Part shown: positions 1-64,000 of the stretch, in pieces
Position numbering within the stretch: position 1 is the first letter of the stretch
Layout: every line of letters starts with the position of its first letter
Source: Bizionia argentinensis JUB59
GTDB lineage: Bacteria > Bacteroidota > Bacteroidia > Flavobacteriales > Flavobacteriaceae
Reading direction: 5' to 3'
DNA length: 64,000 nucleotides
Assembly: GCF_000224335.1 (NCBI RefSeq)
Contig: NZ_AFXZ01000012.1
Location: 1 to 64,000, forward strand
Position numbers and translations under genes: made by a program
Notes under the pieces: generated by a model
Seen by the model: only the letters and a program-made list of their open reading frames with translations
What the model was told of the DNA's origin: nothing
The model's database searches: none

Positions 1-1933
1 CCCGGTAAGGATGGTTGGGAGCGGAATAAAAATTGTAACCCGTCCACGCAGAATTGAAATGTTCGGCTTTTAAATAGATACGCATTTGACTGATTTTAGC
101 ATTCACGAAAAAATCAAACCTTGGGAAGTTTCCATACTCCCGATCGTTTTGGACGTAAAATTCAGCTAGCAACGGATCATAACCATCCATTCTATAGTTA
201 GTAAAATAACTAAAGGTGATTCCTGTTTGGAGAAATAGTGCGTTTTTAAAAAATCTATTGGAATACACCAACGTATTCCTAGTGGTTAGTTCGGGTAGAT
301 TAAATATCATACCATCGTCTTGTACGTTCTGATACATAATGGTGTTATATAAGGTAAACTTCCTAAAGAAATTAAATCCTTTCTCCCATTTCAGTTTTAC
401 GTAATTTATAGAAGCTCCTGCCTGAAATGGTTTCACCAAATCATCAACACCATCCTTCATATAATAGGTGTAGTCGTTTATATTGGTAAAGTCTACGGTG
501 GCGGTTCCAAATAACTTAGATTGTACATGGAATCCGACTTGCTGTGTTTTAGTGTTTTTAAAACTGTTTTGCCAATTATAGTTCTTATAAACACTTTGAT
601 ATAATTGGAAGTTATAGTTCGGTGCTTTGGAGTTGTGACTCACATGTGCACCAAACTCCAAATTATCGTTTAACTTATAAGAGGCATTTCCTAATAGATA
701 GTTCCCATCAAAATCACCAACCACATTTAATCCCGCTTTGGCATCCAATTGGAAACCGTTTATAGTTTTATTATAAGAACCATTAACTGAAACAATATCT
801 CCTTTTAGTCTGTTAGTAATATATTGACTATTAATAATAGTAACTTTATCATAACCATAGTTATAATTGCTGTAGCCTAAATTAATTTCAACGTCCCCTA
901 TTATATTATTACGGTAATTTAAACCTAATTCACTGTAGAAATTCTCAAGCGTTACCCGATCTCTTAACCCTTCGGGCTGAAAAGAGTCACCAAAGTATGC
1001 ACTTTCCTTTTTTTGATTGTATTCATAATACTTATCTTCAAAAGATATTATATGATTTACACGCAAGGCATTTTTAGCCAAGGAATCGGTAGGTTTTATA
1101 ATATAGTAATGATGATCTAAATGAAAACGTTTTCCCTTTAGCATGTTTTCGGCGTCTTCAAAATTAACAGCCAGTACACCTCGGTCTAAAAACTCCGGAT
1201 TTCCAGATTCAAAATATGGGACATTATCATCTTGGATGCCTCCATTTTCCTGATTCATTAAATCTTGCATCACGATATGTGCATTGGCAAAGTAACGTTG
1301 GTTTTCTGTTTTGTAGCTACTTGTAAATCTGAAGTTACCGGTACTAGTCAATATATTCTGGTATTTCCCTAATGAACGGATCCCTTTATAAGCTATAGAA
1401 AAGTTAAACTGTGGAGACGTATTTACCGTGAAAAACGCATCTAGTTGGTGGCCTTGTTTAAAAGCTGTTTTATAATAAAGCTCGGTAAAAGGTGTAGGTA
1501 CATGGTAATAATTGATATCTTCAATCTCCATATAATTATAATGACGCGCTCTTGCACCAAACAGAGGCATTAATTCATCCTTTTTATAATTATAACTTAG
1601 TGCATTGTAGCTTTGACCAACGTTAGAAAATGGGAGAAGCTCGAAATTATCACGACGCAAATAGTTAAACTTGTATTCTTTTTGAATAGTTAACGTTGTA
1701 TCCACATAAGTGGTATCATTTTTATGAGATATAACAAGGTACTGCTCTATTTTAGCATCATAATTTTTAATATCCTTAATACTAGTGCTTTCGGTAGAAC
1801 CTCTAGATAGAGAATCACCATACGGTCTGTTTCGGTCATCAATGTTTCTATTACTATCTAATGGTTGCAATACTTGGGCAACAACTAAATTTACACAAAA
1901 TATTAAAAAAACGGATAAAATTATTTTCCTCAT
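1..1933 (-). CDS. putative outer-membrane porin (partial, C-terminus outside window)
   Basis: This gene starts at ATG 1933 and stays open to the left edge, giving about 644 residues. Residues 1-20 are a clear signal peptide ending in VVAQ. The rest is a run of alternating hydrophobic and polar strands rich in Tyr, Asn and Phe, as in large outer-membrane beta-barrels. The overall pattern, including [15 protein letters not shown]-type text near residue 90, matches the long 'putative porin' family of Bacteroidota; this is recognition from memory. A TAnnTTTG box 19 bases upstream supports the start. It is divergent from rnhB. Function and substrate are unknown. Confidence 0.75.
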
Positions 1934-1952
1934 AATTATTTTTTCGACCTTG

Positions 1953-1960
1953 CAAATGTA
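1953..1960 (-). promoter_or_regulatory. -7 box of the porin gene (TACATTTG)
   Basis: On the minus strand the sequence reads TACATTTG, which fits the Bacteroidota housekeeping consensus TAnnTTTG. It lies 19 bases before the porin ATG. No convincing -33 TTG is visible at the usual spacing. Confidence 0.5.
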
Positions 1961-2002
1961 TATACAATTTATAATAACACCCTTGTATTAAGAATTATTT
2001 AC

Positions 2003-2602
2003 ATGCTAAAATTACAATATTCAAATTTTAAATACGAATGCGGCACAGATGAAGCTGGCCGAGGCTGTTTAGCGGGTCCAGTTACGGCTGCAGCGGTTAT
2101 TCTTCCAGCTGATTTTAAAAACCTATTATTAAATGATTCCAAACAACTTTCTGAAAAGAAACGTAATATACTGAAACCTATTATAGAGGGCACAGCTTTA
2201 TCTTTTGGTTTCGCACATGTTTATCCCACAGAAATTGATAGTATAAATATACTAAATGCTTCCATTTTAGCCATGCATCACGCTATTAATACTTTAAAAA
2301 TTAGCCCAGACTTTATTATTGTCGATGGTAATAAATTTAAACCTTTCCAAGATATCCCTCATGAAACCATTATTAAGGGTGATGCCAAATTTTTGAGTAT
2401 CGCTGCCGCTTCCGTTTTAGCAAAAACATATAGAGATGATTATATGGAAATGATTCATGAGGAGTTTCCTATGTATAATTGGAAACAAAATAAAGGGTAT
2501 CCCACCAAGGAACATCGGGCTGCTATTAGAAAGTATGGTATAACAAAATATCATCGTACGTCCTTTAAGCTATTACCAGAACAACTAAAAATGCCGATAT
2601 AA
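2003..2602 (+). CDS. rnhB: ribonuclease HII
   Basis: RNase HII cuts the RNA strand of RNA-DNA hybrids and removes single misincorporated ribonucleotides from DNA. The 199-residue length is normal. The family signature GTDEAGRG is at residues 14-21 (acidic residues D16 and E17). The further acidic residues D108 (in IIVDGN) and D145 (in KTYRD) complete the usual metal-binding set. The start fits homologues, which begin a few residues before the DEAGRG motif. It is divergent from the porin gene and 64 bases upstream of a large lipoprotein gene that has its own promoter box. Confidence 0.95.
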
Positions 2603-2641
2603 CTTCGGGAGTATTCATTTTAAAGCTATTAATTATTTATG

Positions 2642-2649
2642 TAGTTTTG
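2642..2649 (+). promoter_or_regulatory. -7 box of the 809-residue lipoprotein gene (TAGTTTTG)
   Basis: TAGTTTTG matches TAnnTTTG and ends 17 bases before the ATG at 2667. A T-rich stretch near 2616-2621 could serve as the -33 region. It suggests the lipoprotein gene is transcribed apart from rnhB. Confidence 0.5.
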
Positions 2650-2666
2650 TACAAACGCCCTCTTCA

Positions 2667-5096
2667 ATGAAAAATATTTGGTTTCTATGTGCTTTAAGTC
2701 TGCTTTTTTTAGGATGTAATTCTTCTGAAAAAAAAACACAATTAATGGATTACCTCAACAATGAAGCTGCTGTTATTATTAAGGTAAAAAATATTGGAAG
2801 CTTAAAAAGCAATATAAAAAACAATACTTTTCTCCAAGCTTTAGAAAAATCTAAAAGTTACGAGCACCTTTCTCGAAAACTGGATTTACTACAATATATA
2901 AAGACAGAAGACGATTTATACCTTTCTATATTTAATACGAATGATAGTTTAGATTATTCTATAATCACGAAGTTGAAACCGGATCTATTTCTAATTGACT
3001 CCTTACCGAACCGTAGTATTGAAGTATTAAAATACGAAAATCAAACCATCACCAAAAGTGCAGTGGGCGGACATGAGCTCTTCAGTGTTATAAAGGATAG
3101 TGTTTTTATAGCTGCATCATCAAAAGCTTTACTTCAGGCTTCGCTTAAAGGTGCTAAAATTAATTCGCAAATTAAAGAGCTTATCAATTCATCAAATAAC
3201 GACAATCAGCTTTCGGTTTTTATAAACAAACGAAAAGATGGTCATATTAATAATTTTTTCATCAACGATAGTATCAATTCGCTAACCCTAACCGATTATT
3301 TATTCTTTGATGTGGGTATTGAACAAAGTGCATTAATACTTAATGGTGTTGTAAAATCTGCCGATTCTACTAAAAAACTAATCGATGTTTTTAAAAACAC
3401 CAAACCACAAGAAAACAAATTGGCTACCATTACACCTGCAAATAGCGATGGTTTTTTAAGTCTAACTTTTAATGATTACACGCTTTTCAGTAAAAACCTC
3501 AACGCCTTCCGGGAAGTAGATTCTATCCAAACCACGGCGCTCATGGATAATGTAATTGAAATAGGCGTTATTTATGAAGGAGCCAATCGTGCTATTGTTT
3601 TAAATTCTTTGGATGTTTATATTACGAAAGATGCGCTACTGAACGATCAAGACATGATTGAAACTTATCGAGATATTGATGTTTTTAATTTCAGCCAACC
3701 AGAACTATTCAACAAAACATTAAACCCGTTTATTAATTTTAAAGATGCTAGCAAGTATTGTATAATTGATAATTTTATTGTGTTTTCCAACGATATAGAA
3801 ATGCTTCATAATATTATTGCTAGTTATAAAAACCAAACTACGTATAGTTCCCGTAACCATTACCAAAGTTTGAAAGAACAGTTCAGTAATGAGTCCTCTC
3901 TTTTAAGCGTGGTAAATTCGTCCAGTTTAAACACAGTTATCAACAAAAACTTAAGTGATAGTTTAAATTTAAAGCTGGATGCCTTTGAATCAACTGGTTT
4001 ACAGTTAATATACGACACAAATTTTGCCCATGTAAATATGGTAATTCAAAAAGGTAGAACGCGTGCTGTAGAAAATTCCGTAAGTGAAATTTCCGCGGTA
4101 AAAATTGATGCAGACATACTGAACAATCCACAATTAGTAACTAACCATATTACGAGTGAGAAGGAAATTGCGGTTCAAGATATTAAAAACAACTTATATT
4201 TAATTTCTAGTAGTGGAAAAATTCTTTGGAAAAAACAACTTCAAGGTCCTATTTTAGGAAGGATTGAGCAAATAGATATGTATAGAAACGGCAGACTGCA
4301 ATTAGCTTTCGCCACTACCAATCGCGTTTATTTATTAGATAGAAACGGTAAAGACGTTAAAGCATTTCCATTAAAATTTAATGATCCTATTACACAGCCG
4401 CTGTCGGTGTTTGACTATGATGGGAACAGAAAATATCGTTTACTGATTACGCAAGGTAAAGAAATTTTCATGATTGATGAAAAAGGAGAAACCGTAGAAG
4501 GCTTTAATTTCAGTAAAGCTGATGGTGACTTGATTCACCAACCACAGCATATTAGAATTGGAAGAAAAGACTATTTACTATTTAAAACTGCCAATAAACT
4601 GCATATTTTAGATCGAGTTGGAAAAACACGTGTTACGCCAAAAGCGGATTATAACTTCTCTAAAGAAGCGGTTTATGAGTATAATGGTAATTTTGCAACA
4701 ACAACATCCAAAGGGATATTTGTAACCATTGACTCCAAAGGTAACACGGCTTCCAAAGACTTAGGCTTAACAGATCTACACCATTTACAGACTACTACTA
4801 AAACACTTGTAGCTTTATCGGAAAATAGACTGACTATTAAAACAAACACTTACGAGTTAGATTACGGCAACTATAGTGAACCGAATATCTTTTATTTAAA
4901 TGATAAAATATACGTGTCAGTAACGGATAAGCAAACCCAAAAAGTATTCTTATTTGATAGTAATTCAAAACTCCTTCAGAATTTTCCAGTTTACGGAACA
5001 TCCGCTATAGATATGGCCAACATGGATAAAGGACCAAACCTAGAGTTTGTGACTAAAGGCGATAATAATACGGTTCTAATTTACCAGATAAACTAA
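2667..5096 (+). CDS. large lipoprotein with C-terminal beta-propeller-like repeats
   Basis: The protein has 809 residues. Residues 1-17 form a lipoprotein signal with the lipidated Cys at 17 (LFLGC). Residues of about 30-480 resemble no domain I can name. From about 490 to the end there are repeated segments such as LISSSGKILW, VYLLDRNGK, IFMIDEKGE, LHILDRVGK and VFLFDSNSK. These look like blades of a PQQ-like or WD-like propeller. The architecture suggests an envelope scaffold or binding protein, not an enzyme. It follows rnhB, an arrangement I believe is common in flavobacteria, but no functional link is evident. Confidence 0.65.
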   Translation: MKNIWFLCALSLLFLGCNSSEKKTQLMDYLNNEAAVIIKVKNIGSLKSNIKNNTFLQALEKSKSYEHLSRKLDLLQYIKTEDDLYLSIFNTNDSLDYSIITKLKPDLFLIDSLPNRSIEVLKYENQTITKSAVGGHELFSVIKDSVFIAASSKALLQASLKGAKINSQIKELINSSNNDNQLSVFINKRKDGHINNFFINDSINSLTLTDYLFFDVGIEQSALILNGVVKSADSTKKLIDVFKNTKPQENKLATITPANSDGFLSLTFNDYTLFSKNLNAFREVDSIQTTALMDNVIEIGVIYEGANRAIVLNSLDVYITKDALLNDQDMIETYRDIDVFNFSQPELFNKTLNPFINFKDASKYCIIDNFIVFSNDIEMLHNIIASYKNQTTYSSRNHYQSLKEQFSNESSLLSVVNSSSLNTVINKNLSDSLNLKLDAFESTGLQLIYDTNFAHVNMVIQKGRTRAVENSVSEISAVKIDADILNNPQLVTNHITSEKEIAVQDIKNNLYLISSSGKILWKKQLQGPILGRIEQIDMYRNGRLQLAFATTNRVYLLDRNGKDVKAFPLKFNDPITQPLSVFDYDGNRKYRLLITQGKEIFMIDEKGETVEGFNFSKADGDLIHQPQHIRIGRKDYLLFKTANKLHILDRVGKTRVTPKADYNFSKEAVYEYNGNFATTTSKGIFVTIDSKGNTASKDLGLTDLHHLQTTTKTLVALSENRLTIKTNTYELDYGNYSEPNIFYLNDKIYVSVTDKQTQKVFLFDSNSKLLQNFPVYGTSAIDMANMDKGPNLEFVTKGDNNTVLIYQIN

Positions 5097-5154
5097 CTCA
5101 TAATGAACAACTTGAGTTGAATAATATATTTTTTCATATATTACAGCTTAATGT

Positions 5155-5186
5155 GTTAACTTCTATAAAATTACACCATTAAGTAG
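5155..5186 (+). promoter_or_regulatory. ECF-type promoter element of the lipoprotein-CHAT unit (GTTAACTT-N15-ATTAAGTAG)
   Basis: GTTAACTT at 5155-5162 is followed by 15 bases and ATTAAGTAG at 5178-5186, 23 bases before the ATG at 5210. The same two boxes with the same 15-base spacer precede the sigma factor gene, the beta-barrel gene and the collagen-repeat lipoprotein gene nearby. I infer recognition by the ECF sigma factor encoded at 9377-9952. Confidence 0.6.
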
Positions 5187-5209
5187 CATACTTAAATTTT
5201 AAAAATATT

Positions 5210-5845
5210 ATGAAAAAATACACAATTATTCTTTTAATGATGCCTTTATTATGCTTTACAAACTTAAGTTGTGAAGATAAAGATGACAATGTTATTGTAA
5301 ACGAAGAACCTTTAACTTCCACAAATTATATTTATGAAGGCGATTTAAGAAAATTCTATCTACAGACAGAAATAGCCTATCTTGAAAATCAAATTGAAAT
5401 TTGGAATGCTGTGACTCCTAATGACCCTGATTACCAAAACGCTCAAGAAGAGATATTTCTTGCTATTGCAGAAATTGAGACCAATAAGTTAGAAATTACA
5501 GGAATTGCTAACCCATCCGCTATCTTTGTAATTAAGCCACCGATTCTTCCACCAGTTCCAGTACCATCGCCATGTAATTGTTTAAATGTATACAATACAG
5601 CAAGAAATATTGTACTATTACCAAATACGGAAAACATAAGTATCACCATAATGTCCAATACTGATGAGTCCTTAATTGCTAGCACAAATAGCGATGTTAA
5701 GTTGCAAACTATACCAAACACAGGCAATAAAGGAAAATATCAACCTTTTATACCAGAAAAACCAAACTTTACGGGCGAAGCTTTTATTATAGTAGAAACT
5801 AATAACCATTCTTATACTATTAACTTAAATTTCCACAAACTTTAA
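5210..5845 (+). CDS. small surface-type lipoprotein of unknown function
   Basis: This 211-residue protein has a lipoprotein signal with the acceptor Cys at residue 21 (TNLSC). The residues right after it, EDKDDN, are strongly acidic. Such Lys/Asp/Glu-rich tails after the Cys act as surface-export signals in Bacteroidota, so it may sit on the cell surface. A short Pro-rich linker (PPILPPVPVP) near residue 105 separates a helical N-terminal half from a beta-rich C-terminal half. It lies directly upstream of the CHAT gene behind a shared ECF-type promoter, so it may be a partner or substrate of that system. No family recognised. Confidence 0.6.
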   Translation: MKKYTIILLMMPLLCFTNLSCEDKDDNVIVNEEPLTSTNYIYEGDLRKFYLQTEIAYLENQIEIWNAVTPNDPDYQNAQEEIFLAIAEIETNKLEITGIANPSAIFVIKPPILPPVPVPSPCNCLNVYNTARNIVLLPNTENISITIMSNTDESLIASTNSDVKLQTIPNTGNKGKYQPFIPEKPNFTGEAFIIVETNNHSYTINLNFHKL

Positions 5846-5856
5846 ATAAAAAAGTT

Positions 5857-5884
5857 TTAAACCTCTATTATAAGTGTAAATTAG
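5857..5884 (+). promoter_or_regulatory. possible weak ECF-type promoter ahead of the CHAT gene
   Basis: TTAAACCT at 5857-5864 matches GTTAACCT at six of eight positions and is followed by exactly 15 bases and then ATTAG. This is a degenerate version of the element shared by the four other units of the locus. It could be a second internal promoter for the CHAT gene, or chance. Confidence 0.25.
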
Positions 5885-5910
5885 TCTTTAGCAAAACTGA
5901 AGACTAATTT
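5878..5910 (+). promoter_or_regulatory. 11-bp hairpin directly before the CHAT start codon
   Basis: AAATTAGTCTT (5878-5888) and AAGACTAATTT (5900-5910) are perfect inverted repeats with an 11-base loop. The right arm ends two bases before the CHAT ATG at 5913. It is followed only by a short T run, so it could be a weak terminator for the lipoprotein transcript or a structure that hides the ribosome-loading site of the CHAT gene in readthrough mRNA. Confidence 0.5.
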
Positions 5911-5912
5911 TT

Positions 5913-8672
5913 ATGAAATCATCACTACTATTTTTGCTTGTTTTAGGTGCCTTCCAACTTGCCTTTTCTCAAGCCAATAACGATTCATTATATAGCGTAA
6001 ACGTAACCAGCTTTTACGGAAAAGCCTATCAATACATATATTCCAAACAAGATTCCGCATATTATTATTTCAATAAAATAAATAAAGAAGCTCAAAAACA
6101 TCATGATTTTGAAACTTTTATAAGTAGTACTTGCGCTTCAAACAAAACCGCAGCCTATTTTTACGATCTTGAAAAAATGAAACACAATTTAAGTGAATTA
6201 GATTCTGTGGTTTCAAAACATCATAAAGAATTAAAAGAATCACCACACTACCTATATTATATTAACACTATTGATTTTGACAGAGGCCTCTATTATTTTC
6301 GTTTAAATAACTATTCGCAATCAAGAGAAAATTTTACATCTATAATTACATCTATTGAAAGCTTAAAAGAAAGCGAACTCAATGTTAACCTCATAGATTT
6401 AATTACAAGTGCTTATAGCTTTATTGCTAAAATGTACACCAATGATGGAAAGTTTAATTTAGCAAAAGACTATTATGTTAAAAATATTCAATTTTTAGAA
6501 ACAAAAAAGGCAGACGATATTAGTAAAATAAATAGAACCTATAGTTTATTGGCCGAAGTTTTAAAAAATCAAAACCAAATTGAATCTTCCAATGTGTATT
6601 TTAAAAAATCATTAGCGTATAACCTCAACAACCATGGAGGCTCGAATAATATTATTACTGAAGCAAATCATTTATTGGACAATTATTTAAGTCAATCTAA
6701 AACAGATAGTGCTTTTTATTATCTAGATATTATTAAGACGTATGTTGTCGAAAACGCTACTAAAGCAAACATTTACCACAAAGCAAAGGCAAAAATTCAT
6801 GAAGCCACTAATAATTATAATTTGGCGCTACAAGAGCTTGAAGAAGTATTGGCATTAACACAAGAAAGATGGAAGGATAATCCACATAACGATGTTGCAA
6901 TAGCTTACAAGAAAATAGGTGATTTACATAAAAAATTCAATAATTATGATAAGGCATTAGTTCATTATGATTTAGCCTTAAATTATTTAAAAAATGTAAA
7001 TACCAATGACTTAAAGCAACAAACAGATTTAAAGCTGCTTAAAAACAAATCGGAAGTCTTAAATACTTTTGATTTACATACCCAAAGTTTGAAAATAACG
7101 CATCAAGCTTTAAAAATTCTAGATGATTTAAAACCTTCTTTTAAAAACAACGAGGACAAACTCTTTTTAATGGAAGAGGCTTTTCCTGTTTTTGAATCCG
7201 CTTTGGAAGCAAACTTTAAGTTATTCGCTGAAACCAATCAGGATTCATTAATTGATAGTGCCTTTTATTACTCTGAAAAAAGTAAAAGTGTTCTATTAAT
7301 GGAATCAATTTTAAGCACGCGAGCTACAGAATTCGCGAATATTCCTAAAAAAATCACAGAACAGGAACAGGTTTTAAAATCTAGAATTACACATTTAGAG
7401 AAGGAATTGAATCAATCTAAAAAATCAGAACTAGAATCTGAATTATTTGAAGCTAAAAAAAGCTATAGAGAATTGGTTACCACTATTGAAACCGAATACA
7501 AATCGTATTTCGATTTAAAATATAACGCTAAAGTTATTACATTAAAGGAGGTTCAAGCCTTTTTAAATTCAGACACCGCATTAGTTTCTTATTTTTATGG
7601 TAATAATGCCATCTATAGTATTACTATAACAAAAAATAATAAATCTATTCAACGTATAATACGAAATCAAGAATTGGATGATGCTATTATTTCGGTTTAT
7701 AATATGTTGAGTATACCAAAATCAGATCTGCAAGAACTGAATAAAATGTCAAACGAACTATATCTAAAAGTATTAGCCCCTAGTATTACTAATATTTCGG
7801 AGAAAAATGTGATTATTATAAGTGATGGATTATTAAATTACATTCCGTTTTCTAGTTTATCCATAAATGGATCTTCCCAATATGTTGTGGGAAATTATGC
7901 TATTAGTTATGTAAACTCTGCAACTTTGCTAAAACAGTTGTCAGAAAAAGAATCCATTAACACCAATGTTTTAGCATTTGCACCAAGTTTTAATAGCTTA
8001 AATAATACTAATTTACTGGCATTGCCTCATAATGAAACTGAAGTGGAAGGCATTTTAAATTTTTTTAATGGGGAAACTTTAACGGGTAGTCAAGCATCAC
8101 TTCAAAATTTTAATAGCAAAAGCGCCAATTACGGTATTTTACATTTTGCCACACATGCTATTTTAGATGATATTAATCCCGAATATTCATATTTAGCGTT
8201 TCAACCAAACACCACAGAAAACAACCTATTATATGTAAGTGATTTGTACAACTTAAACCTTAACACGAGTTTGGTAGCGTTAAGTGCTTGCGAAAGTGGC
8301 ATTGGAAACTTAAATCGTGGTGAAGGTTTTACAAGTTTAGCCCGCGGATTTTATTTTAGTGGCGCCTCCAGTATTGCCAGCACATTATGGAAAATTAATG
8401 ATGCATCGTCCTTAAATATCATGAATAATTTTTATAAAAATCTATCTGAAGGAGACGATAAAAGCACCGCTTTAAACAAAGCACAAATGTCTTTTTTAAA
8501 CGGCAACAGCCAAAATGCTTTGGCTCATCCATATTATTGGTCTGGTTTTGTTATATCTGGAAACACAAGTGCCATTGTAAAATCTAATAACACATGGGTT
8601 TGGTTTACACTGGCTGGTATTGGAGTTCTAGCTATAGGTTTTCTTCTAATTAAACGCCGAAAATCTAATTAA
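5913..8672 (+). CDS. TPR-CHAT protease, secreted and anchored by a C-terminal membrane helix
   Basis: CHAT domains are caspase-like cysteine proteases. This 919-residue protein has a signal peptide (residues 1-20, ending AFSQ), TPR-like helical repeats at about 120-450, a charged coiled-coil-like stretch at about 480-530 and a CHAT domain at about 590-880. The likely catalytic pair is His748 (HFATHA) and Cys793 (LSACESG), 45 residues apart as expected for this fold. A membrane helix at 895-913 is followed by KRRKSN, which places the protease domain in the periplasm. It is convergent with the TPR/anti-sigma gene, and the two reading frames overlap by 8 bases at their ends. Family call is sure; substrate is unknown, with the neighbouring TPR protein or lipoproteins as candidates. 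Confidence 0.85.
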   Translation: MKSSLLFLLVLGAFQLAFSQANNDSLYSVNVTSFYGKAYQYIYSKQDSAYYYFNKINKEAQKHHDFETFISSTCASNKTAAYFYDLEKMKHNLSELDSVVSKHHKELKESPHYLYYINTIDFDRGLYYFRLNNYSQSRENFTSIITSIESLKESELNVNLIDLITSAYSFIAKMYTNDGKFNLAKDYYVKNIQFLETKKADDISKINRTYSLLAEVLKNQNQIESSNVYFKKSLAYNLNNHGGSNNIITEANHLLDNYLSQSKTDSAFYYLDIIKTYVVENATKANIYHKAKAKIHEATNNYNLALQELEEVLALTQERWKDNPHNDVAIAYKKIGDLHKKFNNYDKALVHYDLALNYLKNVNTNDLKQQTDLKLLKNKSEVLNTFDLHTQSLKITHQALKILDDLKPSFKNNEDKLFLMEEAFPVFESALEANFKLFAETNQDSLIDSAFYYSEKSKSVLLMESILSTRATEFANIPKKITEQEQVLKSRITHLEKELNQSKKSELESELFEAKKSYRELVTTIETEYKSYFDLKYNAKVITLKEVQAFLNSDTALVSYFYGNNAIYSITITKNNKSIQRIIRNQELDDAIISVYNMLSIPKSDLQELNKMSNELYLKVLAPSITNISEKNVIIISDGLLNYIPFSSLSINGSSQYVVGNYAISYVNSATLLKQLSEKESINTNVLAFAPSFNSLNNTNLLALPHNETEVEGILNFFNGETLTGSQASLQNFNSKSANYGILHFATHAILDDINPEYSYLAFQPNTTENNLLYVSDLYNLNLNTSLVALSACESGIGNLNRGEGFTSLARGFYFSGASSIASTLWKINDASSLNIMNNFYKNLSEGDDKSTALNKAQMSFLNGNSQNALAHPYYWSGFVISGNTSAIVKSNNTWVWFTLAGIGVLAIGFLLIKRRKSN

Positions 8673-9384
8673 GCTTCTCTAGTAATTCTTTTGCTTTATC
8701 CTTGTTGTAAAAATGATTACTTATCAATTTCTCAAGATAAGTTATTGCCTGATCCTTATCTTTGGACTTGATAGCAATCAGCGCTAAATACCATGTGGAC
8801 TCTCCCTGAAACTCATTATTTTCATCTAAAACTTGTTGAAATAAGCGTCTAGCATTTCCAAAATCTTCCAGACCTAAATAAGCTTGTGCTTTATAAAATG
8901 ACATATATGATTTCTGACTAGTTTCTGGTATAGCATCAAACTTATCAATAGCTATTTGGTAGTTTCTTGTTTCGTAAGCAATAAAAGCTTCGCGTTCTAT
9001 GGTATTAGAATCATCGCTTCTTGTAATAGTATAAACCGTATTTGGATATTCAGTAAAATTACTAGCATATAAATTAGAGTAATTTGTTCCGAAAATTGAA
9101 TTGTAACCAAACCAACCTATTAATAAAGCTAAAGTAGCGGCAACAGCCAGATATTTGTAATTGAAAATAAATAGTTTTTTCGCATTTAAATTGCGCTCGA
9201 AACCTTTAAGTTTTGATTTCATTACATCCGACTCATGACTTTTTATAGCCTTTTTTAAATTATTTTCGTATTCAAATTCCGCTTTAAATTCTGCATCTGT
9301 TTCCAATAGTTTTCGAAAAACAACTTCCTGTTCAGCTGTTAAGCTGTTAGAAAAGTAGTGGTATAATAAATCTTGATTAGTCAT
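8665..9384 (-). CDS. membrane TPR protein, probable anti-sigma factor
   Basis: The protein has 239 residues. The first 70 or so are charged and helical with no zinc motif, then comes one membrane helix at about 76-96. A C-terminal region (about 125-235) has TPR-like text such as AFIAYETRNYQIAIDKFD and KAQAYLGLEDFGNARRLF. The layout of a cytoplasmic N-terminus, one membrane pass and a periplasmic sensing domain is typical of anti-sigma factors. The start codon lies inside the last codons of the sigma gene (8-base overlap), which implies translational coupling. Anti-sigma activity is inferred from position and topology, since no canonical anti-sigma motif is visible. Confidence 0.65.
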   Translation of the reverse strand: MTNQDLLYHYFSNSLTAEQEVVFRKLLETDAEFKAEFEYENNLKKAIKSHESDVMKSKLKGFERNLNAKKLFIFNYKYLAVAATLALLIGWFGYNSIFGTNYSNLYASNFTEYPNTVYTITRSDDSNTIEREAFIAYETRNYQIAIDKFDAIPETSQKSYMSFYKAQAYLGLEDFGNARRLFQQVLDENNEFQGESTWYLALIAIKSKDKDQAITYLEKLISNHFYNKDKAKELLEKLN

Positions 9385-9952
9385 TGCTATTGCTATTAAT
9401 ACGTTCTTTAAGGGTTTTCATGCATCGTGATTTTGCGCTTTTAACAACGTTTTCACTCGTATAGTCGCTTGCCAAAATAATATCCTTTATGGTATAACCA
9501 CGGTAATAAAATAAAGTTAGTAATTCCTGACATTTTTTTCCAAGTGTGGAAAAGTGTTTTTTTAATAAGACTTGCTCTGTCGTTAATTCGTCTTGATCCA
9601 AATCGAATGACGCATCAACCAAGGTGTCGCGTTCTCTAATAAGCGACAAATCGAAATCGGGATTTATAGTCTTATTATTTTTTTTCATTTTATCAAAAAT
9701 TAAATACTTTCCAATGCTAAATAAATAGGTTGAAATAGAACTTGTGAAGACTTCCACTTTACCTTGCATTACGTTATTATAGAAAATAATATAGGCATCT
9801 TGATACACATCGATTGTATCATCTTCCGATAAACGATACTTTCTAGCAAAATTTATAAACTTATCTCGATTGTCTTCATAAATACGTTTGAACAACAAAT
9901 CGGAGCCCTCTTTTAAATCTTCAACAGTTATATTCTCTTGAACGCTTTCCAT
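9377..9952 (-). CDS. ECF-type RNA polymerase sigma factor
   Basis: The 191-residue length fits an ECF sigma factor. Region 2 is visible at about residues 20-75 with the DVYQDAYIIFYNNV helix. Region 4 is at about 136-182, with LGKKCQELLTLFYYRGYTI followed by a helix-turn-helix ending in SENVVKSAKSRCMKTL. It overlaps the downstream membrane TPR gene by 8 bases, the classic sigma/anti-sigma arrangement. An element GTTAACCT-N15-ATTAAATGG overlaps its own ATG, so autoregulation is likely. However, a transcript from there would lack this ATG; a TTG at codon 19 or 20 is the only obvious alternative in the region, unless another upstream promoter is used. Confidence 0.85.
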   Translation of the reverse strand: MESVQENITVEDLKEGSDLLFKRIYEDNRDKFINFARKYRLSEDDTIDVYQDAYIIFYNNVMQGKVEVFTSSISTYLFSIGKYLIFDKMKKNNKTINPDFDLSLIRERDTLVDASFDLDQDELTTEQVLLKKHFSTLGKKCQELLTLFYYRGYTIKDIILASDYTSENVVKSAKSRCMKTLKERINSNSND

Positions 9953-9980
9953 TTAATATCCTAAAATTAAAAAGGTTAAC
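9949..9980 (-). promoter_or_regulatory. ECF-type promoter element overlapping the sigma gene start (GTTAACCT-N15-ATTAAATGG)
   Basis: Read on the minus strand, GTTAACCT (9980-9973), 15 bases, then ATTAAATGG (9957-9949). The second box contains the ATG of the sigma gene. It is identical in both boxes and spacing to the element ahead of the divergent beta-barrel gene. It may drive autoregulation with a downstream start, or interfere with expression from another promoter. Confidence 0.55.
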
Positions 9981-10068
9981 ACACTTCTGCTAAAATAACT
10001 TATTTTAAGAAAAGACCCCCTACGATTTTTACAATTCTATATCTCTTTAAGATAAAAACAACTTTCAT

Positions 10069-10100
10069 GTTAACCTAATTGAACAAACACCATTAAATGG
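10069..10100 (+). promoter_or_regulatory. ECF-type promoter element of the beta-barrel gene (GTTAACCT-N15-ATTAAATGG)
   Basis: GTTAACCT at 10069-10076, 15 bases, then ATTAAATGG at 10092-10100. Both boxes are identical to those of the divergent sigma gene. An in-frame ATG at 10097 lies inside the second box, which argues that the real start of the beta-barrel gene is the ATG at 10124. Confidence 0.6.
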
Positions 10101-10123
10101 TCAAACAAAAACATCTTATAATA

Positions 10124-10657
10124 ATGAAAAACATGAATCAAATCAACCAAAACTCCTTTAGAAATTGCGCTTTTATTATAGCAAGTGCTTTACTATTCTT
10201 TATGAGTGCGAATATGCAAGCACAAATAGCCATTGGTGGTGGTTTGGGCTACAATGAAAAAGTTTCTGGTGCGGGTGTTACCGCCAAAGCTCAATTTAAT
10301 ATTACAAACGAGATTGCTATTTCACCAGGCTTTACCTATTTTTTCGGTACTGCGGTTTACGGTTTTAATCAAAATATGATAGCTGTTGATGTTAATGGCC
10401 ATTACTTCTTTGATATTATGGACGATAAACTTAAAATCTATCCATTAGTAGGCCTTAACTTTTCTAGTTACAAAACAGGATACTCTAACTATTACTTCCA
10501 AACAAGCGAAGTTAGCAATAGCACTTTTGGTGCAAATATAGGAGCTGGTGCACAATATAAGTTTACAGAGAAATTAAGTGTGTATTTAGAGCCTAAATAT
10601 GTAGCTAGTGAATTTGGGCAAGTTATAGTAAATGCAGGAATACTCTATCAGCTATAA
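10124..10657 (+). CDS. small outer-membrane beta-barrel protein
   Basis: About 177 residues from ATG 10124. An upstream ATG at 10097 is rejected because it lies within a promoter-like box. The N-terminus has a signal peptide ending near MQAQ. The mature part is built of alternating strands (IAIGGGLGYNEK, ISPGFTYFFG, VYLEPKYVAS, VNAGILYQL) with an aromatic-rich C-terminus, as in eight-stranded OmpW/OmpX-like barrels. It is divergent from the sigma factor gene and probably under its control. Such barrels are frequent targets of envelope-stress sigma factors. Exact role unknown. Confidence 0.7.
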   Translation: MKNMNQINQNSFRNCAFIIASALLFFMSANMQAQIAIGGGLGYNEKVSGAGVTAKAQFNITNEIAISPGFTYFFGTAVYGFNQNMIAVDVNGHYFFDIMDDKLKIYPLVGLNFSSYKTGYSNYYFQTSEVSNSTFGANIGAGAQYKFTEKLSVYLEPKYVASEFGQVIVNAGILYQL

Positions 10658-10698
10658 GCCTCTCCTTATGTTATATTATTTGAATTAGTCTTCAACTT

Positions 10699-10728
10699 AA
10701 AAAGCCGGAAAGTAGTTTTCTGGCTTTT
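10699..10728 (+). terminator. intrinsic terminator after the beta-barrel gene
   Basis: AAAAGCC ... GGCTTTT arms enclose a further GAAA/TTTC pairing (stem with one mismatch), 42 bases after the stop codon, with a T-rich 3' arm. Confidence 0.7.
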
Positions 10729-10810
10729 GTCATGAATTTAGTGAAAACTGATTTTAATATCGTTTTAAAAATAATTAAACTTTAGTAAGTAGAATATCTA
10801 AATAACTTAA

Positions 10811-10838
10811 ACCGAGCTAAACACTTCGGTCTTTTTTA
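10811..10838 (+). terminator. second terminator, near copy of the one at 11647
   Basis: ACCGA-GCTAAACAC-TTCGGT followed by CTTTTTT. It is the same sequence as the terminator at 11647-11675 apart from one missing A. No gene is visible between the preceding terminator and this one. Confidence 0.6.
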
Positions 10839-10847
10839 TGTTTTATT

Positions 10848-10879
10848 GTTAACTTTTTTAAAAATCAAGCATTAAACGT
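10848..10879 (+). promoter_or_regulatory. ECF-type promoter element of the collagen-repeat lipoprotein (GTTAACTT-N15-ATTAAACGT)
   Basis: GTTAACTT at 10848-10855, 15 bases, then ATTAAACGT at 10871-10879, 30 bases before the ATG at 10910. It is the fourth instance of the boxes and spacer shared by this locus. Confidence 0.6.
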
Positions 10880-10909
10880 GTAATTAAAAATCATTTAAAT
10901 TTAAATATT

Positions 10910-11515
10910 ATGAAAACACAAACAATTCAAACAGTTATCTCAAAAACAAAATTTGTGCTACTCGCATTTCTAATAGCTTTTAGTTTTGCATGTTCACCAG
11001 AAGATGGTAATGATGGTAATGATGGTGCAATGGGCGAACAAGGACCGCAAGGTGAACAAGGCCCTCAAGGAGATCAAGGAAATCAAGGACAAGATGCCTT
11101 TATTAATATTACATCAATTACCCCACCAGGCTGTCAAAGAGTTGCGAACGCCAATTCTGGTTACCAAAAAATTACAGATTTAGGAGATTTCACAAAATTA
11201 GAAAATTCTAGCTTTGTAGAAATTGATTACCAAACTAATTTTAGTGTAACATTTGGCACAGGGACGACCGCTGTTGTGTATCAACTTCGCGTAGATGATA
11301 ATGCTACAACTTTAGGAAAGGCTACTTTAATATTAAAAACAACCAACACCAGTTTACCGGCGGTTATACATGGTGTTTTCCCTGGTTTAACTGAAGGCGA
11401 TCATACCATAAGCGTATGGGTAAAATCTGTTAACGGAACTGCAACAAATGCTTACATTGACTCTGGTTGTTATAATTCTCATAATAATAATATTATTGTA
11501 AAAGAGTTTATGTAA
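10910..11515 (+). CDS. lipoprotein with collagen-like Gly-X-Y repeats
   Basis: The protein has 201 residues. The lipidated Cys is at residue 28 (FSFAC), followed by the acidic SPEDGNDG, which fits a surface-export signal. Residues 33-62 are ten Gly-X-Y triplets rich in Gln, Pro and Asp, likely to form a short triple-helical stalk. The C-terminal 140 residues are beta-rich and could be a trimeric head domain, in the manner of bacterial collagen-like proteins. It has its own ECF-type promoter and lies between two near-identical terminators. Function unknown; a surface fibre or a sensor feeding the neighbouring sigma system are both possible. Confidence 0.7.
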   Translation: MKTQTIQTVISKTKFVLLAFLIAFSFACSPEDGNDGNDGAMGEQGPQGEQGPQGDQGNQGQDAFINITSITPPGCQRVANANSGYQKITDLGDFTKLENSSFVEIDYQTNFSVTFGTGTTAVVYQLRVDDNATTLGKATLILKTTNTSLPAVIHGVFPGLTEGDHTISVWVKSVNGTATNAYIDSGCYNSHNNNIIVKEFM

Positions 11516-11646
11516 ATGAATAACTAGCCAATTTGAATACGCTATTATATAGCAATAATTTATTAAGAATTAAAAAACTGTTATATAAATACGTTATGTA
11601 TCAATTTGGTTTAGACTCGTAATCTTACTAAAAAAATCCTGAAGGA

Positions 11647-11675
11647 ACCGAAGCTAAACACTTCGGTTTTTTTTT
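11647..11675 (+). terminator. intrinsic terminator after the collagen-repeat lipoprotein
   Basis: ACCGAAG (11647-11653), loop CTAAACA, CTTCGGT (11661-11667), then a run of nine T. A strong intrinsic terminator, 132 bases after the stop codon. Confidence 0.85.
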
Positions 11676-11725
11676 ATATCTATTTGAGGCGAATTGATTA
11701 GTATTGTAGTCTCAAATTTAATATT

Positions 11726-12775
11726 ATGATATCCCGCAAAAACGCTTCCATTTCTAAATGTATTATCCACAAAGTAGGTAATAAACACAACAGTACTAAA
11801 AATGCTTTTTCAGAAAAAGAAGTCATTTTTGATGAAGCTAGTTACGAGCTTATGTTACCGTTTTTATTACGACCATTCGCATCGGCCGTGCAGTCGTATC
11901 GCTTTAATCACCATGCAGATATTGCATTGAATGAAATAAACACCTACAGCGCACAAGTTTTTGCAGATGAAGAAAACTTCATTGAAACCTCACAGAACAT
12001 TGTTAAGCATTTGTTTGAACAATCCAACTCGGCACAAATAAAAACGGGTGATGTTTTAGTAGTCCTTTTTGAAGGTGTCGAGTTTAATGAAATAACCACA
12101 AACGCCATTGGCATTTTTAAAATTGAGAATAAAGTCAATTTCTTTCAAACCTATTTAGAGGATAATAGTTATGATGTATTGGTTCAAAAAGGTATTAGCA
12201 GTAAAAAAGTAGATAAAGGTTGTTTAATTCTAAATCAAAGTGATACTGAAGGTCGCATTATTTTTAGTGCAGATAATAATGATTACGATACGCAATATTG
12301 GATAAATCATTTTTTAAACATTAAATATGCCGATGATTCCAATAGTCACACCCAACAATATATTGAGTTATGTAAAGATTTTTCGGAGGATATTTTAAAA
12401 ATATCTTATGGTAATCAAGAGCGCAATACTTTTTTAGCAAAAACCATTGATTTCTTTAAAGAGCACGAAATCGTAAATGTGGAAACTTTTAAAGATGAAT
12501 TGTTTGAAGAAGACAAACACAAAACCTTATTTGACGATTATAAGAAAACTTTTGAAGGCGAGAAAAATCTGGTGATTCGAAACCAGTTTGATGTGGCTGA
12601 ATTAGTAGTAAACAAAGAGAAGAAAAAGATAAAAACCGATATTAAACTCGATACCAATATTCAGATTAAGTTGGATATTGATGCACCTGAAGCATCTAGC
12701 GAATATTTAGAACGCGGTTACGATGAAGAAAAGAAAATGCATTATTATAAAGTGTTTTTTAATACGGAAGGTTAA
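11726..12775 (+). CDS. nucleoid-associated protein (NdpA/YejK-like)
   Basis: This 349-residue protein fits the length and layout of the NdpA family, conserved nucleoid-associated proteins of unknown exact role. Family-like text includes the N-terminal IHKVGNK, the central GDVLVVLFEG, and FNTEG at the C-terminus. It is soluble, with no signal peptide. Its promoter is not obvious; the usual AT-rich leader ending TATT precedes the ATG. It is not preceded by the ECF-type element, so it probably stands outside the adjacent regulon. Confidence 0.75.
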   Translation: MISRKNASISKCIIHKVGNKHNSTKNAFSEKEVIFDEASYELMLPFLLRPFASAVQSYRFNHHADIALNEINTYSAQVFADEENFIETSQNIVKHLFEQSNSAQIKTGDVLVVLFEGVEFNEITTNAIGIFKIENKVNFFQTYLEDNSYDVLVQKGISSKKVDKGCLILNQSDTEGRIIFSADNNDYDTQYWINHFLNIKYADDSNSHTQQYIELCKDFSEDILKISYGNQERNTFLAKTIDFFKEHEIVNVETFKDELFEEDKHKTLFDDYKKTFEGEKNLVIRNQFDVAELVVNKEKKKIKTDIKLDTNIQIKLDIDAPEASSEYLERGYDEEKKMHYYKVFFNTEG

Positions 12776-12821
12776 TTGATTGGTGATTGGTATTAACCGT
12801 TTTTAGTTATCAATTTCATTA

Positions 12822-13164
12822 TTACAAAATAACAAATATTGGTCTATTTTCTGATGTTAAGTTATTCCAATAATCTTCAAAAACATTAGAACTCATCAAA
12901 AGATAATAATACGGCTTCATTAGAATCCAAATTTTCTAACCCGCTCTCATATGGATAAAAACTTGATACTGATATCGTCACTTATTTATAAACTTTACTA
13001 TTTAAACTAACTGCACAAACATTCAAGGTTGGTAATGTATTTTTACTGACTTGAAGATTTTTAGTTAATATACGACTCCATTCCATAAAGTTTACAGAAC
13101 TACCCGAATAGTCTTTAAAGAAATTTATTAAAAAAGCGAAAATTTCATTTTCAAAATTGTAGAT
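12822..13164 (-). pseudogene. decayed gene fragment on the minus strand
   Basis: Between the nucleoid-associated protein gene and the TspO-like gene, one minus-strand frame (13161 down to 12886) reads like protein for 92 codons with one internal TAA at 12982-12984. It includes text such as NFFKDYSGSSVNFMEWSR, NTLPTLNVCAVSLNSKVYK and SFYPYESGLENLDSNEA. A second frame continues it from about 12918 to the stop at 12822 (SSNVFEDYWNNLTSENRP). There is no start codon near the 5' end. This looks like the C-terminal end of a lost gene with one nonsense and one frameshift change. Family not recognised. Confidence 0.3.
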
Positions 13165-13190
13165 TTAGGTTTAAACAGATTATTATTCTT

Positions 13191-13991
13191 ATGAAAAAAA
13201 CACTTCAAATAAGTAATGGTGTAGCATTGGTTTCTACCATTATCATTAATTACTTATCAAATACCGGTAGAATTAATTCTACAACCATAGGAGAGGTTTC
13301 AAAAGAATTAAATTCGCTTTTCACACCTGCAGGTTATGCATTTTCTATTTGGGGTTTTATTTATTTACTCCTTATAAGCTTTATTATTTATCAGGGTCGT
13401 AGTTTGTTTGTAAAAGTAAAAAACAACGATTTCATTTTAAAAACAGGCTGGTGGTTTGTAATTTCCTGCATGGCTAATAGTGCATGGGTATTTGCTTGGC
13501 TATATGGTTATACCGGATTATCCTGTGTATTCATTTTTATTTTGCTAATATCACTTCTTAAAATTGTCTATGCCAATGCTATGGAACTTTGGGATGCACC
13601 GCTTCCTACGATTGTATTTGTATGGTGGCCCTTTGTGTTTTATAGCGGTTGGGTAACAGTTGCAAGTATTGCAAACGTATCTTCCTATTTAATAAAAATT
13701 AATTGGGATGGATTTGGTATTTCTCCTGTAACATGGACACTTATTATGATTGGTATTGCTACTTTAATTAACCTGATTATCACATGGAAACGCAATATGA
13801 GGGAATTTGCATTAGTTGGTTCTTGGGCATTAGTTGCCATTGCTATAGCCAACAAAATGGAACATGAAACTATATATGTATCAGCACTTATTGCAGCTGC
13901 TATTTTACTGATTAGTTCGGGTGTTCACGGATTTAAAAATCGTGCAACGAATCCATTTAAAAAATTCATGGAACATCGGGAAGGTAAGTAA
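13191..13991 (+). CDS. TspO/MBR-like tryptophan-rich membrane protein
   Basis: The protein has 266 residues and six to eight hydrophobic segments. The stretch LFTPAGYAFSIWGFIYLLL and later WWFVISCMANSAWVFAW and WWPFVFYSGWVTVASIAN match the Trp-rich pattern of the TspO/MBR family (tetrapyrrole and sterol-binding membrane proteins). It is longer than classic TspO (about 160 residues), with extra helices at the C-terminus, and so belongs to the larger variant group. It is convergent with lipB, with only one base between stop codons. Ligand unknown. Confidence 0.7.
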   Translation: MKKTLQISNGVALVSTIIINYLSNTGRINSTTIGEVSKELNSLFTPAGYAFSIWGFIYLLLISFIIYQGRSLFVKVKNNDFILKTGWWFVISCMANSAWVFAWLYGYTGLSCVFIFILLISLLKIVYANAMELWDAPLPTIVFVWWPFVFYSGWVTVASIANVSSYLIKINWDGFGISPVTWTLIMIGIATLINLIITWKRNMREFALVGSWALVAIAIANKMEHETIYVSALIAAAILLISSGVHGFKNRATNPFKKFMEHREGK

Positions 13992-13992
13992 C

Positions 13993-14715
13993 TTAAGATT
14001 CAACTGATGCTGACTCCAAGATAAAGGTCGATTCAAAAAGTTTTGAAAAATGCTTCAAAAGTTTCTCTTTTACATCATTTTCATTTACTTTTTGCATTCC
14101 TAATTCTACATTTAAAGACGTTACCGCTTTCCCTTTAATACCACAAGGAATCATATGATCAAAATAACCCAAATCAGCATTCACATTTAAAGCAAATCCA
14201 TGCATAGTAACCCAGCGACTCGCACGAACGCCCATAGCGCAAATTTTTCTAGCAAAAGGCGTTCCCACGTCTAGCCAAACTCCAGTTTCACCTGGACTGC
14301 GCTCCGCTTTAAGATCGTATTCCTCTAACGTTAGAATAACCATTTCCTCTAAAAAACGTAAATACTTATGGATATCTGTAAAGAAGTTCTCTAAATCTAA
14401 AATAGGATACCCTACAACTTGACCTGGGCCATGATAGGTAATATCGCCACCACGATTCACTTTATAAAATTTGGCGCCTTTTTCTTCTAACTGGGTTTCA
14501 GTAATTAATAAATTAGATACATCGCCACTTTTACCAAGCGTATAAACATGCGGATGTTCTACTAACAAGAAATAATTTGGCGTTTCTAGATTAGCATCCT
14601 CTCGCCTATTTCTAACTTTAGCATCAACAATGCCCTGAAACAAAGCTTCTTGATATTCCCAAATTTCTTTGTAATCGCGTTGACCTAGTTCTTGTAAAGT
14701 TATCTGCTTATTCAT
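13993..14715 (-). CDS. lipB: octanoyl-[acyl-carrier protein]:protein N-octanoyltransferase
   Basis: LipB moves octanoate from acyl carrier protein to lipoyl domains, the first step of lipoate synthesis. The family motifs are plain: GGDITYHGPGQVVGYP, the catalytic Lys in FARKICAMGVRASRW, HGFALNVN, and the catalytic Cys in MIPCGIKGKAVTSL. The 240-residue length is normal. I choose the ATG at 14715. A TTG nine bases further upstream lies inside the TAATTTTG box and cannot be in the transcript. Confidence 0.93.
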   Translation of the reverse strand: MNKQITLQELGQRDYKEIWEYQEALFQGIVDAKVRNRREDANLETPNYFLLVEHPHVYTLGKSGDVSNLLITETQLEEKGAKFYKVNRGGDITYHGPGQVVGYPILDLENFFTDIHKYLRFLEEMVILTLEEYDLKAERSPGETGVWLDVGTPFARKICAMGVRASRWVTMHGFALNVNADLGYFDHMIPCGIKGKAVTSLNVELGMQKVNENDVKEKLLKHFSKLFESTFILESASVES

Positions 14716-14721
14716 ATTAAG

Positions 14722-14729
14722 CAAAATTA
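14722..14729 (-). promoter_or_regulatory. -7 box of lipB (TAATTTTG), leaving almost no leader
   Basis: The minus strand reads TAATTTTG, then six bases, then the lipB ATG. With a TAnnTTTG box the transcript should begin only a few bases before the ATG, so the mRNA is likely leaderless or nearly so. Confidence 0.5.
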
Positions 14730-14816
14730 CAATAAATTATTCTGAATTTTGAATATCCGGTAACTAGCATTTAAAAGAGATACATTTTGCTAAAAACTAA
14801 TATTGCTCACTGAACA

Positions 14817-14975
14817 CTACCTATTCGGATTATTCAAAATAACTAAAGCAGCGATAACGCCTGGCACCCAACCACAAATCCAGAGGATAAAAACAATTAG
14901 AATGGAACCACAGCCTTTATCCAAAACAGCTAAAGGTGGACATAAAATAGAAAGCAGCACGCGCCAAAAACTCAT
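14817..14975 (-). CDS. YqaE/Pmp3-family small membrane protein
   Basis: This 52-residue peptide starts at ATG 14975 and ends with TAG at 14817. It begins MSFWRVLLSILCPPLAVL, has a DKGCGS loop, and continues WICGWVPGVIAALVI, the two-helix hairpin with the signature of the Pmp3/UPF0057 family. Members help keep membrane potential under salt, cold or membrane stress in yeast and plants; the bacterial role is less clear. It lies between lipB and lysS on the minus strand, with no detectable TAnnTTTG box. Confidence 0.9.
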   Translation of the reverse strand: MSFWRVLLSILCPPLAVLDKGCGSILIVFILWICGWVPGVIAALVILNNPNR

Positions 14976-15055
14976 ATTATAATTGATTTAATGATTGATG
15001 TACATATAGGACTCAAAAAGCTCCAAAACGTTACAATCAATTTTACTATAATATA

Positions 15056-15086
15056 TTGAAATCCTAATGAATAGTAATTATCTTTG
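15056..15086 (+). promoter_or_regulatory. promoter of lysS (TTG-N20-TATCTTTG)
   Basis: TTG at 15056-15058 and TATCTTTG at 15079-15086, spaced by 20 bases. This is a good match to the Bacteroidota housekeeping promoter, 32 bases before the lysS ATG. Confidence 0.65.
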
Positions 15087-15118
15087 TTGATTAGAAAAAA
15101 AACAATCAATTTATATAT

Positions 15119-16813
15119 ATGTCGCATTTATCAGAGGTAGAAATCGTAAGAAGAGAAAAGCTTGCCAAGTTACGTGAGTTAGGAATTAACCCATATCCAG
15201 CAGATTTATATCCTGTAGAAGAAACTTCGAAACAGGTTAAACAGCATTTTTCTGAAGGTAAAAAAGTGATTATTGCTGGACGCTTAATGACTCGACGTAT
15301 TCAGGGTAATGCTAGTTTTGCCGAGCTACAAGATAGCGCTGGTCGCATTCAAGTATATTTTAATCGCGATGAAATTTGCACAGGAGACGATAAAACCAAG
15401 TACAATACTGTTTATAAAAAGCTATTAGATATCGGTGATTTTATAGGTATTGAAGGCGAACTTTTCACGACCCAGGTTGGCGAAAAAACCGTTATGGTAA
15501 AAAACTTCACCCTCTTAAGTAAAGCGTTAAAGCCTTTGCCACAGCCACGTGAAGATGCTGATGGAGAAATTCATGATGCTTTTACAGATCCAGAGCTACG
15601 TTATAGACAGCGTTATGTAGATTTAGTTGTAAATCCTCAAGTAAAAGACGTGTTTGTAAAACGCACCAAATTATATTCGGCCATGCGTAACTTTTTTAAC
15701 GACGCTGGGTATATGGAAGTAGAAACACCTATTTTACAACCAATTCCAGGAGGTGCTGCCGCTAAACCATTTATAACGCATCACAACACTTTGGATATGC
15801 CGTTATATATGCGAATTGCAAACGAGCTTTATTTAAAACGTTTAATCGTTGGTGGTTTTGATGGTGTTTACGAGTTTTCTAAAAACTTCCGTAACGAAGG
15901 AATGGATCGTACGCATAATCCCGAGTTTACCGCTATGGAAATTTATGTATCCTATAAAGACTATAACTGGATGATGGATTTCTGTGAGAAATTACTAGAA
16001 CATTGTGCAATTGCTGTAAATGGAACATCTAAAGCAACCTTCGGTGAACATAATATTGATTTTAAAGCACCCTATGCACGAGTAACTATGGCCGAATCTA
16101 TTGAGCACTTTACAGGATTTGATATTACTGGGAAATCAGAAAACGAAATTCGCGAAGCCGCAAAAGGTTTAGGAATTCCAGTAGACGACACCATGGGTAA
16201 AGGAAAATTAATAGATGAAATTTTCGGGGAAAAATGTGAAGGCAATTATATTCAACCTACATTCATTACCGACTATCCAAAGGAAATGAGCCCACTATGC
16301 AAAGAGCATCGTGACAATCCAGAATTAACAGAGCGTTTTGAACTGATGGTTTGTGGTAAAGAAATTGCAAACGCGTATTCAGAATTAAACGACCCTATTG
16401 ATCAGCGCGAACGTTTTGAAGATCAGTTAAAATTAGCAGCAAAAGGTGACGATGAGGCCACAGAGTTTATTGATTACGACTTTTTAAGAGCGTTAGAATA
16501 CGGTATGCCACCAACATCAGGCATGGGAATTGGTATGGATCGCTTGATTATGTATTTAACCGATAATCAATCTATTCAAGAAGTTTTATTTTTCCCACAA
16601 ATGAGACCGGAGAAAAAGCCTATAGAAATTAGTGAGGATGCTAAAGCAGTTTTAAATATATTAGCAACATCAGAAAAAATTTTATTAGACGATTTAAAAA
16701 CCGCCTCCGGATTAAGCAATAAAAAATGGGATAAAGCCATTAAAGACTTAACTAAAAACAAAGTCGCCCATGTTGAAAAAACAGATGATGGCCTATTTGT
16801 AAAGGCTCTATAA
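15119..16813 (+). CDS. lysS: lysyl-tRNA synthetase, class II
   Basis: This enzyme charges tRNA-Lys. It has 564 residues: an OB-fold anticodon-binding domain at about 50-155, then the class II catalytic core. Motif 2 is FRNEGMDRTHNPEFT and motif 3 is GMGIGMDRLIMYLTD. After the core ends near residue 500 there is an extra segment of about 60 residues (from KPIEISEDAKAVLNIL to the end) that looks like a small winged-helix domain. That tail is absent from the E. coli enzyme but, as far as I recall, common in Bacteroidota. The gene stands alone with its own promoter and terminator. Confidence 0.97.
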   Translation: MSHLSEVEIVRREKLAKLRELGINPYPADLYPVEETSKQVKQHFSEGKKVIIAGRLMTRRIQGNASFAELQDSAGRIQVYFNRDEICTGDDKTKYNTVYKKLLDIGDFIGIEGELFTTQVGEKTVMVKNFTLLSKALKPLPQPREDADGEIHDAFTDPELRYRQRYVDLVVNPQVKDVFVKRTKLYSAMRNFFNDAGYMEVETPILQPIPGGAAAKPFITHHNTLDMPLYMRIANELYLKRLIVGGFDGVYEFSKNFRNEGMDRTHNPEFTAMEIYVSYKDYNWMMDFCEKLLEHCAIAVNGTSKATFGEHNIDFKAPYARVTMAESIEHFTGFDITGKSENEIREAAKGLGIPVDDTMGKGKLIDEIFGEKCEGNYIQPTFITDYPKEMSPLCKEHRDNPELTERFELMVCGKEIANAYSELNDPIDQRERFEDQLKLAAKGDDEATEFIDYDFLRALEYGMPPTSGMGIGMDRLIMYLTDNQSIQEVLFFPQMRPEKKPIEISEDAKAVLNILATSEKILLDDLKTASGLSNKKWDKAIKDLTKNKVAHVEKTDDGLFVKAL

Positions 16814-16829
16814 AACAACAACGAAAACT

Positions 16830-16866
16830 AAAAAGAACTGTGTGAAAGCAGTTCTTTTTTATTTTA
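16830..16866 (+). terminator. intrinsic terminator after lysS
   Basis: AAAAGAACTG (16831-16840), an eight-base loop, CAGTTCTTTT (16849-16858) and a continuing T-rich tail. Confidence 0.85.
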
Positions 16867-16903
16867 AAATAAGTTGATACCTTTATACGCTAATTCATTA
16901 GTT

Positions 16904-18967
16904 ATGAATACACTATTATCGTCAACTTACACCAATCTCATCAAAAGGACATTAATACTTCCTATTGTTGCGTTTATAGCGATAACAGCATTAGTTTTTA
17001 TACTTTGGCATAAATCGGTTCAGGATTATCAGGTTTGGGTAAAACAACATATACAACAAGCTGGAGATAATAGCACACAAGAATTTATTACTATTATAAG
17101 ATCGGAAATAATTAAGGTTAAGAACCTAAAAAAAAGAATAGAATTCACCGATGGAAGCCATCATCAGTATTGGGATATTGATGCTAACATGATATTAGAA
17201 CAATCCAATTCCATTAAATTTATTGAATGGATTGACTCCACCATGGTTATTAAAAAAATAACGCCATTAAAAGGTAATGAAGGTGCTTTGAATCTTGATG
17301 TTTCAAAAATAGATTATAGAAATAAGGAATGGAATTATCATGCCCAAGATAGTAGCATAAATATAACACCTTGGTCCGAAATGACTCAAGGAGGCAAGTT
17401 AATACTAGTTGATGTACCTGCTTATTATTCCAATAAATTTCAAGGAACTGTAACGGCAGGCATGGACTTTACAGAAGACTTTAATAAATACTCAAGCAGG
17501 CTTCACGATTATTGCATAGAAATAAGAGATACGGAAGGTACCGTAATCTATGAATACAACATGGATAAAAAAGCCAAGACTGACAATAAGCTCACTTACA
17601 ATAACCAAGTTGTTATTAATAATCTGAATCATCATTTTTGGAGCTTAAAGCTCTACCCTACTAACGATTTATTATTTTTAACAAATAAGCGAACTCAAAT
17701 TAATTCAACACTATTATTTGGTGTTATAATGTCATTGCTTATAAGCATGCTTATTTACTTTTATTTGAAATCTTTAAAAGCCACATCTCGCGTTTTAAAT
17801 ATAAACAGAAAGTTAGCCAGTGTTAATATTCGCCTTATTAAAGAAAAATTAAAGGCGGAAAAAGCTTCCAAAGCTAAGACAGATTTCTTATCGAATATGA
17901 GCCATGAAATACGAACACCACTTCATGCTATTTTGGGTTTCATTCAGGTTTTAAAAGGTAGTATTCTTCAAGAAAAAGATAAGGAGTACGTTGAACTAAT
18001 GGACAAGTCATCAAACAACCTGCTAGCTATTGTAAACGATATACTTGAAATACATAAAATAGAATCTGGCAATATACACGTTGATGAACATTTATTTTGC
18101 CCTTCGACAAAACTAAAGGAGTTGGTGGAGACTTATGAATATCATTTTAAAAAGAAAGGTCTTTATTTAAAATTGATTATAAAAGATTCTTATGGGTTGA
18201 ATGTTTTAAGCGACATGAATAAATTCTCACAAATTATAACTAACCTATTAAAAAACGCTTTAAAATTCACCAATAATGGTGGTATTGAAGTCACGTATAC
18301 CGAAAAGAAAATTGCAGATAAGCTAAAAATAGTAATGCACATAAAAGACACTGGCATTGGAATTTCTAAACATAAAATAGCTACGATATTCGATCGATTC
18401 ACCCAAATAGAAAGTAGTTTTAAAAAACAACATGAAGGCAGTGGTCTTGGTTTGGCCATTAGTAAAGATTTCGCAAGATTACTAGGAGGAAACATAACCG
18501 TTCAAAGTTCATTCAATGAAGGCAGCACTTTTACATGTACAACATTCCTTAATATTAGCAATAAAAACACCTTTAAAAACGATGAAACATTTGAGAATTT
18601 AAAAATGCCATATCTTAAAGTACTAGTTGTTGACGATAATAGTATTAATGTTATTGTTGTTAGAAAACTATTGGAAGATATTGGTATTCATGTTGATTCA
18701 GTTACAAATGGCGAAATGGCTATTAAAAAGTTTAGAGCAAATAAATACGACCTAATTCTAATGGATATACATATGCCACAAATGGATGGGTGTGAAGCAA
18801 CAGAAATTATTAGAAAAGAAGATCATAAAATTCTTATTATAGGCCTATCTGCTAACGTAACCACTACAGCTATACAAAAAGCACTAGACAGTGGAATGAC
18901 AAATTATATAACTAAACCCTTTACCAAAGAAAGACTTTACAAGATTCTTCTAAGTTATTTTGGTTAA
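16904..18967 (+). CDS. membrane-bound hybrid histidine kinase with receiver domain
   Basis: About 687 residues from ATG 16904. An upstream in-frame TTG at 16874 would only add ten non-hydrophobic residues. A first membrane helix (about 16-36), an extracytoplasmic sensor of about 220 residues and a second helix (about 265-287) are followed by a short coiled coil. Next comes a HisKA domain with phospho-acceptor His334 (NMSHEIRTP), a HATPase domain (NLLKNALKFT, DTGIGI, GSGLGLAI) and a receiver domain with phospho-acceptor Asp621 (LMDIHMPQMDG). There is no Hpt or DNA-binding output, so it must signal to a partner elsewhere. The sensor ligand is unknown. Confidence 0.9.
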   Translation: MNTLLSSTYTNLIKRTLILPIVAFIAITALVFILWHKSVQDYQVWVKQHIQQAGDNSTQEFITIIRSEIIKVKNLKKRIEFTDGSHHQYWDIDANMILEQSNSIKFIEWIDSTMVIKKITPLKGNEGALNLDVSKIDYRNKEWNYHAQDSSINITPWSEMTQGGKLILVDVPAYYSNKFQGTVTAGMDFTEDFNKYSSRLHDYCIEIRDTEGTVIYEYNMDKKAKTDNKLTYNNQVVINNLNHHFWSLKLYPTNDLLFLTNKRTQINSTLLFGVIMSLLISMLIYFYLKSLKATSRVLNINRKLASVNIRLIKEKLKAEKASKAKTDFLSNMSHEIRTPLHAILGFIQVLKGSILQEKDKEYVELMDKSSNNLLAIVNDILEIHKIESGNIHVDEHLFCPSTKLKELVETYEYHFKKKGLYLKLIIKDSYGLNVLSDMNKFSQIITNLLKNALKFTNNGGIEVTYTEKKIADKLKIVMHIKDTGIGISKHKIATIFDRFTQIESSFKKQHEGSGLGLAISKDFARLLGGNITVQSSFNEGSTFTCTTFLNISNKNTFKNDETFENLKMPYLKVLVVDDNSINVIVVRKLLEDIGIHVDSVTNGEMAIKKFRANKYDLILMDIHMPQMDGCEATEIIRKEDHKILIIGLSANVTTTAIQKALDSGMTNYITKPFTKERLYKILLSYFG

Positions 18968-19020
18968 AACCAAATTAAAGTATCAAAAACATGATAATTT
19001 ACCTTTAAAATATGTAATTT

Positions 19021-19040
19021 TAGTAACATTGACGTTACTA
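19021..19040 (+). promoter_or_regulatory. inverted repeat upstream of the YceI gene, possible operator
   Basis: TAGTAAC and GTTACTA are perfect 7-base arms separated by ATTGAC, ending 12 bases before the YceI ATG at 19053. The symmetry and position suggest a protein-binding site or a small leader hairpin. Confidence 0.35.
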
Positions 19041-19052
19041 ACACCTTCTAAA

Positions 19053-19577
19053 ATGAAAAGGTCTATCATGTTATTTCTAGGTAGTTTAACAATTGCATAT
19101 TTCACATGTGCACAAACTATCAATTCCAATAAATCAATTATTGCGTTTGAAATTGGGGCAGTTGGTTTTTTTAATGTGAATGGTACCTTTACCGGAATGA
19201 CAGGTGATTTTAATTTTAATGAATCAGAATTAGAAAGCTCTAATTTTAATATTTGCGTAGATGCTAAATCCGTAGATACCGAAAACGCGGAACGAGATAT
19301 CGATTTGCGGTCTGATATTTTTTTTGAAGTTGAAACCTATCCAACTATTTGTTATAAATCGGATTCGATTTCCAAAACTAATGAAGGCTATGTTACAACG
19401 GGAAGTTTAACTATTCGAAACGTCACTAAAATAGTTAGTATACCATTTACGTTTAAAAATAATACATTTAAAGGCGAACTTGAAATTAACCGTTTAAATT
19501 ATAACATCGGTGAAGATTACGGAACTTTTCGCGTTGGTAAATCAGCTACCGTAACCATCACCTGTGTTTTAAATTAA
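19053..19577 (+). CDS. YceI-family secreted lipocalin-like protein
   Basis: About 174 residues from ATG 19053. The longer open frame starts inside the kinase gene and lacks a signal peptide at its start. Residues 1-21 are a signal peptide (MLFLGSLTIAYFTCAQ). The mature part has the YceI pattern: FEIGAVGFFNVNGTF, then the SVDTENAERDIDLRSDIFFEVETYP stretch split by strands, then ITCVLN at the end. YceI proteins are periplasmic beta-barrels that bind polyprenoid or other lipids. It follows the hybrid kinase by 85 bases and may be co-transcribed. Confidence 0.85.
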   Translation: MKRSIMLFLGSLTIAYFTCAQTINSNKSIIAFEIGAVGFFNVNGTFTGMTGDFNFNESELESSNFNICVDAKSVDTENAERDIDLRSDIFFEVETYPTICYKSDSISKTNEGYVTTGSLTIRNVTKIVSIPFTFKNNTFKGELEINRLNYNIGEDYGTFRVGKSATVTITCVLN

Positions 19578-20492
19578 TTAATCGCGAATTAACGGCATTG
19601 TACTGCAACGCAACAAACCTTCTTGTTTAGCAATTTCAGCATAAGGAACTTCTTCCACAGTCATACCATTATCACGCAACCAAGTATTTAAGCGTGTAAA
19701 ATTTTTCTCGGAAACAACAACATCTTCCGAAATTGAAAACACATTACTATTCATATTATACATTTCATCGCGTGTAATATGAAATAGATTCTCTTTCCCA
19801 ATTAAATCTACTAAATACATATAATCACTTTCCTCACGGAATCCACTTTTATAAATAATACCCTTTCCTTTTCCTATAGGTTGAAAGCAACAATCCAAAT
19901 GTAGCGCATTGTCACGTGGTTCTATTTTCGATTTCACTAAATCGAATTCCTTTACAATTTTATTTGGAAACAAATCTTTAATAAATTGCACACCTGCCAT
20001 ATTGGTTCTAGCTGTGATATAGTTTTTATAATCACTTCCTTTGTAAGTTCCAACAAAAACGTGATCATTATAAAGCATAACATCGCCACCTTCAATATGA
20101 GCTTCTTCTGGCGGACGCACTACTTTTTTAAGATCTATTTGATCTATAATATACTGAACTGCCTCCAACTCTTCTTCACGATTAGGGAGAATATTGGCTT
20201 TAACAAACACATCATCGATTACAAAAGCAATGTCACGCGTAAAAATCTGATTGCAATCCTTGATTAATTCTGGTCTATAAATTTTAACATCGTATTTCTT
20301 GAAAATATCTTCAAAAGCCTGAATTTCTTTTACCATATCAGCTTCTATTGGATACGTTCCAGCTTTAATATGCTCTAATGATTTCGGATCATACGCCTCA
20401 CTTTCGTCAGGAGTTGGTCCATTGCTAATTGCTGTACCTAAGACCACGGCACGTAGTCTTGATGTTTCATTATTTACTTTAAGTTTTATCAT
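19578..20492 (-). CDS. dimethylarginine dimethylaminohydrolase / arginine deiminase family hydrolase
   Basis: A 304-residue member of the guanidine-modifying superfamily. The expected catalytic parts are visible: the substrate-binding FTRDIAF, IEGGDV, the catalytic His in ALHLDCCF and the nucleophile Cys near the C-terminus (LLRCSTMPLIRD). Whether it acts on methylarginine, arginine or citrulline-like substrates cannot be told by eye. It ends one base after the YceI stop codon, tail to tail. Confidence 0.75.
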   Translation of the reverse strand: MIKLKVNNETSRLRAVVLGTAISNGPTPDESEAYDPKSLEHIKAGTYPIEADMVKEIQAFEDIFKKYDVKIYRPELIKDCNQIFTRDIAFVIDDVFVKANILPNREEELEAVQYIIDQIDLKKVVRPPEEAHIEGGDVMLYNDHVFVGTYKGSDYKNYITARTNMAGVQFIKDLFPNKIVKEFDLVKSKIEPRDNALHLDCCFQPIGKGKGIIYKSGFREESDYMYLVDLIGKENLFHITRDEMYNMNSNVFSISEDVVVSEKNFTRLNTWLRDNGMTVEEVPYAEIAKQEGLLRCSTMPLIRD

Positions 20493-20550
20493 AATATTGT
20501 AAACCTAATTAATTTATATTTTAATGGTGATTTTTATCTTAAATATGAAC

Positions 20551-20583
20551 AAAAAAAAGCTTCATAAAAAAATGAAGCTCTTT
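20551..20583 (-). terminator. terminator after gltA, possibly bidirectional
   Basis: AGCTTCAT (20558-20565) and ATGAAGCT (20572-20579) enclose six A. On the minus strand the stem is followed by a run of eight T, and it lies 17 bases after the gltA stop. Confidence 0.8.
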
Positions 20584-20599
20584 AATATAATAAAAATAA

Positions 20600-21886
20600 T
20601 TATCGTTTATCGATAGCTTTGAAAGGTCTTAAAGTTTCACCCACATAAATCTGACGTGGACGACCAATTGGTTCGTTATTTAAACGCATTTCTCGCCATT
20701 GAGAAATCCATCCAGGTAAACGACCTAAAGCGAACATTACCGTAAACATGTCGGTTGGAATCCCCATAGCTCTATAAATAATACCAGAATAGAAATCAAC
20801 ATTCGGATATAGTTTTCTGTCTACAAAGTATGGATCTTGTAGCGCCTCTTCCTCAAGAGCCTTCGCTATATTTAAAATTGGATCTTCTACGCCTAAATCG
20901 TTTAAAATTTCATCTGCAGCTTTTTTGATAATTTTAGCTCTTGGATCAAAATTCTTATAAACACGATGTCCAAAGCCCATTAATCTAAATGGATCTTCTT
21001 TATCTTTAGCTTTCGCCATGTATTTAGCCGTATCTCCATCATCATCATTAATAGCTTCAAGCATTTCAAGAACTGCTTGGTTTGCACCGCCGTGAAGAGG
21101 ACCCCAAAGCGCCGAAATACCAGTAGAAAGAGAAGCAAATAATCCTACATGAGAAGAACCTGCAATTCTTACCGTTGATGTAGAACAATTTTGCTCATGA
21201 TCACCGTGAAGAATTAATAATTTATCCAATGCATTTACTACTATTGGGTTGAATTTATATTCTTCGTTAGGTTGTTTAAACATCATTTTCAAGATGTTTT
21301 CTACATAACCTAAATTTTTATCACCGTAGTCCAATGGCAGACCATTCTTTTTTCTAAAAGTCCAAGCTACTAAAACTGGGAATTTCCCCAATATTTTAAC
21401 AATAGCTTTATACATATCCTCTTCAGATTTTACATTGACTGAAGATGGGTTAAACGCCGTTAACGCACTTGTTAAAGAGGCTAAAACACCCATTGGATGT
21501 GCAGATTTCGGAAACGCATCTACAATTTTACGCAAATCTTCATCTACAACTGATTGCGCTTTAATATCTGTATGAAATTTATCTAATTGTGTATGTGTTG
21601 GTAATTCACCAAAAATCAACAAGTATGCAACTTCTAGAAAATCTGCTTTTTCAGCTAACTCCTCAATAGAATATCCACGGTATCTTAAAATTCCTTTTTC
21701 ACCATCTAAAAACGTAATAGCACTTTCACAAGAGCCAGTATTTTTATAGCCTGGATCGATAGTAACAACACCATTGGTTATGCTTCTTAAATTTTTAATA
21801 TCAATACCAACTTCATTTTCTGTTCCCTTAATTAAAGGAAGTTCGTGCTTTTCACCATTAATCTCTAAAGTAGCCGTGTTTGCCAT
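20600..21886 (-). CDS. gltA: citrate synthase
   Basis: Condenses acetyl-CoA and oxaloacetate to citrate in the TCA cycle. The 428-residue length fits the hexameric bacterial form. Catalytic motifs are LLILHGDHEQNCST, WGPLHGGANQAVLEML and FGHRVYKNFDPR, which carry the two catalytic His residues; the catalytic Asp follows further on. It has its own terminator, and the upstream eno gene also ends in a terminator, so it is likely transcribed alone. The upstream region carries TATTTTCG, one change from the TAnnTTTG box. Confidence 0.97.
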   Translation of the reverse strand: MANTATLEINGEKHELPLIKGTENEVGIDIKNLRSITNGVVTIDPGYKNTGSCESAITFLDGEKGILRYRGYSIEELAEKADFLEVAYLLIFGELPTHTQLDKFHTDIKAQSVVDEDLRKIVDAFPKSAHPMGVLASLTSALTAFNPSSVNVKSEEDMYKAIVKILGKFPVLVAWTFRKKNGLPLDYGDKNLGYVENILKMMFKQPNEEYKFNPIVVNALDKLLILHGDHEQNCSTSTVRIAGSSHVGLFASLSTGISALWGPLHGGANQAVLEMLEAINDDDGDTAKYMAKAKDKEDPFRLMGFGHRVYKNFDPRAKIIKKAADEILNDLGVEDPILNIAKALEEEALQDPYFVDRKLYPNVDFYSGIIYRAMGIPTDMFTVMFALGRLPGWISQWREMRLNNEPIGRPRQIYVGETLRPFKAIDKR

Positions 21887-22013
21887 ATATGTATTTAATT
21901 ATTATAATTTGTAATTCAATTCTTTTTCAGTGCTACGAAAATACGAAATATCTACCTATTTTTAAAGGCAATTAACAAGGTTTTATCAATAAAGATATTG
22001 GTAAAATTGATAC

Positions 22014-22053
22014 AAAAAAATAGCCCTTATTAGTTTTCTAATAAGGGCTATTA
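22014..22053 (-). terminator. strong terminator after eno
   Basis: TAGCCCTTATTAG (22021-22033) pairs perfectly with CTAATAAGGGCTA (22038-22050) around a TTTT loop. On the minus strand a T7 run follows. Confidence 0.9.
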
Positions 22054-22107
22054 TAAATTATTTGATTTACGTTAAAAACGAACAAAGCTTTAGTGTAAAA
22101 ACACGCA

Positions 22108-23448
<1,341 letters not shown>

Positions 23449-23520
23449 TCATTCAATTATGGTAAATGGGGACTGACACTATTATAATTAATTTTTACGA
23501 GACGCTGATAATAACTAATA

Positions 23521-23555
23521 AACCCCAAACAACTTTAAAGCAGTTTGGGGTTTTT
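23521..23555 (-). terminator. terminator after carA
   Basis: ACCCCAAAC (23522-23530) pairs with GTTTGGGGT (23543-23551) around a 12-base loop, directly after the carA stop. The T tail on the minus strand is short, while the plus-strand tail is a run of five T. Confidence 0.7.
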
Positions 23556-23559
23556 ATGT

Positions 23560-24663
23560 TTAAGCGTTCTTGATATTTTCAATAAATTGATCGAAAAGAT
23601 AGTTAGAGTCGTTAGGCCCTGGATTAGCTTCTGGATGATATTGAACAGAAAAACAGTTTTTAGATTTCATTTTAATACCAGCCACAGTATGATCATTTAA
23701 ATGAACATGGGTGATTTCAATATCAGGATGTTGTTCAGTTTGTTCTCTATTAATAGCAAAACCATGGTTTTGAGATGTAATTTCACCTTTTGACGTCACC
23801 AAGTTTTTTACCGGATGATTAATTCCGCGATGTCCGTTATGCATTTTATAGGTTGAAATCCCATTGGCGAGTGCAATTACCTGATGTCCTAAACAAATTC
23901 CAAATAATGGTAAGTTACGAGCAATAATTTCTTTTGCTAAAGATTGAGCTTCGACTAAAGGTTCCGGATCTCCAGGTCCATTAGACAAGAAATACCCATT
24001 AGGTTTAAAAGCTTCTAATTCTTCAAATTTAGCATTGTAAGGAAACACTTTTATATATACGTCTCGATCAGCTAAATTCTTTAAAATACTCCTTTTAATG
24101 CCTATATCTAAAGCTGCTATTTTATAAGTAGCATTTTCATCGCCATAAAAATAAGGTTCTTTCGTAGATACTTTTGAAGCTAACTCCAAACCATCCATAC
24201 TTGGCACTTCAGCTAACTGTTTTTTCAAAAGGTCTATATTATCAACATCTGTAGAAATTAGTGCATTCATAGCACCGTGATCACGAATATAACTCACTAG
24301 AGCTCGAGTATCCACATCTGATATAGCTAATACGTTATGCTTATCAAAAAATTGTTCTAAACTACCTTCTGCTGAATCTCTAGAATAACTAAAGCTGAAA
24401 TTTTTACAAATAAGACCTGATATTTTTACAGTATCAGATTCCATTTCATCAGAATGAGTTCCGTAGTTACCAATGTGGGCATTGGTTGAAACCATTAACT
24501 GTCCGAAATAAGATGGATCTGTAAAAATTTCTTGATAACCGGTGGCGCCTGTATTAAAACATACTTCGCCAAAAGCGGTACCTTTTTTCCCAATTGATTT
24601 GCCATGAAAGATAGTTCCGTCTGCTAAAAGAACGATGGCTTTTTCTCTTTTATTATATTTCAT
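23560..24663 (-). CDS. carA: carbamoyl-phosphate synthase small (glutaminase) subunit
   Basis: Releases ammonia from glutamine for the large subunit, feeding arginine and pyrimidine synthesis. The 367-residue length is usual. The N-terminal CarA domain carries CFNTGATGYQEIFTDPSY. The class I glutaminase domain has the nucleophile in LFGICLGHQVIA and the catalytic His and Glu in SVQYHPEANPGP. The large-subunit gene carB is not next to it in this window. It lies between rplQ and eno, which looks like a conserved flavobacterial neighbourhood. Confidence 0.97.
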   Translation of the reverse strand: MKYNKREKAIVLLADGTIFHGKSIGKKGTAFGEVCFNTGATGYQEIFTDPSYFGQLMVSTNAHIGNYGTHSDEMESDTVKISGLICKNFSFSYSRDSAEGSLEQFFDKHNVLAISDVDTRALVSYIRDHGAMNALISTDVDNIDLLKKQLAEVPSMDGLELASKVSTKEPYFYGDENATYKIAALDIGIKRSILKNLADRDVYIKVFPYNAKFEELEAFKPNGYFLSNGPGDPEPLVEAQSLAKEIIARNLPLFGICLGHQVIALANGISTYKMHNGHRGINHPVKNLVTSKGEITSQNHGFAINREQTEQHPDIEITHVHLNDHTVAGIKMKSKNCFSVQYHPEANPGPNDSNYLFDQFIENIKNA

Positions 24664-24903
24664 ACGTTAGAAAAGTTTGGCAAAATTGCACAAAAAAAAG
24701 GATAAACTAAAATGTTTATGGACTAATTAATTATTGATTGAAAATCATAGTAGCATTTGTCTTATAAATAGCATTTAAAACAAACAAAATTTTATTTATT
24801 TCACTATTTAGTTTTAGTAGATTTTAATAAGAACGTTAGTTAAAATTACATGGACTTTTAGATACATTAAAGTTCTATTAAAAATTCACTAATATTTAGA
24901 CAC
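24664..24903. other. intergenic stretch between carA and rplQ with no visible gene
   Basis: About 240 AT-rich bases without an open frame of note. The minus strand just before carA carries CAATTTTG, one change from the TAnnTTTG box. I see no further structure apart from the rplQ terminator at its right edge. Confidence 0.6.
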
Positions 24904-24937
24904 AAAAAAGGGTAAATTATACAATTTACCCTTTTTT
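24904..24937 (-). terminator. terminator at the end of the ribosomal protein run
   Basis: GGGTAAATT (24910-24918) and AATTTACCC (24923-24931) flanked by A6 and T6, so it can act in both directions. It lies 29 bases after the rplQ stop. Confidence 0.88.
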
Positions 24938-24965
24938 ATTACTTATCGTTAATATAATTTAACGT

Positions 24966-25442
24966 CTACTCTTCCTCTTCGCTTGACGCTTTAGCATCTG
25001 TTGCAGGAGCAGCAGCTGGTTTAGAACCACCTCTTCTGCTTCTACGCGTAGTTTTCTTAGTACCTTTATCTACATTATAGATTTCGTTGTAATCAACCAA
25101 TTCTATCATGGCCATATCAGCATTATCACCTAAACGATTACCTAACTTGATAATACGTGTATATCCACCTGGACGATCACCGATTTTAGGAGCAACATCT
25201 CTGAATAATTCAGTAACTGCATCCGTTTGTCTTAATCTAGCCATTACAATACGTCTGTTGTGCGTAGTGTCTACTTTAGATTTAGTAATCATAGGTTCAA
25301 CAAACTGCTTTAACGCTTTCGCTTTAGCTACTGTTGTGTTAATACGTTTATGTTCAATTAATGAACAAGCCATATTAGCTAACATAGCTTTTCTGTGAGC
25401 AGTTTTTCTACTTAAATGGTTTATTTTTTTTCCGTGTCTCAT
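24966..25442 (-). CDS. rplQ: 50S ribosomal protein L17
   Basis: The 158 residues begin with the L17 signature [20 protein letters not shown]. The core ends near residue 120 and is followed by a basic RRSRRGGS stretch, then an Ala-rich tail ending EEEE. That tail is longer than in the E. coli protein (127 residues). Last gene of the rpsD-rpoA-rplQ unit, followed by a strong terminator. Confidence 0.97.
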
Positions 25443-25503
25443 GACCTTTGTTTTTAACCTTCATCTTGCTGCTACCCTTTATTGAGGAGCAAAATATGAG
25501 GAA

Positions 25504-26496
25504 TTAATCTTTATCTAATTTGTATTTTGATAAATCCATTCCGAAATTAAGACCTTTAACGTTTACAAGCTCTTCTAGCTCTGTCAAAGATTTCTTACCG
25601 AAGTTACGGAACTTCATTAAATCGTTTTTGTTGAATGATACTAAGTCGCCTAATGTATCAACTTCAGCAGCTTTTAAACAGTTTAATGCACGAACTGATA
25701 AGTCCATATCAACCAATTTGGTTTTTAATAACTGTCTCATGTGAAGCGATTCTTCATCATAAGTTTCTGTTTGTGCAATTTCATCAGCTTCTAATGTAAT
25801 ACGCTCATCAGAGAATAACATAAAGTGATGAATAAGTGTTTTAGCAGCTTCGGTTAAAGCGTCTTGTGGACTTATTGAACCATCTGTCATGATTTCGAAA
25901 ACTAACTTTTCGTAATCTGTTTTTTGCTCTACACGGAAGTTTTCAATGCTATATTTAACATTCTTAATAGGCGTGTAAATAGAATCCGTAAAAATCGTAC
26001 CAATTGGTGCAGAAGCTTTCTTATTTTCTTCAGCAGGCACATAACCTCTACCTTTTTCTATAGTAAGTTCCATATTAATATTTACTTTAGGATCTAAATT
26101 ACAGATTACTAGTTCTGAATTTAATACTTGGAATCCTGAAATAAATTTTTGGAAATCGCCAGCAGTGATTTGATCTTGACCAGAAATAGAAATAGAAACA
26201 GACTCATTATCTACATCCTCTATTTGTCTTTTAAAACGAACTTGTTTTAAGTTTAAAATAATTTCTGTTACGTCTTCAACCACACCAGCAATTGTTGAGA
26301 ATTCGTGATCTACTCCTTCTATTCTAACTGATGTCATTGCAAAACCTTCCAAAGAAGATAATAAAACTCTTCTTAAAGCATTTCCTACCGTTAAACCATA
26401 ACCTGGTTCTAAAGGTCTAAATTCGAACTTCCCTTCAAAGTCCGTTGAATCAATCATGATTACTTTGTCGGGCTTCTGAAAATTAAATACTGCCAT
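25504..26496 (-). CDS. rpoA: DNA-directed RNA polymerase alpha subunit
   Basis: Alpha dimerises to nucleate RNA polymerase assembly, and its C-terminal domain touches upstream DNA and activators. The N-terminal domain covers about residues 1-230 ([18 protein letters not shown] is the assembly motif). The C-terminal domain, about 255-330, has the helix-hairpin-helix segments [18 protein letters not shown] and [17 protein letters not shown]. Length 330, as usual. It lies between rpsD and rplQ, the standard alpha-cluster order. Confidence 0.98.
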
Positions 26497-26590
26497 AATT
26501 TCTTCGTTTTAATTGTTATTTAGTTGCGCGATTTAAGAGTATGAAGAAGACTTATAAATCCTTTGGCTAAACACCAATATAATTAATATA

Positions 26591-27196
26591 TTATTTAGAA
26601 TATAATTCAACGATCAATTGCTCATTGATGTTTTCTGGAATTTGAAGTCTAGCAGGAACAGATACGTAAGTACCTTCTGACGTAGATGTATTCCATGTAA
26701 TCCACTCATAAACTTTACTTGAATTAGCTAAAGAACTTGTTATAGCATCAAGTGATTTTGATTTTTCTCTAACGGCTACAACATCTCCAGCTTGAAGTTG
26801 GTAAGAAGGAATGTTTACTATTTCACCATTAACGGTAATATGTCTGTGAGAAACTAATTGTCTAGCACCGCTTCTTGAAGGAGAAACTCCCATTCTGAAA
26901 ACAACGTTATCTAAACGTGACTCACAATATTGTAACAACACAGTACCTGTAATTCCAGGAGCACCAGTTGCTTTTTTAAACATGTTTCTAAATTGCTTCT
27001 CTAAAATACCATAAGTATATTTAGCTTTTTGCTTTTCCATTAATTGGATTGCATATTCAGATTTCTTTCCACGACGCTTGTTAGCACCATGTTGACCTGG
27101 AGGATAATTTCTTTTTTCAAAAGATTTATCTTCTCCATATATAGCTTCGCCAAATTTACGCGCTATTTTAGTTTTAGGACCAGTATATCTTGCCAT
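26591..27196 (-). CDS. rpsD: 30S ribosomal protein S4
   Basis: The 201-residue protein carries the S4 RNA-binding domain at about 90-155 ([27 protein letters not shown]). S4 starts 16S rRNA folding and in many bacteria represses its own operon. A separate promoter box and a stable hairpin lie in the 176-base gap before it, so rpsD-rpoA-rplQ can be expressed apart from the upstream genes. Confidence 0.97.
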
Positions 27197-27301
27197 TTTA
27201 TATTTTGTTTTGAGAGGGTTTATGAATTAAGGTCTTAATCTTATCCTTCGATAACCATTTTATCTCTCGTTAATACTTGTTATTAATTTTTTTTCAGTTT
27301 G

Positions 27302-27309
27302 CAAATTTA
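27302..27309 (-). promoter_or_regulatory. -7 box of the rpsD-rpoA-rplQ unit (TAAATTTG)
   Basis: The minus strand reads TAAATTTG within the rpsK-rpsD gap. A TTG occurs about 17 bases upstream, at the edge of the hairpin at 27320-27353. The leader before rpsD would be about 100 bases. Confidence 0.5.
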
Positions 27310-27319
27310 CATATAAATA

Positions 27320-27353
27320 TTGACATCAACTATATAAAAATAGCTGATGTCAA
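27320..27353 (-). promoter_or_regulatory. 14-bp hairpin between rpsK and rpsD
   Basis: TTGACATCA and TGATGTCAA arms extend inward through one wobble position to CTAT/ATAG, with a 6-base loop. No T run follows, so it is not a classic terminator. It overlaps the -33 region of the rpsD promoter and lies 20 bases after the rpsK stop, so it may protect the 3' end of the upstream message or be an operator. Confidence 0.5.
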
Positions 27354-27372
27354 AGTTTACTTAATATATAAA

Positions 27373-27756
27373 TTATACACGTCTTCTTTTTGGAGGACGA
27401 CAACCGTTATGCGGTAATGGTGTAACATCAATAATTTCTGTTACTTCAATACCTGCATTATGCAGTGAACGAATAGCAGATTCTCTACCATTTCCAGGGC
27501 CTTTTACATACACTTTCACTTTCTTCAAGCCTGCTGCTTGTGCTACAGCTGCAGCATCTTCAGCAGCCGTTTGGGCAGCGTAAGGTGTATTCTTTTTAGA
27601 TCCACGGAATCCCATTTTACCAGCTGAAGACCACGAAATTACATCGCCTTTTTTGTTGGTAAGAGACACAATGATGTTGTTAAATGATGCAGCTATATGT
27701 GCTTCACCAACAGCGTCTACTATTACTTTACGTTTTTTTGTAATTGACTTTGCCAT
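27373..27756 (-). CDS. rpsK: 30S ribosomal protein S11
   Basis: 127 residues with the S11 hallmark [13 protein letters not shown] and the C-terminal [18 protein letters not shown]. It helps form the mRNA exit region of the 30S platform. It follows rpsM with a 106-base spacer that holds short repeats. Confidence 0.97.
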
Positions 27757-27770
27757 ATTGTTATAGTTTC

Positions 27771-27794
27771 TAGTTGTTAGTTTTTAGTTGTTAG
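27771..27794. repeat. short direct repeat in the rpsM-rpsK spacer
   Basis: TAGTTGTTAG occurs at 27771-27780 and 27785-27794 (period 14), just upstream of the rpsK start. Related text made of GTTTTTAG units lies in the rpsL-rpsG spacer near 42031-42050. It looks like a small intergenic repeat of unknown role. Confidence 0.45.
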
Positions 27795-27862
27795 AATCCT
27801 AAACATTGCTATTTCAAACAGATTCATCTAACGGCTAAACTCTAATGACTAATGTCTAATAA

Positions 27863-28237
27863 TTATTTAGTTGCCATTTTTTTGTTAGCAACAGTTTTTC
27901 TTCTACCTTTTCTAGTTCTAGAGTTGTTTTTAGTACGTTGTCCACGTAATGGAAGTCCAGATCTATGACGGATTCCTCTGTAACAACCAATGTCCATTAA
28001 TCGCTTAATGTTCATTTGCGTTTCAGAACGTAGTTCACCTTCTATAGTAAACGAACCGATTGTTTCACGAATCTTTCCGATTTCGTCATCTGTCCAATCT
28101 TGAACTTTTGTACTTTCTTCTACTTTAGCTTCTGCTAAAATATCTTTTGCTCTACTTCTACCTATTCCATAGATATAAGTAAGCGAGATAACACCTCTTT
28201 TGTTTTTTGGTATGTCTACACCTGCAATTCTTGCCAT
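27863..28237 (-). CDS. rpsM: 30S ribosomal protein S13
   Basis: 124 residues starting [19 protein letters not shown], with the helix-two-turn-helix region and a very basic C-terminal tail ([14 protein letters not shown]) that contacts P-site tRNA. It sits after rpmJ and starts the S13-S11-S4-alpha-L17 block. Confidence 0.97.
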
Positions 28238-28239
28238 AA

Positions 28240-28356
28240 TTATCCTTGTCTTTGTTTGAATCTAGGATTCTTTTTGTTAATGACGTAAAGTCTACCTTTT
28301 CTGCGGACGATTTTACAGTCTGCACTCCTTTTTTTAACTGATGCTCTAACTTTCAT
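28240..28356 (-). CDS. rpmJ: 50S ribosomal protein L36, zinc-free form
   Basis: A 38-residue peptide, ATG at 28356 and TAA at 28240, reading [19 protein letters not shown] and ending NPRFKQRQG. Only one of the four zinc ligands of the C-type protein remains (Cys14), so this is the form that does not bind zinc. It lies between infA and rpsM in the usual place. Confidence 0.95.
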
Positions 28357-28410
28357 CTGTTCCTTTTTATTAGTTTTAAACTGTTAGATAAAACCTTACG
28401 GCTTATCCTT

Positions 28411-28626
28411 TTAGTATCTATAAGTTATTCGAGCCTTCGTTAAATCGTAAGGACTCATTTCTAATTTCACTTTATCACCTGGTAACAACTTAATGTAATG
28501 CATACGCATTTTTCCAGAAATATGTGCTGTCACAATGTGACCATTCTCTAATTCAACACGAAACATAGCATTTGATAATGCTTCAATAATCGTTCCGTCT
28601 TGCTCTATTGCTGATTGCTTTGCCAT
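28411..28626 (-). CDS. infA: translation initiation factor IF-1
   Basis: 71 residues forming one OB-fold domain ([42 protein letters not shown]). IF-1 binds the 30S A site during initiation. It is located between secY and rpmJ, seven bases after secY. Confidence 0.97.
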
Positions 28627-28633
28627 AGTATAC

Positions 28634-29980
28634 TTATTGAGCTACTGCTTTTCTATTTTTACCTGTTTTCATTAAGCCATCGTAATGCCTATTTAACAAG
28701 TATGAATTAACTTGTTGCATAGTATCGATTGCCACTCCAACCATAATTAATAGTGATGTACCACCGAAAAACAATGCCCATCCAGATTGTACGTTCATAA
28801 GTGAAACGATAATCGCCGGGAACACAGCAATAAGGGCTAAAAACATTGAACCTGGTAAGGTTATTTGCGACATAATTCTGTCTAAATATTCCGATGTTTC
28901 AGTTCCTGGACGAATCCCTGGAATAAATCCACCACTACGCTTTAAGTCATCTGCCATTTTATTGGTAGGTACCGTAATTGCCGTATAGAAATATGTAAAA
29001 ACAATAATTAATAATGCAAAAACTAAATTATACCAGAAACCAAATATATCTGCAAAGTTAGTAGCCATCCATTGTCCACTTGCCGTATCTTTCAGGAAAG
29101 ATGATCCTCCAATTAAACCTGGTACAAACATAATTGCCTGTGCAAATATAATTGGCATAACACCTGAAGCATTAAGCTTTAAAGGAATATACTGTCTTGA
29201 TCCAAATACGTTTTTCTCATAACCACCAGAAGCAGTTCTTCTTGCATATTGTACAGCAATCCGTCTAACTCCCATAACCAACATAATTGATGCCAGAATG
29301 ATTAAAAGCCAGATTACCAATTCAAAAAGAATAAGCATAACACTGTTCGATTCTAATCTAGAAGAAGCATTTAATAAGAAGTTTTTAGGTAATGTAGCAA
29401 TAATACCCACCATAATTAATAATGAAATACCATTACCAATACCTTTATCTGTAATCTTTTCACCTAACCACATCGCAAAGATACAACCTGTAACTAAAAT
29501 GACTATAGATGAGAAATAAAACAAACCACCTTGACCTAACAAGAATGCCGAAGGCGGAATTCCTAAAGCCGGTAAGCTTGCTAAATAACCTGGAGCTTGA
29601 ACTAAACAAATAGCGATGGTTAACCAACGCGTAATTTGATTAATTTTCTTTTGACCACTAGCACCTTCCTTTTGTAGTTTTTGCAAATAAGGAATAGCTA
29701 TTCCCATTAACTGAACTACAATAGAGGCCGAAATATAAGGCATAATACCCAATGCAAAAACAGAAGCATTTGCAAAAGCACCTCCTGTAAAAGCATTTAA
29801 TAAACCTAATAAACCATCTTCAGTATTACCTTGTAAACCTTCTAATTGCGCCGCATCAATCCCAGGTAATACAACCTGAGCACCAAAACGATAAACTAAT
29901 AGCAAACTTAATGTAACAATAATTCTGTTTCTTAGTTCTTCTATTTTCCAAACATTTTTTAATGTCTCTATAAATTTCAT
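28634..29980 (-). CDS. secY: preprotein translocase subunit SecY
   Basis: The central channel of the Sec translocon. 448 residues with ten predicted membrane helices. The plug region follows the first helix, and recognisable text includes [15 protein letters not shown], the cytoplasmic loop with [21 protein letters not shown] (split by a helix) and [10 protein letters not shown]. It sits between rplO and infA, the standard spc position. Confidence 0.98.
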
Positions 29981-29994
29981 GCGCTTAAATTAGA

Positions 29995-30447
29995 TTATAA
30001 CGTTACTACTTCACCTCCTGCAGCCTCAATTGCAGCTTTTGCTGAAGCGGTAAATTTATGTGCAGATACTTTTAATTTTGAAGTTAATTCACCACGACCC
30101 ATAATCTTAACAAGATCATTCTTCGTAATAAGACCTAAAGCCATTAATGTTTCAAAATCTACTGTATCCTTAATTTTCTTATCGTCAACCAATTTTTGAA
30201 GCGTATCAAGATTTACACCTTGATGCTCTATACGATTGATATTCGTGAAGCCAAATTTAGGAACACGTCTTTGAAGAGGCATTTGACCACCTTCAAATCC
30301 AACTTTCTTAGAATAACCAGAACGAGACTTTGCTCCTTTGTGACCACGAGTTGCCGTACCACCTTTACCAGAACCTTGTCCTCTACCTATTCTTTTTCCT
30401 TGACCTTTAACTGAACCTTCTGCAGGTTTTAAATTACTTAAATCCAT
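29995..30447 (-). CDS. rplO: 50S ribosomal protein L15
   Basis: 150 residues, with the flexible Gly- and Arg-rich N-terminal extension (GRGQGSGKGGTATRGHKGA) that threads into 23S rRNA and a globular C-terminal domain ending AAIEAAGGEVVTL. It lies between rpmD and secY. Confidence 0.97.
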   Translation of the reverse strand: MDLSNLKPAEGSVKGQGKRIGRGQGSGKGGTATRGHKGAKSRSGYSKKVGFEGGQMPLQRRVPKFGFTNINRIEHQGVNLDTLQKLVDDKKIKDTVDFETLMALGLITKNDLVKIMGRGELTSKLKVSAHKFTASAKAAIEAAGGEVVTL

Positions 30448-30459
30448 TTTTCAGTATTA

Positions 30460-30642
30460 TTAGTTCGTTTCTTCAACAGAAACTAAATGTGAAACTTTAG
30501 CGACCATTCCAAGGATATTTGGATTGGCTTCATGCTCTACAACTTGACCAATTTTTTTAAGACCAAGAGCTTCTAAAGTTCTTTTTTGTCTTAATGTACG
30601 ATTGATTGCGCTTCTAACTTTTGTTACTTTTATCTTTGCCAT
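30460..30642 (-). CDS. rpmD: 50S ribosomal protein L30
   Basis: 60 residues, a short ferredoxin-like fold: IKVTKVRSAINRTLRQKRT at the start and MVAKVSHLVSVEE at the end. It is the short bacterial form, placed between rpsE and rplO as usual. Confidence 0.96.
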   Translation of the reverse strand: MAKIKVTKVRSAINRTLRQKRTLEALGLKKIGQVVEHEANPNILGMVAKVSHLVSVEETN

Positions 30643-30647
30643 CGTTA

Positions 30648-31172
30648 TTATCCTTTAAATACTTTTTCAAGAGAAATTCCTCTGTCACGAGCAATTGTTT
30701 TAGCGTCTCTTAATTGCAATAATGCATCAAAAGTTGCTTTTACAACGTTATGTGGGTTAGATGAACCTTGAGATTTTGATAATACATCAACAATTCCTAC
30801 TGACTCTAGAACAACTCTAACTGCTCCACCAGCAATAACCCCTGTACCAGGAGCTGCAGGAATAATGTTTACTCTTGCTCCACCATACTTACCTTTTTGT
30901 TCGTGTGGTATTGTTCCTTTTAAAATAGGAATACGTACTAAACTTTTCTTAGCGTCTTCTAAAGCTTTAGCAATTGCACTAGCCACATCTTTAGATTTCC
31001 CTAAACCTTGACCTACAACACCTGCTTCATCTCCAACAACAACAATTGCTGAAAATCCGAATGCTCTACCACCTTTAGTTACTTTTGTAACTCTTTGTAC
31101 TCCAATTAAACGATCTTTAAGATCTAATCCACTTGGTTTTACTAGCTCTGCGCTTTTGTATTTTTGATACAT
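30648..31172 (-). CDS. rpsE: 30S ribosomal protein S5
   Basis: 174 residues with the S5 N-terminal double-stranded RNA-binding motif ([31 protein letters not shown]) and the C-terminal S5 fold (GVRVVLE-like [19 protein letters not shown]). It affects decoding fidelity. It lies five bases after rpmD's upstream partner rplR. Confidence 0.97.
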
Positions 31173-31178
31173 AATTTC

Positions 31179-31535
31179 TTAAAATTTAAGTCCTGCTTCT
31201 CTAGCACCTTCTGCTAATGATTTTACTCTTCCGTGATATAAAGAACCACCTCTATCAAAAGAGATAGTGTTTATACCTGCCTTAAGGGCTCTTTCAGCAA
31301 CAGATTTCCCTACCAATGTAGCAATTTCTGATTTTGTACCTTTTGCAGAACTAATGTCCTTATCTCTTGAAGATGCTGCGCTGATAGTTCTACCAGTCAC
31401 GTCATCTACAACTTGTGCATAAATTTCTTTATTGCTTCTAAAAACAGATAATCTTGGTCTAGTTTCTGTTCCAGAAACTATTTTTCGAACTCTGTTTTTT
31501 ATTCTAACTCGTCTTTCGTTCTTTGTTAATGCCAT
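31179..31535 (-). CDS. rplR: 50S ribosomal protein L18
   Basis: 118 residues, a 5S rRNA-binding protein. The basic N-terminus ([15 protein letters not shown]) and [20 protein letters not shown] mark the family, as does [20 protein letters not shown] near the C-terminus (written here as one stretch of 20). It lies between rplF and rpsE. Confidence 0.97.
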
Positions 31536-31545
31536 AACTTACTTA

Positions 31546-32088
31546 TTAAGCTGATTTACCTGCTTTTCTTCTTAATTCTTCGCCAACAAACTTCACACCT
31601 TTTCCTTTGTAAGGTTCTGGTCTTCTAAAGCCGCGAATTTTAGCAGCTACTTGACCTACAAGTTGTTTGTCATGAGATGTTAATTTAATTATTGGATTTT
31701 TTCCTTTATCTGATACTGTTTCAATTTTTACTTCTGGAGCAACATCGATTACAATATTATGCGAAAAACCTAAAGCCAATTCAAGTTTTTGTCCTTGACT
31801 ATTTGCTCTATATCCAACACCTACTAACTCTAATTGTTTAGTCCATCCTTTAGATACACCTTCGATCATATTATCGATAAGTGATCTATAAAGACCATGT
31901 TTTGCTTTTTCGTCTTTCTTCTCAGAAAAACGCTCAACTATAACATTTCCTTCTTCAACTTTAATTGCTACGCTAGAAAACTCTTGTGATAATTCACCTA
32001 ATTTCCCTTTTACCGTAACCACATTATCGTTGATTTCAACTGTAACTCCTTCTGGAATTACTACTGGGCTATTACCTATTCTTGACAT
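31546..32088 (-). CDS. rplF: 50S ribosomal protein L6
   Basis: 180 residues with the duplicated L6 fold. Family text includes SRIGNSPVVIPEGV at the start and RRPEPYKGKGVKFVGEELRR near the end. L6 lies near the sarcin-ricin loop, where elongation factors bind. It lies between rpsH and rplR. Confidence 0.97.
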   Translation of the reverse strand: MSRIGNSPVVIPEGVTVEINDNVVTVKGKLGELSQEFSSVAIKVEEGNVIVERFSEKKDEKAKHGLYRSLIDNMIEGVSKGWTKQLELVGVGYRANSQGQKLELALGFSHNIVIDVAPEVKIETVSDKGKNPIIKLTSHDKQLVGQVAAKIRGFRRPEPYKGKGVKFVGEELRRKAGKSA

Positions 32089-32107
32089 GTTTTATAGTCT
32101 TTTTTAA

Positions 32108-32506
32108 TTAGTAAACGTAACAAAGTACTTCTCCTCCAACATTGTCTCTCTCTGCTTGCTTACCTGTCATAACGCCATGTGACGTTGAAACAATTGCAAT
32201 ACCAAGACCGTTAAGAATTCTTGGAAGTTCTTTAGAGTTAGAGTACTTACGTAAACCTGGTTTACTTATTCTCTGAATCTTCTTAATTACAGACTCTTTA
32301 GTTTCTTTGTTGTATTTAAGAGCTATTTTAATAGTTCCTTGTACAGCTGAATCTTCAAATTTGTAACTTAAAATATATCCTTGATCGAATAATATTTTAG
32401 TGATTTCTTTCTTTAAATTAGATGCTGGAATCTCTACCACTCTGTGGTTAGCTAGAACTGCATTTCTAATTCGTGTTAAATAATCCGCGATTGGATCTGT
32501 ATTCAT
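32108..32506 (-). CDS. rpsH: 30S ribosomal protein S8
   Basis: 132 residues. The C-terminal signature [20 protein letters not shown] is intact. S8 binds the centre of 16S rRNA and in E. coli represses the spc operon at the rplX-rplE region; whether that happens here is not shown by the sequence. Confidence 0.97.
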
Positions 32507-32580
32507 AATTATAAATTTGCGGTAACGGTTTTTAATCTCGACTATTCTGGATTAAACCTATAACCAATTAATATTTCTAT

Positions 32581-32850
32581 TTACCAGCTTGCTTTTCTTA
32601 CGCCAGGTATTAATCCTTGGTTTGCCATTTGTCTAAACATTACACGAGACAATCCAAATGTTCTCATATAACCTCTAGGTCTTCCTGTTAATTTACAACG
32701 GTTGTGTAAACGCACAGGCGAAGCATCTTTAGGTAACCTTTGTAATGCTTCATAATCGCCAGCTTCTTTTAAAGCTTTACGTTTTTCTGCATATTTAGCT
32801 ACTGTTTTTTCTCTTTTTACCTCACGGGCTTTCATTGATTCTTTAGCCAT
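32581..32850 (-). CDS. rpsN: 30S ribosomal protein S14, zinc-free long form
   Basis: 89 residues, the longer form without the CxxC-CxxC zinc site (a single Cys in [20 protein letters not shown]). It ends [11 protein letters not shown]. It starts three bases after rplE. Together with the zinc-free L36, this suggests low zinc dependence of these ribosomal proteins. Confidence 0.96.
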
Positions 32851-32853
32851 ATC

Positions 32854-33405
32854 TTAATTCTTTTGAAAAGGTAATCCCAATTCGGTTAATAGTGATTTTG
32901 CTTCTTTATCAGTTGCTGCATTGGTAACAAATGAAATATCCATTCCTGAAATTTTGTTCACTTTATCAATGTCAATTTCTGGAAAGATAATTTGTTCAGT
33001 AATTCCTAAATTGTAATTACCTCTACCATCAAATCCTGTAGCTTTAATACCACTAAAATCTCTTACTCGCGGTAAAGCTGAAGTAATTAAACGGTCTAAA
33101 AATTCATACATTTTTTCACCACGTAAAGTTACTTTAGCGCCAATTGGCATCCCTTTACGTAATTTAAATGAAGCAACATCCTTTTTAGAGATTGTTGCTA
33201 TTGCGCGTTGTCCTGTTATAGTTGTTAACTCTTCCACTGCGTGGTCAATTAACTTTTTGTCTGCAACTGCTGCACCTACACCTTTAGATACTACTATCTT
33301 TTGTAGTTTAGGTACTTGCATAACATTATTATAACCAAATTCATCCTTAAGAGCGGCAATTATTCTGCCTTTGTACTCTTCTTTAAGTCTCGGTGTATAT
33401 CCCAT
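32854..33405 (-). CDS. rplE: 50S ribosomal protein L5
   Basis: 183 residues. Family segments are [34 protein letters not shown] and [18 protein letters not shown]. It binds 5S rRNA and touches P-site tRNA. It lies between rplX and rpsN. Confidence 0.97.
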
Positions 33406-33417
33406 AACTATATTACT

Positions 33418-33732
33418 TCATTTGATTTTTTTAGAAAATCTCACTTTTTTGTCGCCTTCCATTCTGTATCCAACACGAGTCTCTTCACCTTTAGCGGTTA
33501 ATAAAGACAGGTTAGATATATGAATAGCTGCTTCTTTTTCAACGATTCCACCTTGAGGACTTTGTGCACTTGGTTTCATATGCTTTTTCACCATGTTCAC
33601 ACCCTCAACAATCGCCTTGTTCTTATCTATTAATACCTTCATTACTTTACCTTCAGATCCTTTATGGTCTCCAGCAATAACTTTAACAGTATCTCCTGAT
33701 TTTATTTTAAGCTTTGTCATTTTATTTTTCAT
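33418..33732 (-). CDS. rplX: 50S ribosomal protein L24
   Basis: 104 residues from the first ATG, which overlaps the rplN stop as TAATG. A second ATG four codons later (33720) gives the more usual N-terminus MTKLKIKSGDTVKVIAGDHK, with the KOW motif. Either may be used; the overlap suggests coupling to rplN. L24 is an assembly initiator of the 50S subunit. Confidence 0.95.
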   Translation of the reverse strand: MKNKMTKLKIKSGDTVKVIAGDHKGSEGKVMKVLIDKNKAIVEGVNMVKKHMKPSAQSPQGGIVEKEAAIHISNLSLLTAKGEETRVGYRMEGDKKVRFSKKIK

Positions 33733-34100
33733 TAAAGCACTTCAGGTGCTAATGATACAATTTTCATGAATTGTTTATCACGAAGTTCTCTCGCAACAGG
33801 ACCAAATACACGTGTTCCTCTCATTTCACCCGTTGGGTTTAATAAAACACATGCGTTATCATCAAATCTAATATAAGATCCGTCTGGTCTTCTTACTTCT
33901 TTTTTAGTACGTACGATTACTGCAGTAGAAACAGCACCTTTTTTAATGTTTCCATTAGGTGTTGCATCTTTTACGGAAACAACTATTTTGTCTCCTACAG
34001 AAGCGTAACGTCTTTTAGTACCACCTAAGACACGAATGGTTAAAACCTCTTTCGCTCCGGTGTTATCAGCTACTTTTAATCTTGATTCAGTTTGTAACAT
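33732..34100 (-). CDS. rplN: 50S ribosomal protein L14
   Basis: 122 residues, matching the family exactly: [19 protein letters not shown] at the start, then [20 protein letters not shown] and [20 protein letters not shown]. It forms part of the 30S-50S interface. It overlaps rplX by one base. Confidence 0.98.
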
Positions 34101-34102
34101 AA

Positions 34103-34363
34103 TTACTTCGCTCTTTCAATTATTTCAACTAATCTCCAACATTTGGATTTACTCATAGGTCGTGTTTCCATGATCTTTACAGTATCTCCAATGTTACAAT
34201 CGTTCGTTTCATCGTGTGCAACATATTTCTTAGTTTTCAACACGAACTTTCCGTACATAGGATGCTTAACTTTCTTAACTTCAGCTACTACAATAGACTT
34301 CTGCATCTTATTACTAGTAACAATTCCTATACGTTCTTTTCTTAAATTTCTTGTTTCCATCAT
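34103..34363 (-). CDS. rpsQ: 30S ribosomal protein S17
   Basis: 86 residues with an OB fold. It includes [19 protein letters not shown] and the family signature [20 protein letters not shown]. Two ATG codons stand at the start; the second gives 85 residues. It lies between rpmC and rplN. Confidence 0.96.
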
Positions 34364-34372
34364 TCTGCAGAA

Positions 34373-34564
34373 TTATTGTAATTCTCGTTTTGTTAATTCT
34401 GTTGCAATTCTTGCTACTATTCTTCTTGCAGAACGCAACTGAATTGGATTTTCTAGAGGCGAAATTGCATGAGTTAATTTCATATCTGAATAACTCTTTT
34501 TTGTCTCACCAAGCTTCTCTTGTAACTCGGCTACAGATAATTCTTTAATTTCTGATTGTTTCAT
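34373..34564 (-). CDS. rpmC: 50S ribosomal protein L29
   Basis: 63 residues, two helices in a hairpin: IKELSVAELQEKLGETKKSY and NPIQLRSARRIVARIATEL. It lies by the exit tunnel near the trigger factor site. It is located between rplP and rpsQ as usual. Confidence 0.96.
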   Translation of the reverse strand: MKQSEIKELSVAELQEKLGETKKSYSDMKLTHAISPLENPIQLRSARRIVARIATELTKRELQ

Positions 34565-34576
34565 AGTATTAATAAA

Positions 34577-34996
34577 TTATGCTTCGTAATCTCTAGCGAT
34601 TATAAATTTAGTTTTGACTGGCAGTTTCTGTGCTGCCAATCTTAATGCTTCTTTAGCAACGTCTAGTGGTACTCCACCGAGTTCAAAAAGTATACGACCA
34701 GGCTTAACTATAGCTACCCAATATTCTACGGCACCTTTACCTTTACCCATACGTACTTCAAGAGGTTTCTTTGTAATAGGCTTATCTGGAAAAATTTTGA
34801 TCCAGATAGATCCTTCTCTCTTCATGAAACGTGTAGCGGCAATACGTGCTGCTTCAATTTGACGTGCTGTAACAAAGCTAGTGTCCATTGACTTTATACC
34901 AAAGGTTCCGCTAGATAGTTCATGCCCTCTTCCGGCATTTCCTTTCATACGTCCTTTTTGTTGCTTACGAAATTTTGTTCTTTTAGGCTGTAACAT
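34577..34996 (-). CDS. rplP: 50S ribosomal protein L16
   Basis: 139 residues. Typical text is [20 protein letters not shown] at the start, [19 protein letters not shown] and [21 protein letters not shown]16 helps place the A-site tRNA. It lies between rpsC and rpmC. Confidence 0.98.
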
Positions 34997-35016
34997 TCTT
35001 TCTTTTCTTTAAAAAA

Positions 35017-35736
35017 TTACTTTCTACGACGAGGTTTATTATCTCTATTTCCACCACGTCCACCTTTTCCTTGCTTTTTAGATAATCCAACAAGCGGAGA
35101 AAGCTCTCTTTTACCATATACTTCACCTTTCATGATCCATACTTTCACACCTAATCTACCATAAGTAGTATGTGCTTCAACTAAAGCATAGTCAATATCG
35201 GCTCTAAAGGTTGATAAAGGAATACGTCCTTCTTTATAATGTTCGCTACGTGCCATTTCAGCACCATTTAAACGACCACTAATCTGAATTTTTATTCCTT
35301 CAGCATTCATTCTCATAGTTGCTGCAATGGCCATCTTAATCGCACGTCTATAAGAAATACGGTTTTCAATTTGACGAGCCACACTAGAAGCAACTAAAAA
35401 CGCATCAAGTTCCGGTCTTTTAATTTCAAATATATTTATTTGAACTTCCTTTCCTGTAATATTCTTAAGTTCTTCTTTTAACTTGTCTACCTCTTGACCG
35501 CCTTTACCTATAATGATACCAGGACGAGCCGTTGTGATAGTAACGGTTACAAGTTTAAGCGTACGCTCAATAATTACTCGTGATACACTAGCTTTAGATA
35601 GACGTGCATGAACGTACTTTCTGATCTTATCGTCTTCGGCAAGTTTATCACCATAATCGTTTCCTCCATACCAGTTAGACTCCCATCCTCTGATAATTCC
35701 TAAGCGATTTCCGATTGGATTTGTTTTTTGTCCCAT
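35017..35736 (-). CDS. rpsC: 30S ribosomal protein S3
   Basis: 239 residues. A KH domain with [20 protein letters not shown] is followed by the S3 C-terminal domain ([35 protein letters not shown]). The Gly/Arg-rich tail ends RRRK. S3 lines the mRNA entry channel and has helicase activity. Confidence 0.98.
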
Positions 35737-35745
35737 ATCTCTATC

Positions 35746-36153
35746 TTAACTTTGTGTGTTATTTTTAGCTCCAACTACGATTGTTACGTGGTTTGAACGT
35801 TTTCTAATTCTGTGTGCACGACCTTGTGGTGCTGGACGCAATCTCTTTAACATTGAGCCACCATCCACACGGATCTCCTTAATAAATAATTCAGCTTCTT
35901 CAATACTTGCATCTTCGTTTTTAGCTTGCCAGTTTGCAATTGCAGACAATAACAAAGTTTCTAAACGGTTTGATGCTTCTTTCTGGCTGAATTTTAAAAT
36001 ATTAAGCGCCTTCTCTACGCGTTCACCTCTTACTAAATCGGCTACTAAACGCATTTTTCTCGGTGATGTAGGACAGTTATTAAGTTTTGCAAAAGCGATT
36101 TCCTTTTTTGCTTCCTTAATAGCGTCTGCCATTTGTTTTTTACGACTTCCCAT
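35746..36153 (-). CDS. rplV: 50S ribosomal protein L22
   Basis: 135 residues, with a slightly longer N-terminus than E. coli. The beta-hairpin that lines the exit tunnel is in [39 protein letters not shown] marks the family near the start. It lies between rpsS and rpsC. Confidence 0.97.
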
Positions 36154-36159
36154 AGCTTA

Positions 36160-36438
36160 CTACTTTTTACCTTTATTTTTAGCACCTGCGTGACCTCTAA
36201 AAGATCGTGTAGGTGAAAATTCTCCTAACTTGTGTCCTACCATGTTTTCAGTTACATATACCGGAACAAATTGACGTCCGTTATGTACTGCTATTGTTTG
36301 TCCAACAAAGTCCGGTGTAATCATAGAGGCTCTAGACCACGTTTTGATTACCGTCTTTTTGTTGCCATCAACATTGGCAGTCACTTTTCTCTCTAACTTA
36401 TAATGAACGTAAGGTCCTTTTTTTAATGATCTTGACAT
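36160..36438 (-). CDS. rpsS: 30S ribosomal protein S19
   Basis: 92 residues starting [19 protein letters not shown], with [20 protein letters not shown] and the end [19 protein letters not shown]. It works with S13 at the head of the 30S subunit. It lies between rplB and rplV. Confidence 0.98.
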
Positions 36439-36444
36439 GACTTA

Positions 36445-37272
36445 TTATTTCTTTCTACGTTCTACAATATATTTATTACTCGCTTTTGTTTTAGAACGGG
36501 TTCTATAACCTTTAGCAGGTATACCATTTCTAGAACGAGGATGACCACCTGAAGATTTCCCTTCACCACCACCCATTGGGTGATCGACTGGGTTCATCAC
36601 TACTGGTCTTGTACGAGGTCTTCTTCCTAACCATCTTGTTCTACCAGCTTTACCTGATACTAACAATTGATGATCGGAGTTAGAAACCGCTCCTATTGTA
36701 GCCATACATGTAATTAACACTAAACGTGTTTCACCTGATGGTAATTTAATAGATGCAAATTTATCGCCTCTAGCCATTAATTGTGCGAACGTTCCAGCAC
36801 TTCTAGCCATAACAGCTCCTTGACCTGGACGTAATTCAACACAAGAAATAATAGTTCCTAATGGAATTTGAGAAAGTGGCATTGCATTACCTACTTCTGT
36901 TGCAACATTACTTGCACCAGAAACAATAGACTGACCTACTTGTAAGCCGTTCTGAGCAATTATATATGCTTTCTCACCGTCTTGATAGTTTAACAACGCA
37001 ATAAACGCTGTTCTGTTTGGATCATATTCGATAGACTTAACTTCAGCTGGAATTCCAGTTTTGTTACGCTTATAATCGATAATACGATACCTTCTTTTAT
37101 GACCACCACCTATGTAGCGCATAGTCATTACTCCACGACTGTTTCTACCACCAGATCTTTTAATCGGAGCTAATAAACTTTTCTCCGGCTTATCAGTAGT
37201 AATGGCGTCATACCCATTTACTACTCTAAATCGCTGTCCTGGTGTGGTTGGTTTTAATTTTCTTACTGACAT
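36445..37272 (-). CDS. rplB: 50S ribosomal protein L2
   Basis: 275 residues. The conserved His near the peptidyl-transferase centre is in the signature [20 protein letters not shown]. The N-terminal [20 protein letters not shown] is also typical. It lies between rplW and rpsS. Confidence 0.98.
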
Positions 37273-37288
37273 TTTTTGTTGTCTTTAA

Positions 37289-37579
37289 TTACATGTTACT
37301 GTATAAATCAATCATTTCACCTTCCGCCAGTTGTACAATTGCCTTTTTAACAGCATTTGTTTTACCATGTTGAATACCAGTTTTTGTAAACTTAGTACTT
37401 CTATCTGGACGGACATTTATAGTACGAACTTTTTCAACAGAAACGCCATAAGCAGCTTCCACCGCTTTTTTGATTTCTACCTTGTTCGCCTTGGTATTCA
37501 CCGCGAAAGTATAGCAGTTTCTTAACTCGCTATCTGCAGTCGCTTTTTCTGTGATTATAGGTTTAATTAAGATGTTCAT
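37289..37579 (-). CDS. rplW: 50S ribosomal protein L23
   Basis: 96 residues. Typical parts are LIKPIITEKATADSELRNCY, the helix AVEAAYGVSVEKVRTINVRP and the short C-terminus. L23 sits at the tunnel exit and docks trigger factor and SRP. It lies between rplD and rplB. Confidence 0.97.
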   Translation of the reverse strand: MNILIKPIITEKATADSELRNCYTFAVNTKANKVEIKKAVEAAYGVSVEKVRTINVRPDRSTKFTKTGIQHGKTNAVKKAIVQLAEGEMIDLYSNM

Positions 37580-37586
37580 CTGTTTC

Positions 37587-38216
37587 TTATTTACTTAAAT
37601 TCGATTCAATTCCTTCAATAGCGCTCTCTAATAGTATCACCTGATTTGCATTTAAAATCTTGTAAGTACTTATCTCTGAGCTAGTTATAACTTCAGAACC
37701 TTTTAGATTACGTGAGGACAAATATACATTATTATTTGAACCACCCAACACAAAGAGAGATTTTTTGTTTACTAGATCTAAAGCTTTTAATATTGCCGTG
37801 AAATTTTTTGTCTTTGGCGACTCAAAATTAAAGTCTTCCAAAATAACAATCGATTTCTCATTTGCCTTAATTGTTAAAGCAGATTTACGAGCTAATCGTT
37901 TCACGTTTTTATTTAATTTAAAGCTATAGCTTCTTGGTCTAGGTCCGAACATACGTCCACCACCTTTAAAAACACCAGACTTAATACTACCCGCACGAGC
38001 TGTACCAGTACCCTTTTGTTTTTTTATCTTACGTGTACTACCAGAAATTTCTGCACGCTCTTTTGCTTTATGAGTCCCTTGTCTTTGGTTTGCTAAATAT
38101 TGTTTAACATCCAAATAAACTGCATGATTATTAGGCTCAATAGCAAACACATCTTTAGACAAGTTAACTTGTCTTCCTGTGTCTTTTCCGTTTATATCTA
38201 AAACTGCTACTTTCAT
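37587..38216 (-). CDS. rplD: 50S ribosomal protein L4
   Basis: 209 residues. The long loop that reaches into the exit tunnel is KQKGTGTARAGSIKSGVFKG, and GGRMFGPRPRSYSFKLNK follows. In E. coli L4 represses the S10 operon. Its ATG overlaps the rplC stop as TAATG, implying translational coupling to L3. Confidence 0.97.
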   Translation of the reverse strand: MKVAVLDINGKDTGRQVNLSKDVFAIEPNNHAVYLDVKQYLANQRQGTHKAKERAEISGSTRKIKKQKGTGTARAGSIKSGVFKGGGRMFGPRPRSYSFKLNKNVKRLARKSALTIKANEKSIVILEDFNFESPKTKNFTAILKALDLVNKKSLFVLGGSNNNVYLSSRNLKGSEVITSSEISTYKILNANQVILLESAIEGIESNLSK

Positions 38217-38818
38217 TATTTTCTAATAATTACATAAGCGTTTTTATGTCCAGGAACACATCCCTTAACAACAAGTAGATTCTTTTCAGCAACTACTTTT
38301 AAAACTCTTAAATTTTCAACTTTTACTTGATCAGTTCCCATTCTTCCGCCCATTTTCATTCCTTTGAAAATTCTTGCAGGATAAGAAGCTGCACCAACAG
38401 AACCTGGAGCTCTTCCCATACTTTGTTGACCGTGGGTTCTTTGAGAACCTGCGAATCCGTGACGTTTTACAACACCTTGAAATCCTTTACCTTTAGAAAT
38501 TCCAGTTACATCAACAAACTCTCCTTCTGTAAAGTAATCTACACCGATAGAATCACCTAATTTGTACTCCTCATCAAAACCTTTAAATTCAGCGATTTTG
38601 CGTTTTACAGAAGTTCCTGCTTTTTTAGCATGACCTAAGTCAGCTTTAGTAGCGCTTTTTTCTGTCGCGTCATCGAAACCAAGTTGAACAGCTTTATAAC
38701 CGTCAACTTCTTCAGTTCTGACTTGGGTAACGATACATGGTCCAGCTTCGATTACTGTACATGGAATGTTTTTTCCATTTTCATCGAAGATGCTGGTCAT
38801 ACCGATTTTTTTTTCCAA
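38216..38818 (-). CDS. rplC: 50S ribosomal protein L3, start region shifted by an A9 tract
   Basis: L3 is an early-binding, essential 50S protein. The body is normal ([39 protein letters not shown]). The open frame begins at TTG 38818 and reads [15 protein letters not shown]. Homologues start [15 protein letters not shown]. Here the matching ATG is present at 38831-38829 (ATG TCT GGG TTA ATT GGA), but the following tract is A9, one base too many, so that ATG leads to a stop after about 15 codons. Eight A would restore the canonical N-terminus. Either TTG or the ATG at 38800 is used, or polymerase slippage or a sequencing error is involved. Confidence 0.9.
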
Positions 38819-38881
38819 TTAACCCAGACATAATTTTCTTTGTTTATGAACAAGCCTTAACTCGTTCTTACGTTATTGTAT

Positions 38882-38901
38882 TGACAAGTCGCGACTTGTC
38901 A
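38882..38901. repeat. 20-bp perfect palindrome in the rpsJ-rplC spacer
   Basis: TGACAAGTCGCGACTTGTCA is a perfect palindrome. Its core AAGTCGCGACTT recurs in a second palindrome centred 36 bases away. I saw no other copy in the window. Confidence 0.85.
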
Positions 38902-38918
38902 GCTTTTGTTTGTATATG

Positions 38919-38936
38919 GGTAAGTCGCGACTTACC
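38919..38936. repeat. 18-bp perfect palindrome sharing the AAGTCGCGACTT core
   Basis: GGTAAGTCGCGACTTACC is a perfect palindrome with the same 12-base core as that at 38882-38901 but with compensated changes in the outer arms. This suggests that pairing, or the symmetric core, is under selection. Confidence 0.85.
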
Positions 38937-38948
38937 TTTACTAATGTA

Positions 38949-38978
38949 TCAAGGCTGAAAAATACATTTCAGCCTTGA
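38949..38978. repeat. 12-bp perfect inverted repeat in the rpsJ-rplC spacer
   Basis: TCAAGGCTGAAA (38949-38960) and TTTCAGCCTTGA (38967-38978) around a 6-base loop. No T run follows on either strand. Confidence 0.8.
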
Positions 38979-38996
38979 ATTGTACTTTTCCATTTT

Positions 38997-39017
38997 TCCT
39001 TAACCAGTCGTTAAGGA
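38997..39017. repeat. 8-bp inverted repeat in the rpsJ-rplC spacer
   Basis: TCCTTAAC (38997-39004) and GTTAAGGA (39010-39017) around the loop CAGTC. Confidence 0.65.
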
Positions 39018-39072
39018 CATGTTTATCCACGCTAATGCGGGAACCTCTCAATCGAAATATTCCGACTTTGAG

Positions 39073-39092
39073 ATACCTGCCTTTGCAGGTAT
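39073..39092. repeat. 8-bp hairpin just after the rpsJ stop
   Basis: ATACCTGC (39073-39080) and GCAGGTAT (39085-39092) around the loop CTTT. On the minus strand it begins four bases after the rpsJ stop and is not followed by T, so it is more likely a 3' end or processing structure than a terminator. Confidence 0.6.
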
Positions 39093-39096
39093 ATAC

Positions 39097-39402
39097 TTAA
39101 ACTTTGATCTCTACTTCTACGCCACTTGGCAACTCCAATTTCATTAGAGCGTCAATCGTTTTAGAAGATGAAGAGTAAATATCTAATAAACGCTTATAAG
39201 AGCTTAATTGAAATTGTTCTCTTGCCTTCTTGTTAACGTGAGGTGAACGTAATACAGTGAAAATTTTCTTGTGCGTTGGCAATGGAATTGGTCCCGTTAC
39301 TACTGCACCTGTACTTTTTACTGTTTTTACAATCTTTTCAGCAGACTTATCTACTAAATTGTGATCGTAAGACTTTAACTTTATTCTAATTTTCTGACTC
39401 AT
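39097..39402 (-). CDS. rpsJ: 30S ribosomal protein S10
   Basis: 101 residues, the conserved S10: [20 protein letters not shown] at the start, [20 protein letters not shown] in the loop, and [10 protein letters not shown] at the end. Outside the ribosome S10 joins NusB in antitermination. It follows fusA by 11 bases and precedes a 278-base spacer full of inverted repeats. Confidence 0.98.
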
Positions 39403-39413
39403 TTTCTTAAGAT

Positions 39414-41540
39414 TTACGATTCAATACCTTTAGCTGCTTTAATAACTTCTTCTGAAATATTTGAAGGTGTTTCAGCATAATGTGAAAATTCCATTGTTGA
39501 TGTTGCACGTCCTGAAGACAATGTTCTTAATGTTGTAACATATCCAAACATTTCTGATAAAGGTACAGTTGCTTTCACAGTTTTTGCTCCAGCTCTATCA
39601 CCCATATCACTCATTTGTCCACGACGACGGTTTAAATCTCCAACAATATCACCCATGTTTTCTTCAGGAGTAATTACCTCAAGTTTCATAATAGGTTCCA
39701 TTATAACAGCTTTTGCTGCTTTTGCTGAATTTCTAAATCCTAATTTTGCTGCTAATTCGAATGATAATTGATCCGAATCCACATCGTGATAAGATCCATC
39801 TTTTAACGTTACTTTCATAGCATCTACTTCGTAACCTGCTAATGGACCATTTTGCATAGCCATTTTAAATCCTTTTTCAATAGAAGGGATAAACTCTTTA
39901 GGAACGTTACCGCCTTTAATTGTAGACTCAAACTGTAATCCTACCACACCTTCGTCTGCTGGCCCAATCGTAAATACGATATCGGCAAACTTACCACGAC
40001 CACCAGATTGTTTTTTGTAAACTTCTCTATGATCTGCTTCTTGTGTAATAGCTTCTTTATACTCAACTTGTGGTTTACCTTGGTCTACTTCCACCTTAAA
40101 CTCACGACGTAAACGATCCACAATAATATCTAAGTGTAGTTCACCCATTCCTGATATAATTGTCTGACCTGAATTTTCATCAGTTCTTGCTGTAAACGTT
40201 GGATCTTCTTCAGCCAGTTTAGCTAAAGCCATACCTAATTTATCAACATCAGCTTTAGTTTTAGGCTCAACCGCAATACCAATTACAGGATCAGGGAAGT
40301 CCATAGACTCTAAAACTATTGGATGCTTTTCATCAGACATGGTGTCACCAGTCTTAATATCTTTAAATCCAACTGCTGCTCCAATATCTCCCGCTTCTAG
40401 ATAATCTAAAGCAATTTGCTTATTAGAGTGCATTTGGTAGATACGAGAAATACGTTCCTTTTTACCTGAACGGTTATTCAAGATGTATGAACCTGCATCT
40501 AAACGACCTGAATAAGCACGGAAGAAAGCTAAACGACCAACAAAAGGATCGGTAGCAATTTTAAATGCTAATGCGGAAAAAGGCTCCTTAACATCTGGTC
40601 TACGTCTTTCTTCAGCTCCAGTATCAGGATTTGTTCCTATAACACTTTCTCTATCCATTGGAGAAGGTAGGTAACGACATACAGCATCTAATAAGAACTG
40701 TACACCTTTATTTTTGAACGATGATCCACATACCATTGGAATGATAGCCATATCCATAACAGCAGCTCTAAGTGCAGTGTGCACTTCGTCTTCTGTAATA
40801 GAATTTTCATCTTCCATGAATTTCTCTAATAAGTTTTCATCGTAACCAGCAACTTCCTCGATTAGTAAAGCACGGTATTTACGTACTTCATCTTTCATAT
40901 CTTCTGGAATATCTACAACATCAAATGTAGAGCCATAGTTCTCATCGTGCCATACAATAGCACGGTTTTTTACTAAATCAACGATACCTTTAAAATCGTC
41001 CTCATCACCAATGTTTAAAACAATTGGTACTGCGTTAGACTTAAGCATATCCTTTACTTGTTGACAAACACCTAAAAAGTCAGATCCTTGACGGTCCATT
41101 TTGTTAACGAAACCAATTCTTGGGACTTTATAATTATCAGCTAATCTCCAGTTAGTTTCAGATTGTGGCTCAACACCATCTACTGCGCTAAATAAGAAAA
41201 CTAAACCATCAAGCACACGTAATGAACGGTTTACCTCTACGGTAAAATCTACGTGACCTGGAGTGTCAATTATATTAAAATGGTAACTCTGCGCATCTGC
41301 AGTAGGCTCAGCATTTTCCATAGGAAAAACCCAGTCACAAGTTGTTGCAGCAGACGTAATTGTAATACCTCTTTCTGCTTCTTGCTCCATCCAGTCCATT
41401 GTAGATGAACCTTGGTGAGTTTCACCCATTTTATGATTTACGCCTGTATAAAAAAGAATACGCTCTGTTGTTGTTGTTTTACCAGCATCAATATGAGCCG
41501 CAATTCCAATATTCCTTGTTAATTTTAAATCTCTTGCCAT
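39414..41540 (-). CDS. fusA: translation elongation factor G
   Basis: 708 residues. The GTPase motifs are [16 protein letters not shown] (G1), DTPGHVDF (G3) and NKMD (G4), and the switch I text [12 protein letters not shown] is intact. EF-G drives translocation on the ribosome. It lies between rpsG and rpsJ. No tuf gene follows, unlike in E. coli but as is usual in Bacteroidota. Confidence 0.98.
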
Positions 41541-41543
41541 TTG

Positions 41544-42020
41544 TTAAAATCTAAAGTGTGAGAATGCTTTGTTCGCTTCTGCCATCTTGTGTGTATCAAC
41601 ACGTTTTTTAACCGCCGCTCCTTCTTCTTTAGCTGCTGCTAAAATTTCTGATGCTAAACGCTGTGCCATAGACTTCTCATTTCTCTTACGTGAATAGGTA
41701 ATTAACCACTTCATTGCTGTAGAAACTTTACGATCTGGACGTATTTGCATTGGAATTTGGAATGTTGCACCACCAACACGACGACTACGTACTTCTACGT
41801 GAGGCATCACATTTGATAAAGCGTCTTTCCACATTTCTAATGCCGTTTTCTCTTCATCTGTTTTCTTTTCTTCTACGATATCAATTGCATCGTAAAATAC
41901 TTTAAAAGCTACTGACTTCTTACCATCCCACATCATCATGTTTACGAATCTAGTTACTAACTGATCGTTAAAACGAGGATCTGGCAAAAGCGGTCTCTTT
42001 TTTGCTGCTTTTTTTCTCAT
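41544..42020 (-). CDS. rpsG: 30S ribosomal protein S7
   Basis: 158 residues. Typical parts are [40 protein letters not shown] and [21 protein letters not shown]7 nucleates the 30S head. It is three bases before fusA. Confidence 0.98.
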
Positions 42021-42098
42021 GTCTTCTTTTTGAGTTTTTAGTTTTTAGCTTTGATTATAAATGCTTTCGCAATCATAACTCATAACTTTTAACTTGTT

Positions 42099-42473
42099 TT
42101 ACTTCTTAGGGCGTTTTGCACCATACTTAGATCTACGTTGCGTTCTACCTGCAACACCTGCTGTGTCTAAGGCACCACGTACAATGTGATATCTAACTCC
42201 TGGTAAATCTTTTACCCTTCCACCTCTAACCAATACTATCGAGTGTTCTTGTAAGTTATGTCCTTCTCCTGGGATGTATGCGTTTACTTCCTTACCATTG
42301 GTTAACCTTACTCTTGCAACTTTACGCATTGCTGAATTAGGTTTTTTTGGTGTAGTAGTATAAACACGCGTACATACTCCACGTCTTTGTGGACAAGACT
42401 CTAAAGCAACCGATTTACTCTTCTTGGTTATTTTGGTTCTTCCTTTTCGTACTAATTGTGAAATTGTTGGCAT
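42099..42473 (-). CDS. rpsL: 30S ribosomal protein S12
   Basis: 124 residues. The decoding-centre segment [18 protein letters not shown] and [17 protein letters not shown] are intact, including the Lys residues at which streptomycin-resistance mutations usually occur. First gene of the long ribosomal run, with a very good promoter. Confidence 0.98.
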
Positions 42474-42515
42474 ATATTTCTATATAAATTTTGTTTAACC
42501 TCTATTTGAGGGCTG

Positions 42516-42546
42516 CAAAGGTAGAAAAATATTTTTATTTTTCAAA
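42516..42546 (-). promoter_or_regulatory. main promoter of the ribosomal protein run (TTTG-N19-TACCTTTG)
   Basis: On the minus strand TTTG (42546-42543), 19 bases, then TACCTTTG (42523-42516). It is an essentially perfect Bacteroidota housekeeping promoter, 42 bases before the rpsL ATG. Probably it drives rpsL-rpsG-fusA-rpsJ and onward. Confidence 0.8.
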
Positions 42547-42650
42547 TCATAATTCATTAATTTTCAATAGAAATTAAAAAATATCGCAAACATTATATAA
42601 AAGCACTTGTTTTTGCGTTAGTTTTACAGTTCAATCACTTACAAAAAAAC

Positions 42651-44351
42651 GTGCAAAAGAGAATTATATTTTTACTCCTTATTATATACGTTTGTTTTTC
42701 CACAAGCTTAATGGGACAGAATTTATACTTACGAATTCAAAGTAATGACGAAAAGGAAACAAAATTATTGGATTCCATTTATTTCACAAAAACACATAAA
42801 GACTACTATACTCTTGAGCAGGAGCTAAACACACTTAAGGCTAAACTGAATCGTTTGGGTTATATAGATGCAGAATGGAACGTATTAAAAAAGTTAAACG
42901 ACTCGGTTTTTGAATCCAATGTTACTCTAAAGAAGCCCTATAAATACATACATATATATTACAACGTTTCACAATTACCCACTTCTACAATAAGACAACT
43001 TCGCAAAGATAAAAGTAAAGCCTTTTTCATCGTCAATTTTCAACAAATTGAAAAAACACTTCAATTTATAAACCAGCAGATTTCTGAAAAAGGCTTCCCT
43101 TTCAATAAAGCAAAACTAGAAAACATTCAGAAAAAAGAAGGCAGCACCTTGAAAGCGAATTTGGTTATTTCGGAACAAAACCATAAACGCTACATAGATA
43201 AGATCTTAGTTAAAGGCTATGAGAAATTTCCGAAGTCCTATTTAAAACAGTACTTGAAACTCAAAAATGGCGCCCCAATAAATTTAGCAAAGGTAAAACA
43301 ACAAACCAACTTGCTACAAGAACTCCCCTTTGCAAATCAAATAAAGGAACCTGAAATATTATTTAGTAGAGAATCCACTATATTATATGTATACATTGAA
43401 AAAACAAAAAGCAATAGCTTTGATGGATTTCTTGGGTTTGGTACGGATGAAGCAACCAGCAAATTAGCACTTACTGGCTATTTAAATCTAGAACTTACCA
43501 ACAATTTAAATTATGGCGAAACATTATCAATCGCATATCGTAGTGATGAAAGCGAACAAAAATCGTTTGCTGCTAATCTAAAATTACCGTATTTATTTAG
43601 TACGCCTATTGGAGCCGAATTCGAGTTAAGCATATTTAAAAAGGATTCTTCTTTTACAACAGCGCAACAAAGCGCCAGAATAAATTACCTGTTAAATTCT
43701 AAAAACCAGTTTTCTATTGGTTTGAAATCTACTAAATCCAACAACCTATTAAGTAACGATAATTTAAACCCTTTTATCAGAGACTATACGACCACATTTT
43801 ACAATGCGCGTTACCTTTATACCCACCATCTTAAAAACAGACCACTATTTAAAAGAAATGCACAAGTTCGCCTTGAAACCGGCTTTGGAAATAGAGCAAC
43901 AAAGGAAGAACGCCAGAGGCAACTTCATTTTGAGCTAGACGCTTTTAAAATCTTTAATTTGAATTTAAAAAATAACGTGTATTTAAAAGCCTCCAGCTAT
44001 GGATTATTTTCGAATACTTATTTAGAAAATGAATTATCGCGCTTTGGCGGAATCAATTCTATAAGAGGTTTTGAAGAAAATAGTTTAAATGCATCATTTT
44101 ACGCACTTTTAGCTTCTGAATACCGTTACTCATTAAGTCCTAATTTATACGTACATTCCATTATTGATGTTGCCTATTTTGAGAACAAAATAATAAATCA
44201 AAAAACAAAACTTTACAGCTTTGGATTTGGTTTTGGCCTCAATACTAAAGCAGGTCTATTACGCTTTAATTACGCTAATGGCAAAAGTGAAGAGCGAATT
44301 TTCAAATTCTCAAATTCAAAGATCCACATTAGCCTAACGGCAGCTTTTTAA
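42651..44351 (+). CDS. Omp85-superfamily outer-membrane protein (BamA/TamA-like)
   Basis: 566 residues from a GTG start. A signal peptide (1-22, ending SLMGQ) directly follows it, and no nearer ATG fits. The N-terminal half (about 40-260) looks like POTRA domains, with IDKILVKGYEKFPKSYLKQY as the clearest one. The C-terminal half is a barrel with the conserved loop-6 motif GGINSIRGFEEN (family VRGF/Y) and a terminal Phe (SLTAAF). It is too short and divergent to be the main BamA. It may insert or secrete specific outer-membrane proteins, perhaps the SusC/SusD pair that follows, but that is a guess. Confidence 0.8.
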   Translation: MQKRIIFLLLIIYVCFSTSLMGQNLYLRIQSNDEKETKLLDSIYFTKTHKDYYTLEQELNTLKAKLNRLGYIDAEWNVLKKLNDSVFESNVTLKKPYKYIHIYYNVSQLPTSTIRQLRKDKSKAFFIVNFQQIEKTLQFINQQISEKGFPFNKAKLENIQKKEGSTLKANLVISEQNHKRYIDKILVKGYEKFPKSYLKQYLKLKNGAPINLAKVKQQTNLLQELPFANQIKEPEILFSRESTILYVYIEKTKSNSFDGFLGFGTDEATSKLALTGYLNLELTNNLNYGETLSIAYRSDESEQKSFAANLKLPYLFSTPIGAEFELSIFKKDSSFTTAQQSARINYLLNSKNQFSIGLKSTKSNNLLSNDNLNPFIRDYTTTFYNARYLYTHHLKNRPLFKRNAQVRLETGFGNRATKEERQRQLHFELDAFKIFNLNLKNNVYLKASSYGLFSNTYLENELSRFGGINSIRGFEENSLNASFYALLASEYRYSLSPNLYVHSIIDVAYFENKIINQKTKLYSFGFGFGLNTKAGLLRFNYANGKSEERIFKFSNSKIHISLTAAF

Positions 44352-44472
44352 CAGTTATAGTGGCATAAACTCATCTAATTCCAAAAAAAAACAAAAACTT
44401 TAACCATAATTTATTGGTACTTTAACTTTTTATTATGATTTTTGAAGAGATTAATTCAAAAAATATAGAATA

Positions 44473-47400
44473 ATGAAAACAAAGTTTAGTGGAATTTTAA
44501 CGCTCTTAATGGCGTTTGTTGTGCAACTAACGTTTGCGCAGGAAAAAACAATTTCAGGAACGGTTTCTGAAGAAAACGGATTGCCGCTACCAACGGCAAC
44601 AATAATTATTCAAGGAACTAATACTGGTACATCAACCGATTTTGATGGTAGCTATTCAATTACTGCCCAAGTAGGAGATGTATTAATTTATAGTTATGTG
44701 GGGCATGCCAGCCAGTCTAAAACAGTTGGAGCATCTAACCAAATAAACATTTCCTTAGTGCCAGACAACACTTTAGATGAAATTGTTGTAACAGCACTTG
44801 GTATTAAAAGAGAAAAGAAAAGTCTTGGGTACGCTACTCAAGAACTAGATGGGGATGCTGTTTCTACAGTTCAAAGCCAAAACTTTGTAAATTCTTTATC
44901 TGGTAAAGTAGCTGGTTTAGATATTAAAAGCTCTGGTACTTTAGGTGGGTCCACCAATGTTGTAATTAGAGGTAATAACTCCCTTTCTGGAAACAACCAA
45001 GCTCTTTTTGTAATTGATGGAGTGCCAATTAGCAATCAAAATACAAACACATCTAGCCAACAAAGCGGTGCGGGTGGTTATGACTACGGTAACGCAGCAT
45101 CGGATGTTAACCCAGATGATATTGCCTCAATAAACGTACTAAAAGGTGCGGCCGCTACTGCTCTTTACGGTTCTAGAGGAATGCATGGTGCTATAATTAT
45201 TACGACTAAAAAAGGAACGACTAAAAAAGGTATAGGTGTTACTGTTAGTTCAAGTACAATGGTGGGACGCGCTGATAAAGAAACGCTTCCTACTTACCAA
45301 GACAAATACGGTGCTGGTTACGGAACTTATTACGCTTCTCCTGATGGTTATTTTAATTATGAGGATTTTAATGGCGATGGTAATATGGATCTTGTAACAC
45401 CTACAACAGAAGATGCATCTTATGGTGCTCCATTCGATCCTAACCTATATGTTTATCAATGGGATTCTTGGTTTCCACAATTGGATACATACAAACAAGC
45501 AAAGCCATGGTTAGCTGGTGAAAATGATCCAAACTATGTTTGGGGAACGTCTAGTACTTATGTGAATTCTGTAGCTTTAGACGGCTCAAACGACACTAGT
45601 AGCTTCAGACTTGGTTATACCAATATGATACAAGAGGGAAATTTACCTAATAGTGAAATTAAAAGAAACTCTATAAATTTCAATGGCTCTCATAAATTTA
45701 CCGACAAATTAACTGCGTCCACGTCATTTACCTATACGAAAACAAGTGGTAAAGGTCGATATGGAACTGGTTACGATTCTAACAACGTAATGCAACAGTT
45801 TAGACAATGGTGGCAAACAAACGTTGATTTAAAAGGTCAAAAAGACGCTTATTTCGCTACGCGTGAAAACATTACATGGAACACAGCCTCTTCTACAGAC
45901 CTGACTGCAAAATATTCTGATAACCCTTATTGGACTTTCTATGAAAACTATGAAACAGATTCTAGAAATAGGTATTTTGGAAACGTCGCTCTAAATTACG
46001 AGTTAAACGATTGGATTAGCCTAATGGGTAGGTTTACGTATGATACTTTTACAGAGCTACAAGAAGAGCGCACAAATGTATCGAGTGCAAACGTATCTAG
46101 CTATAGTAGATTTAACAATCAAGTTGCTGAATATAATACGGACTTATTTTTAAACTTTAATAGAGATTTAAGTGATAAGTTAAATTTAGATGGTAACATT
46201 GGATTTAACCTAAGAAGACAAACATGGAACTCTATAAGAGCACAAACAAATGGTGGTTTAGGTATTCCTGGATTGTATTCATTATCTAACTCTGTGAGCC
46301 CTATTATTGCGCCTAACGAATACGAGGCTACCAAAATGGTAGACGGTCTTTTTGCAAGAGCAAGTTTAGGCTATGATGGTTTTGCTTTTATAGAAGGTAC
46401 ATACAGAAGAGATCGTTCTTCTGCCTTACCACAAGAGAATAATACATATGGTTATTACTCAGTTTCTGGTAGTTTCGTTTTTAGTCAATTTATTGATGCA
46501 AAATGGTTATCTTTTGGGAAGTTAAGAGCAAATTATGCTGAAGTTGGTGATGATACTGGCCCATACAGAGTATATAATACATATAATATTGCCGCTCCTT
46601 TTGATGGGTCTGGTGTCGCTTCTAACGGGCCTTCTTTAAATAACTTAGGCCTTAAACCACAAAGACAAAAGTCTTATGAGTTTGGTGTAGACATGTCTTT
46701 CTTTAACAGAAGAGCAGGTTTTGATGTCGCATATTACAACACACTAACCGAAGATCAAATTGTAAACGTTCCATATTCTAGTTCTACAGGTTACGGATCA
46801 AGATGGTTAAATGCTGGTACTATTGAAAATAAAGGTCTTGAACTACAAGTTTTTGGTACGCCTATAAAAAGTGAAAATTTCAAATGGGATATTTCTGTAA
46901 ACTGGGCTAAAAATGAAAGTCAAGTTGTTGAATTGCTTGAAGGTATCGAAAATCTTCAGTTAGCAGGCTTACAAGGAGGTATTTCTATAAATGCAACACC
47001 TGGTGAACCTTATGGAACAATTAGAGGTTCAGATTATCAGTATCACGCAAATGGAGGGAAAATCATAGGAGCAACTGGTTACTATTTACAATCAGCTACT
47101 TCTAATGAAGTTATTGGAAATGTTACTCCAGACTGGAAAGCTGGTATAATCAATTCAGTATCTTATAAAAACTTGAGCTTAAGTTTTTTAATTGATATCC
47201 AAGAAGGTGGTGATGTATTCTCATTAGATACTTGGTATGGTTACTCAACTGGTTTATACGATTTTACTGCAGCAAATAACGATTTAGGAAACCCAGTAAG
47301 AAACCCAGTAACAAGCGGATCTAACAGTGGTGGAGTTATACTTGATGGTGTACAAGCAGATGGAACACCTAATACGGTTCGTGCTAGCGCAACAAATTCA

Positions 47401-47694
47401 GCAAACCCTTGGGGATACTCTAGAAACCCAAATGCAGCACATATTTATGATGCATCTTTTGTTAAGCTAAGAGAAATGAGCCTAACGTATAAATTAGGTG
47501 ATAAATTAATCGATAAATTACCTTTCACTAATATTTCACTTTCAGTAATAGGTAAAAACTTATGGATAATTCACAAAAATGTGCCTTTTGCAGATCCTGA
47601 AGCTGGATTAAGCTCTGGAAATATTCAAGGGTATCAATCAGGCTCTTATCCTTCAATTAGAGAAGTAGGAGCTAGTTTAAAACTACAATTTTAA
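44473..47694 (+). CDS. SusC/RagA-family TonB-dependent outer-membrane transporter
   Basis: 1073 residues. After a signal peptide (1-22) comes a carboxypeptidase-regulatory-like domain (SGTVSEENGLPLPTATIIIQ). Next is the SusC plug (DEIVVTALGIKREKKSLGYA, NVVIRGNNSLSGNNQALFVI, DGVPI), then a 22-stranded barrel ending in LKLQF. SusC transporters import glycans or peptides with a SusD lid. Here only susD accompanies it, with no glycoside hydrolase or regulator in reach, so the substrate cannot be told. Confidence 0.93.
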   Translation: MKTKFSGILTLLMAFVVQLTFAQEKTISGTVSEENGLPLPTATIIIQGTNTGTSTDFDGSYSITAQVGDVLIYSYVGHASQSKTVGASNQINISLVPDNTLDEIVVTALGIKREKKSLGYATQELDGDAVSTVQSQNFVNSLSGKVAGLDIKSSGTLGGSTNVVIRGNNSLSGNNQALFVIDGVPISNQNTNTSSQQSGAGGYDYGNAASDVNPDDIASINVLKGAAATALYGSRGMHGAIIITTKKGTTKKGIGVTVSSSTMVGRADKETLPTYQDKYGAGYGTYYASPDGYFNYEDFNGDGNMDLVTPTTEDASYGAPFDPNLYVYQWDSWFPQLDTYKQAKPWLAGENDPNYVWGTSSTYVNSVALDGSNDTSSFRLGYTNMIQEGNLPNSEIKRNSINFNGSHKFTDKLTASTSFTYTKTSGKGRYGTGYDSNNVMQQFRQWWQTNVDLKGQKDAYFATRENITWNTASSTDLTAKYSDNPYWTFYENYETDSRNRYFGNVALNYELNDWISLMGRFTYDTFTELQEERTNVSSANVSSYSRFNNQVAEYNTDLFLNFNRDLSDKLNLDGNIGFNLRRQTWNSIRAQTNGGLGIPGLYSLSNSVSPIIAPNEYEATKMVDGLFARASLGYDGFAFIEGTYRRDRSSALPQENNTYGYYSVSGSFVFSQFIDAKWLSFGKLRANYAEVGDDTGPYRVYNTYNIAAPFDGSGVASNGPSLNNLGLKPQRQKSYEFGVDMSFFNRRAGFDVAYYNTLTEDQIVNVPYSSSTGYGSRWLNAGTIENKGLELQVFGTPIKSENFKWDISVNWAKNESQVVELLEGIENLQLAGLQGGISINATPGEPYGTIRGSDYQYHANGGKIIGATGYYLQSATSNEVIGNVTPDWKAGIINSVSYKNLSLSFLIDIQEGGDVFSLDTWYGYSTGLYDFTAANNDLGNPVRNPVTSGSNSGGVILDGVQADGTPNTVRASATNSANPWGYSRNPNAAHIYDASFVKLREMSLTYKLGDKLIDKLPFTNISLSVIGKNLWIIHKNVPFADPEAGLSSGNIQGYQSGSYPSIREVGASLKLQF

Positions 47695-47704
47695 TAAAAA
47701 TATT

Positions 47705-49153
47705 ATGAAAAAAATCTTTATTTCAATCCTTACGCTCACGCTTGTATTTTCATGTATGAGCGATGAAAAATATGATCGCTTAAATCAGGATCCTAAAAAC
47801 CCTACTGAGGTTACGGCAGATGTATTGTTCACTTCTGCAACTAAAAGTTTGGTAGATCAAATGTCCAGTACAAATCAGAATCGAAATGTATTTAAGCTAT
47901 TTGCGCAATACTTTACACAAGTAACTTATGTTGACGAATCTAACTATGATTTAAACGGTAGAGGTATAACAGATACCCACTGGACAATAATTAATACAAA
48001 TGTATTATTTGACCTAAAAGACTCTAAAAGCAAAGTTTTAGCAAACACAGAGTTAACAGCTTCAGAAAAAGCTGGTAGAGTTGCACAAATAGAGGTGCTT
48101 TCAGTATATGCTTGGCAATTACTGACTGATAGCTTTGGAAACATTCCATATACGGAAGCACTAGACATAGAGCAATTTCCGCTACCTGCATACGATGATC
48201 CAGCAACGGTAATTTATCCAGATCTAATAAACAGATTAGACGCCGTGATTGCTGACTTTGATACTGCTGATGGATTTGATAATACTGCGGATAGAATTTA
48301 TGGAGGTAATATGGCTGCTTGGAAAAAGTTTGCTAACTCTTTAAAACTACGAGTTGGTATTCGTTTATCTGATGTTAACCCAACTTTATCAAGAAGCACT
48401 GTGGAAACTGCCGCACTATCAGGCGTATTTACTTCTAATGCAGACAATGCTTTATTAAATTACCAAAGTGCAACACCAAACACAAATCCACTATGGTTAG
48501 ATTTAGTGCAATCTGGACGTTCAGACTTTGTAGCGACTAATACTATGGTAGACATTATGAACACCAAAAATGATCCTAGAAGACCTTTGTATTTTAAAGA
48601 AAATTTAGGAGCAGGTACTTTCGTTGGTGGACCTTATGGTGATTTTAACGATTTTTCTACAAACACTCATTTAGGTGCTCTATTGCACGAGGCAACATTT
48701 GCAGGTGTATTAATGGATTACGCTGAAGTTTCCTTTTATTTAGCCGAAGCTGCCGAACAAACATTTAATGTTGGTGGATCTGCTAGTTTCTTTTACACAA
48801 ATGGTATAACTGCTTCAATTGAATATTGGGGAGGTTCACCTGGAGATGTTATTGGGTATTTAGCAAGAACCGATGTTGCCTATGCTTCAGCTCCAGGAAC
48901 ATGGAGAGAAAAAATAGGTACTCAATTTTGGTTAGCTATGTACAATAGAGGTTTTGAAGGTTGGACCGTTTGGAGAAAATTTGATGCACCAACATTGAAT
49001 ATTGCTGTTGAATCTGGTTTACCTGTTCCAAACAGATACACGTATCCAATTGATGAACAAAACCTTAATAGTACTAACTGGGCAGATGGCTCTAGCGGTT
49101 TAGGTGCCGGCGGAGACGCGCAATCCACGAAATTATTTTGGGATATAAATTAA
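47705..49153 (+). CDS. SusD/RagB-like outer-membrane lipoprotein
   Basis: 482 residues. Lipobox Cys at residue 17 (LVFSC), then NQDPKNPTEVTADVLF typical of the SusD-like 2 type. TPR-like helices follow, including AEVSFYLAEAAEQTF and LAMYNRGFEGWTVWRKF near the end. It binds substrate at the cell surface and closes over its SusC partner. The gene starts 10 bases after susC and ends in a strong terminator, so the two form one unit. Confidence 0.92.
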   Translation: MKKIFISILTLTLVFSCMSDEKYDRLNQDPKNPTEVTADVLFTSATKSLVDQMSSTNQNRNVFKLFAQYFTQVTYVDESNYDLNGRGITDTHWTIINTNVLFDLKDSKSKVLANTELTASEKAGRVAQIEVLSVYAWQLLTDSFGNIPYTEALDIEQFPLPAYDDPATVIYPDLINRLDAVIADFDTADGFDNTADRIYGGNMAAWKKFANSLKLRVGIRLSDVNPTLSRSTVETAALSGVFTSNADNALLNYQSATPNTNPLWLDLVQSGRSDFVATNTMVDIMNTKNDPRRPLYFKENLGAGTFVGGPYGDFNDFSTNTHLGALLHEATFAGVLMDYAEVSFYLAEAAEQTFNVGGSASFFYTNGITASIEYWGGSPGDVIGYLARTDVAYASAPGTWREKIGTQFWLAMYNRGFEGWTVWRKFDAPTLNIAVESGLPVPNRYTYPIDEQNLNSTNWADGSSGLGAGGDAQSTKLFWDIN

Positions 49154-49200
49154 AAAATAAAACCAGTATAAAATAAGCTGGGAATATTTTAAAAAAACTA

Positions 49201-49231
49201 AACCAGAGAAGTTAACTTCTCTGGTTTTTTT
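49201..49231 (+). terminator. terminator after the SusC/SusD pair
   Basis: AACCAGAGAAGTT (49201-49213) and AACTTCTCTGGTT (49214-49226) form a 26-base perfect palindrome followed by T7. Confidence 0.9.
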
Positions 49232-49367
49232 ATGACTAAATGTAATTATTACAATACAGCTTGATAAAAGATCAGACGTCAGATATTCAAGTAAGAATTA
49301 TAACTTGGTTTCAGAAAATAATATTTCAATAAAATGCTATTTAAAAACCAGGAAACATTATTACTTT

Positions 49368-49397
49368 AAAAACCACCTCAACACAGGTGGTTTTTTT
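49368..49397 (+). terminator. second terminator, directly upstream of rlmB
   Basis: AAAACCACCT and AGGTGGTTTT arms around CAACAC, with a T7 run. It ends just before the rlmB -7 box. No gene lies between it and the SusD terminator, so it either backs that terminator up or ends a short RNA from 49232-49390. Confidence 0.8.
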
Positions 49398-49398
49398 A

Positions 49399-49406
49399 TA
49401 CCTTTG
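49399..49406 (+). promoter_or_regulatory. -7 box of rlmB (TACCTTTG), four bases before the ATG
   Basis: TACCTTTG fits TAnnTTTG. Only TTTT separates it from the ATG at 49411, so the transcript should start at or next to the first codon and be leaderless. The -33 region is taken up by the terminator hairpin. Confidence 0.55.
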
Positions 49407-49410
49407 TTTT

Positions 49411-50148
49411 ATGGAAAATGAGACACAAATTTTTGGCTTACATTCGGTAATTGAAGCAATTCAAGCTGGAAAAACAATTGAAAAAATTTTTATTCAAAAA
49501 GGTTTACAAGGTGGGCTTTCGCACGAGTTGGAGTCATTGATCAGAAAAGAAGGTATAAATGCATCTTATGTTCCTGTAGAAAAGTTAAACCGTCTAACCT
49601 CCAGTAACCATCAAGGTGTTGTGGCGCAAATATCGCCTATTGCTTACTATGACATTGAGGATTTAGTTTTGGATGTTATTGAATCAGGTAAAACACCCCT
49701 GTTTTTACTATTGGATCAATTGAGTGATGTTCGTAATTTTGGAGCTATTATTCGAACAGCAGAATGTACTGGTGTTAATGGGATTATTATTCAGAAAAAA
49801 GGAAGCGCTCCTATAAATGGTGATACCATTAAAACAAGTGCTGGCGCTGTTTTTAAAATGCCTATTTGCCGCGTGGACCATATAAAAGATGCCATGTTTC
49901 ACATGCAAGCTTCAGGCATAAAGCTTATAGCTGCTACAGAAAAAACAAATGACACGATTTATGATATAGATTTCACTGGACCGTGCGCTATTATTATGGG
50001 CTCTGAAGGACGCGGAATTAATCCCTCTGTTTTAAAACTAGCCGATCATAAAGCTAAACTTCCACTTCTTGGCACTATAGAATCTTTAAATGTTTCTGTT
50101 GCCTGTGGCGCATTTCTTTACGAAGTAGTTAGACAGCGTTTAGTTTAA
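49411..50148 (+). CDS. rlmB: 23S rRNA (guanosine-2'-O-)-methyltransferase, TrmH/SpoU family
   Basis: 245 residues from ATG 49411; an upstream GTG at 49387 lies in a terminator stem and is rejected. An N-terminal substrate-binding domain (IFGLHSVIEAIQAGKTIEKI) is followed by the SPOUT knot methyltransferase: RNFGAIIRTAECTGVNGI, IIMGSEGRGINPSVL, SLNVSVACGAFLYEVVRQR. RlmB methylates G2251 in E. coli 23S rRNA; this assignment fits but other TrmH enzymes are similar. Its stop codon directly abuts that of the convergent rhomboid gene. Confidence 0.85.
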   Translation: MENETQIFGLHSVIEAIQAGKTIEKIFIQKGLQGGLSHELESLIRKEGINASYVPVEKLNRLTSSNHQGVVAQISPIAYYDIEDLVLDVIESGKTPLFLLLDQLSDVRNFGAIIRTAECTGVNGIIIQKKGSAPINGDTIKTSAGAVFKMPICRVDHIKDAMFHMQASGIKLIAATEKTNDTIYDIDFTGPCAIIMGSEGRGINPSVLKLADHKAKLPLLGTIESLNVSVACGAFLYEVVRQRLV

Positions 50149-50901
50149 TCAATCGTCTGACTTTTTAAAAATATAATTAATAGTTAGTCCTTGTGAATTA
50201 TTTTCACTTTTTTCAGGTAATACTGTTTCTGGTTCGGGTTGGCTTTCAACAAAATTTCCATCGGCATCAAAATGCTTTAAAAAAGGATCATCGGCTTCAT
50301 TATAACTTGGTTGTTCCCAATGGTATTTACTGGGCTTTGGAATATCCTTTTTAAAAATAAAGGCAAATACAAAGCCCACAATTAAACCTGATAAATGGCC
50401 TTCCCAAGAAACACCATCTTTTATTGGTAGCACATACCAAATCATACTTCCATATAGAAAAATAACCAGTAAACTCAACGCTATTAATCGGAAGTGTTTG
50501 GTGATAATTCCTTTAAAAAACAAAAAACTTACCAAAACATAAATTAATCCACTAATACCAATATGATATGCAGGTCTTCCAATACCCCACGTTAAGAGGC
50601 CTGAAAGTATAATACCTAAAATCAGTATTTTCCATGCCATTTGCCTATAGAAGTAAAACAAACCAGCGGTTAAAACAAATAGCGGAATGGTGTTATGATA
50701 GAGGTGCGTAATTCCCGAATGAATAAATGGACTAAATATAACTCCGCGCAACCCCGATAATTTTTGAGGAAAAATACCGAAAACAGTAAAGTTTACTCGA
50801 AAGCGAATTTCAACCCAGAACACCAACCATATTAACAAAGTAAATGCCACAGGTACTAAAACCACGCTATTAGAAAACTTAAATTCTTCTTGACTTTTCA
50901 T
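50149..50901 (-). CDS. rhomboid-family intramembrane serine protease
   Basis: 250 residues with about six membrane helices. The catalytic Ser117 is in HIGISGLIY, His169 in WEGHLSGLIVG, and the oxyanion Asn70 in HLYHN, so it should be active. The last 60 residues are a soluble hydrophilic tail. Rhomboids cut membrane proteins within the bilayer. Convergent with rlmB, and no substrate is visible nearby. Confidence 0.9.
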   Translation of the reverse strand: MKSQEEFKFSNSVVLVPVAFTLLIWLVFWVEIRFRVNFTVFGIFPQKLSGLRGVIFSPFIHSGITHLYHNTIPLFVLTAGLFYFYRQMAWKILILGIILSGLLTWGIGRPAYHIGISGLIYVLVSFLFFKGIITKHFRLIALSLLVIFLYGSMIWYVLPIKDGVSWEGHLSGLIVGFVFAFIFKKDIPKPSKYHWEQPSYNEADDPFLKHFDADGNFVESQPEPETVLPEKSENNSQGLTINYIFKKSDD

Positions 50902-51041
50902 AACTAATCTTTAACAAATAGTTAACCATTATTACGCGTCTGAAAAATTGTCAGTCATAAAAATAATAGCTTTATTACAAATTGTTAATCAAAATGTACG
51001 AAACCAATCTTATTGTTCCTATTATATTATAAATTTACCAC

Positions 51042-52319
51042 ATGAATGAACCTTTAGCAGAACGTTTAAGACCTAAATCACTTGATGAGTATATAAGTCA
51101 AGCGCATTTAGTGGGGCCAAATGGTACGTTAACCAATCAAATAAAACAGGGCTTAATCCCGTCTCTAATTCTTTGGGGACCACCAGGAATAGGTAAAACC
51201 ACTTTAGCAAATATTATTGCTACAGAATCCAAGAGACCATTTTATACGTTAAGTGCTATAAATTCTGGAGTTAAAGATATTCGCGAGGTTATAGATAAAG
51301 CAAAACAATCTGGTGGATTATTTACCACCAAAAACCCCATACTATTTATTGATGAAATTCATCGCTTTAGTAAATCGCAACAAGACTCATTATTACAAGC
51401 CGTTGAAAAAGGTTGGGTAACGCTAATTGGCGCTACCACTGAAAACCCAAGTTTTGAAGTTATTCCAGCCTTATTATCGCGTTGTCAAGTTTATATACTA
51501 AATGCTTTTAATAAAGCTGATTTAGAAGCACTTTTAAAGCGTGCCATGGAAGAAGATAGCTACTTGTCGCAAAAAAAAATCACACTTAAGGAAACCGAAG
51601 CCCTATTGCGTGTTTCGGGCGGTGATGCAAGGAAACTATTGAATATTTTTGAATTGATTGTCAATTCGCATGAAACCGAAGATATAGTAATTACCAACGA
51701 ATTGGTTACACAACGCATCCAAAGTAATACAGCTCGCTATGACAAAACTGGTGAACAACATTACGATATTATTTCGGCGCTTATAAAATCCATTCGTGGT
51801 AGCGACCCAAATGCGGCTGTTTACTATCTGGCACGTATGATAGAAGGCGGCGAAGATGTTAAGTTTATTGCTAGGCGTTTATTAATTTTAGCTAGTGAAG
51901 ATATTGGAAATGCCAACCCCACAGCTTTAGTAATTGCCAATAATACGTTTCAGGCTGTATCCACTATTGGCCATCCTGAATCACGAATTATTTTAAGCCA
52001 ATGTATTACCTATTTAGCTTGTTCTCCTAAAAGTAACGCGGCATATATGGCAATAAATCATGCCCAACAAATAGTTAAGCAAACAGGCGATTTAAGCGTG
52101 CCCCTATCCATAAGAAACGCACCTACAAAACTCATGAAGGAAATTGGATATGGCGAAAACTACCAATATGCACATAGCTATGAGAACAATTTTGCTAAAC
52201 AAGAGTTTTTACCACAGGAAATAAGCAATACCAAATTTTATGAGCCTGGTAATAATGCGCGCGAAAATGCACATCGCGAATTTTTAAAGAATCGTTGGCA
52301 AGATAAATACGGATATTAA
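51042..52319 (+). CDS. rarA: replication-associated recombination protein A (MgsA/RarA AAA+ ATPase)
   Basis: 425 residues. Walker A is GPPGIGKT (46-53) and Walker [10 protein letters not shown]. The N-terminal [20 protein letters not shown] and the C-terminal MgsA part ([20 protein letters not shown]) are characteristic. It acts at stalled replication forks. The region before it has TAAATTTA, one change from the promoter box. Confidence 0.95.
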
Positions 52320-52355
52320 TAGTTTAATCTGATAAAATTAAAATTTGATTTTTGC

Positions 52356-53045
52356 CTAGAGGTAAGATTTTAAATCTATCAAACTTGTAACCTGCTTTAT
52401 ATTATCTTCAATTTTAACGCCGTGATAATTAAAACAAATGGCATCTATACCGTAACTTAAGGCGCCTAAAATATCCGCTTCCATGTTATCACCAATCATA
52501 ATACTTTTAGCTTTTTTTGTCGTTGCCATATTTAAGGCATAGTCGAAAATAATAGGGTTAGGCTTTTTAACACCTGCTAATTCGGAATTGGTAACGGTAT
52601 GGAAGTAATCTAAAATTTTAGACTGTTCTAACTTTTTATGCTGCGATTCCTGAAAGCCGTTCGTAATAATATGCAAACGGTAATTTGGCTTTAAATAATC
52701 CAATAGTTCTAAAGTTCCATCGAACAAAAAATTAAAAGTCGATAAGCTCAATACATAGTCATCCGCCAATTTATATATTAAATCATCCGTAATGGCCGCA
52801 TCCATCGCTTCAAAACTATCTTTTAACCTTCGGTAACGCAGTGAATCCTTATCTATTTGATCATCACGATATAGTTTCCAATACCTTAAGTTTATTGGTT
52901 CATATATTTTTAAGAAACCAATAATATCAACTTCAATATTATGCGTCTTAAATATTTTTTCAAAAGTTAATGCCGAATTTTTATCAAAATCCCATAATGT
53001 ATGGTCTAAATCAAAAAAAACATCTGTAATTCCGTTAAGCTTCAT
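52356..53045 (-). CDS. YjjG-family HAD hydrolase (noncanonical pyrimidine nucleotidase)
   Basis: 229 residues. HAD motif I is VFFDLDHTLWDFDKNS with the nucleophile Asp, motif II is HIITNGFQESQ, Lys is in GVKKPNPIIF, and motif IV is MIGDNMEADILGALSYG. YjjG enzymes hydrolyse modified pyrimidine nucleotides as house-cleaning. Its start overlaps the end of the deacetylase-like gene by 11 bases. Confidence 0.85.
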   Translation of the reverse strand: MKLNGITDVFFDLDHTLWDFDKNSALTFEKIFKTHNIEVDIIGFLKIYEPINLRYWKLYRDDQIDKDSLRYRRLKDSFEAMDAAITDDLIYKLADDYVLSLSTFNFLFDGTLELLDYLKPNYRLHIITNGFQESQHKKLEQSKILDYFHTVTNSELAGVKKPNPIIFDYALNMATTKKAKSIMIGDNMEADILGALSYGIDAICFNYHGVKIEDNIKQVTSLIDLKSYL

Positions 53046-54336
53046 TTGTAGATTCTAATATCATATTAAACAATTCTTTATAGCCACTCCATCGTTCTTT
53101 ATCACTGAATGTATAGTTATGAAAAACAGATACAAATTCGCCATCTACCATTTTGACTTGATTGATAACTCGCTGTAAAGCTTCTTTTTTATCTAATAAT
53201 GATTGATGTCTTAAAAGCGTATAATCTAAAACATGATACGCCGTTATTTTTAATGGGGTTTGTATCTCAAAATCCAAATCGTAAAAGAAAAAAGGTGTGC
53301 AGGTTCCTGCTCGAAAACCAACTTGATTGACATAACCCATGGTATAATCTTCCAAAATCTCTATTTCAACTAGATTCCGATAAGATTTAGGAATATTCAA
53401 TTTCGAAAACGAATGTCTAGATGCCAACAAAGAGGTGTTTAAAATAGACTCCATGCGCTTTTTTTCTTTTTTTAAAATTTTGATATTATCTAAAGCAAAA
53501 TAGGAGGCTTTTAAACCGACACTGCAGTAATCTGCTACTTGCTTTATCAAAGAAATCAGTTCCTTTCTTTGAGCATTGATACCTTTATCATAAGTAGAAT
53601 AATCGCCTAACAAAAAGAAAAACTGAAATTTAGTTTTATATTGTTTCTGCCTGTTAATTATATATTTAAACGTATCGTCTGGATCGTGTTTCAAGCCTAA
53701 TAAGACCATCGAACGTATATACAATTTATGAAACTTAAAGCCTGATAAATCCTTAAGCGCACCGCCAAACGTGCGCATTAAGCCTTTTAATTTAAATTCA
53801 TAAGCTGAAGGCACATCTATAATATTCTTTATAGCATAACTTCTCTTTGGAAATATAAAATCAGGATATTTAGTTTCTAATATTTTCTTGAATTTGTAAG
53901 CCCAAATATCGACTACTGGTTGGTGTAAAAAACTGTGATTAAACGCTAAGCTCTCAACGGCAGTAAAACGACCATATTCATCTTTTACATGTGGCAAATA
54001 CTCTTCATAGCGACTTAGCATATAGAAAGTAGCTGCAAAAAGATCATATGGAATACAACTCTTTTCATTAGTGGCAAAAAAACATTTAGTTTCCTCCCAG
54101 TCATGAACTTGAATCTCAACATCGGACAAGCCCTGCTCAAACATTAAATCGTTACTTTTAACAAACAACTCATTTCCTAATGGCTGTTTAGTATAAGACA
54201 TTTTTAAGGAATTATGTGAAATAAAATCCTCAACCGTTGTTGTAAATGATACGGGTATTTGTAATACTCTGGTAAATATGTGCTTAAATGCATACTTAAT
54301 TCGTGGTGTTATTTGATGCGTATATATGAGTATCAT
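53035..54336 (-). CDS. polysaccharide deacetylase-like protein, probably inactive
   Basis: 433 residues, no signal peptide. It matches the flavobacterial polysaccharide deacetylase family in layout: an N-terminal helper domain (FAATFYMLSRYEEYLPH), then the NodB-like region, then ILEDYTMGYVNQVGFRAGT and FFFYDLD. Active homologues, as I remember them, have DxD in motif 1 and GIHPS in motif 2. Here these read DVP (174-176) and GLKAS, with Lys276 where a metal-binding His is expected. It overlaps radC by one base (TAATG) and yjjG by 11 bases, so it is part of the same operon. Confidence 0.7.
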   Translation of the reverse strand: MILIYTHQITPRIKYAFKHIFTRVLQIPVSFTTTVEDFISHNSLKMSYTKQPLGNELFVKSNDLMFEQGLSDVEIQVHDWEETKCFFATNEKSCIPYDLFAATFYMLSRYEEYLPHVKDEYGRFTAVESLAFNHSFLHQPVVDIWAYKFKKILETKYPDFIFPKRSYAIKNIIDVPSAYEFKLKGLMRTFGGALKDLSGFKFHKLYIRSMVLLGLKHDPDDTFKYIINRQKQYKTKFQFFFLLGDYSTYDKGINAQRKELISLIKQVADYCSVGLKASYFALDNIKILKKEKKRMESILNTSLLASRHSFSKLNIPKSYRNLVEIEILEDYTMGYVNQVGFRAGTCTPFFFYDLDFEIQTPLKITAYHVLDYTLLRHQSLLDKKEALQRVINQVKMVDGEFVSVFHNYTFSDKERWSGYKELFNMILESTNEA

Positions 54337-55034
54337 TAGAGTAAGTTATCGTCAGCGAAGCTAAAATAAGCCTTTTCAGTAATTATCAGATGATCGAGAA
54401 CTTTAATATCTAAACTTTCGCCTGCTTTTTTTAATTTTTGAGTAATTTGCTTATCTGCTTCACTCGGTTTTAATGTTCCTGAAGGATGATTGTGGGCTAA
54501 AATTATGCCTACGGCACCAAACTCCAAAGCAGTTTTAAGAACCAAACGAACATCTACCAGCGTACCTGTAATTCCACCTTTGCTCAATTGTTGTTTTTGT
54601 AAAACTTTATTAGAATTGTTTAAATAGATAATCCAAAACTCTTCATGTGGCAATTCGCCAATTATGGGTTGCATAAGCTCGAAAACAGAAACGCTGGAGG
54701 TTATCTTTTTTCGTTCCAAAGCTTCTTCACCTCTACGTCTTCTTCCCAGTTCCATAGCAGCAGCAATAGAAATAGCCTTTGCTTCACCAATTCCTTTAAA
54801 AGCCATGAGTTGTGTGAGACTTAATTTTCCGAGTTGGCTTAAATTATTATCGACACTTGCCAAAATACGCTTGCATAAATCCAGTGCACTTTCAGTACGA
54901 TTTCCAGAACCAATTATAATGGCCACCAATTCGGCATCGCTTAAAGCTGCTTTGCCTTTGTCTCGTAATTTTTCGCGTGGTTGATCGTCTTGGCTCCAAT
55001 TTTTAATGGAAAATGATTGTGGTTTATCCTGCAT
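54336..55034 (-). CDS. radC: RadC-family JAB-domain protein
   Basis: 232 residues. An N-terminal helix-hairpin-helix region (QLMAFKGIGEAKAISIAAAM) precedes the JAMM metalloprotease-like domain, with the metal ligands in LAHNHPSGTLKPSEAD and EFWIIYLNNSNKVL. It is named for DNA repair, though direct evidence for that role is weak. It sits in the mpl-radC-deacetylase-yjjG run and is coupled to the next gene by TAATG. Confidence 0.92.
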   Translation of the reverse strand: MQDKPQSFSIKNWSQDDQPREKLRDKGKAALSDAELVAIIIGSGNRTESALDLCKRILASVDNNLSQLGKLSLTQLMAFKGIGEAKAISIAAAMELGRRRRGEEALERKKITSSVSVFELMQPIIGELPHEEFWIIYLNNSNKVLQKQQLSKGGITGTLVDVRLVLKTALEFGAVGIILAHNHPSGTLKPSEADKQITQKLKKAGESLDIKVLDHLIITEKAYFSFADDNLL

Positions 55035-55143
55035 GGATTAAATATAGAAATTGTAGAAGTCAACTGCAATTAAATGGGTCTTAAATAATTAGACCTTCTT
55101 CATTTGGTATATTGAAATAAAACCTAACCCTTAAAAAAATCGA

Positions 55144-56499
55144 TTAGTTCATCAATTTCTTTACCTCATCAAAATCCAATCCACCATAATTCCCTGAACT
55201 CATTAATAACAAGGCTGTATCCTTAAATTTTTCTGAGAATAAGAACGACTTAAATTCTTCAGGATCCGTATAAATAAGTAAGTTTTCAAATTCAAAAGCA
55301 TTAGCAATTTGTTCTTTTGAAACAGATTTTAACTTCTTAATTTCAACGGCATCTGGCGAATAGAAAACAACAGCTACATCTGCAGCATCTAAAGCTCCTT
55401 TATATTCTTTTAGAAATTCTGCACTCAAACTACTATAGGTGTGAAGTTCCAAGCAGGCTATTAATTTCTTACTTTCATACTGTGCTTTTACAGCTTGTGT
55501 GGTTGCTAAAACTTTACTTGGCGAATGGGCAAAATCTTTATAAGCCACACTCGTTTTACTTTCAGCAATTTTCTCTAATCGTTTGCTGGCACCTGAAAAT
55601 GTGGCAATGGCTTCGTAGAAATCATCTTCGTCAATTCCCATATGTTGGCAAATCCATTTGGCTCCTGCTAAATTATTTAGATTGTGTTTTCCGAAAATCT
55701 CAATCGGAAGTGGTCCTTCTGGTGTTTCCAAAAGCGTTTCGCCATTTTCAACTATATATTCTGGTGTATAATATGGTAATTTACGAATTGGATTTTCAGA
55801 AGCTTCTACAACTCTTACTACTTCAGCATCTTCCGCATTATAGCTTATACTTCCACCGTTTACAATGCTATCCACAAATATTTCAAACTGCTCCACATAA
55901 TTTTCATAAGTTGGAAACACATTAATATGGTCCCAAGCAATACCACTTAACAAGGCTATATTTGGTTTATATAAATGGAATTTTGGTCGCATATCTATTG
56001 GTGAGCTTAAATATTCATCGCCTTCTAAAACAATAAAATCATTGTCGTCCGTCAGTTTCACCATCACATCAAAACCTTCCAATTGTGCGCCAACCATATA
56101 GTCTACATCACGATCGTGAAAATGCATGACATGCAAGATCATAGAAGTAATAGTCGTTTTTCCATGACTACCACCAATAACCACACGCGTTTTAGTTTTA
56201 GATTGTTCGTAGAGAAACTCTGGGTAACTATAGATTTTCAAACCTAGTTCTTGAGCTTTTAACAACTCTGAATTATCAGCTTTGGCATGCATACCTAAAA
56301 CAACAGCATCTAAAGTCGAAGAAATTTTTTCTGGAAACCATCCAAATGATTCCGGCAATAATCCTTTAGCTTCTAACCTAGATTTTGAAGGATTAAAAAT
56401 AGTATCATCACTTCCTGTTACTAGATATCCTTTATTGTGTAAAGCAATGGCTAAATTATGCATCGCTGCACCGCCTATGGCTATAAAATGTACGTTCAT
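55144..56499 (-). CDS. mpl: UDP-N-acetylmuramate:L-alanyl-gamma-D-glutamyl-meso-DAP ligase
   Basis: Mpl reattaches recycled murein tripeptide to UDP-MurNAc in peptidoglycan recycling. 451 residues of the Mur ligase fold: Rossmann N-terminus HFIAIGGAAMHNLAIALHNK, P-loop GGSHGKTT (109-116), LEGDEYLSSPIDMRPKFHLY, and HNLNNLAGAKWICQHMGI. Start ATG 56499 follows TATCTTTA, one change from the promoter box. Confidence 0.88.
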   Translation of the reverse strand: MNVHFIAIGGAAMHNLAIALHNKGYLVTGSDDTIFNPSKSRLEAKGLLPESFGWFPEKISSTLDAVVLGMHAKADNSELLKAQELGLKIYSYPEFLYEQSKTKTRVVIGGSHGKTTITSMILHVMHFHDRDVDYMVGAQLEGFDVMVKLTDDNDFIVLEGDEYLSSPIDMRPKFHLYKPNIALLSGIAWDHINVFPTYENYVEQFEIFVDSIVNGGSISYNAEDAEVVRVVEASENPIRKLPYYTPEYIVENGETLLETPEGPLPIEIFGKHNLNNLAGAKWICQHMGIDEDDFYEAIATFSGASKRLEKIAESKTSVAYKDFAHSPSKVLATTQAVKAQYESKKLIACLELHTYSSLSAEFLKEYKGALDAADVAVVFYSPDAVEIKKLKSVSKEQIANAFEFENLLIYTDPEEFKSFLFSEKFKDTALLLMSSGNYGGLDFDEVKKLMN

Positions 56500-56914
56500 A
56501 GAGTTATTCTGTATAAAAAGTAAAGATAGGGATTGGAATTAATTTGAATTAATAATTTTGATAGAAATATTTTTATCAAACGAATTATACAGGTTTTTAT
56601 ACCAAGATAAGCGCAGATACTCGAAGAAATAAGAACTATTAGTTTTAAACAGATGTTTTTTACACCAATTGCACGAATTATGACTAATTATTACGCGCAG
56701 ATTCAAAGAGATATGACAGAGATAAGTGGAGAGTTTTTAATCCTACAAAACATAACAACTAATAACTTTGCGCCTTTGCAAGAAAATATTTTTGACACGA
56801 ATTGCATTAATTATAACTCATAAACACGCTAAAATTCACGTGAAAATTTATTAAATATTTAAATAAACCTTCGCAATCTAACAAGAAACAACTAAAACTG
56901 GTTCCAGAGAAACA
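56500..56914. other. intergenic stretch with degenerate repeats, no gene
   Basis: 415 bases with no credible open frame. Two related segments of about 35 bases lie at 56663-56697 and 56794-56829, both built on CAATTGCACGAATTAT-like text and ending in CGC. Between them AACTTTGCGCCTTTGCAAGA occurs at 56763-56782. Such motifs recur as scattered noncoding repeats in Bacteroidota, as I recall. Confidence 0.5.
56663..56829. repeat. degenerate dispersed repeat (acgaatt family)
   Basis: The copies share (A/G)ACAC-AATTGCA-AATTAT-ACT and a CGC end, with several changes. The segment between includes a GCAAAG-type repeat. I judge them relics of a scattered intergenic element. Confidence 0.4.
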
Positions 56915-57868
56915 CTAATCACTTTCAATTAACCTTTTCTCCTTCTTAAAAATTTCAATCATCGGCAACTCCGCAATCGCTAACTGAATATATTTCAAAG
57001 CTTCCGTTTTGCGATTTTCGTGTTTGTAAATTTGTGCTAATCGATAATTCGCCCAAGCTTTAGGCTCCTTCTCCTCTGGAGTATGTCTGGACAGATAAAT
57101 GAACAAAGAACTTTTACCTTTTTTAAGTTGGATATTATTCTCTGCTGCTAATTTTCCTATTTGATAATAAGCTGCATTACGTTGATGCTCCTTTTGAGAC
57201 GTTTCAAGAACAGCAATCGCTTTTTTAGGTTGCTGTTGCTTTTCGTAGAAATTGATAAGCTTTTCATAACAGGTAATGGATCCACCAACTTGAATCGCCT
57301 TTTTATAGTACTTCTCGGCTAATTCCGATTTTTTATCATATTCGTAAATAGCTCCTTTAGCCAAATAACCATCTACTTTAGAAAGAGCTTCTAATTGATT
57401 CGCATACTCTAATGATTTCTTAATACTGCCTCCAAAAATACCCGGTAATTGCATATAAAACTCTACTAAAGCCCAACGTGCATCAATATGTTTGGCATCT
57501 AATTGTGAAGCTTTTAAAAAAGCATTTTCTATATCACTAACTAACATTAAAGCGCTTATTTTATTAACTTCAAGAGCTTTCATGCCCAAAGCACCACCAT
57601 ATTTATATTGATTATTTGCTTGATTTGGTTCTAATGTAATCAAATGTTTATATTGAATTATTGCATCATCCCATTTGGCTTGATGGGCATAAGTATCTCC
57701 TAACATCTCGATACTTTTTATATGCCTCGGATTACTAATAACATAAGGTTTTATTAGGGCTTCTGCTTCTTTGTATTGCTTTCGTTCTAACAACTGTTCA
57801 ACAGAATCTAAAGTCTGTTGTGCCACACCCAAAAACGGAAACAATAAACACAATAGCAGCTTTCTCAT
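56915..57868 (-). CDS. secreted TPR-repeat protein
   Basis: 317 residues from ATG 57868. A longer frame to 57889 is rejected because its start lies inside the promoter box TATCTTTG. Residues 1-17 are a signal peptide (LLCLLFPFLGVAQ). At least six TPR units follow, for example YKEAEALIKPYV, WDDAIIQYKHLI, SELAEKYYKKAI and TEALKYIQLAI. It probably acts as a periplasmic scaffold. It is divergent from the alpha-2-macroglobulin gene. Confidence 0.8.
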   Translation of the reverse strand: MRKLLLCLLFPFLGVAQQTLDSVEQLLERKQYKEAEALIKPYVISNPRHIKSIEMLGDTYAHQAKWDDAIIQYKHLITLEPNQANNQYKYGGALGMKALEVNKISALMLVSDIENAFLKASQLDAKHIDARWALVEFYMQLPGIFGGSIKKSLEYANQLEALSKVDGYLAKGAIYEYDKKSELAEKYYKKAIQVGGSITCYEKLINFYEKQQQPKKAIAVLETSQKEHQRNAAYYQIGKLAAENNIQLKKGKSSLFIYLSRHTPEEKEPKAWANYRLAQIYKHENRKTEALKYIQLAIAELPMIEIFKKEKRLIESD

Positions 57869-57886
57869 AGGTTGATGTCGAATTTT

Positions 57887-57894
57887 CAAAGATA
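57887..57894 (-). promoter_or_regulatory. -7 box of the TPR gene (TATCTTTG)
   Basis: The minus strand reads TATCTTTG, 18 bases before the ATG at 57868. It fixes the start by ruling out the upstream in-frame ATG at 57889. Confidence 0.55.
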
Positions 57895-58163
57895 ACTTTT
57901 CAAACTGAAACTTTAGTATTCAGTATATAAGTTACTATCAATTTGAACAAATTGCTGAAGATATTTCCCTTACTACAAATGACGTCTTACGAAATCAAAA
58001 GGAGTGTTTGCACATTATCACTTTTTTGGAACGGCTTTTGAATGTTAACTTTAGATAATAAAAACACCCTGAAACAGTTCTAATTATGGAAATCGCGCCT
58101 GAAATGCTTAATTTTAACCGAAGCGAATCCGTTTTATTTAGGAACAGCTATAAGAATAAATAC

Positions 58164-61100
58164 ATGAAACACCTCACAGCACTAATAATGATAGTACTTT
58201 TCGCCAATTTCACTGAAGCACAAAATTCTGATTACAGCAGTTTATGGGATCAAGTTGAAAAAATGGAAAGCGATGGTTTGTCTAAATCGGCTTTAGAACA
58301 CGTAACCAAAATTTCAGACAAAGCGAAAAAAGAAAATAACAAACAACAGATTATCAAATCCTTATTGTACAGAAGTAAGTTTGCACTTACCTTAGAGGAG
58401 GAAGCGCAACTACAAATTATTTCAGAGTTTAAAAACGAAATAGCCCAGGTTAAAGCGCCTTCCAAAAATATTATGGAGAATATGTTGGCTACCATGTACT
58501 GGCAATATTTTCAACAAAATAGACGCAAATTTTATAACCGTACGAAAACATCAGAAAAAGTAGATGATAGCGATTTCAGAACTTGGGATTTGGAAACCCT
58601 TTTTTCGGAAATTCAAATGCATTTTAATCAATCATTGAATAATAAGTTAATTCTTCAACAAACACCAATTTCTGATTATGAAGTAATTATTTCTGAACAA
58701 GCGAATTCCAAACAATTCCGACCAAGCCTTTACGATTTATTAGCCAACAATGCACTCGATTTTTACAAAACGGATGAAAACAGCATCACCAAACCAGTTT
58801 ATAATTTTAAAATTGACACTCCGGAATATTTAGGTGATGCAAAAGAGTTTTCAAGTTTGCAAATCGTATCGAAAGACAGTACATCTTTACAACTAAAAGC
58901 TTTAAAAGTTTATCAGAATCTGATTCGGTTTCATTTAAAAGAAGCAAACATCAAAGCGTTGATAGATGTTGATATAGCGCGCCTAAAATTTGTGACCGAA
59001 AACGCTACTTTCAATAACAAAGAAGATTTGTTTTTACAAACCTTACAAACATCAAGTACTGCTTATACTTCGGAACAATCTGCTTTATACAATTTTGAAA
59101 TTGGGCAATTATGGTATACTCAAGGCAGTAATTTCAACCCAAAAACAGGCACAGATTTACAGTGGCAAATTAAAGAAGCCTATCAGCTTTGCGAAACCGT
59201 AATTAAGAAATTTCCTAAAAGTATAGCTGCTGAAAAATGTGCGGTTTTACAACAGAAAATTAAACTTCAAAGTTTAAGCATATATACTGAAAGTAACCTG
59301 CCAATTCAACAAGATGCGCGCTTACTGGTGAACTATAGAAATTTAAAAACTTTGCATTTTAAGGCCTATAAATTAAGCGAAAGTGAATTTGAAACGTTAA
59401 ATAGTATATATCGAGACGATAATCAATTAGCCTATATTGAAAAACTTAAGGTTTCCAAAACTTGGGAAGCTTCTTTAAAAAACGAAGGCGATTACCAACA
59501 ACACCAAACGGAAGTCCTTTTACCTCCCCTGGAAAATGGACGTTATGTTATAATAGCCCAGACGAATAATGAAGAAAACACGTTCGCTATACAAACAATT
59601 CAAGTAACAAATATCGCTTTGGTTGATAAATCGGATACAGACAAGCAAATCTATCAATTCGTGAATAGGAATAATGGGCATCCACTCCAAAATTTAGATA
59701 TAAAAGTATCTTATAAGAAGAATTATGATGGAGGTACGCTGCATAAAGCGTTTACTACAGATGCACAAGGAACTATTAAAATTCATAAAGATCAAAGTCG
59801 CTGGTCGCAGGTCAAGATTGTAGCAAGTTCTAAAACGCAAAAGGCTTATTTTGGTGATTATTATGTTAATCAAAAGCAAACTCTAAACGCAGAAACCACA
59901 CGTTATAATGGTTTTGTTTTTACGGACAGAAGCATTTACAGACCTGGGCAAACGGTTTATTTTAAAGGTATTTTAATAAAAACAATAGATGGAAAGTCAG
60001 ACGTTTTAGCACATGAAGAAACCGAGGTTATTTTATACAATGTGAATGATGAAGAGGTCTATCGTTTAACCCTTAAAACTAATGACTATGGTTCTGTTAC
60101 AGGTGAATTCATTCTACCAAATTCCGGATTAACTGGAGAGTTTCGAATTAATTTGGAAGCCAAAAAATATGCTTTAGACGATGCAACCACATCATTTTCA
60201 GTAGAAGAATACAAACGCCCGAAGTTTGAAGCCAAATTCAACCCAATAACAGATACGTTTAAAGTTAACGATTCTATTACTGTAAAAGGAAGTGCTTTGG
60301 CTTACGCTGGCAGTAATATTACCAATGCAAAAGTGGTTTACAAAGTTCATAGAAAAGTGCAATATCCGGATTGGTATTATTGGTATCGTCCTTGGTTTAA
60401 CAGTGAACCACAAGAAATAACGCATGGAGAAAGTACAACTAATGATAAAGGTGAATTTGAAATTACCTTTAAAGCACTTCCGGATAGCAGTATTGACAAA
60501 AGCAGTTTACCGATATTTAATTACGAAGTCATTGCCGATGTTATAGATATTAATGGCGAAACGCGCAGTAGTAAAACCATTGTTAATGTTGGTTATCATG
60601 CCATTACGGCTTCTATTACAGTAGATAGTCAGCTTGACAAAAAAACCAAAAAGCAAACAATTGCTATCGATACGAAAAACCTAAATGGTGAGTTTGTTAC
60701 AGCTTCTGGTAGTTTAAAAATTTATAAACTTCAAGCACCCGAATATGTTTTACGAAACAGACCATGGGAAGCTCCAGATTATCCGATGCTTTCAGAAGCC
60801 GATTTTAAAGTAAAATTCCCAAATGATGCCTATGCAAACGAGCATAATTCCGCTAATTGGAAAAAAGGCGAACGCGTTTTTGAAACCAATTTTAATACTG
60901 GAAAATCTAAAACAATTGATTTAGGAAGTATTAAAAAATGGGATTCAGGTCAGTATATTATCGTATTTGAGAGTACTGATAAATTTGGCCAAGTTGTAAA
61001 AGCTGAAGCAAAAACAAATTTATATAGCGAAAGTGATAAAACTGTCGCCGATAAAAAGTTGTTTTCTGTAACCTCTAATAAAAGCGAATATCAGCCAAGC

Positions 61101-64000
61101 GAAAATGTATCTATAACCTTTGGTTCTGCCGCAGAAAATCTTGTTGTTACTGTTGACATTGAAAAAAACAAAAAAACCATTAACACCTATTTGATTACCC
61201 TAAATAACAATAAAAAAACACTTACAATCCCTGTTAATGAAACCGATTTAGGTGGTTTTGCCGTTCATTATAGTTTTGCTTTTGCCAATAGTTATGTATC
61301 CGGAGCAGAAATAATTTCGGTACCGTACCCTAAAACGGATTTGGAGATTGAAACCACAACTTTTAGAGATAAGTTACAGCCAGGAACCAACGAAACGTGG
61401 GCATTTAAAATTAAAGGCCAAAGAGGCGATCAAGTTTCTGCTGAAATTTTAGCGAGTATGTATGATGCGTCTTTGGATCAAATTAAACCACACGATTGGT
61501 CGTTTAATCCGTTATACAAGCCAACGTATCAAGCGTACTGGAATAGAAACGCCCGTTATAGTTTTGGAACAAGTGGTTTCAGAATTCAAAATGCACCCCG
61601 TTTCCAGGCTAATTTCCCGCATCAAGCTTATGATCAATTTAATTGGTTTGGTTTTTATTTTAATACTACAAACATGTATCATTTTACTCAAAGAAATGAT
61701 ATAGTCATGGAGGAAAGCGTAGTAACAGATTCAGGCTTAAATCGTGAAGATAAATCAGCCAATAATGTTGTTATGGGGCCACCACCTTTAGGATACGAAA
61801 TGGAGGATGATAATTCGAAAAAAGACAAGGATTCGTCAACCACATCTGAAAAGCCTGACTTTACAGGTGTTACAATTCGTAAAAATCTCCAAGAAACAGC
61901 TTTTTTCTTTCCGCAGTTGCAAACAGATGGTGAAGGTAATGTAAGTTTTAGCTTCACCACACCAGAAGCACTAACCCGATGGAAATTGCAATTATTGGCG
62001 CATACCAAAACCTTGGAAAGCAAAGTCACTAGTTTAGAAACCGTTACTCAAAAAGAATTGATGGTGATTCCAAATGCACCGCGTTTTTTACGTCATGGTG
62101 ATGAAATTACTATCAGCACTAAAATTGCTAATTTAACCGATAATAAATTATCAGGACAAGCGCAATTGCAATTAACGGATGCTATTACAGGAAACGTTAT
62201 TAATGAGGCTTTAAGCAATACAGATAATTCGAATACTTTTACTGTAGGCGCCCATGGCAACACACAAGTGTCATGGAATTTAACGATTCCAGATACAGTT
62301 GATGCGGTTCAATATAAAATAGTCGCGAAGTCTGGAAACTTTAGTGATGGAGAACAAAATGCCATGCCAGTTTTATCCAATCGTATGTTGGTAACAGAAA
62401 CCTTACCGATGTGGGTTAAAAGCAACGAAACGAAAACGTTTAGATTTGATAAACTGAAGAATAACAACTCGTCCAGTTTAAAAAACCACAACCTGACATT
62501 GGAAATAACTTCCAATCCAGCTTGGTATGCAGTTCAAGCATTACCTTATTTAATGGAATATCCTTACGACTGTAATGAGCAAACATTCAGTCGCTATTAC
62601 GCAAACGCATTAGCAAGTCATATAGCCAAAAGCAATCCGCGTATTCAAGAAGTATTTAACCAATGGCGAAATTCGGATGCGTTACTTTCTAATCTTGAGA
62701 AAAACCAGGAATTAAAAAGTATTTTAATCCAAGAAACTCCTTGGTTACGTGATGCACAAAGTGAAAACGAACAGAAAAAACGTATTGCGTTGTTATTCGA
62801 TTTGAATAAAATGACTAATGAATTGCAAGATGCAATTGGTAAACTAGAATATAATCAAATGGATTCTGGCGCGTGGCCATGGTTTAAAGGCGGAAGTGAA
62901 AACCGTTTTATTACCCAACATATTATTACTGGATTCGGTCATTTAGACAAATTAAACATCACCCAACATAATGAGGAGGTATCTGTCATGATTGAAAATG
63001 CCGTTGCTTATCTAGATGCACAATTTGTAAAAGAATACAACCAATTAACGAAATATCAAAAAGATGTCGATTTAAGTAAAGACCATTTAAGCTATACGCA
63101 ATTACATTATTTATACATGCGAAGCTTTTTCCCTAAAGTAAAACAAAGTAAAAAAGTCAAAGAAATTTCGGCTTATTATTTAACGCAAATTGACAAATAT
63201 TGGCTGTCACGATCTTTATATGGAAAAGGTTTAATGACACTTATTTCACACAGAATGAAAGCTGATAAAACGGCTAGTAAAATATTAAGATCCTTAAATG
63301 AAACAAGCATTACCAATGAAGAGTTGGGCATGTACTGGAAAGAGAATAAAGCATCTTGGCATTGGTACCAAGCACCTATAGAAACTCAAGCCTTGATGGT
63401 AGAAGTATTTTCAGAAGTTGGATCTAGCATTCAAAATGAAACCAAGAATCTAAATGATATTGATAATCTTAAAATGTGGTTATTAAAAAATAAGCAAACC
63501 AATAAATGGGAATCTACTAAAGCTACAAGTGATGTCGTTTACGCCCTCTTATTGCAAGGCAGCGATTGGTTGTCGGTAACCGATGCCGTGACGGTTTTAG
63601 TAGGTAATAAAAAGATAGAGCCTTCAAAACTAGAAGCCGTAAAAGTGGAAGCTGGAACGGGTTATTATAAAACCTCTTGGAATGGATCCGAAATAAATTC
63701 AGAAATGGCCGATGTTACACTTACCAAAACAGGCGATGGTATTGCTTGGGGAAGTTTATACTGGCAATATTTTGAAGATTTAGATAAAATTTCAAAAGCA
63801 AAAACGCCACTTCAATTACAGAAAAAACTATTCAAAAAAACGAATACAAATTCTGGCGAAGTCCTTACAGAAATCACTTCAGAAACAGCTTTGCAAGTTG
63901 GTGATTTGGTTCGTGTACGTATTGAATTGCAAAGTGATCGCGATATGGAATTCATTCATATGAAAGATATGCGCGCATCTGGATTGGAACCTATAAACGT
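58164..64000 (+). CDS. alpha-2-macroglobulin family protein with thioester motif (partial)
   Basis: About 1945 residues are visible and the gene runs off the right edge. I choose ATG 58164, which begins a signal peptide (MIVLFANFTEAQ, cleavage near 20); an in-frame ATG at 58086 would add 26 hydrophilic residues. An N-terminal helical region of about 400 residues precedes macroglobulin domains, with the MG2 signature DRSIYRPGQTVYFKG near 593. The A2M signature is FFFPQLQTDGEGNVSFSFTT, and the thioester motif CNEQ has its Cys at about 1470. Bacterial members trap attacking proteases in the periplasm. No pbpC gene is visible here. Confidence 0.88.
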   Translation, partial: MKHLTALIMIVLFANFTEAQNSDYSSLWDQVEKMESDGLSKSALEHVTKISDKAKKENNKQQIIKSLLYRSKFALTLEEEAQLQIISEFKNEIAQVKAPSKNIMENMLATMYWQYFQQNRRKFYNRTKTSEKVDDSDFRTWDLETLFSEIQMHFNQSLNNKLILQQTPISDYEVIISEQANSKQFRPSLYDLLANNALDFYKTDENSITKPVYNFKIDTPEYLGDAKEFSSLQIVSKDSTSLQLKALKVYQNLIRFHLKEANIKALIDVDIARLKFVTENATFNNKEDLFLQTLQTSSTAYTSEQSALYNFEIGQLWYTQGSNFNPKTGTDLQWQIKEAYQLCETVIKKFPKSIAAEKCAVLQQKIKLQSLSIYTESNLPIQQDARLLVNYRNLKTLHFKAYKLSESEFETLNSIYRDDNQLAYIEKLKVSKTWEASLKNEGDYQQHQTEVLLPPLENGRYVIIAQTNNEENTFAIQTIQVTNIALVDKSDTDKQIYQFVNRNNGHPLQNLDIKVSYKKNYDGGTLHKAFTTDAQGTIKIHKDQSRWSQVKIVASSKTQKAYFGDYYVNQKQTLNAETTRYNGFVFTDRSIYRPGQTVYFKGILIKTIDGKSDVLAHEETEVILYNVNDEEVYRLTLKTNDYGSVTGEFILPNSGLTGEFRINLEAKKYALDDATTSFSVEEYKRPKFEAKFNPITDTFKVNDSITVKGSALAYAGSNITNAKVVYKVHRKVQYPDWYYWYRPWFNSEPQEITHGESTTNDKGEFEITFKALPDSSIDKSSLPIFNYEVIADVIDINGETRSSKTIVNVGYHAITASITVDSQLDKKTKKQTIAIDTKNLNGEFVTASGSLKIYKLQAPEYVLRNRPWEAPDYPMLSEADFKVKFPNDAYANEHNSANWKKGERVFETNFNTGKSKTIDLGSIKKWDSGQYIIVFESTDKFGQVVKAEAKTNLYSESDKTVADKKLFSVTSNKSEYQPSENVSITFGSAAENLVVTVDIEKNKKTINTYLITLNNNKKTLTIPVNETDLGGFAVHYSFAFANSYVSGAEIISVPYPKTDLEIETTTFRDKLQPGTNETWAFKIKGQRGDQVSAEILASMYDASLDQIKPHDWSFNPLYKPTYQAYWNRNARYSFGTSGFRIQNAPRFQANFPHQAYDQFNWFGFYFNTTNMYHFTQRNDIVMEESVVTDSGLNREDKSANNVVMGPPPLGYEMEDDNSKKDKDSSTTSEKPDFTGVTIRKNLQETAFFFPQLQTDGEGNVSFSFTTPEALTRWKLQLLAHTKTLESKVTSLETVTQKELMVIPNAPRFLRHGDEITISTKIANLTDNKLSGQAQLQLTDAITGNVINEALSNTDNSNTFTVGAHGNTQVSWNLTIPDTVDAVQYKIVAKSGNFSDGEQNAMPVLSNRMLVTETLPMWVKSNETKTFRFDKLKNNNSSSLKNHNLTLEITSNPAWYAVQALPYLMEYPYDCNEQTFSRYYANALASHIAKSNPRIQEVFNQWRNSDALLSNLEKNQELKSILIQETPWLRDAQSENEQKKRIALLFDLNKMTNELQDAIGKLEYNQMDSGAWPWFKGGSENRFITQHIITGFGHLDKLNITQHNEEVSVMIENAVAYLDAQFVKEYNQLTKYQKDVDLSKDHLSYTQLHYLYMRSFFPKVKQSKKVKEISAYYLTQIDKYWLSRSLYGKGLMTLISHRMKADKTASKILRSLNETSITNEELGMYWKENKASWHWYQAPIETQALMVEVFSEVGSSIQNETKNLNDIDNLKMWLLKNKQTNKWESTKATSDVVYALLLQGSDWLSVTDAVTVLVGNKKIEPSKLEAVKVEAGTGYYKTSWNGSEINSEMADVTLTKTGDGIAWGSLYWQYFEDLDKISKAKTPLQLQKKLFKKTNTNSGEVLTEITSETALQVGDLVRVRIELQSDRDMEFIHMKDMRASGLEPIN

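Follow-up and report, generated by a model that had tools for sequence, protein, structure and literature searches.

The locus described here lies within a 64,000-nt stretch of Bizionia argentinensis DNA (the window) and is built around a gene for an ECF sigma factor. Its features, in coordinates of the window, are the following.

5155-5182, plus strand: GTTAACTT-N15-ATTAA, predicted ECF-type promoter for the lipoprotein-CHAT unit; transcription expected from ~5187, leader ~23 nt
5210-5845, plus strand: P0004, a lipoprotein-like protein encoded by the leading gene of the CHAT unit
5913-8672, plus strand: TPR-CHAT protein P0003 of the caspase/separase-like type; its N-terminus is signal-like, its C-terminus bears a hydrophobic helix, and it has a His748/Cys793 pair
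8665-9384, minus strand: putative transmembrane anti-sigma factor P0002 with a C-terminal TPR domain; its gene shares 8 bases with the 3′ end of the sigma gene
9377-9952, minus strand: ECF sigma factor P0001; its start codon (9952-9950) abuts the -10 box
9953-9980, minus strand: predicted sigma-type promoter P2, GTTAACCT-N15-ATTAA; its last base directly precedes the sigma ATG, predicted start ~9948, inside codon 2
9990-9997, minus strand: candidate promoter P1, TATTTTAG, which nearly matches the TAnnTTTG -7 box of housekeeping promoters; sigma mRNA made from it would be intact, with ~33 nt of leader
10069-10096, plus strand: GTTAACCT-N15-ATTAA, predicted ECF-type promoter for the beta-barrel gene; transcription expected from ~10101
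10124-10657, plus strand: outer-membrane beta-barrel protein P0005, read from its second Met; leader ~23 nt
10811-10830, plus strand: terminator-like hairpin before the collagen unit, from a scan that as a whole was no richer than shuffles (3 vs. a mean of 3.2)
10848-10875, plus strand: GTTAACTT-N15-ATTAA, predicted ECF-type promoter for the collagen-repeat lipoprotein gene; transcription expected from ~10880, leader ~30 nt
10910-11515, plus strand: collagen-repeat lipoprotein-like protein P0006

P0001 scored 48.0 bits against the ECF family model TIGR02937, above the cut-off of 42.9, and 23.8 bits against Pfam Sigma70_r2, just under the cut-off of 24; the Pfam search gave no match in region 4. 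Its scores fall below the curated cut-offs of the Bacteroides sigma subfamily TIGR02985 (41.7 vs. 126.4 bits) and of the GFO_1088 family ECF sigma factors (NF058625; 34.3 vs. 130 bits), and a sequence search of solved structures produced no match within the limits set. In all 89 tabulated loci, the gene directly after sigma is related to the anti-sigma gene. In its predicted model, P0002 has the layout of a membrane anti-sigma factor encoded after its sigma factor, with a helical N-terminus (helices at residues 3-67), one membrane-like hydrophobic helix (76-98) and a TPR region (129-238); the pLDDT is 76.9 overall and below 50 at residues 54-64, 66-85, and 90-97. The best 50 matches of a fold search were TPR or other helical proteins, a profile search against solved structures found TPR proteins, and the LIMLP_03685 anti-sigma model matched P0002 below its cut-off (20.5 vs. 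200 bits).

The CHAT domain PF12770 was found in P0003 at 188.9 bits (cut-off 24), as in a CHAT protease, and the His and Cys are kept in 86 of 87 aligned CHAT proteins, the remaining one being gapped there. A CHAT gene occurs in 87 of the 89 tabulated loci and is usually convergent (not, for example, in L028, L029, and L050); in the window it converges on the anti-sigma gene and is preceded by the lipoprotein-like gene. In L019, L020, L026, L028, L036, and L038, of the Maribacter, Zobellia, and Aurantibacter lineages, the CHAT proteins are 23-25% identical to that of the window and carry SACNTS around the Cys, while identity between the sigma factors is 61-66%; an exchange of the protease may have occurred there. 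As for the remaining genes, the listed beta-barrel ORF opens at an ATG abutting the motif, and relatives point to the in-frame ATG at 10124. A second terminator-like hairpin, of 13 pairs and then a T-run, follows the collagen lipoprotein gene at 11641-11673.

The preliminary description of this DNA had proposed that four transcription units share GTTAACYT and ATTAA boxes exactly 15 bases apart, and this was borne out by an exact search of the window, which gave four matches (5155 plus, 9953-9980 minus, 10069 plus, and 10848 plus). None of 100 shuffles of the window contained four (mean 0.01). Across the 3.28-Mb genome we found five exact copies, against one for the reversed pattern; four of the five fall within 5.7 kb at the locus and the fifth sits inside a 767-codon open frame. 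In window and genome alike, the motif is far more frequent than chance would give. GTTAACYT by itself is unremarkable, with 12 copies in the window vs. 8.1 expected. The same description held that other GTTAACYT strings lack ATTAA at this spacing, which is correct, but its list of such strings was incomplete (7 named, 12 present); the five unnamed ones (38161 minus, 38163 plus, 42301 plus, 49209 minus, and 60262 minus) also lack it. When a slightly longer pattern was searched genome-wide with two mismatches allowed, 125 matches were obtained vs. 137 for its reverse; since there is no excess, only the exact sites stand out. Ten imperfect or additional matches were inspected as an extended regulon in the B. 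argentinensis genome, and none was convincing: six fall within open frames of 176-767 codons, two are followed by no ORF start, and for two the ORF starts are 102 and 193 nt away. Four sites were therefore counted, and a four-unit regulon in this genome is well supported at the sequence level. The suggestion that ECF-type promoters at the four units serve mostly envelope targets is likewise supported by the gene content and by conserved sites near lipoprotein and barrel genes.

These conserved sites were seen in 45 loci with relatives of the sigma factor, the closest in Bizionia and Xanthomarina and others in Lacinutrix, Maribacter, Zobellia, and further genera. GTTAAC is followed by ATTAA 143 times at N15 and 25 times at N16 in these loci, and at most seven times at any other spacing from 8 to 25. 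The -35 box is present at the sigma gene in 43 of the 45 (L049 and L050 lack it), and the strict consensus in 39 plus the window. Chance similarity of AT-rich intergenic sequence could be entertained because the genome is AT-rich and relaxed patterns are common, but it is hardly conceivable in view of the shuffles, the crowding of the genomic copies into 5.7 kb and this recurrence among relatives. The strict rule gave 126 non-sigma sites across the window and 41 of the 45 loci, and among the matches listed these mostly precede lipoprotein-like, collagen-repeat and barrel genes. The motif also tracks the sigma factor across genomes. By manual count of 249 family genomes, 63 sites of GTTAACCT-N15-ATTAA occur in the 18 whose sigma match reaches E<=1e-50 and 48 in the other 231, making the motif ~17 times denser where a close relative of the sigma factor is present, although two of the 18 (G055 and G235) have no exact site. 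The proposed tie between promoter and sigma factor thus holds, both by conservation at the sigma and neighboring genes and by distribution.

The sequence GTTAAC is palindromic, as might be expected of a binding site for some other regulator, whether repressor or activator. We regard this as very improbable, given two boxes at a fixed N15, a distribution that follows this sigma factor, a gene start 14-113 nt downstream of 119 of the 126 non-sigma sites, and the absence of the motif at ten other ECF genes of the genus, all of which score below zero with the matrix described below. Moreover, AAC in the -35 box is general among ECF promoters. Accordingly, the motif is real and very probably a promoter of this sigma family, and its best reading is as the -35/-10 promoter at which the sigma factor encoded at 9377-9952 would initiate transcription. 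The promoter had also been called private; this stands within its own genome, but distant homologues of the sigma family use a near-identical GTTWAC element.

Several further features of the sites in relatives were observed. Among 20 hand-picked distal sites in other sigma-carrying genomes, many precede genes with signal-like beginnings, three of them collagen-like (L154, L166, and L167); at others the gene starts lie farther off or the site looks chance-like, and L160 lacks any start. Five to seven strict target sites were counted in individual loci (L012, L016, L044, L047, and L048, with minus-strand sites); several of them precede genes for collagen-repeat lipoprotein-like proteins, which would fit an array of targets expanding by duplication. 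A T-rich tract 10-16 nt upstream of the -35 box reaches 1.08 bits per column over 124 target sites (window and L006-L048) and resembles an UP element. Inspection by eye of the sigma gene and divergent upstream region in L069-L107 showed distant members with GTTTAC or GTTGAC in place of GTTAAC; the variant sometimes differs between the sigma and the divergent site, a possible paralogue specificity code.

The position of the site at the sigma gene itself is unlike that at its targets. In the 44 cases with the box (the window and 43 loci), the sigma start was found against the -10 box: 32 start with ATG, preceded directly by an in-frame TAA in 31 (the exception is L045), and 12 with GTG, one base further along with the frame kept. 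The start codon therefore looks real. Misannotation, with the true start downstream, was considered and is unlikely on the same grounds; no conserved internal start codon was found in the sigma genes, although up to 38 of 67, the window's included, have an ATG, GTG, or TTG at positions 19-24 that might serve as a weak internal start. Additionally, 90 sigma genes were scored with a matrix built solely from non-sigma sites at a threshold of 9 bits. The sigma start lies at -1 to +1 of such a site in 67 of the 90, vs. 3 of 702 controls (frames running from stop to stop in the same loci, 250 residues or longer, rather than annotated genes). Offsets among the 67 are 0 in 35, +1 in 16, and -1 in 16, with 55 ATG and 12 GTG starts, and clustering at 85% identity leaves an abutting start in 42 of 64 clusters, clustering at 60% in 16 of 26. 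A class-wide search of 295 genomes, seven of which had matches, added nine homologues; six, which extend the arrangement to three additional families, pass the 9-bit threshold with an offset of -1 or 0, and the scores of the remaining three are 8.5, 2.8, and 1.8 bits. At non-sigma sites, by comparison, the median distance to the gene start is 30 nt and 100 of 119 fall within 20-42 nt, the 7 of 126 sites without an ORF start within 130 nt being excluded from the median. The first search for these starts ran from +12 and was blind to nearer ones; repeated from -3, it gave additional near starts at 5 of the 126, two of them at -1 to +1. The independent evidence on start position consists of the 44-case inspection and the 90-gene scoring.

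The consequences of this placement depend on where transcription begins. For Flavobacterium psychrophilum, one study reports that the sigma-A box spans -12 to -5, that leaders have a median length of 24 nt, and that 5.5% of the examined mRNAs are leaderless (PMC9723704). We set the last A of ATTAA at -5, an assumed geometry taken from the primary sigma factor of another flavobacterium. This predicts 23, 23, and 30 nt for the leaders of the three window targets and ~26 nt from the relatives' 30-nt median, whereas the same rule places the start of P2 at ~9948, in codon 2. Exclusion of the AUG with both boxes outside the coding sequence requires a start codon at roughly -1 to +4, and -1 to +1 is observed; a leaderless sigma mRNA would require about +5. 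With this borrowed geometry, P2 RNA should lack the sigma AUG because the -10 box abuts the start codon. The preliminary description had called the sigma factor autoregulated, and there is indeed a site at its own gene, but plain autoregulation is unsupported when the predicted transcript lacks the AUG. Autoregulation here is probably not simple positive feedback, and negative feedback is the more likely reading in view of a site that lies against the sigma start codon.

Classical positive autoregulation would instead have P2 RNA make sigma factor, either leaderless at the AUG or via an internal start codon. Many ECF sigma factors are described as autoregulating in PMC10028731, the leaderless mRNAs of Flavobacterium offer a precedent (PMC9723704), some sigma genes have TTG or GTG near codons 19-24, and the box-to-start adjacency is as tight as a fixed transcription start would demand. 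Yet the RNA would have to start 0-1 nt past the -10 box where leaderless geometry predicts ~5 nt, targets of the same element have their gene starts at a median of 30 nt, an internal start codon is conserved in no way, and 12 of 67 sigma genes start with GTG. We therefore judge this explanation unlikely, if still a serious contender.

If P2 cannot make sigma factor, an additional promoter would be needed. The earlier statement that no TAnnTTTG box precedes these genes must be amended for the sigma gene, which has the near match TATTTTAG on its upstream side. Similar boxes are found again 5′ of the sigma gene in relatives, several of which have the full TAnnTTTG (e.g., L037, L045, L103, and L107), and a TTWGC, TTTAGT, or TTTGT box plus an A-tract 5′ of the -35 box accompanies 34 of 67 sigma sites vs. 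1 of 124 target sites. That the P1 box of this genome is a near match only counts against the brake model, as do the 23 of 90 homologues that fail the 9-bit test; several failing clades (e.g., L084, L087, and L096) carry GTTAACA at other distances, some further upstream, and these sites may be productive.

The element lies directly between candidate P1 and the sigma start codon, as it would if it were a road-block, that is, a pure autorepressor site at which bound holoenzyme stops polymerase coming from P1. In favor of this, untranslated P2 RNA may fail to reach the anti-sigma gene. The anti-sigma start lies at -14 to +10 nt from the sigma stop in the 78 of 89 loci where the rule picked a start, and the arrangement suggests translational coupling that would be lost in untranslated P2 RNA, a point against the brake. 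Rho might also end such RNA early. On the other hand, in a comparison whose sigma rows were preselected for a start at -1 to +1, the boxes at the sigma gene match those of the target promoters in quality and the next letters are similar; because its boxes equal theirs, the element should also fire. A purely blocking role is therefore improbable, and it is more likely that P2 acts as a brake either by making RNA good only for anti-sigma or by blocking the upstream promoter.

Taken together, we consider it fairly probable that the sigma factor is restrained through its own promoter while envelope and CHAT targets are switched on and P1 supplies its mRNA, a circuit in which transcription and protein function are deduced. 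Sigma factor would be held by the membrane-spanning TPR anti-sigma factor encoded downstream and, once released, would switch on envelope proteins and the TPR-CHAT unit via ordinary leaders of ~23-30 nt. P2 RNA would begin in codon 2, without the sigma AUG, and the working sigma mRNA would come from the housekeeping-type P1 near 9990-9997. P2 would then yield RNA for anti-sigma only, interfere with P1, or both, and each would damp the response. The usual ECF circuit is pictured as self-amplifying; the opposite sign is predicted by a promoter that stays next to the start codon even in sigma factors as distant as 32-34% identity. In 34 of 45 cases (window and 44 loci; intervening genes disregarded), the 4.5 kb 5′ of the CHAT gene contain a strict site on its strand. 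The CHAT protease, behind such a site in most relatives, would be a candidate cutter of the anti-sigma factor and so an opposing positive arm, though cleavage of the TPR anti-sigma factor is a hypothesis only. Put more generally, and more tentatively, several families might share a self-limiting ECF circuit in which sigma-driven RNA yields only anti-sigma while a separase/Csx29-like CHAT protease of the same regulon, located on the opposite side of the membrane, cuts the anti-sigma factor; we hold this to be possible but rather doubtful. As a promoter signature, the element could help to locate the regulons of ECF sigma factors linked to CHAT genes, and it points to candidate substrates of a bacterial, non-CRISPR protease of the caspase/separase-like kind.

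Classical ECF operons with an autopromoter include those of E. coli RpoE and B. subtilis SigW, and the present locus resembles them in its two genes, AAC-type -35 box, extracytoplasmic targets and site upstream of sigma. Classical autopromoters precede a leader that contains the start codon, whereas here the -10 box abuts the sigma start codon. ECF-type promoters, including that of one ECF/anti-sigma operon, are reported from the same bacterial family as motif SM6 of F. psychrophilum, which has a CGT box in the -10 region rather than the ATTAA found here (PMC9723704). A PADLOC search matched none of six locus proteins at E<=0.01, a sequence search of solved structures with the CHAT protein gave nothing at the limits used, and in the open-access literature we found neither an ECF/TPR anti-sigma/CHAT module outside Craspase nor this motif, which is no proof of absence.

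Structural comparison was more informative. The predicted model of P0003 (pLDDT 88.3) matched Csx29 best among solved structures, followed by DdvA and separase. Against Csx29, Foldseek gave an E-value of 1.7e-13 to 8eey_B (TM 0.34 by query length) and VIA a Z-score of 28.0 over 544 aligned residues to 7y9x_B (rmsd 9.8), so that the modeled protein has a TPR-CHAT fold like that of Csx29. Against DdvA, which the PDB titles of 8rot and 8rw5 name as a transmembrane anti-sigma factor, the values were E 2.0e-12 with Foldseek and Z 22.5 with VIA (572 aligned, rmsd 15.0); as far as those titles go, a fold of this kind is therefore already known in an anti-sigma setting. In DdvA the matching part lies within the anti-sigma factor itself, whereas here anti-sigma and CHAT proteins are encoded by separate genes. 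Csx29, together with Cas7-11, cleaves Csx30, an inhibitor of an ECF sigma factor, according to the Craspase study (PMC10028731). That type III-E CRISPR signaling arm (Csx29, Csx30, and CASP-sigma), as described there, joins a TPR-CHAT protease, an ECF inhibitor and an ECF sigma factor in one locus (PMC10028731), as would be the case here. Unlike Craspase, the present locus encodes a CHAT protein whose N-terminus is signal-like and which carries a hydrophobic helix at its C-terminus; the putative sigma inhibitor, with a membrane-like helix, has 239 residues, compared with 565 for Csx30. If the proposed circuit is true, the Craspase signaling arm would have an envelope-stress counterpart in Bacteroidota.
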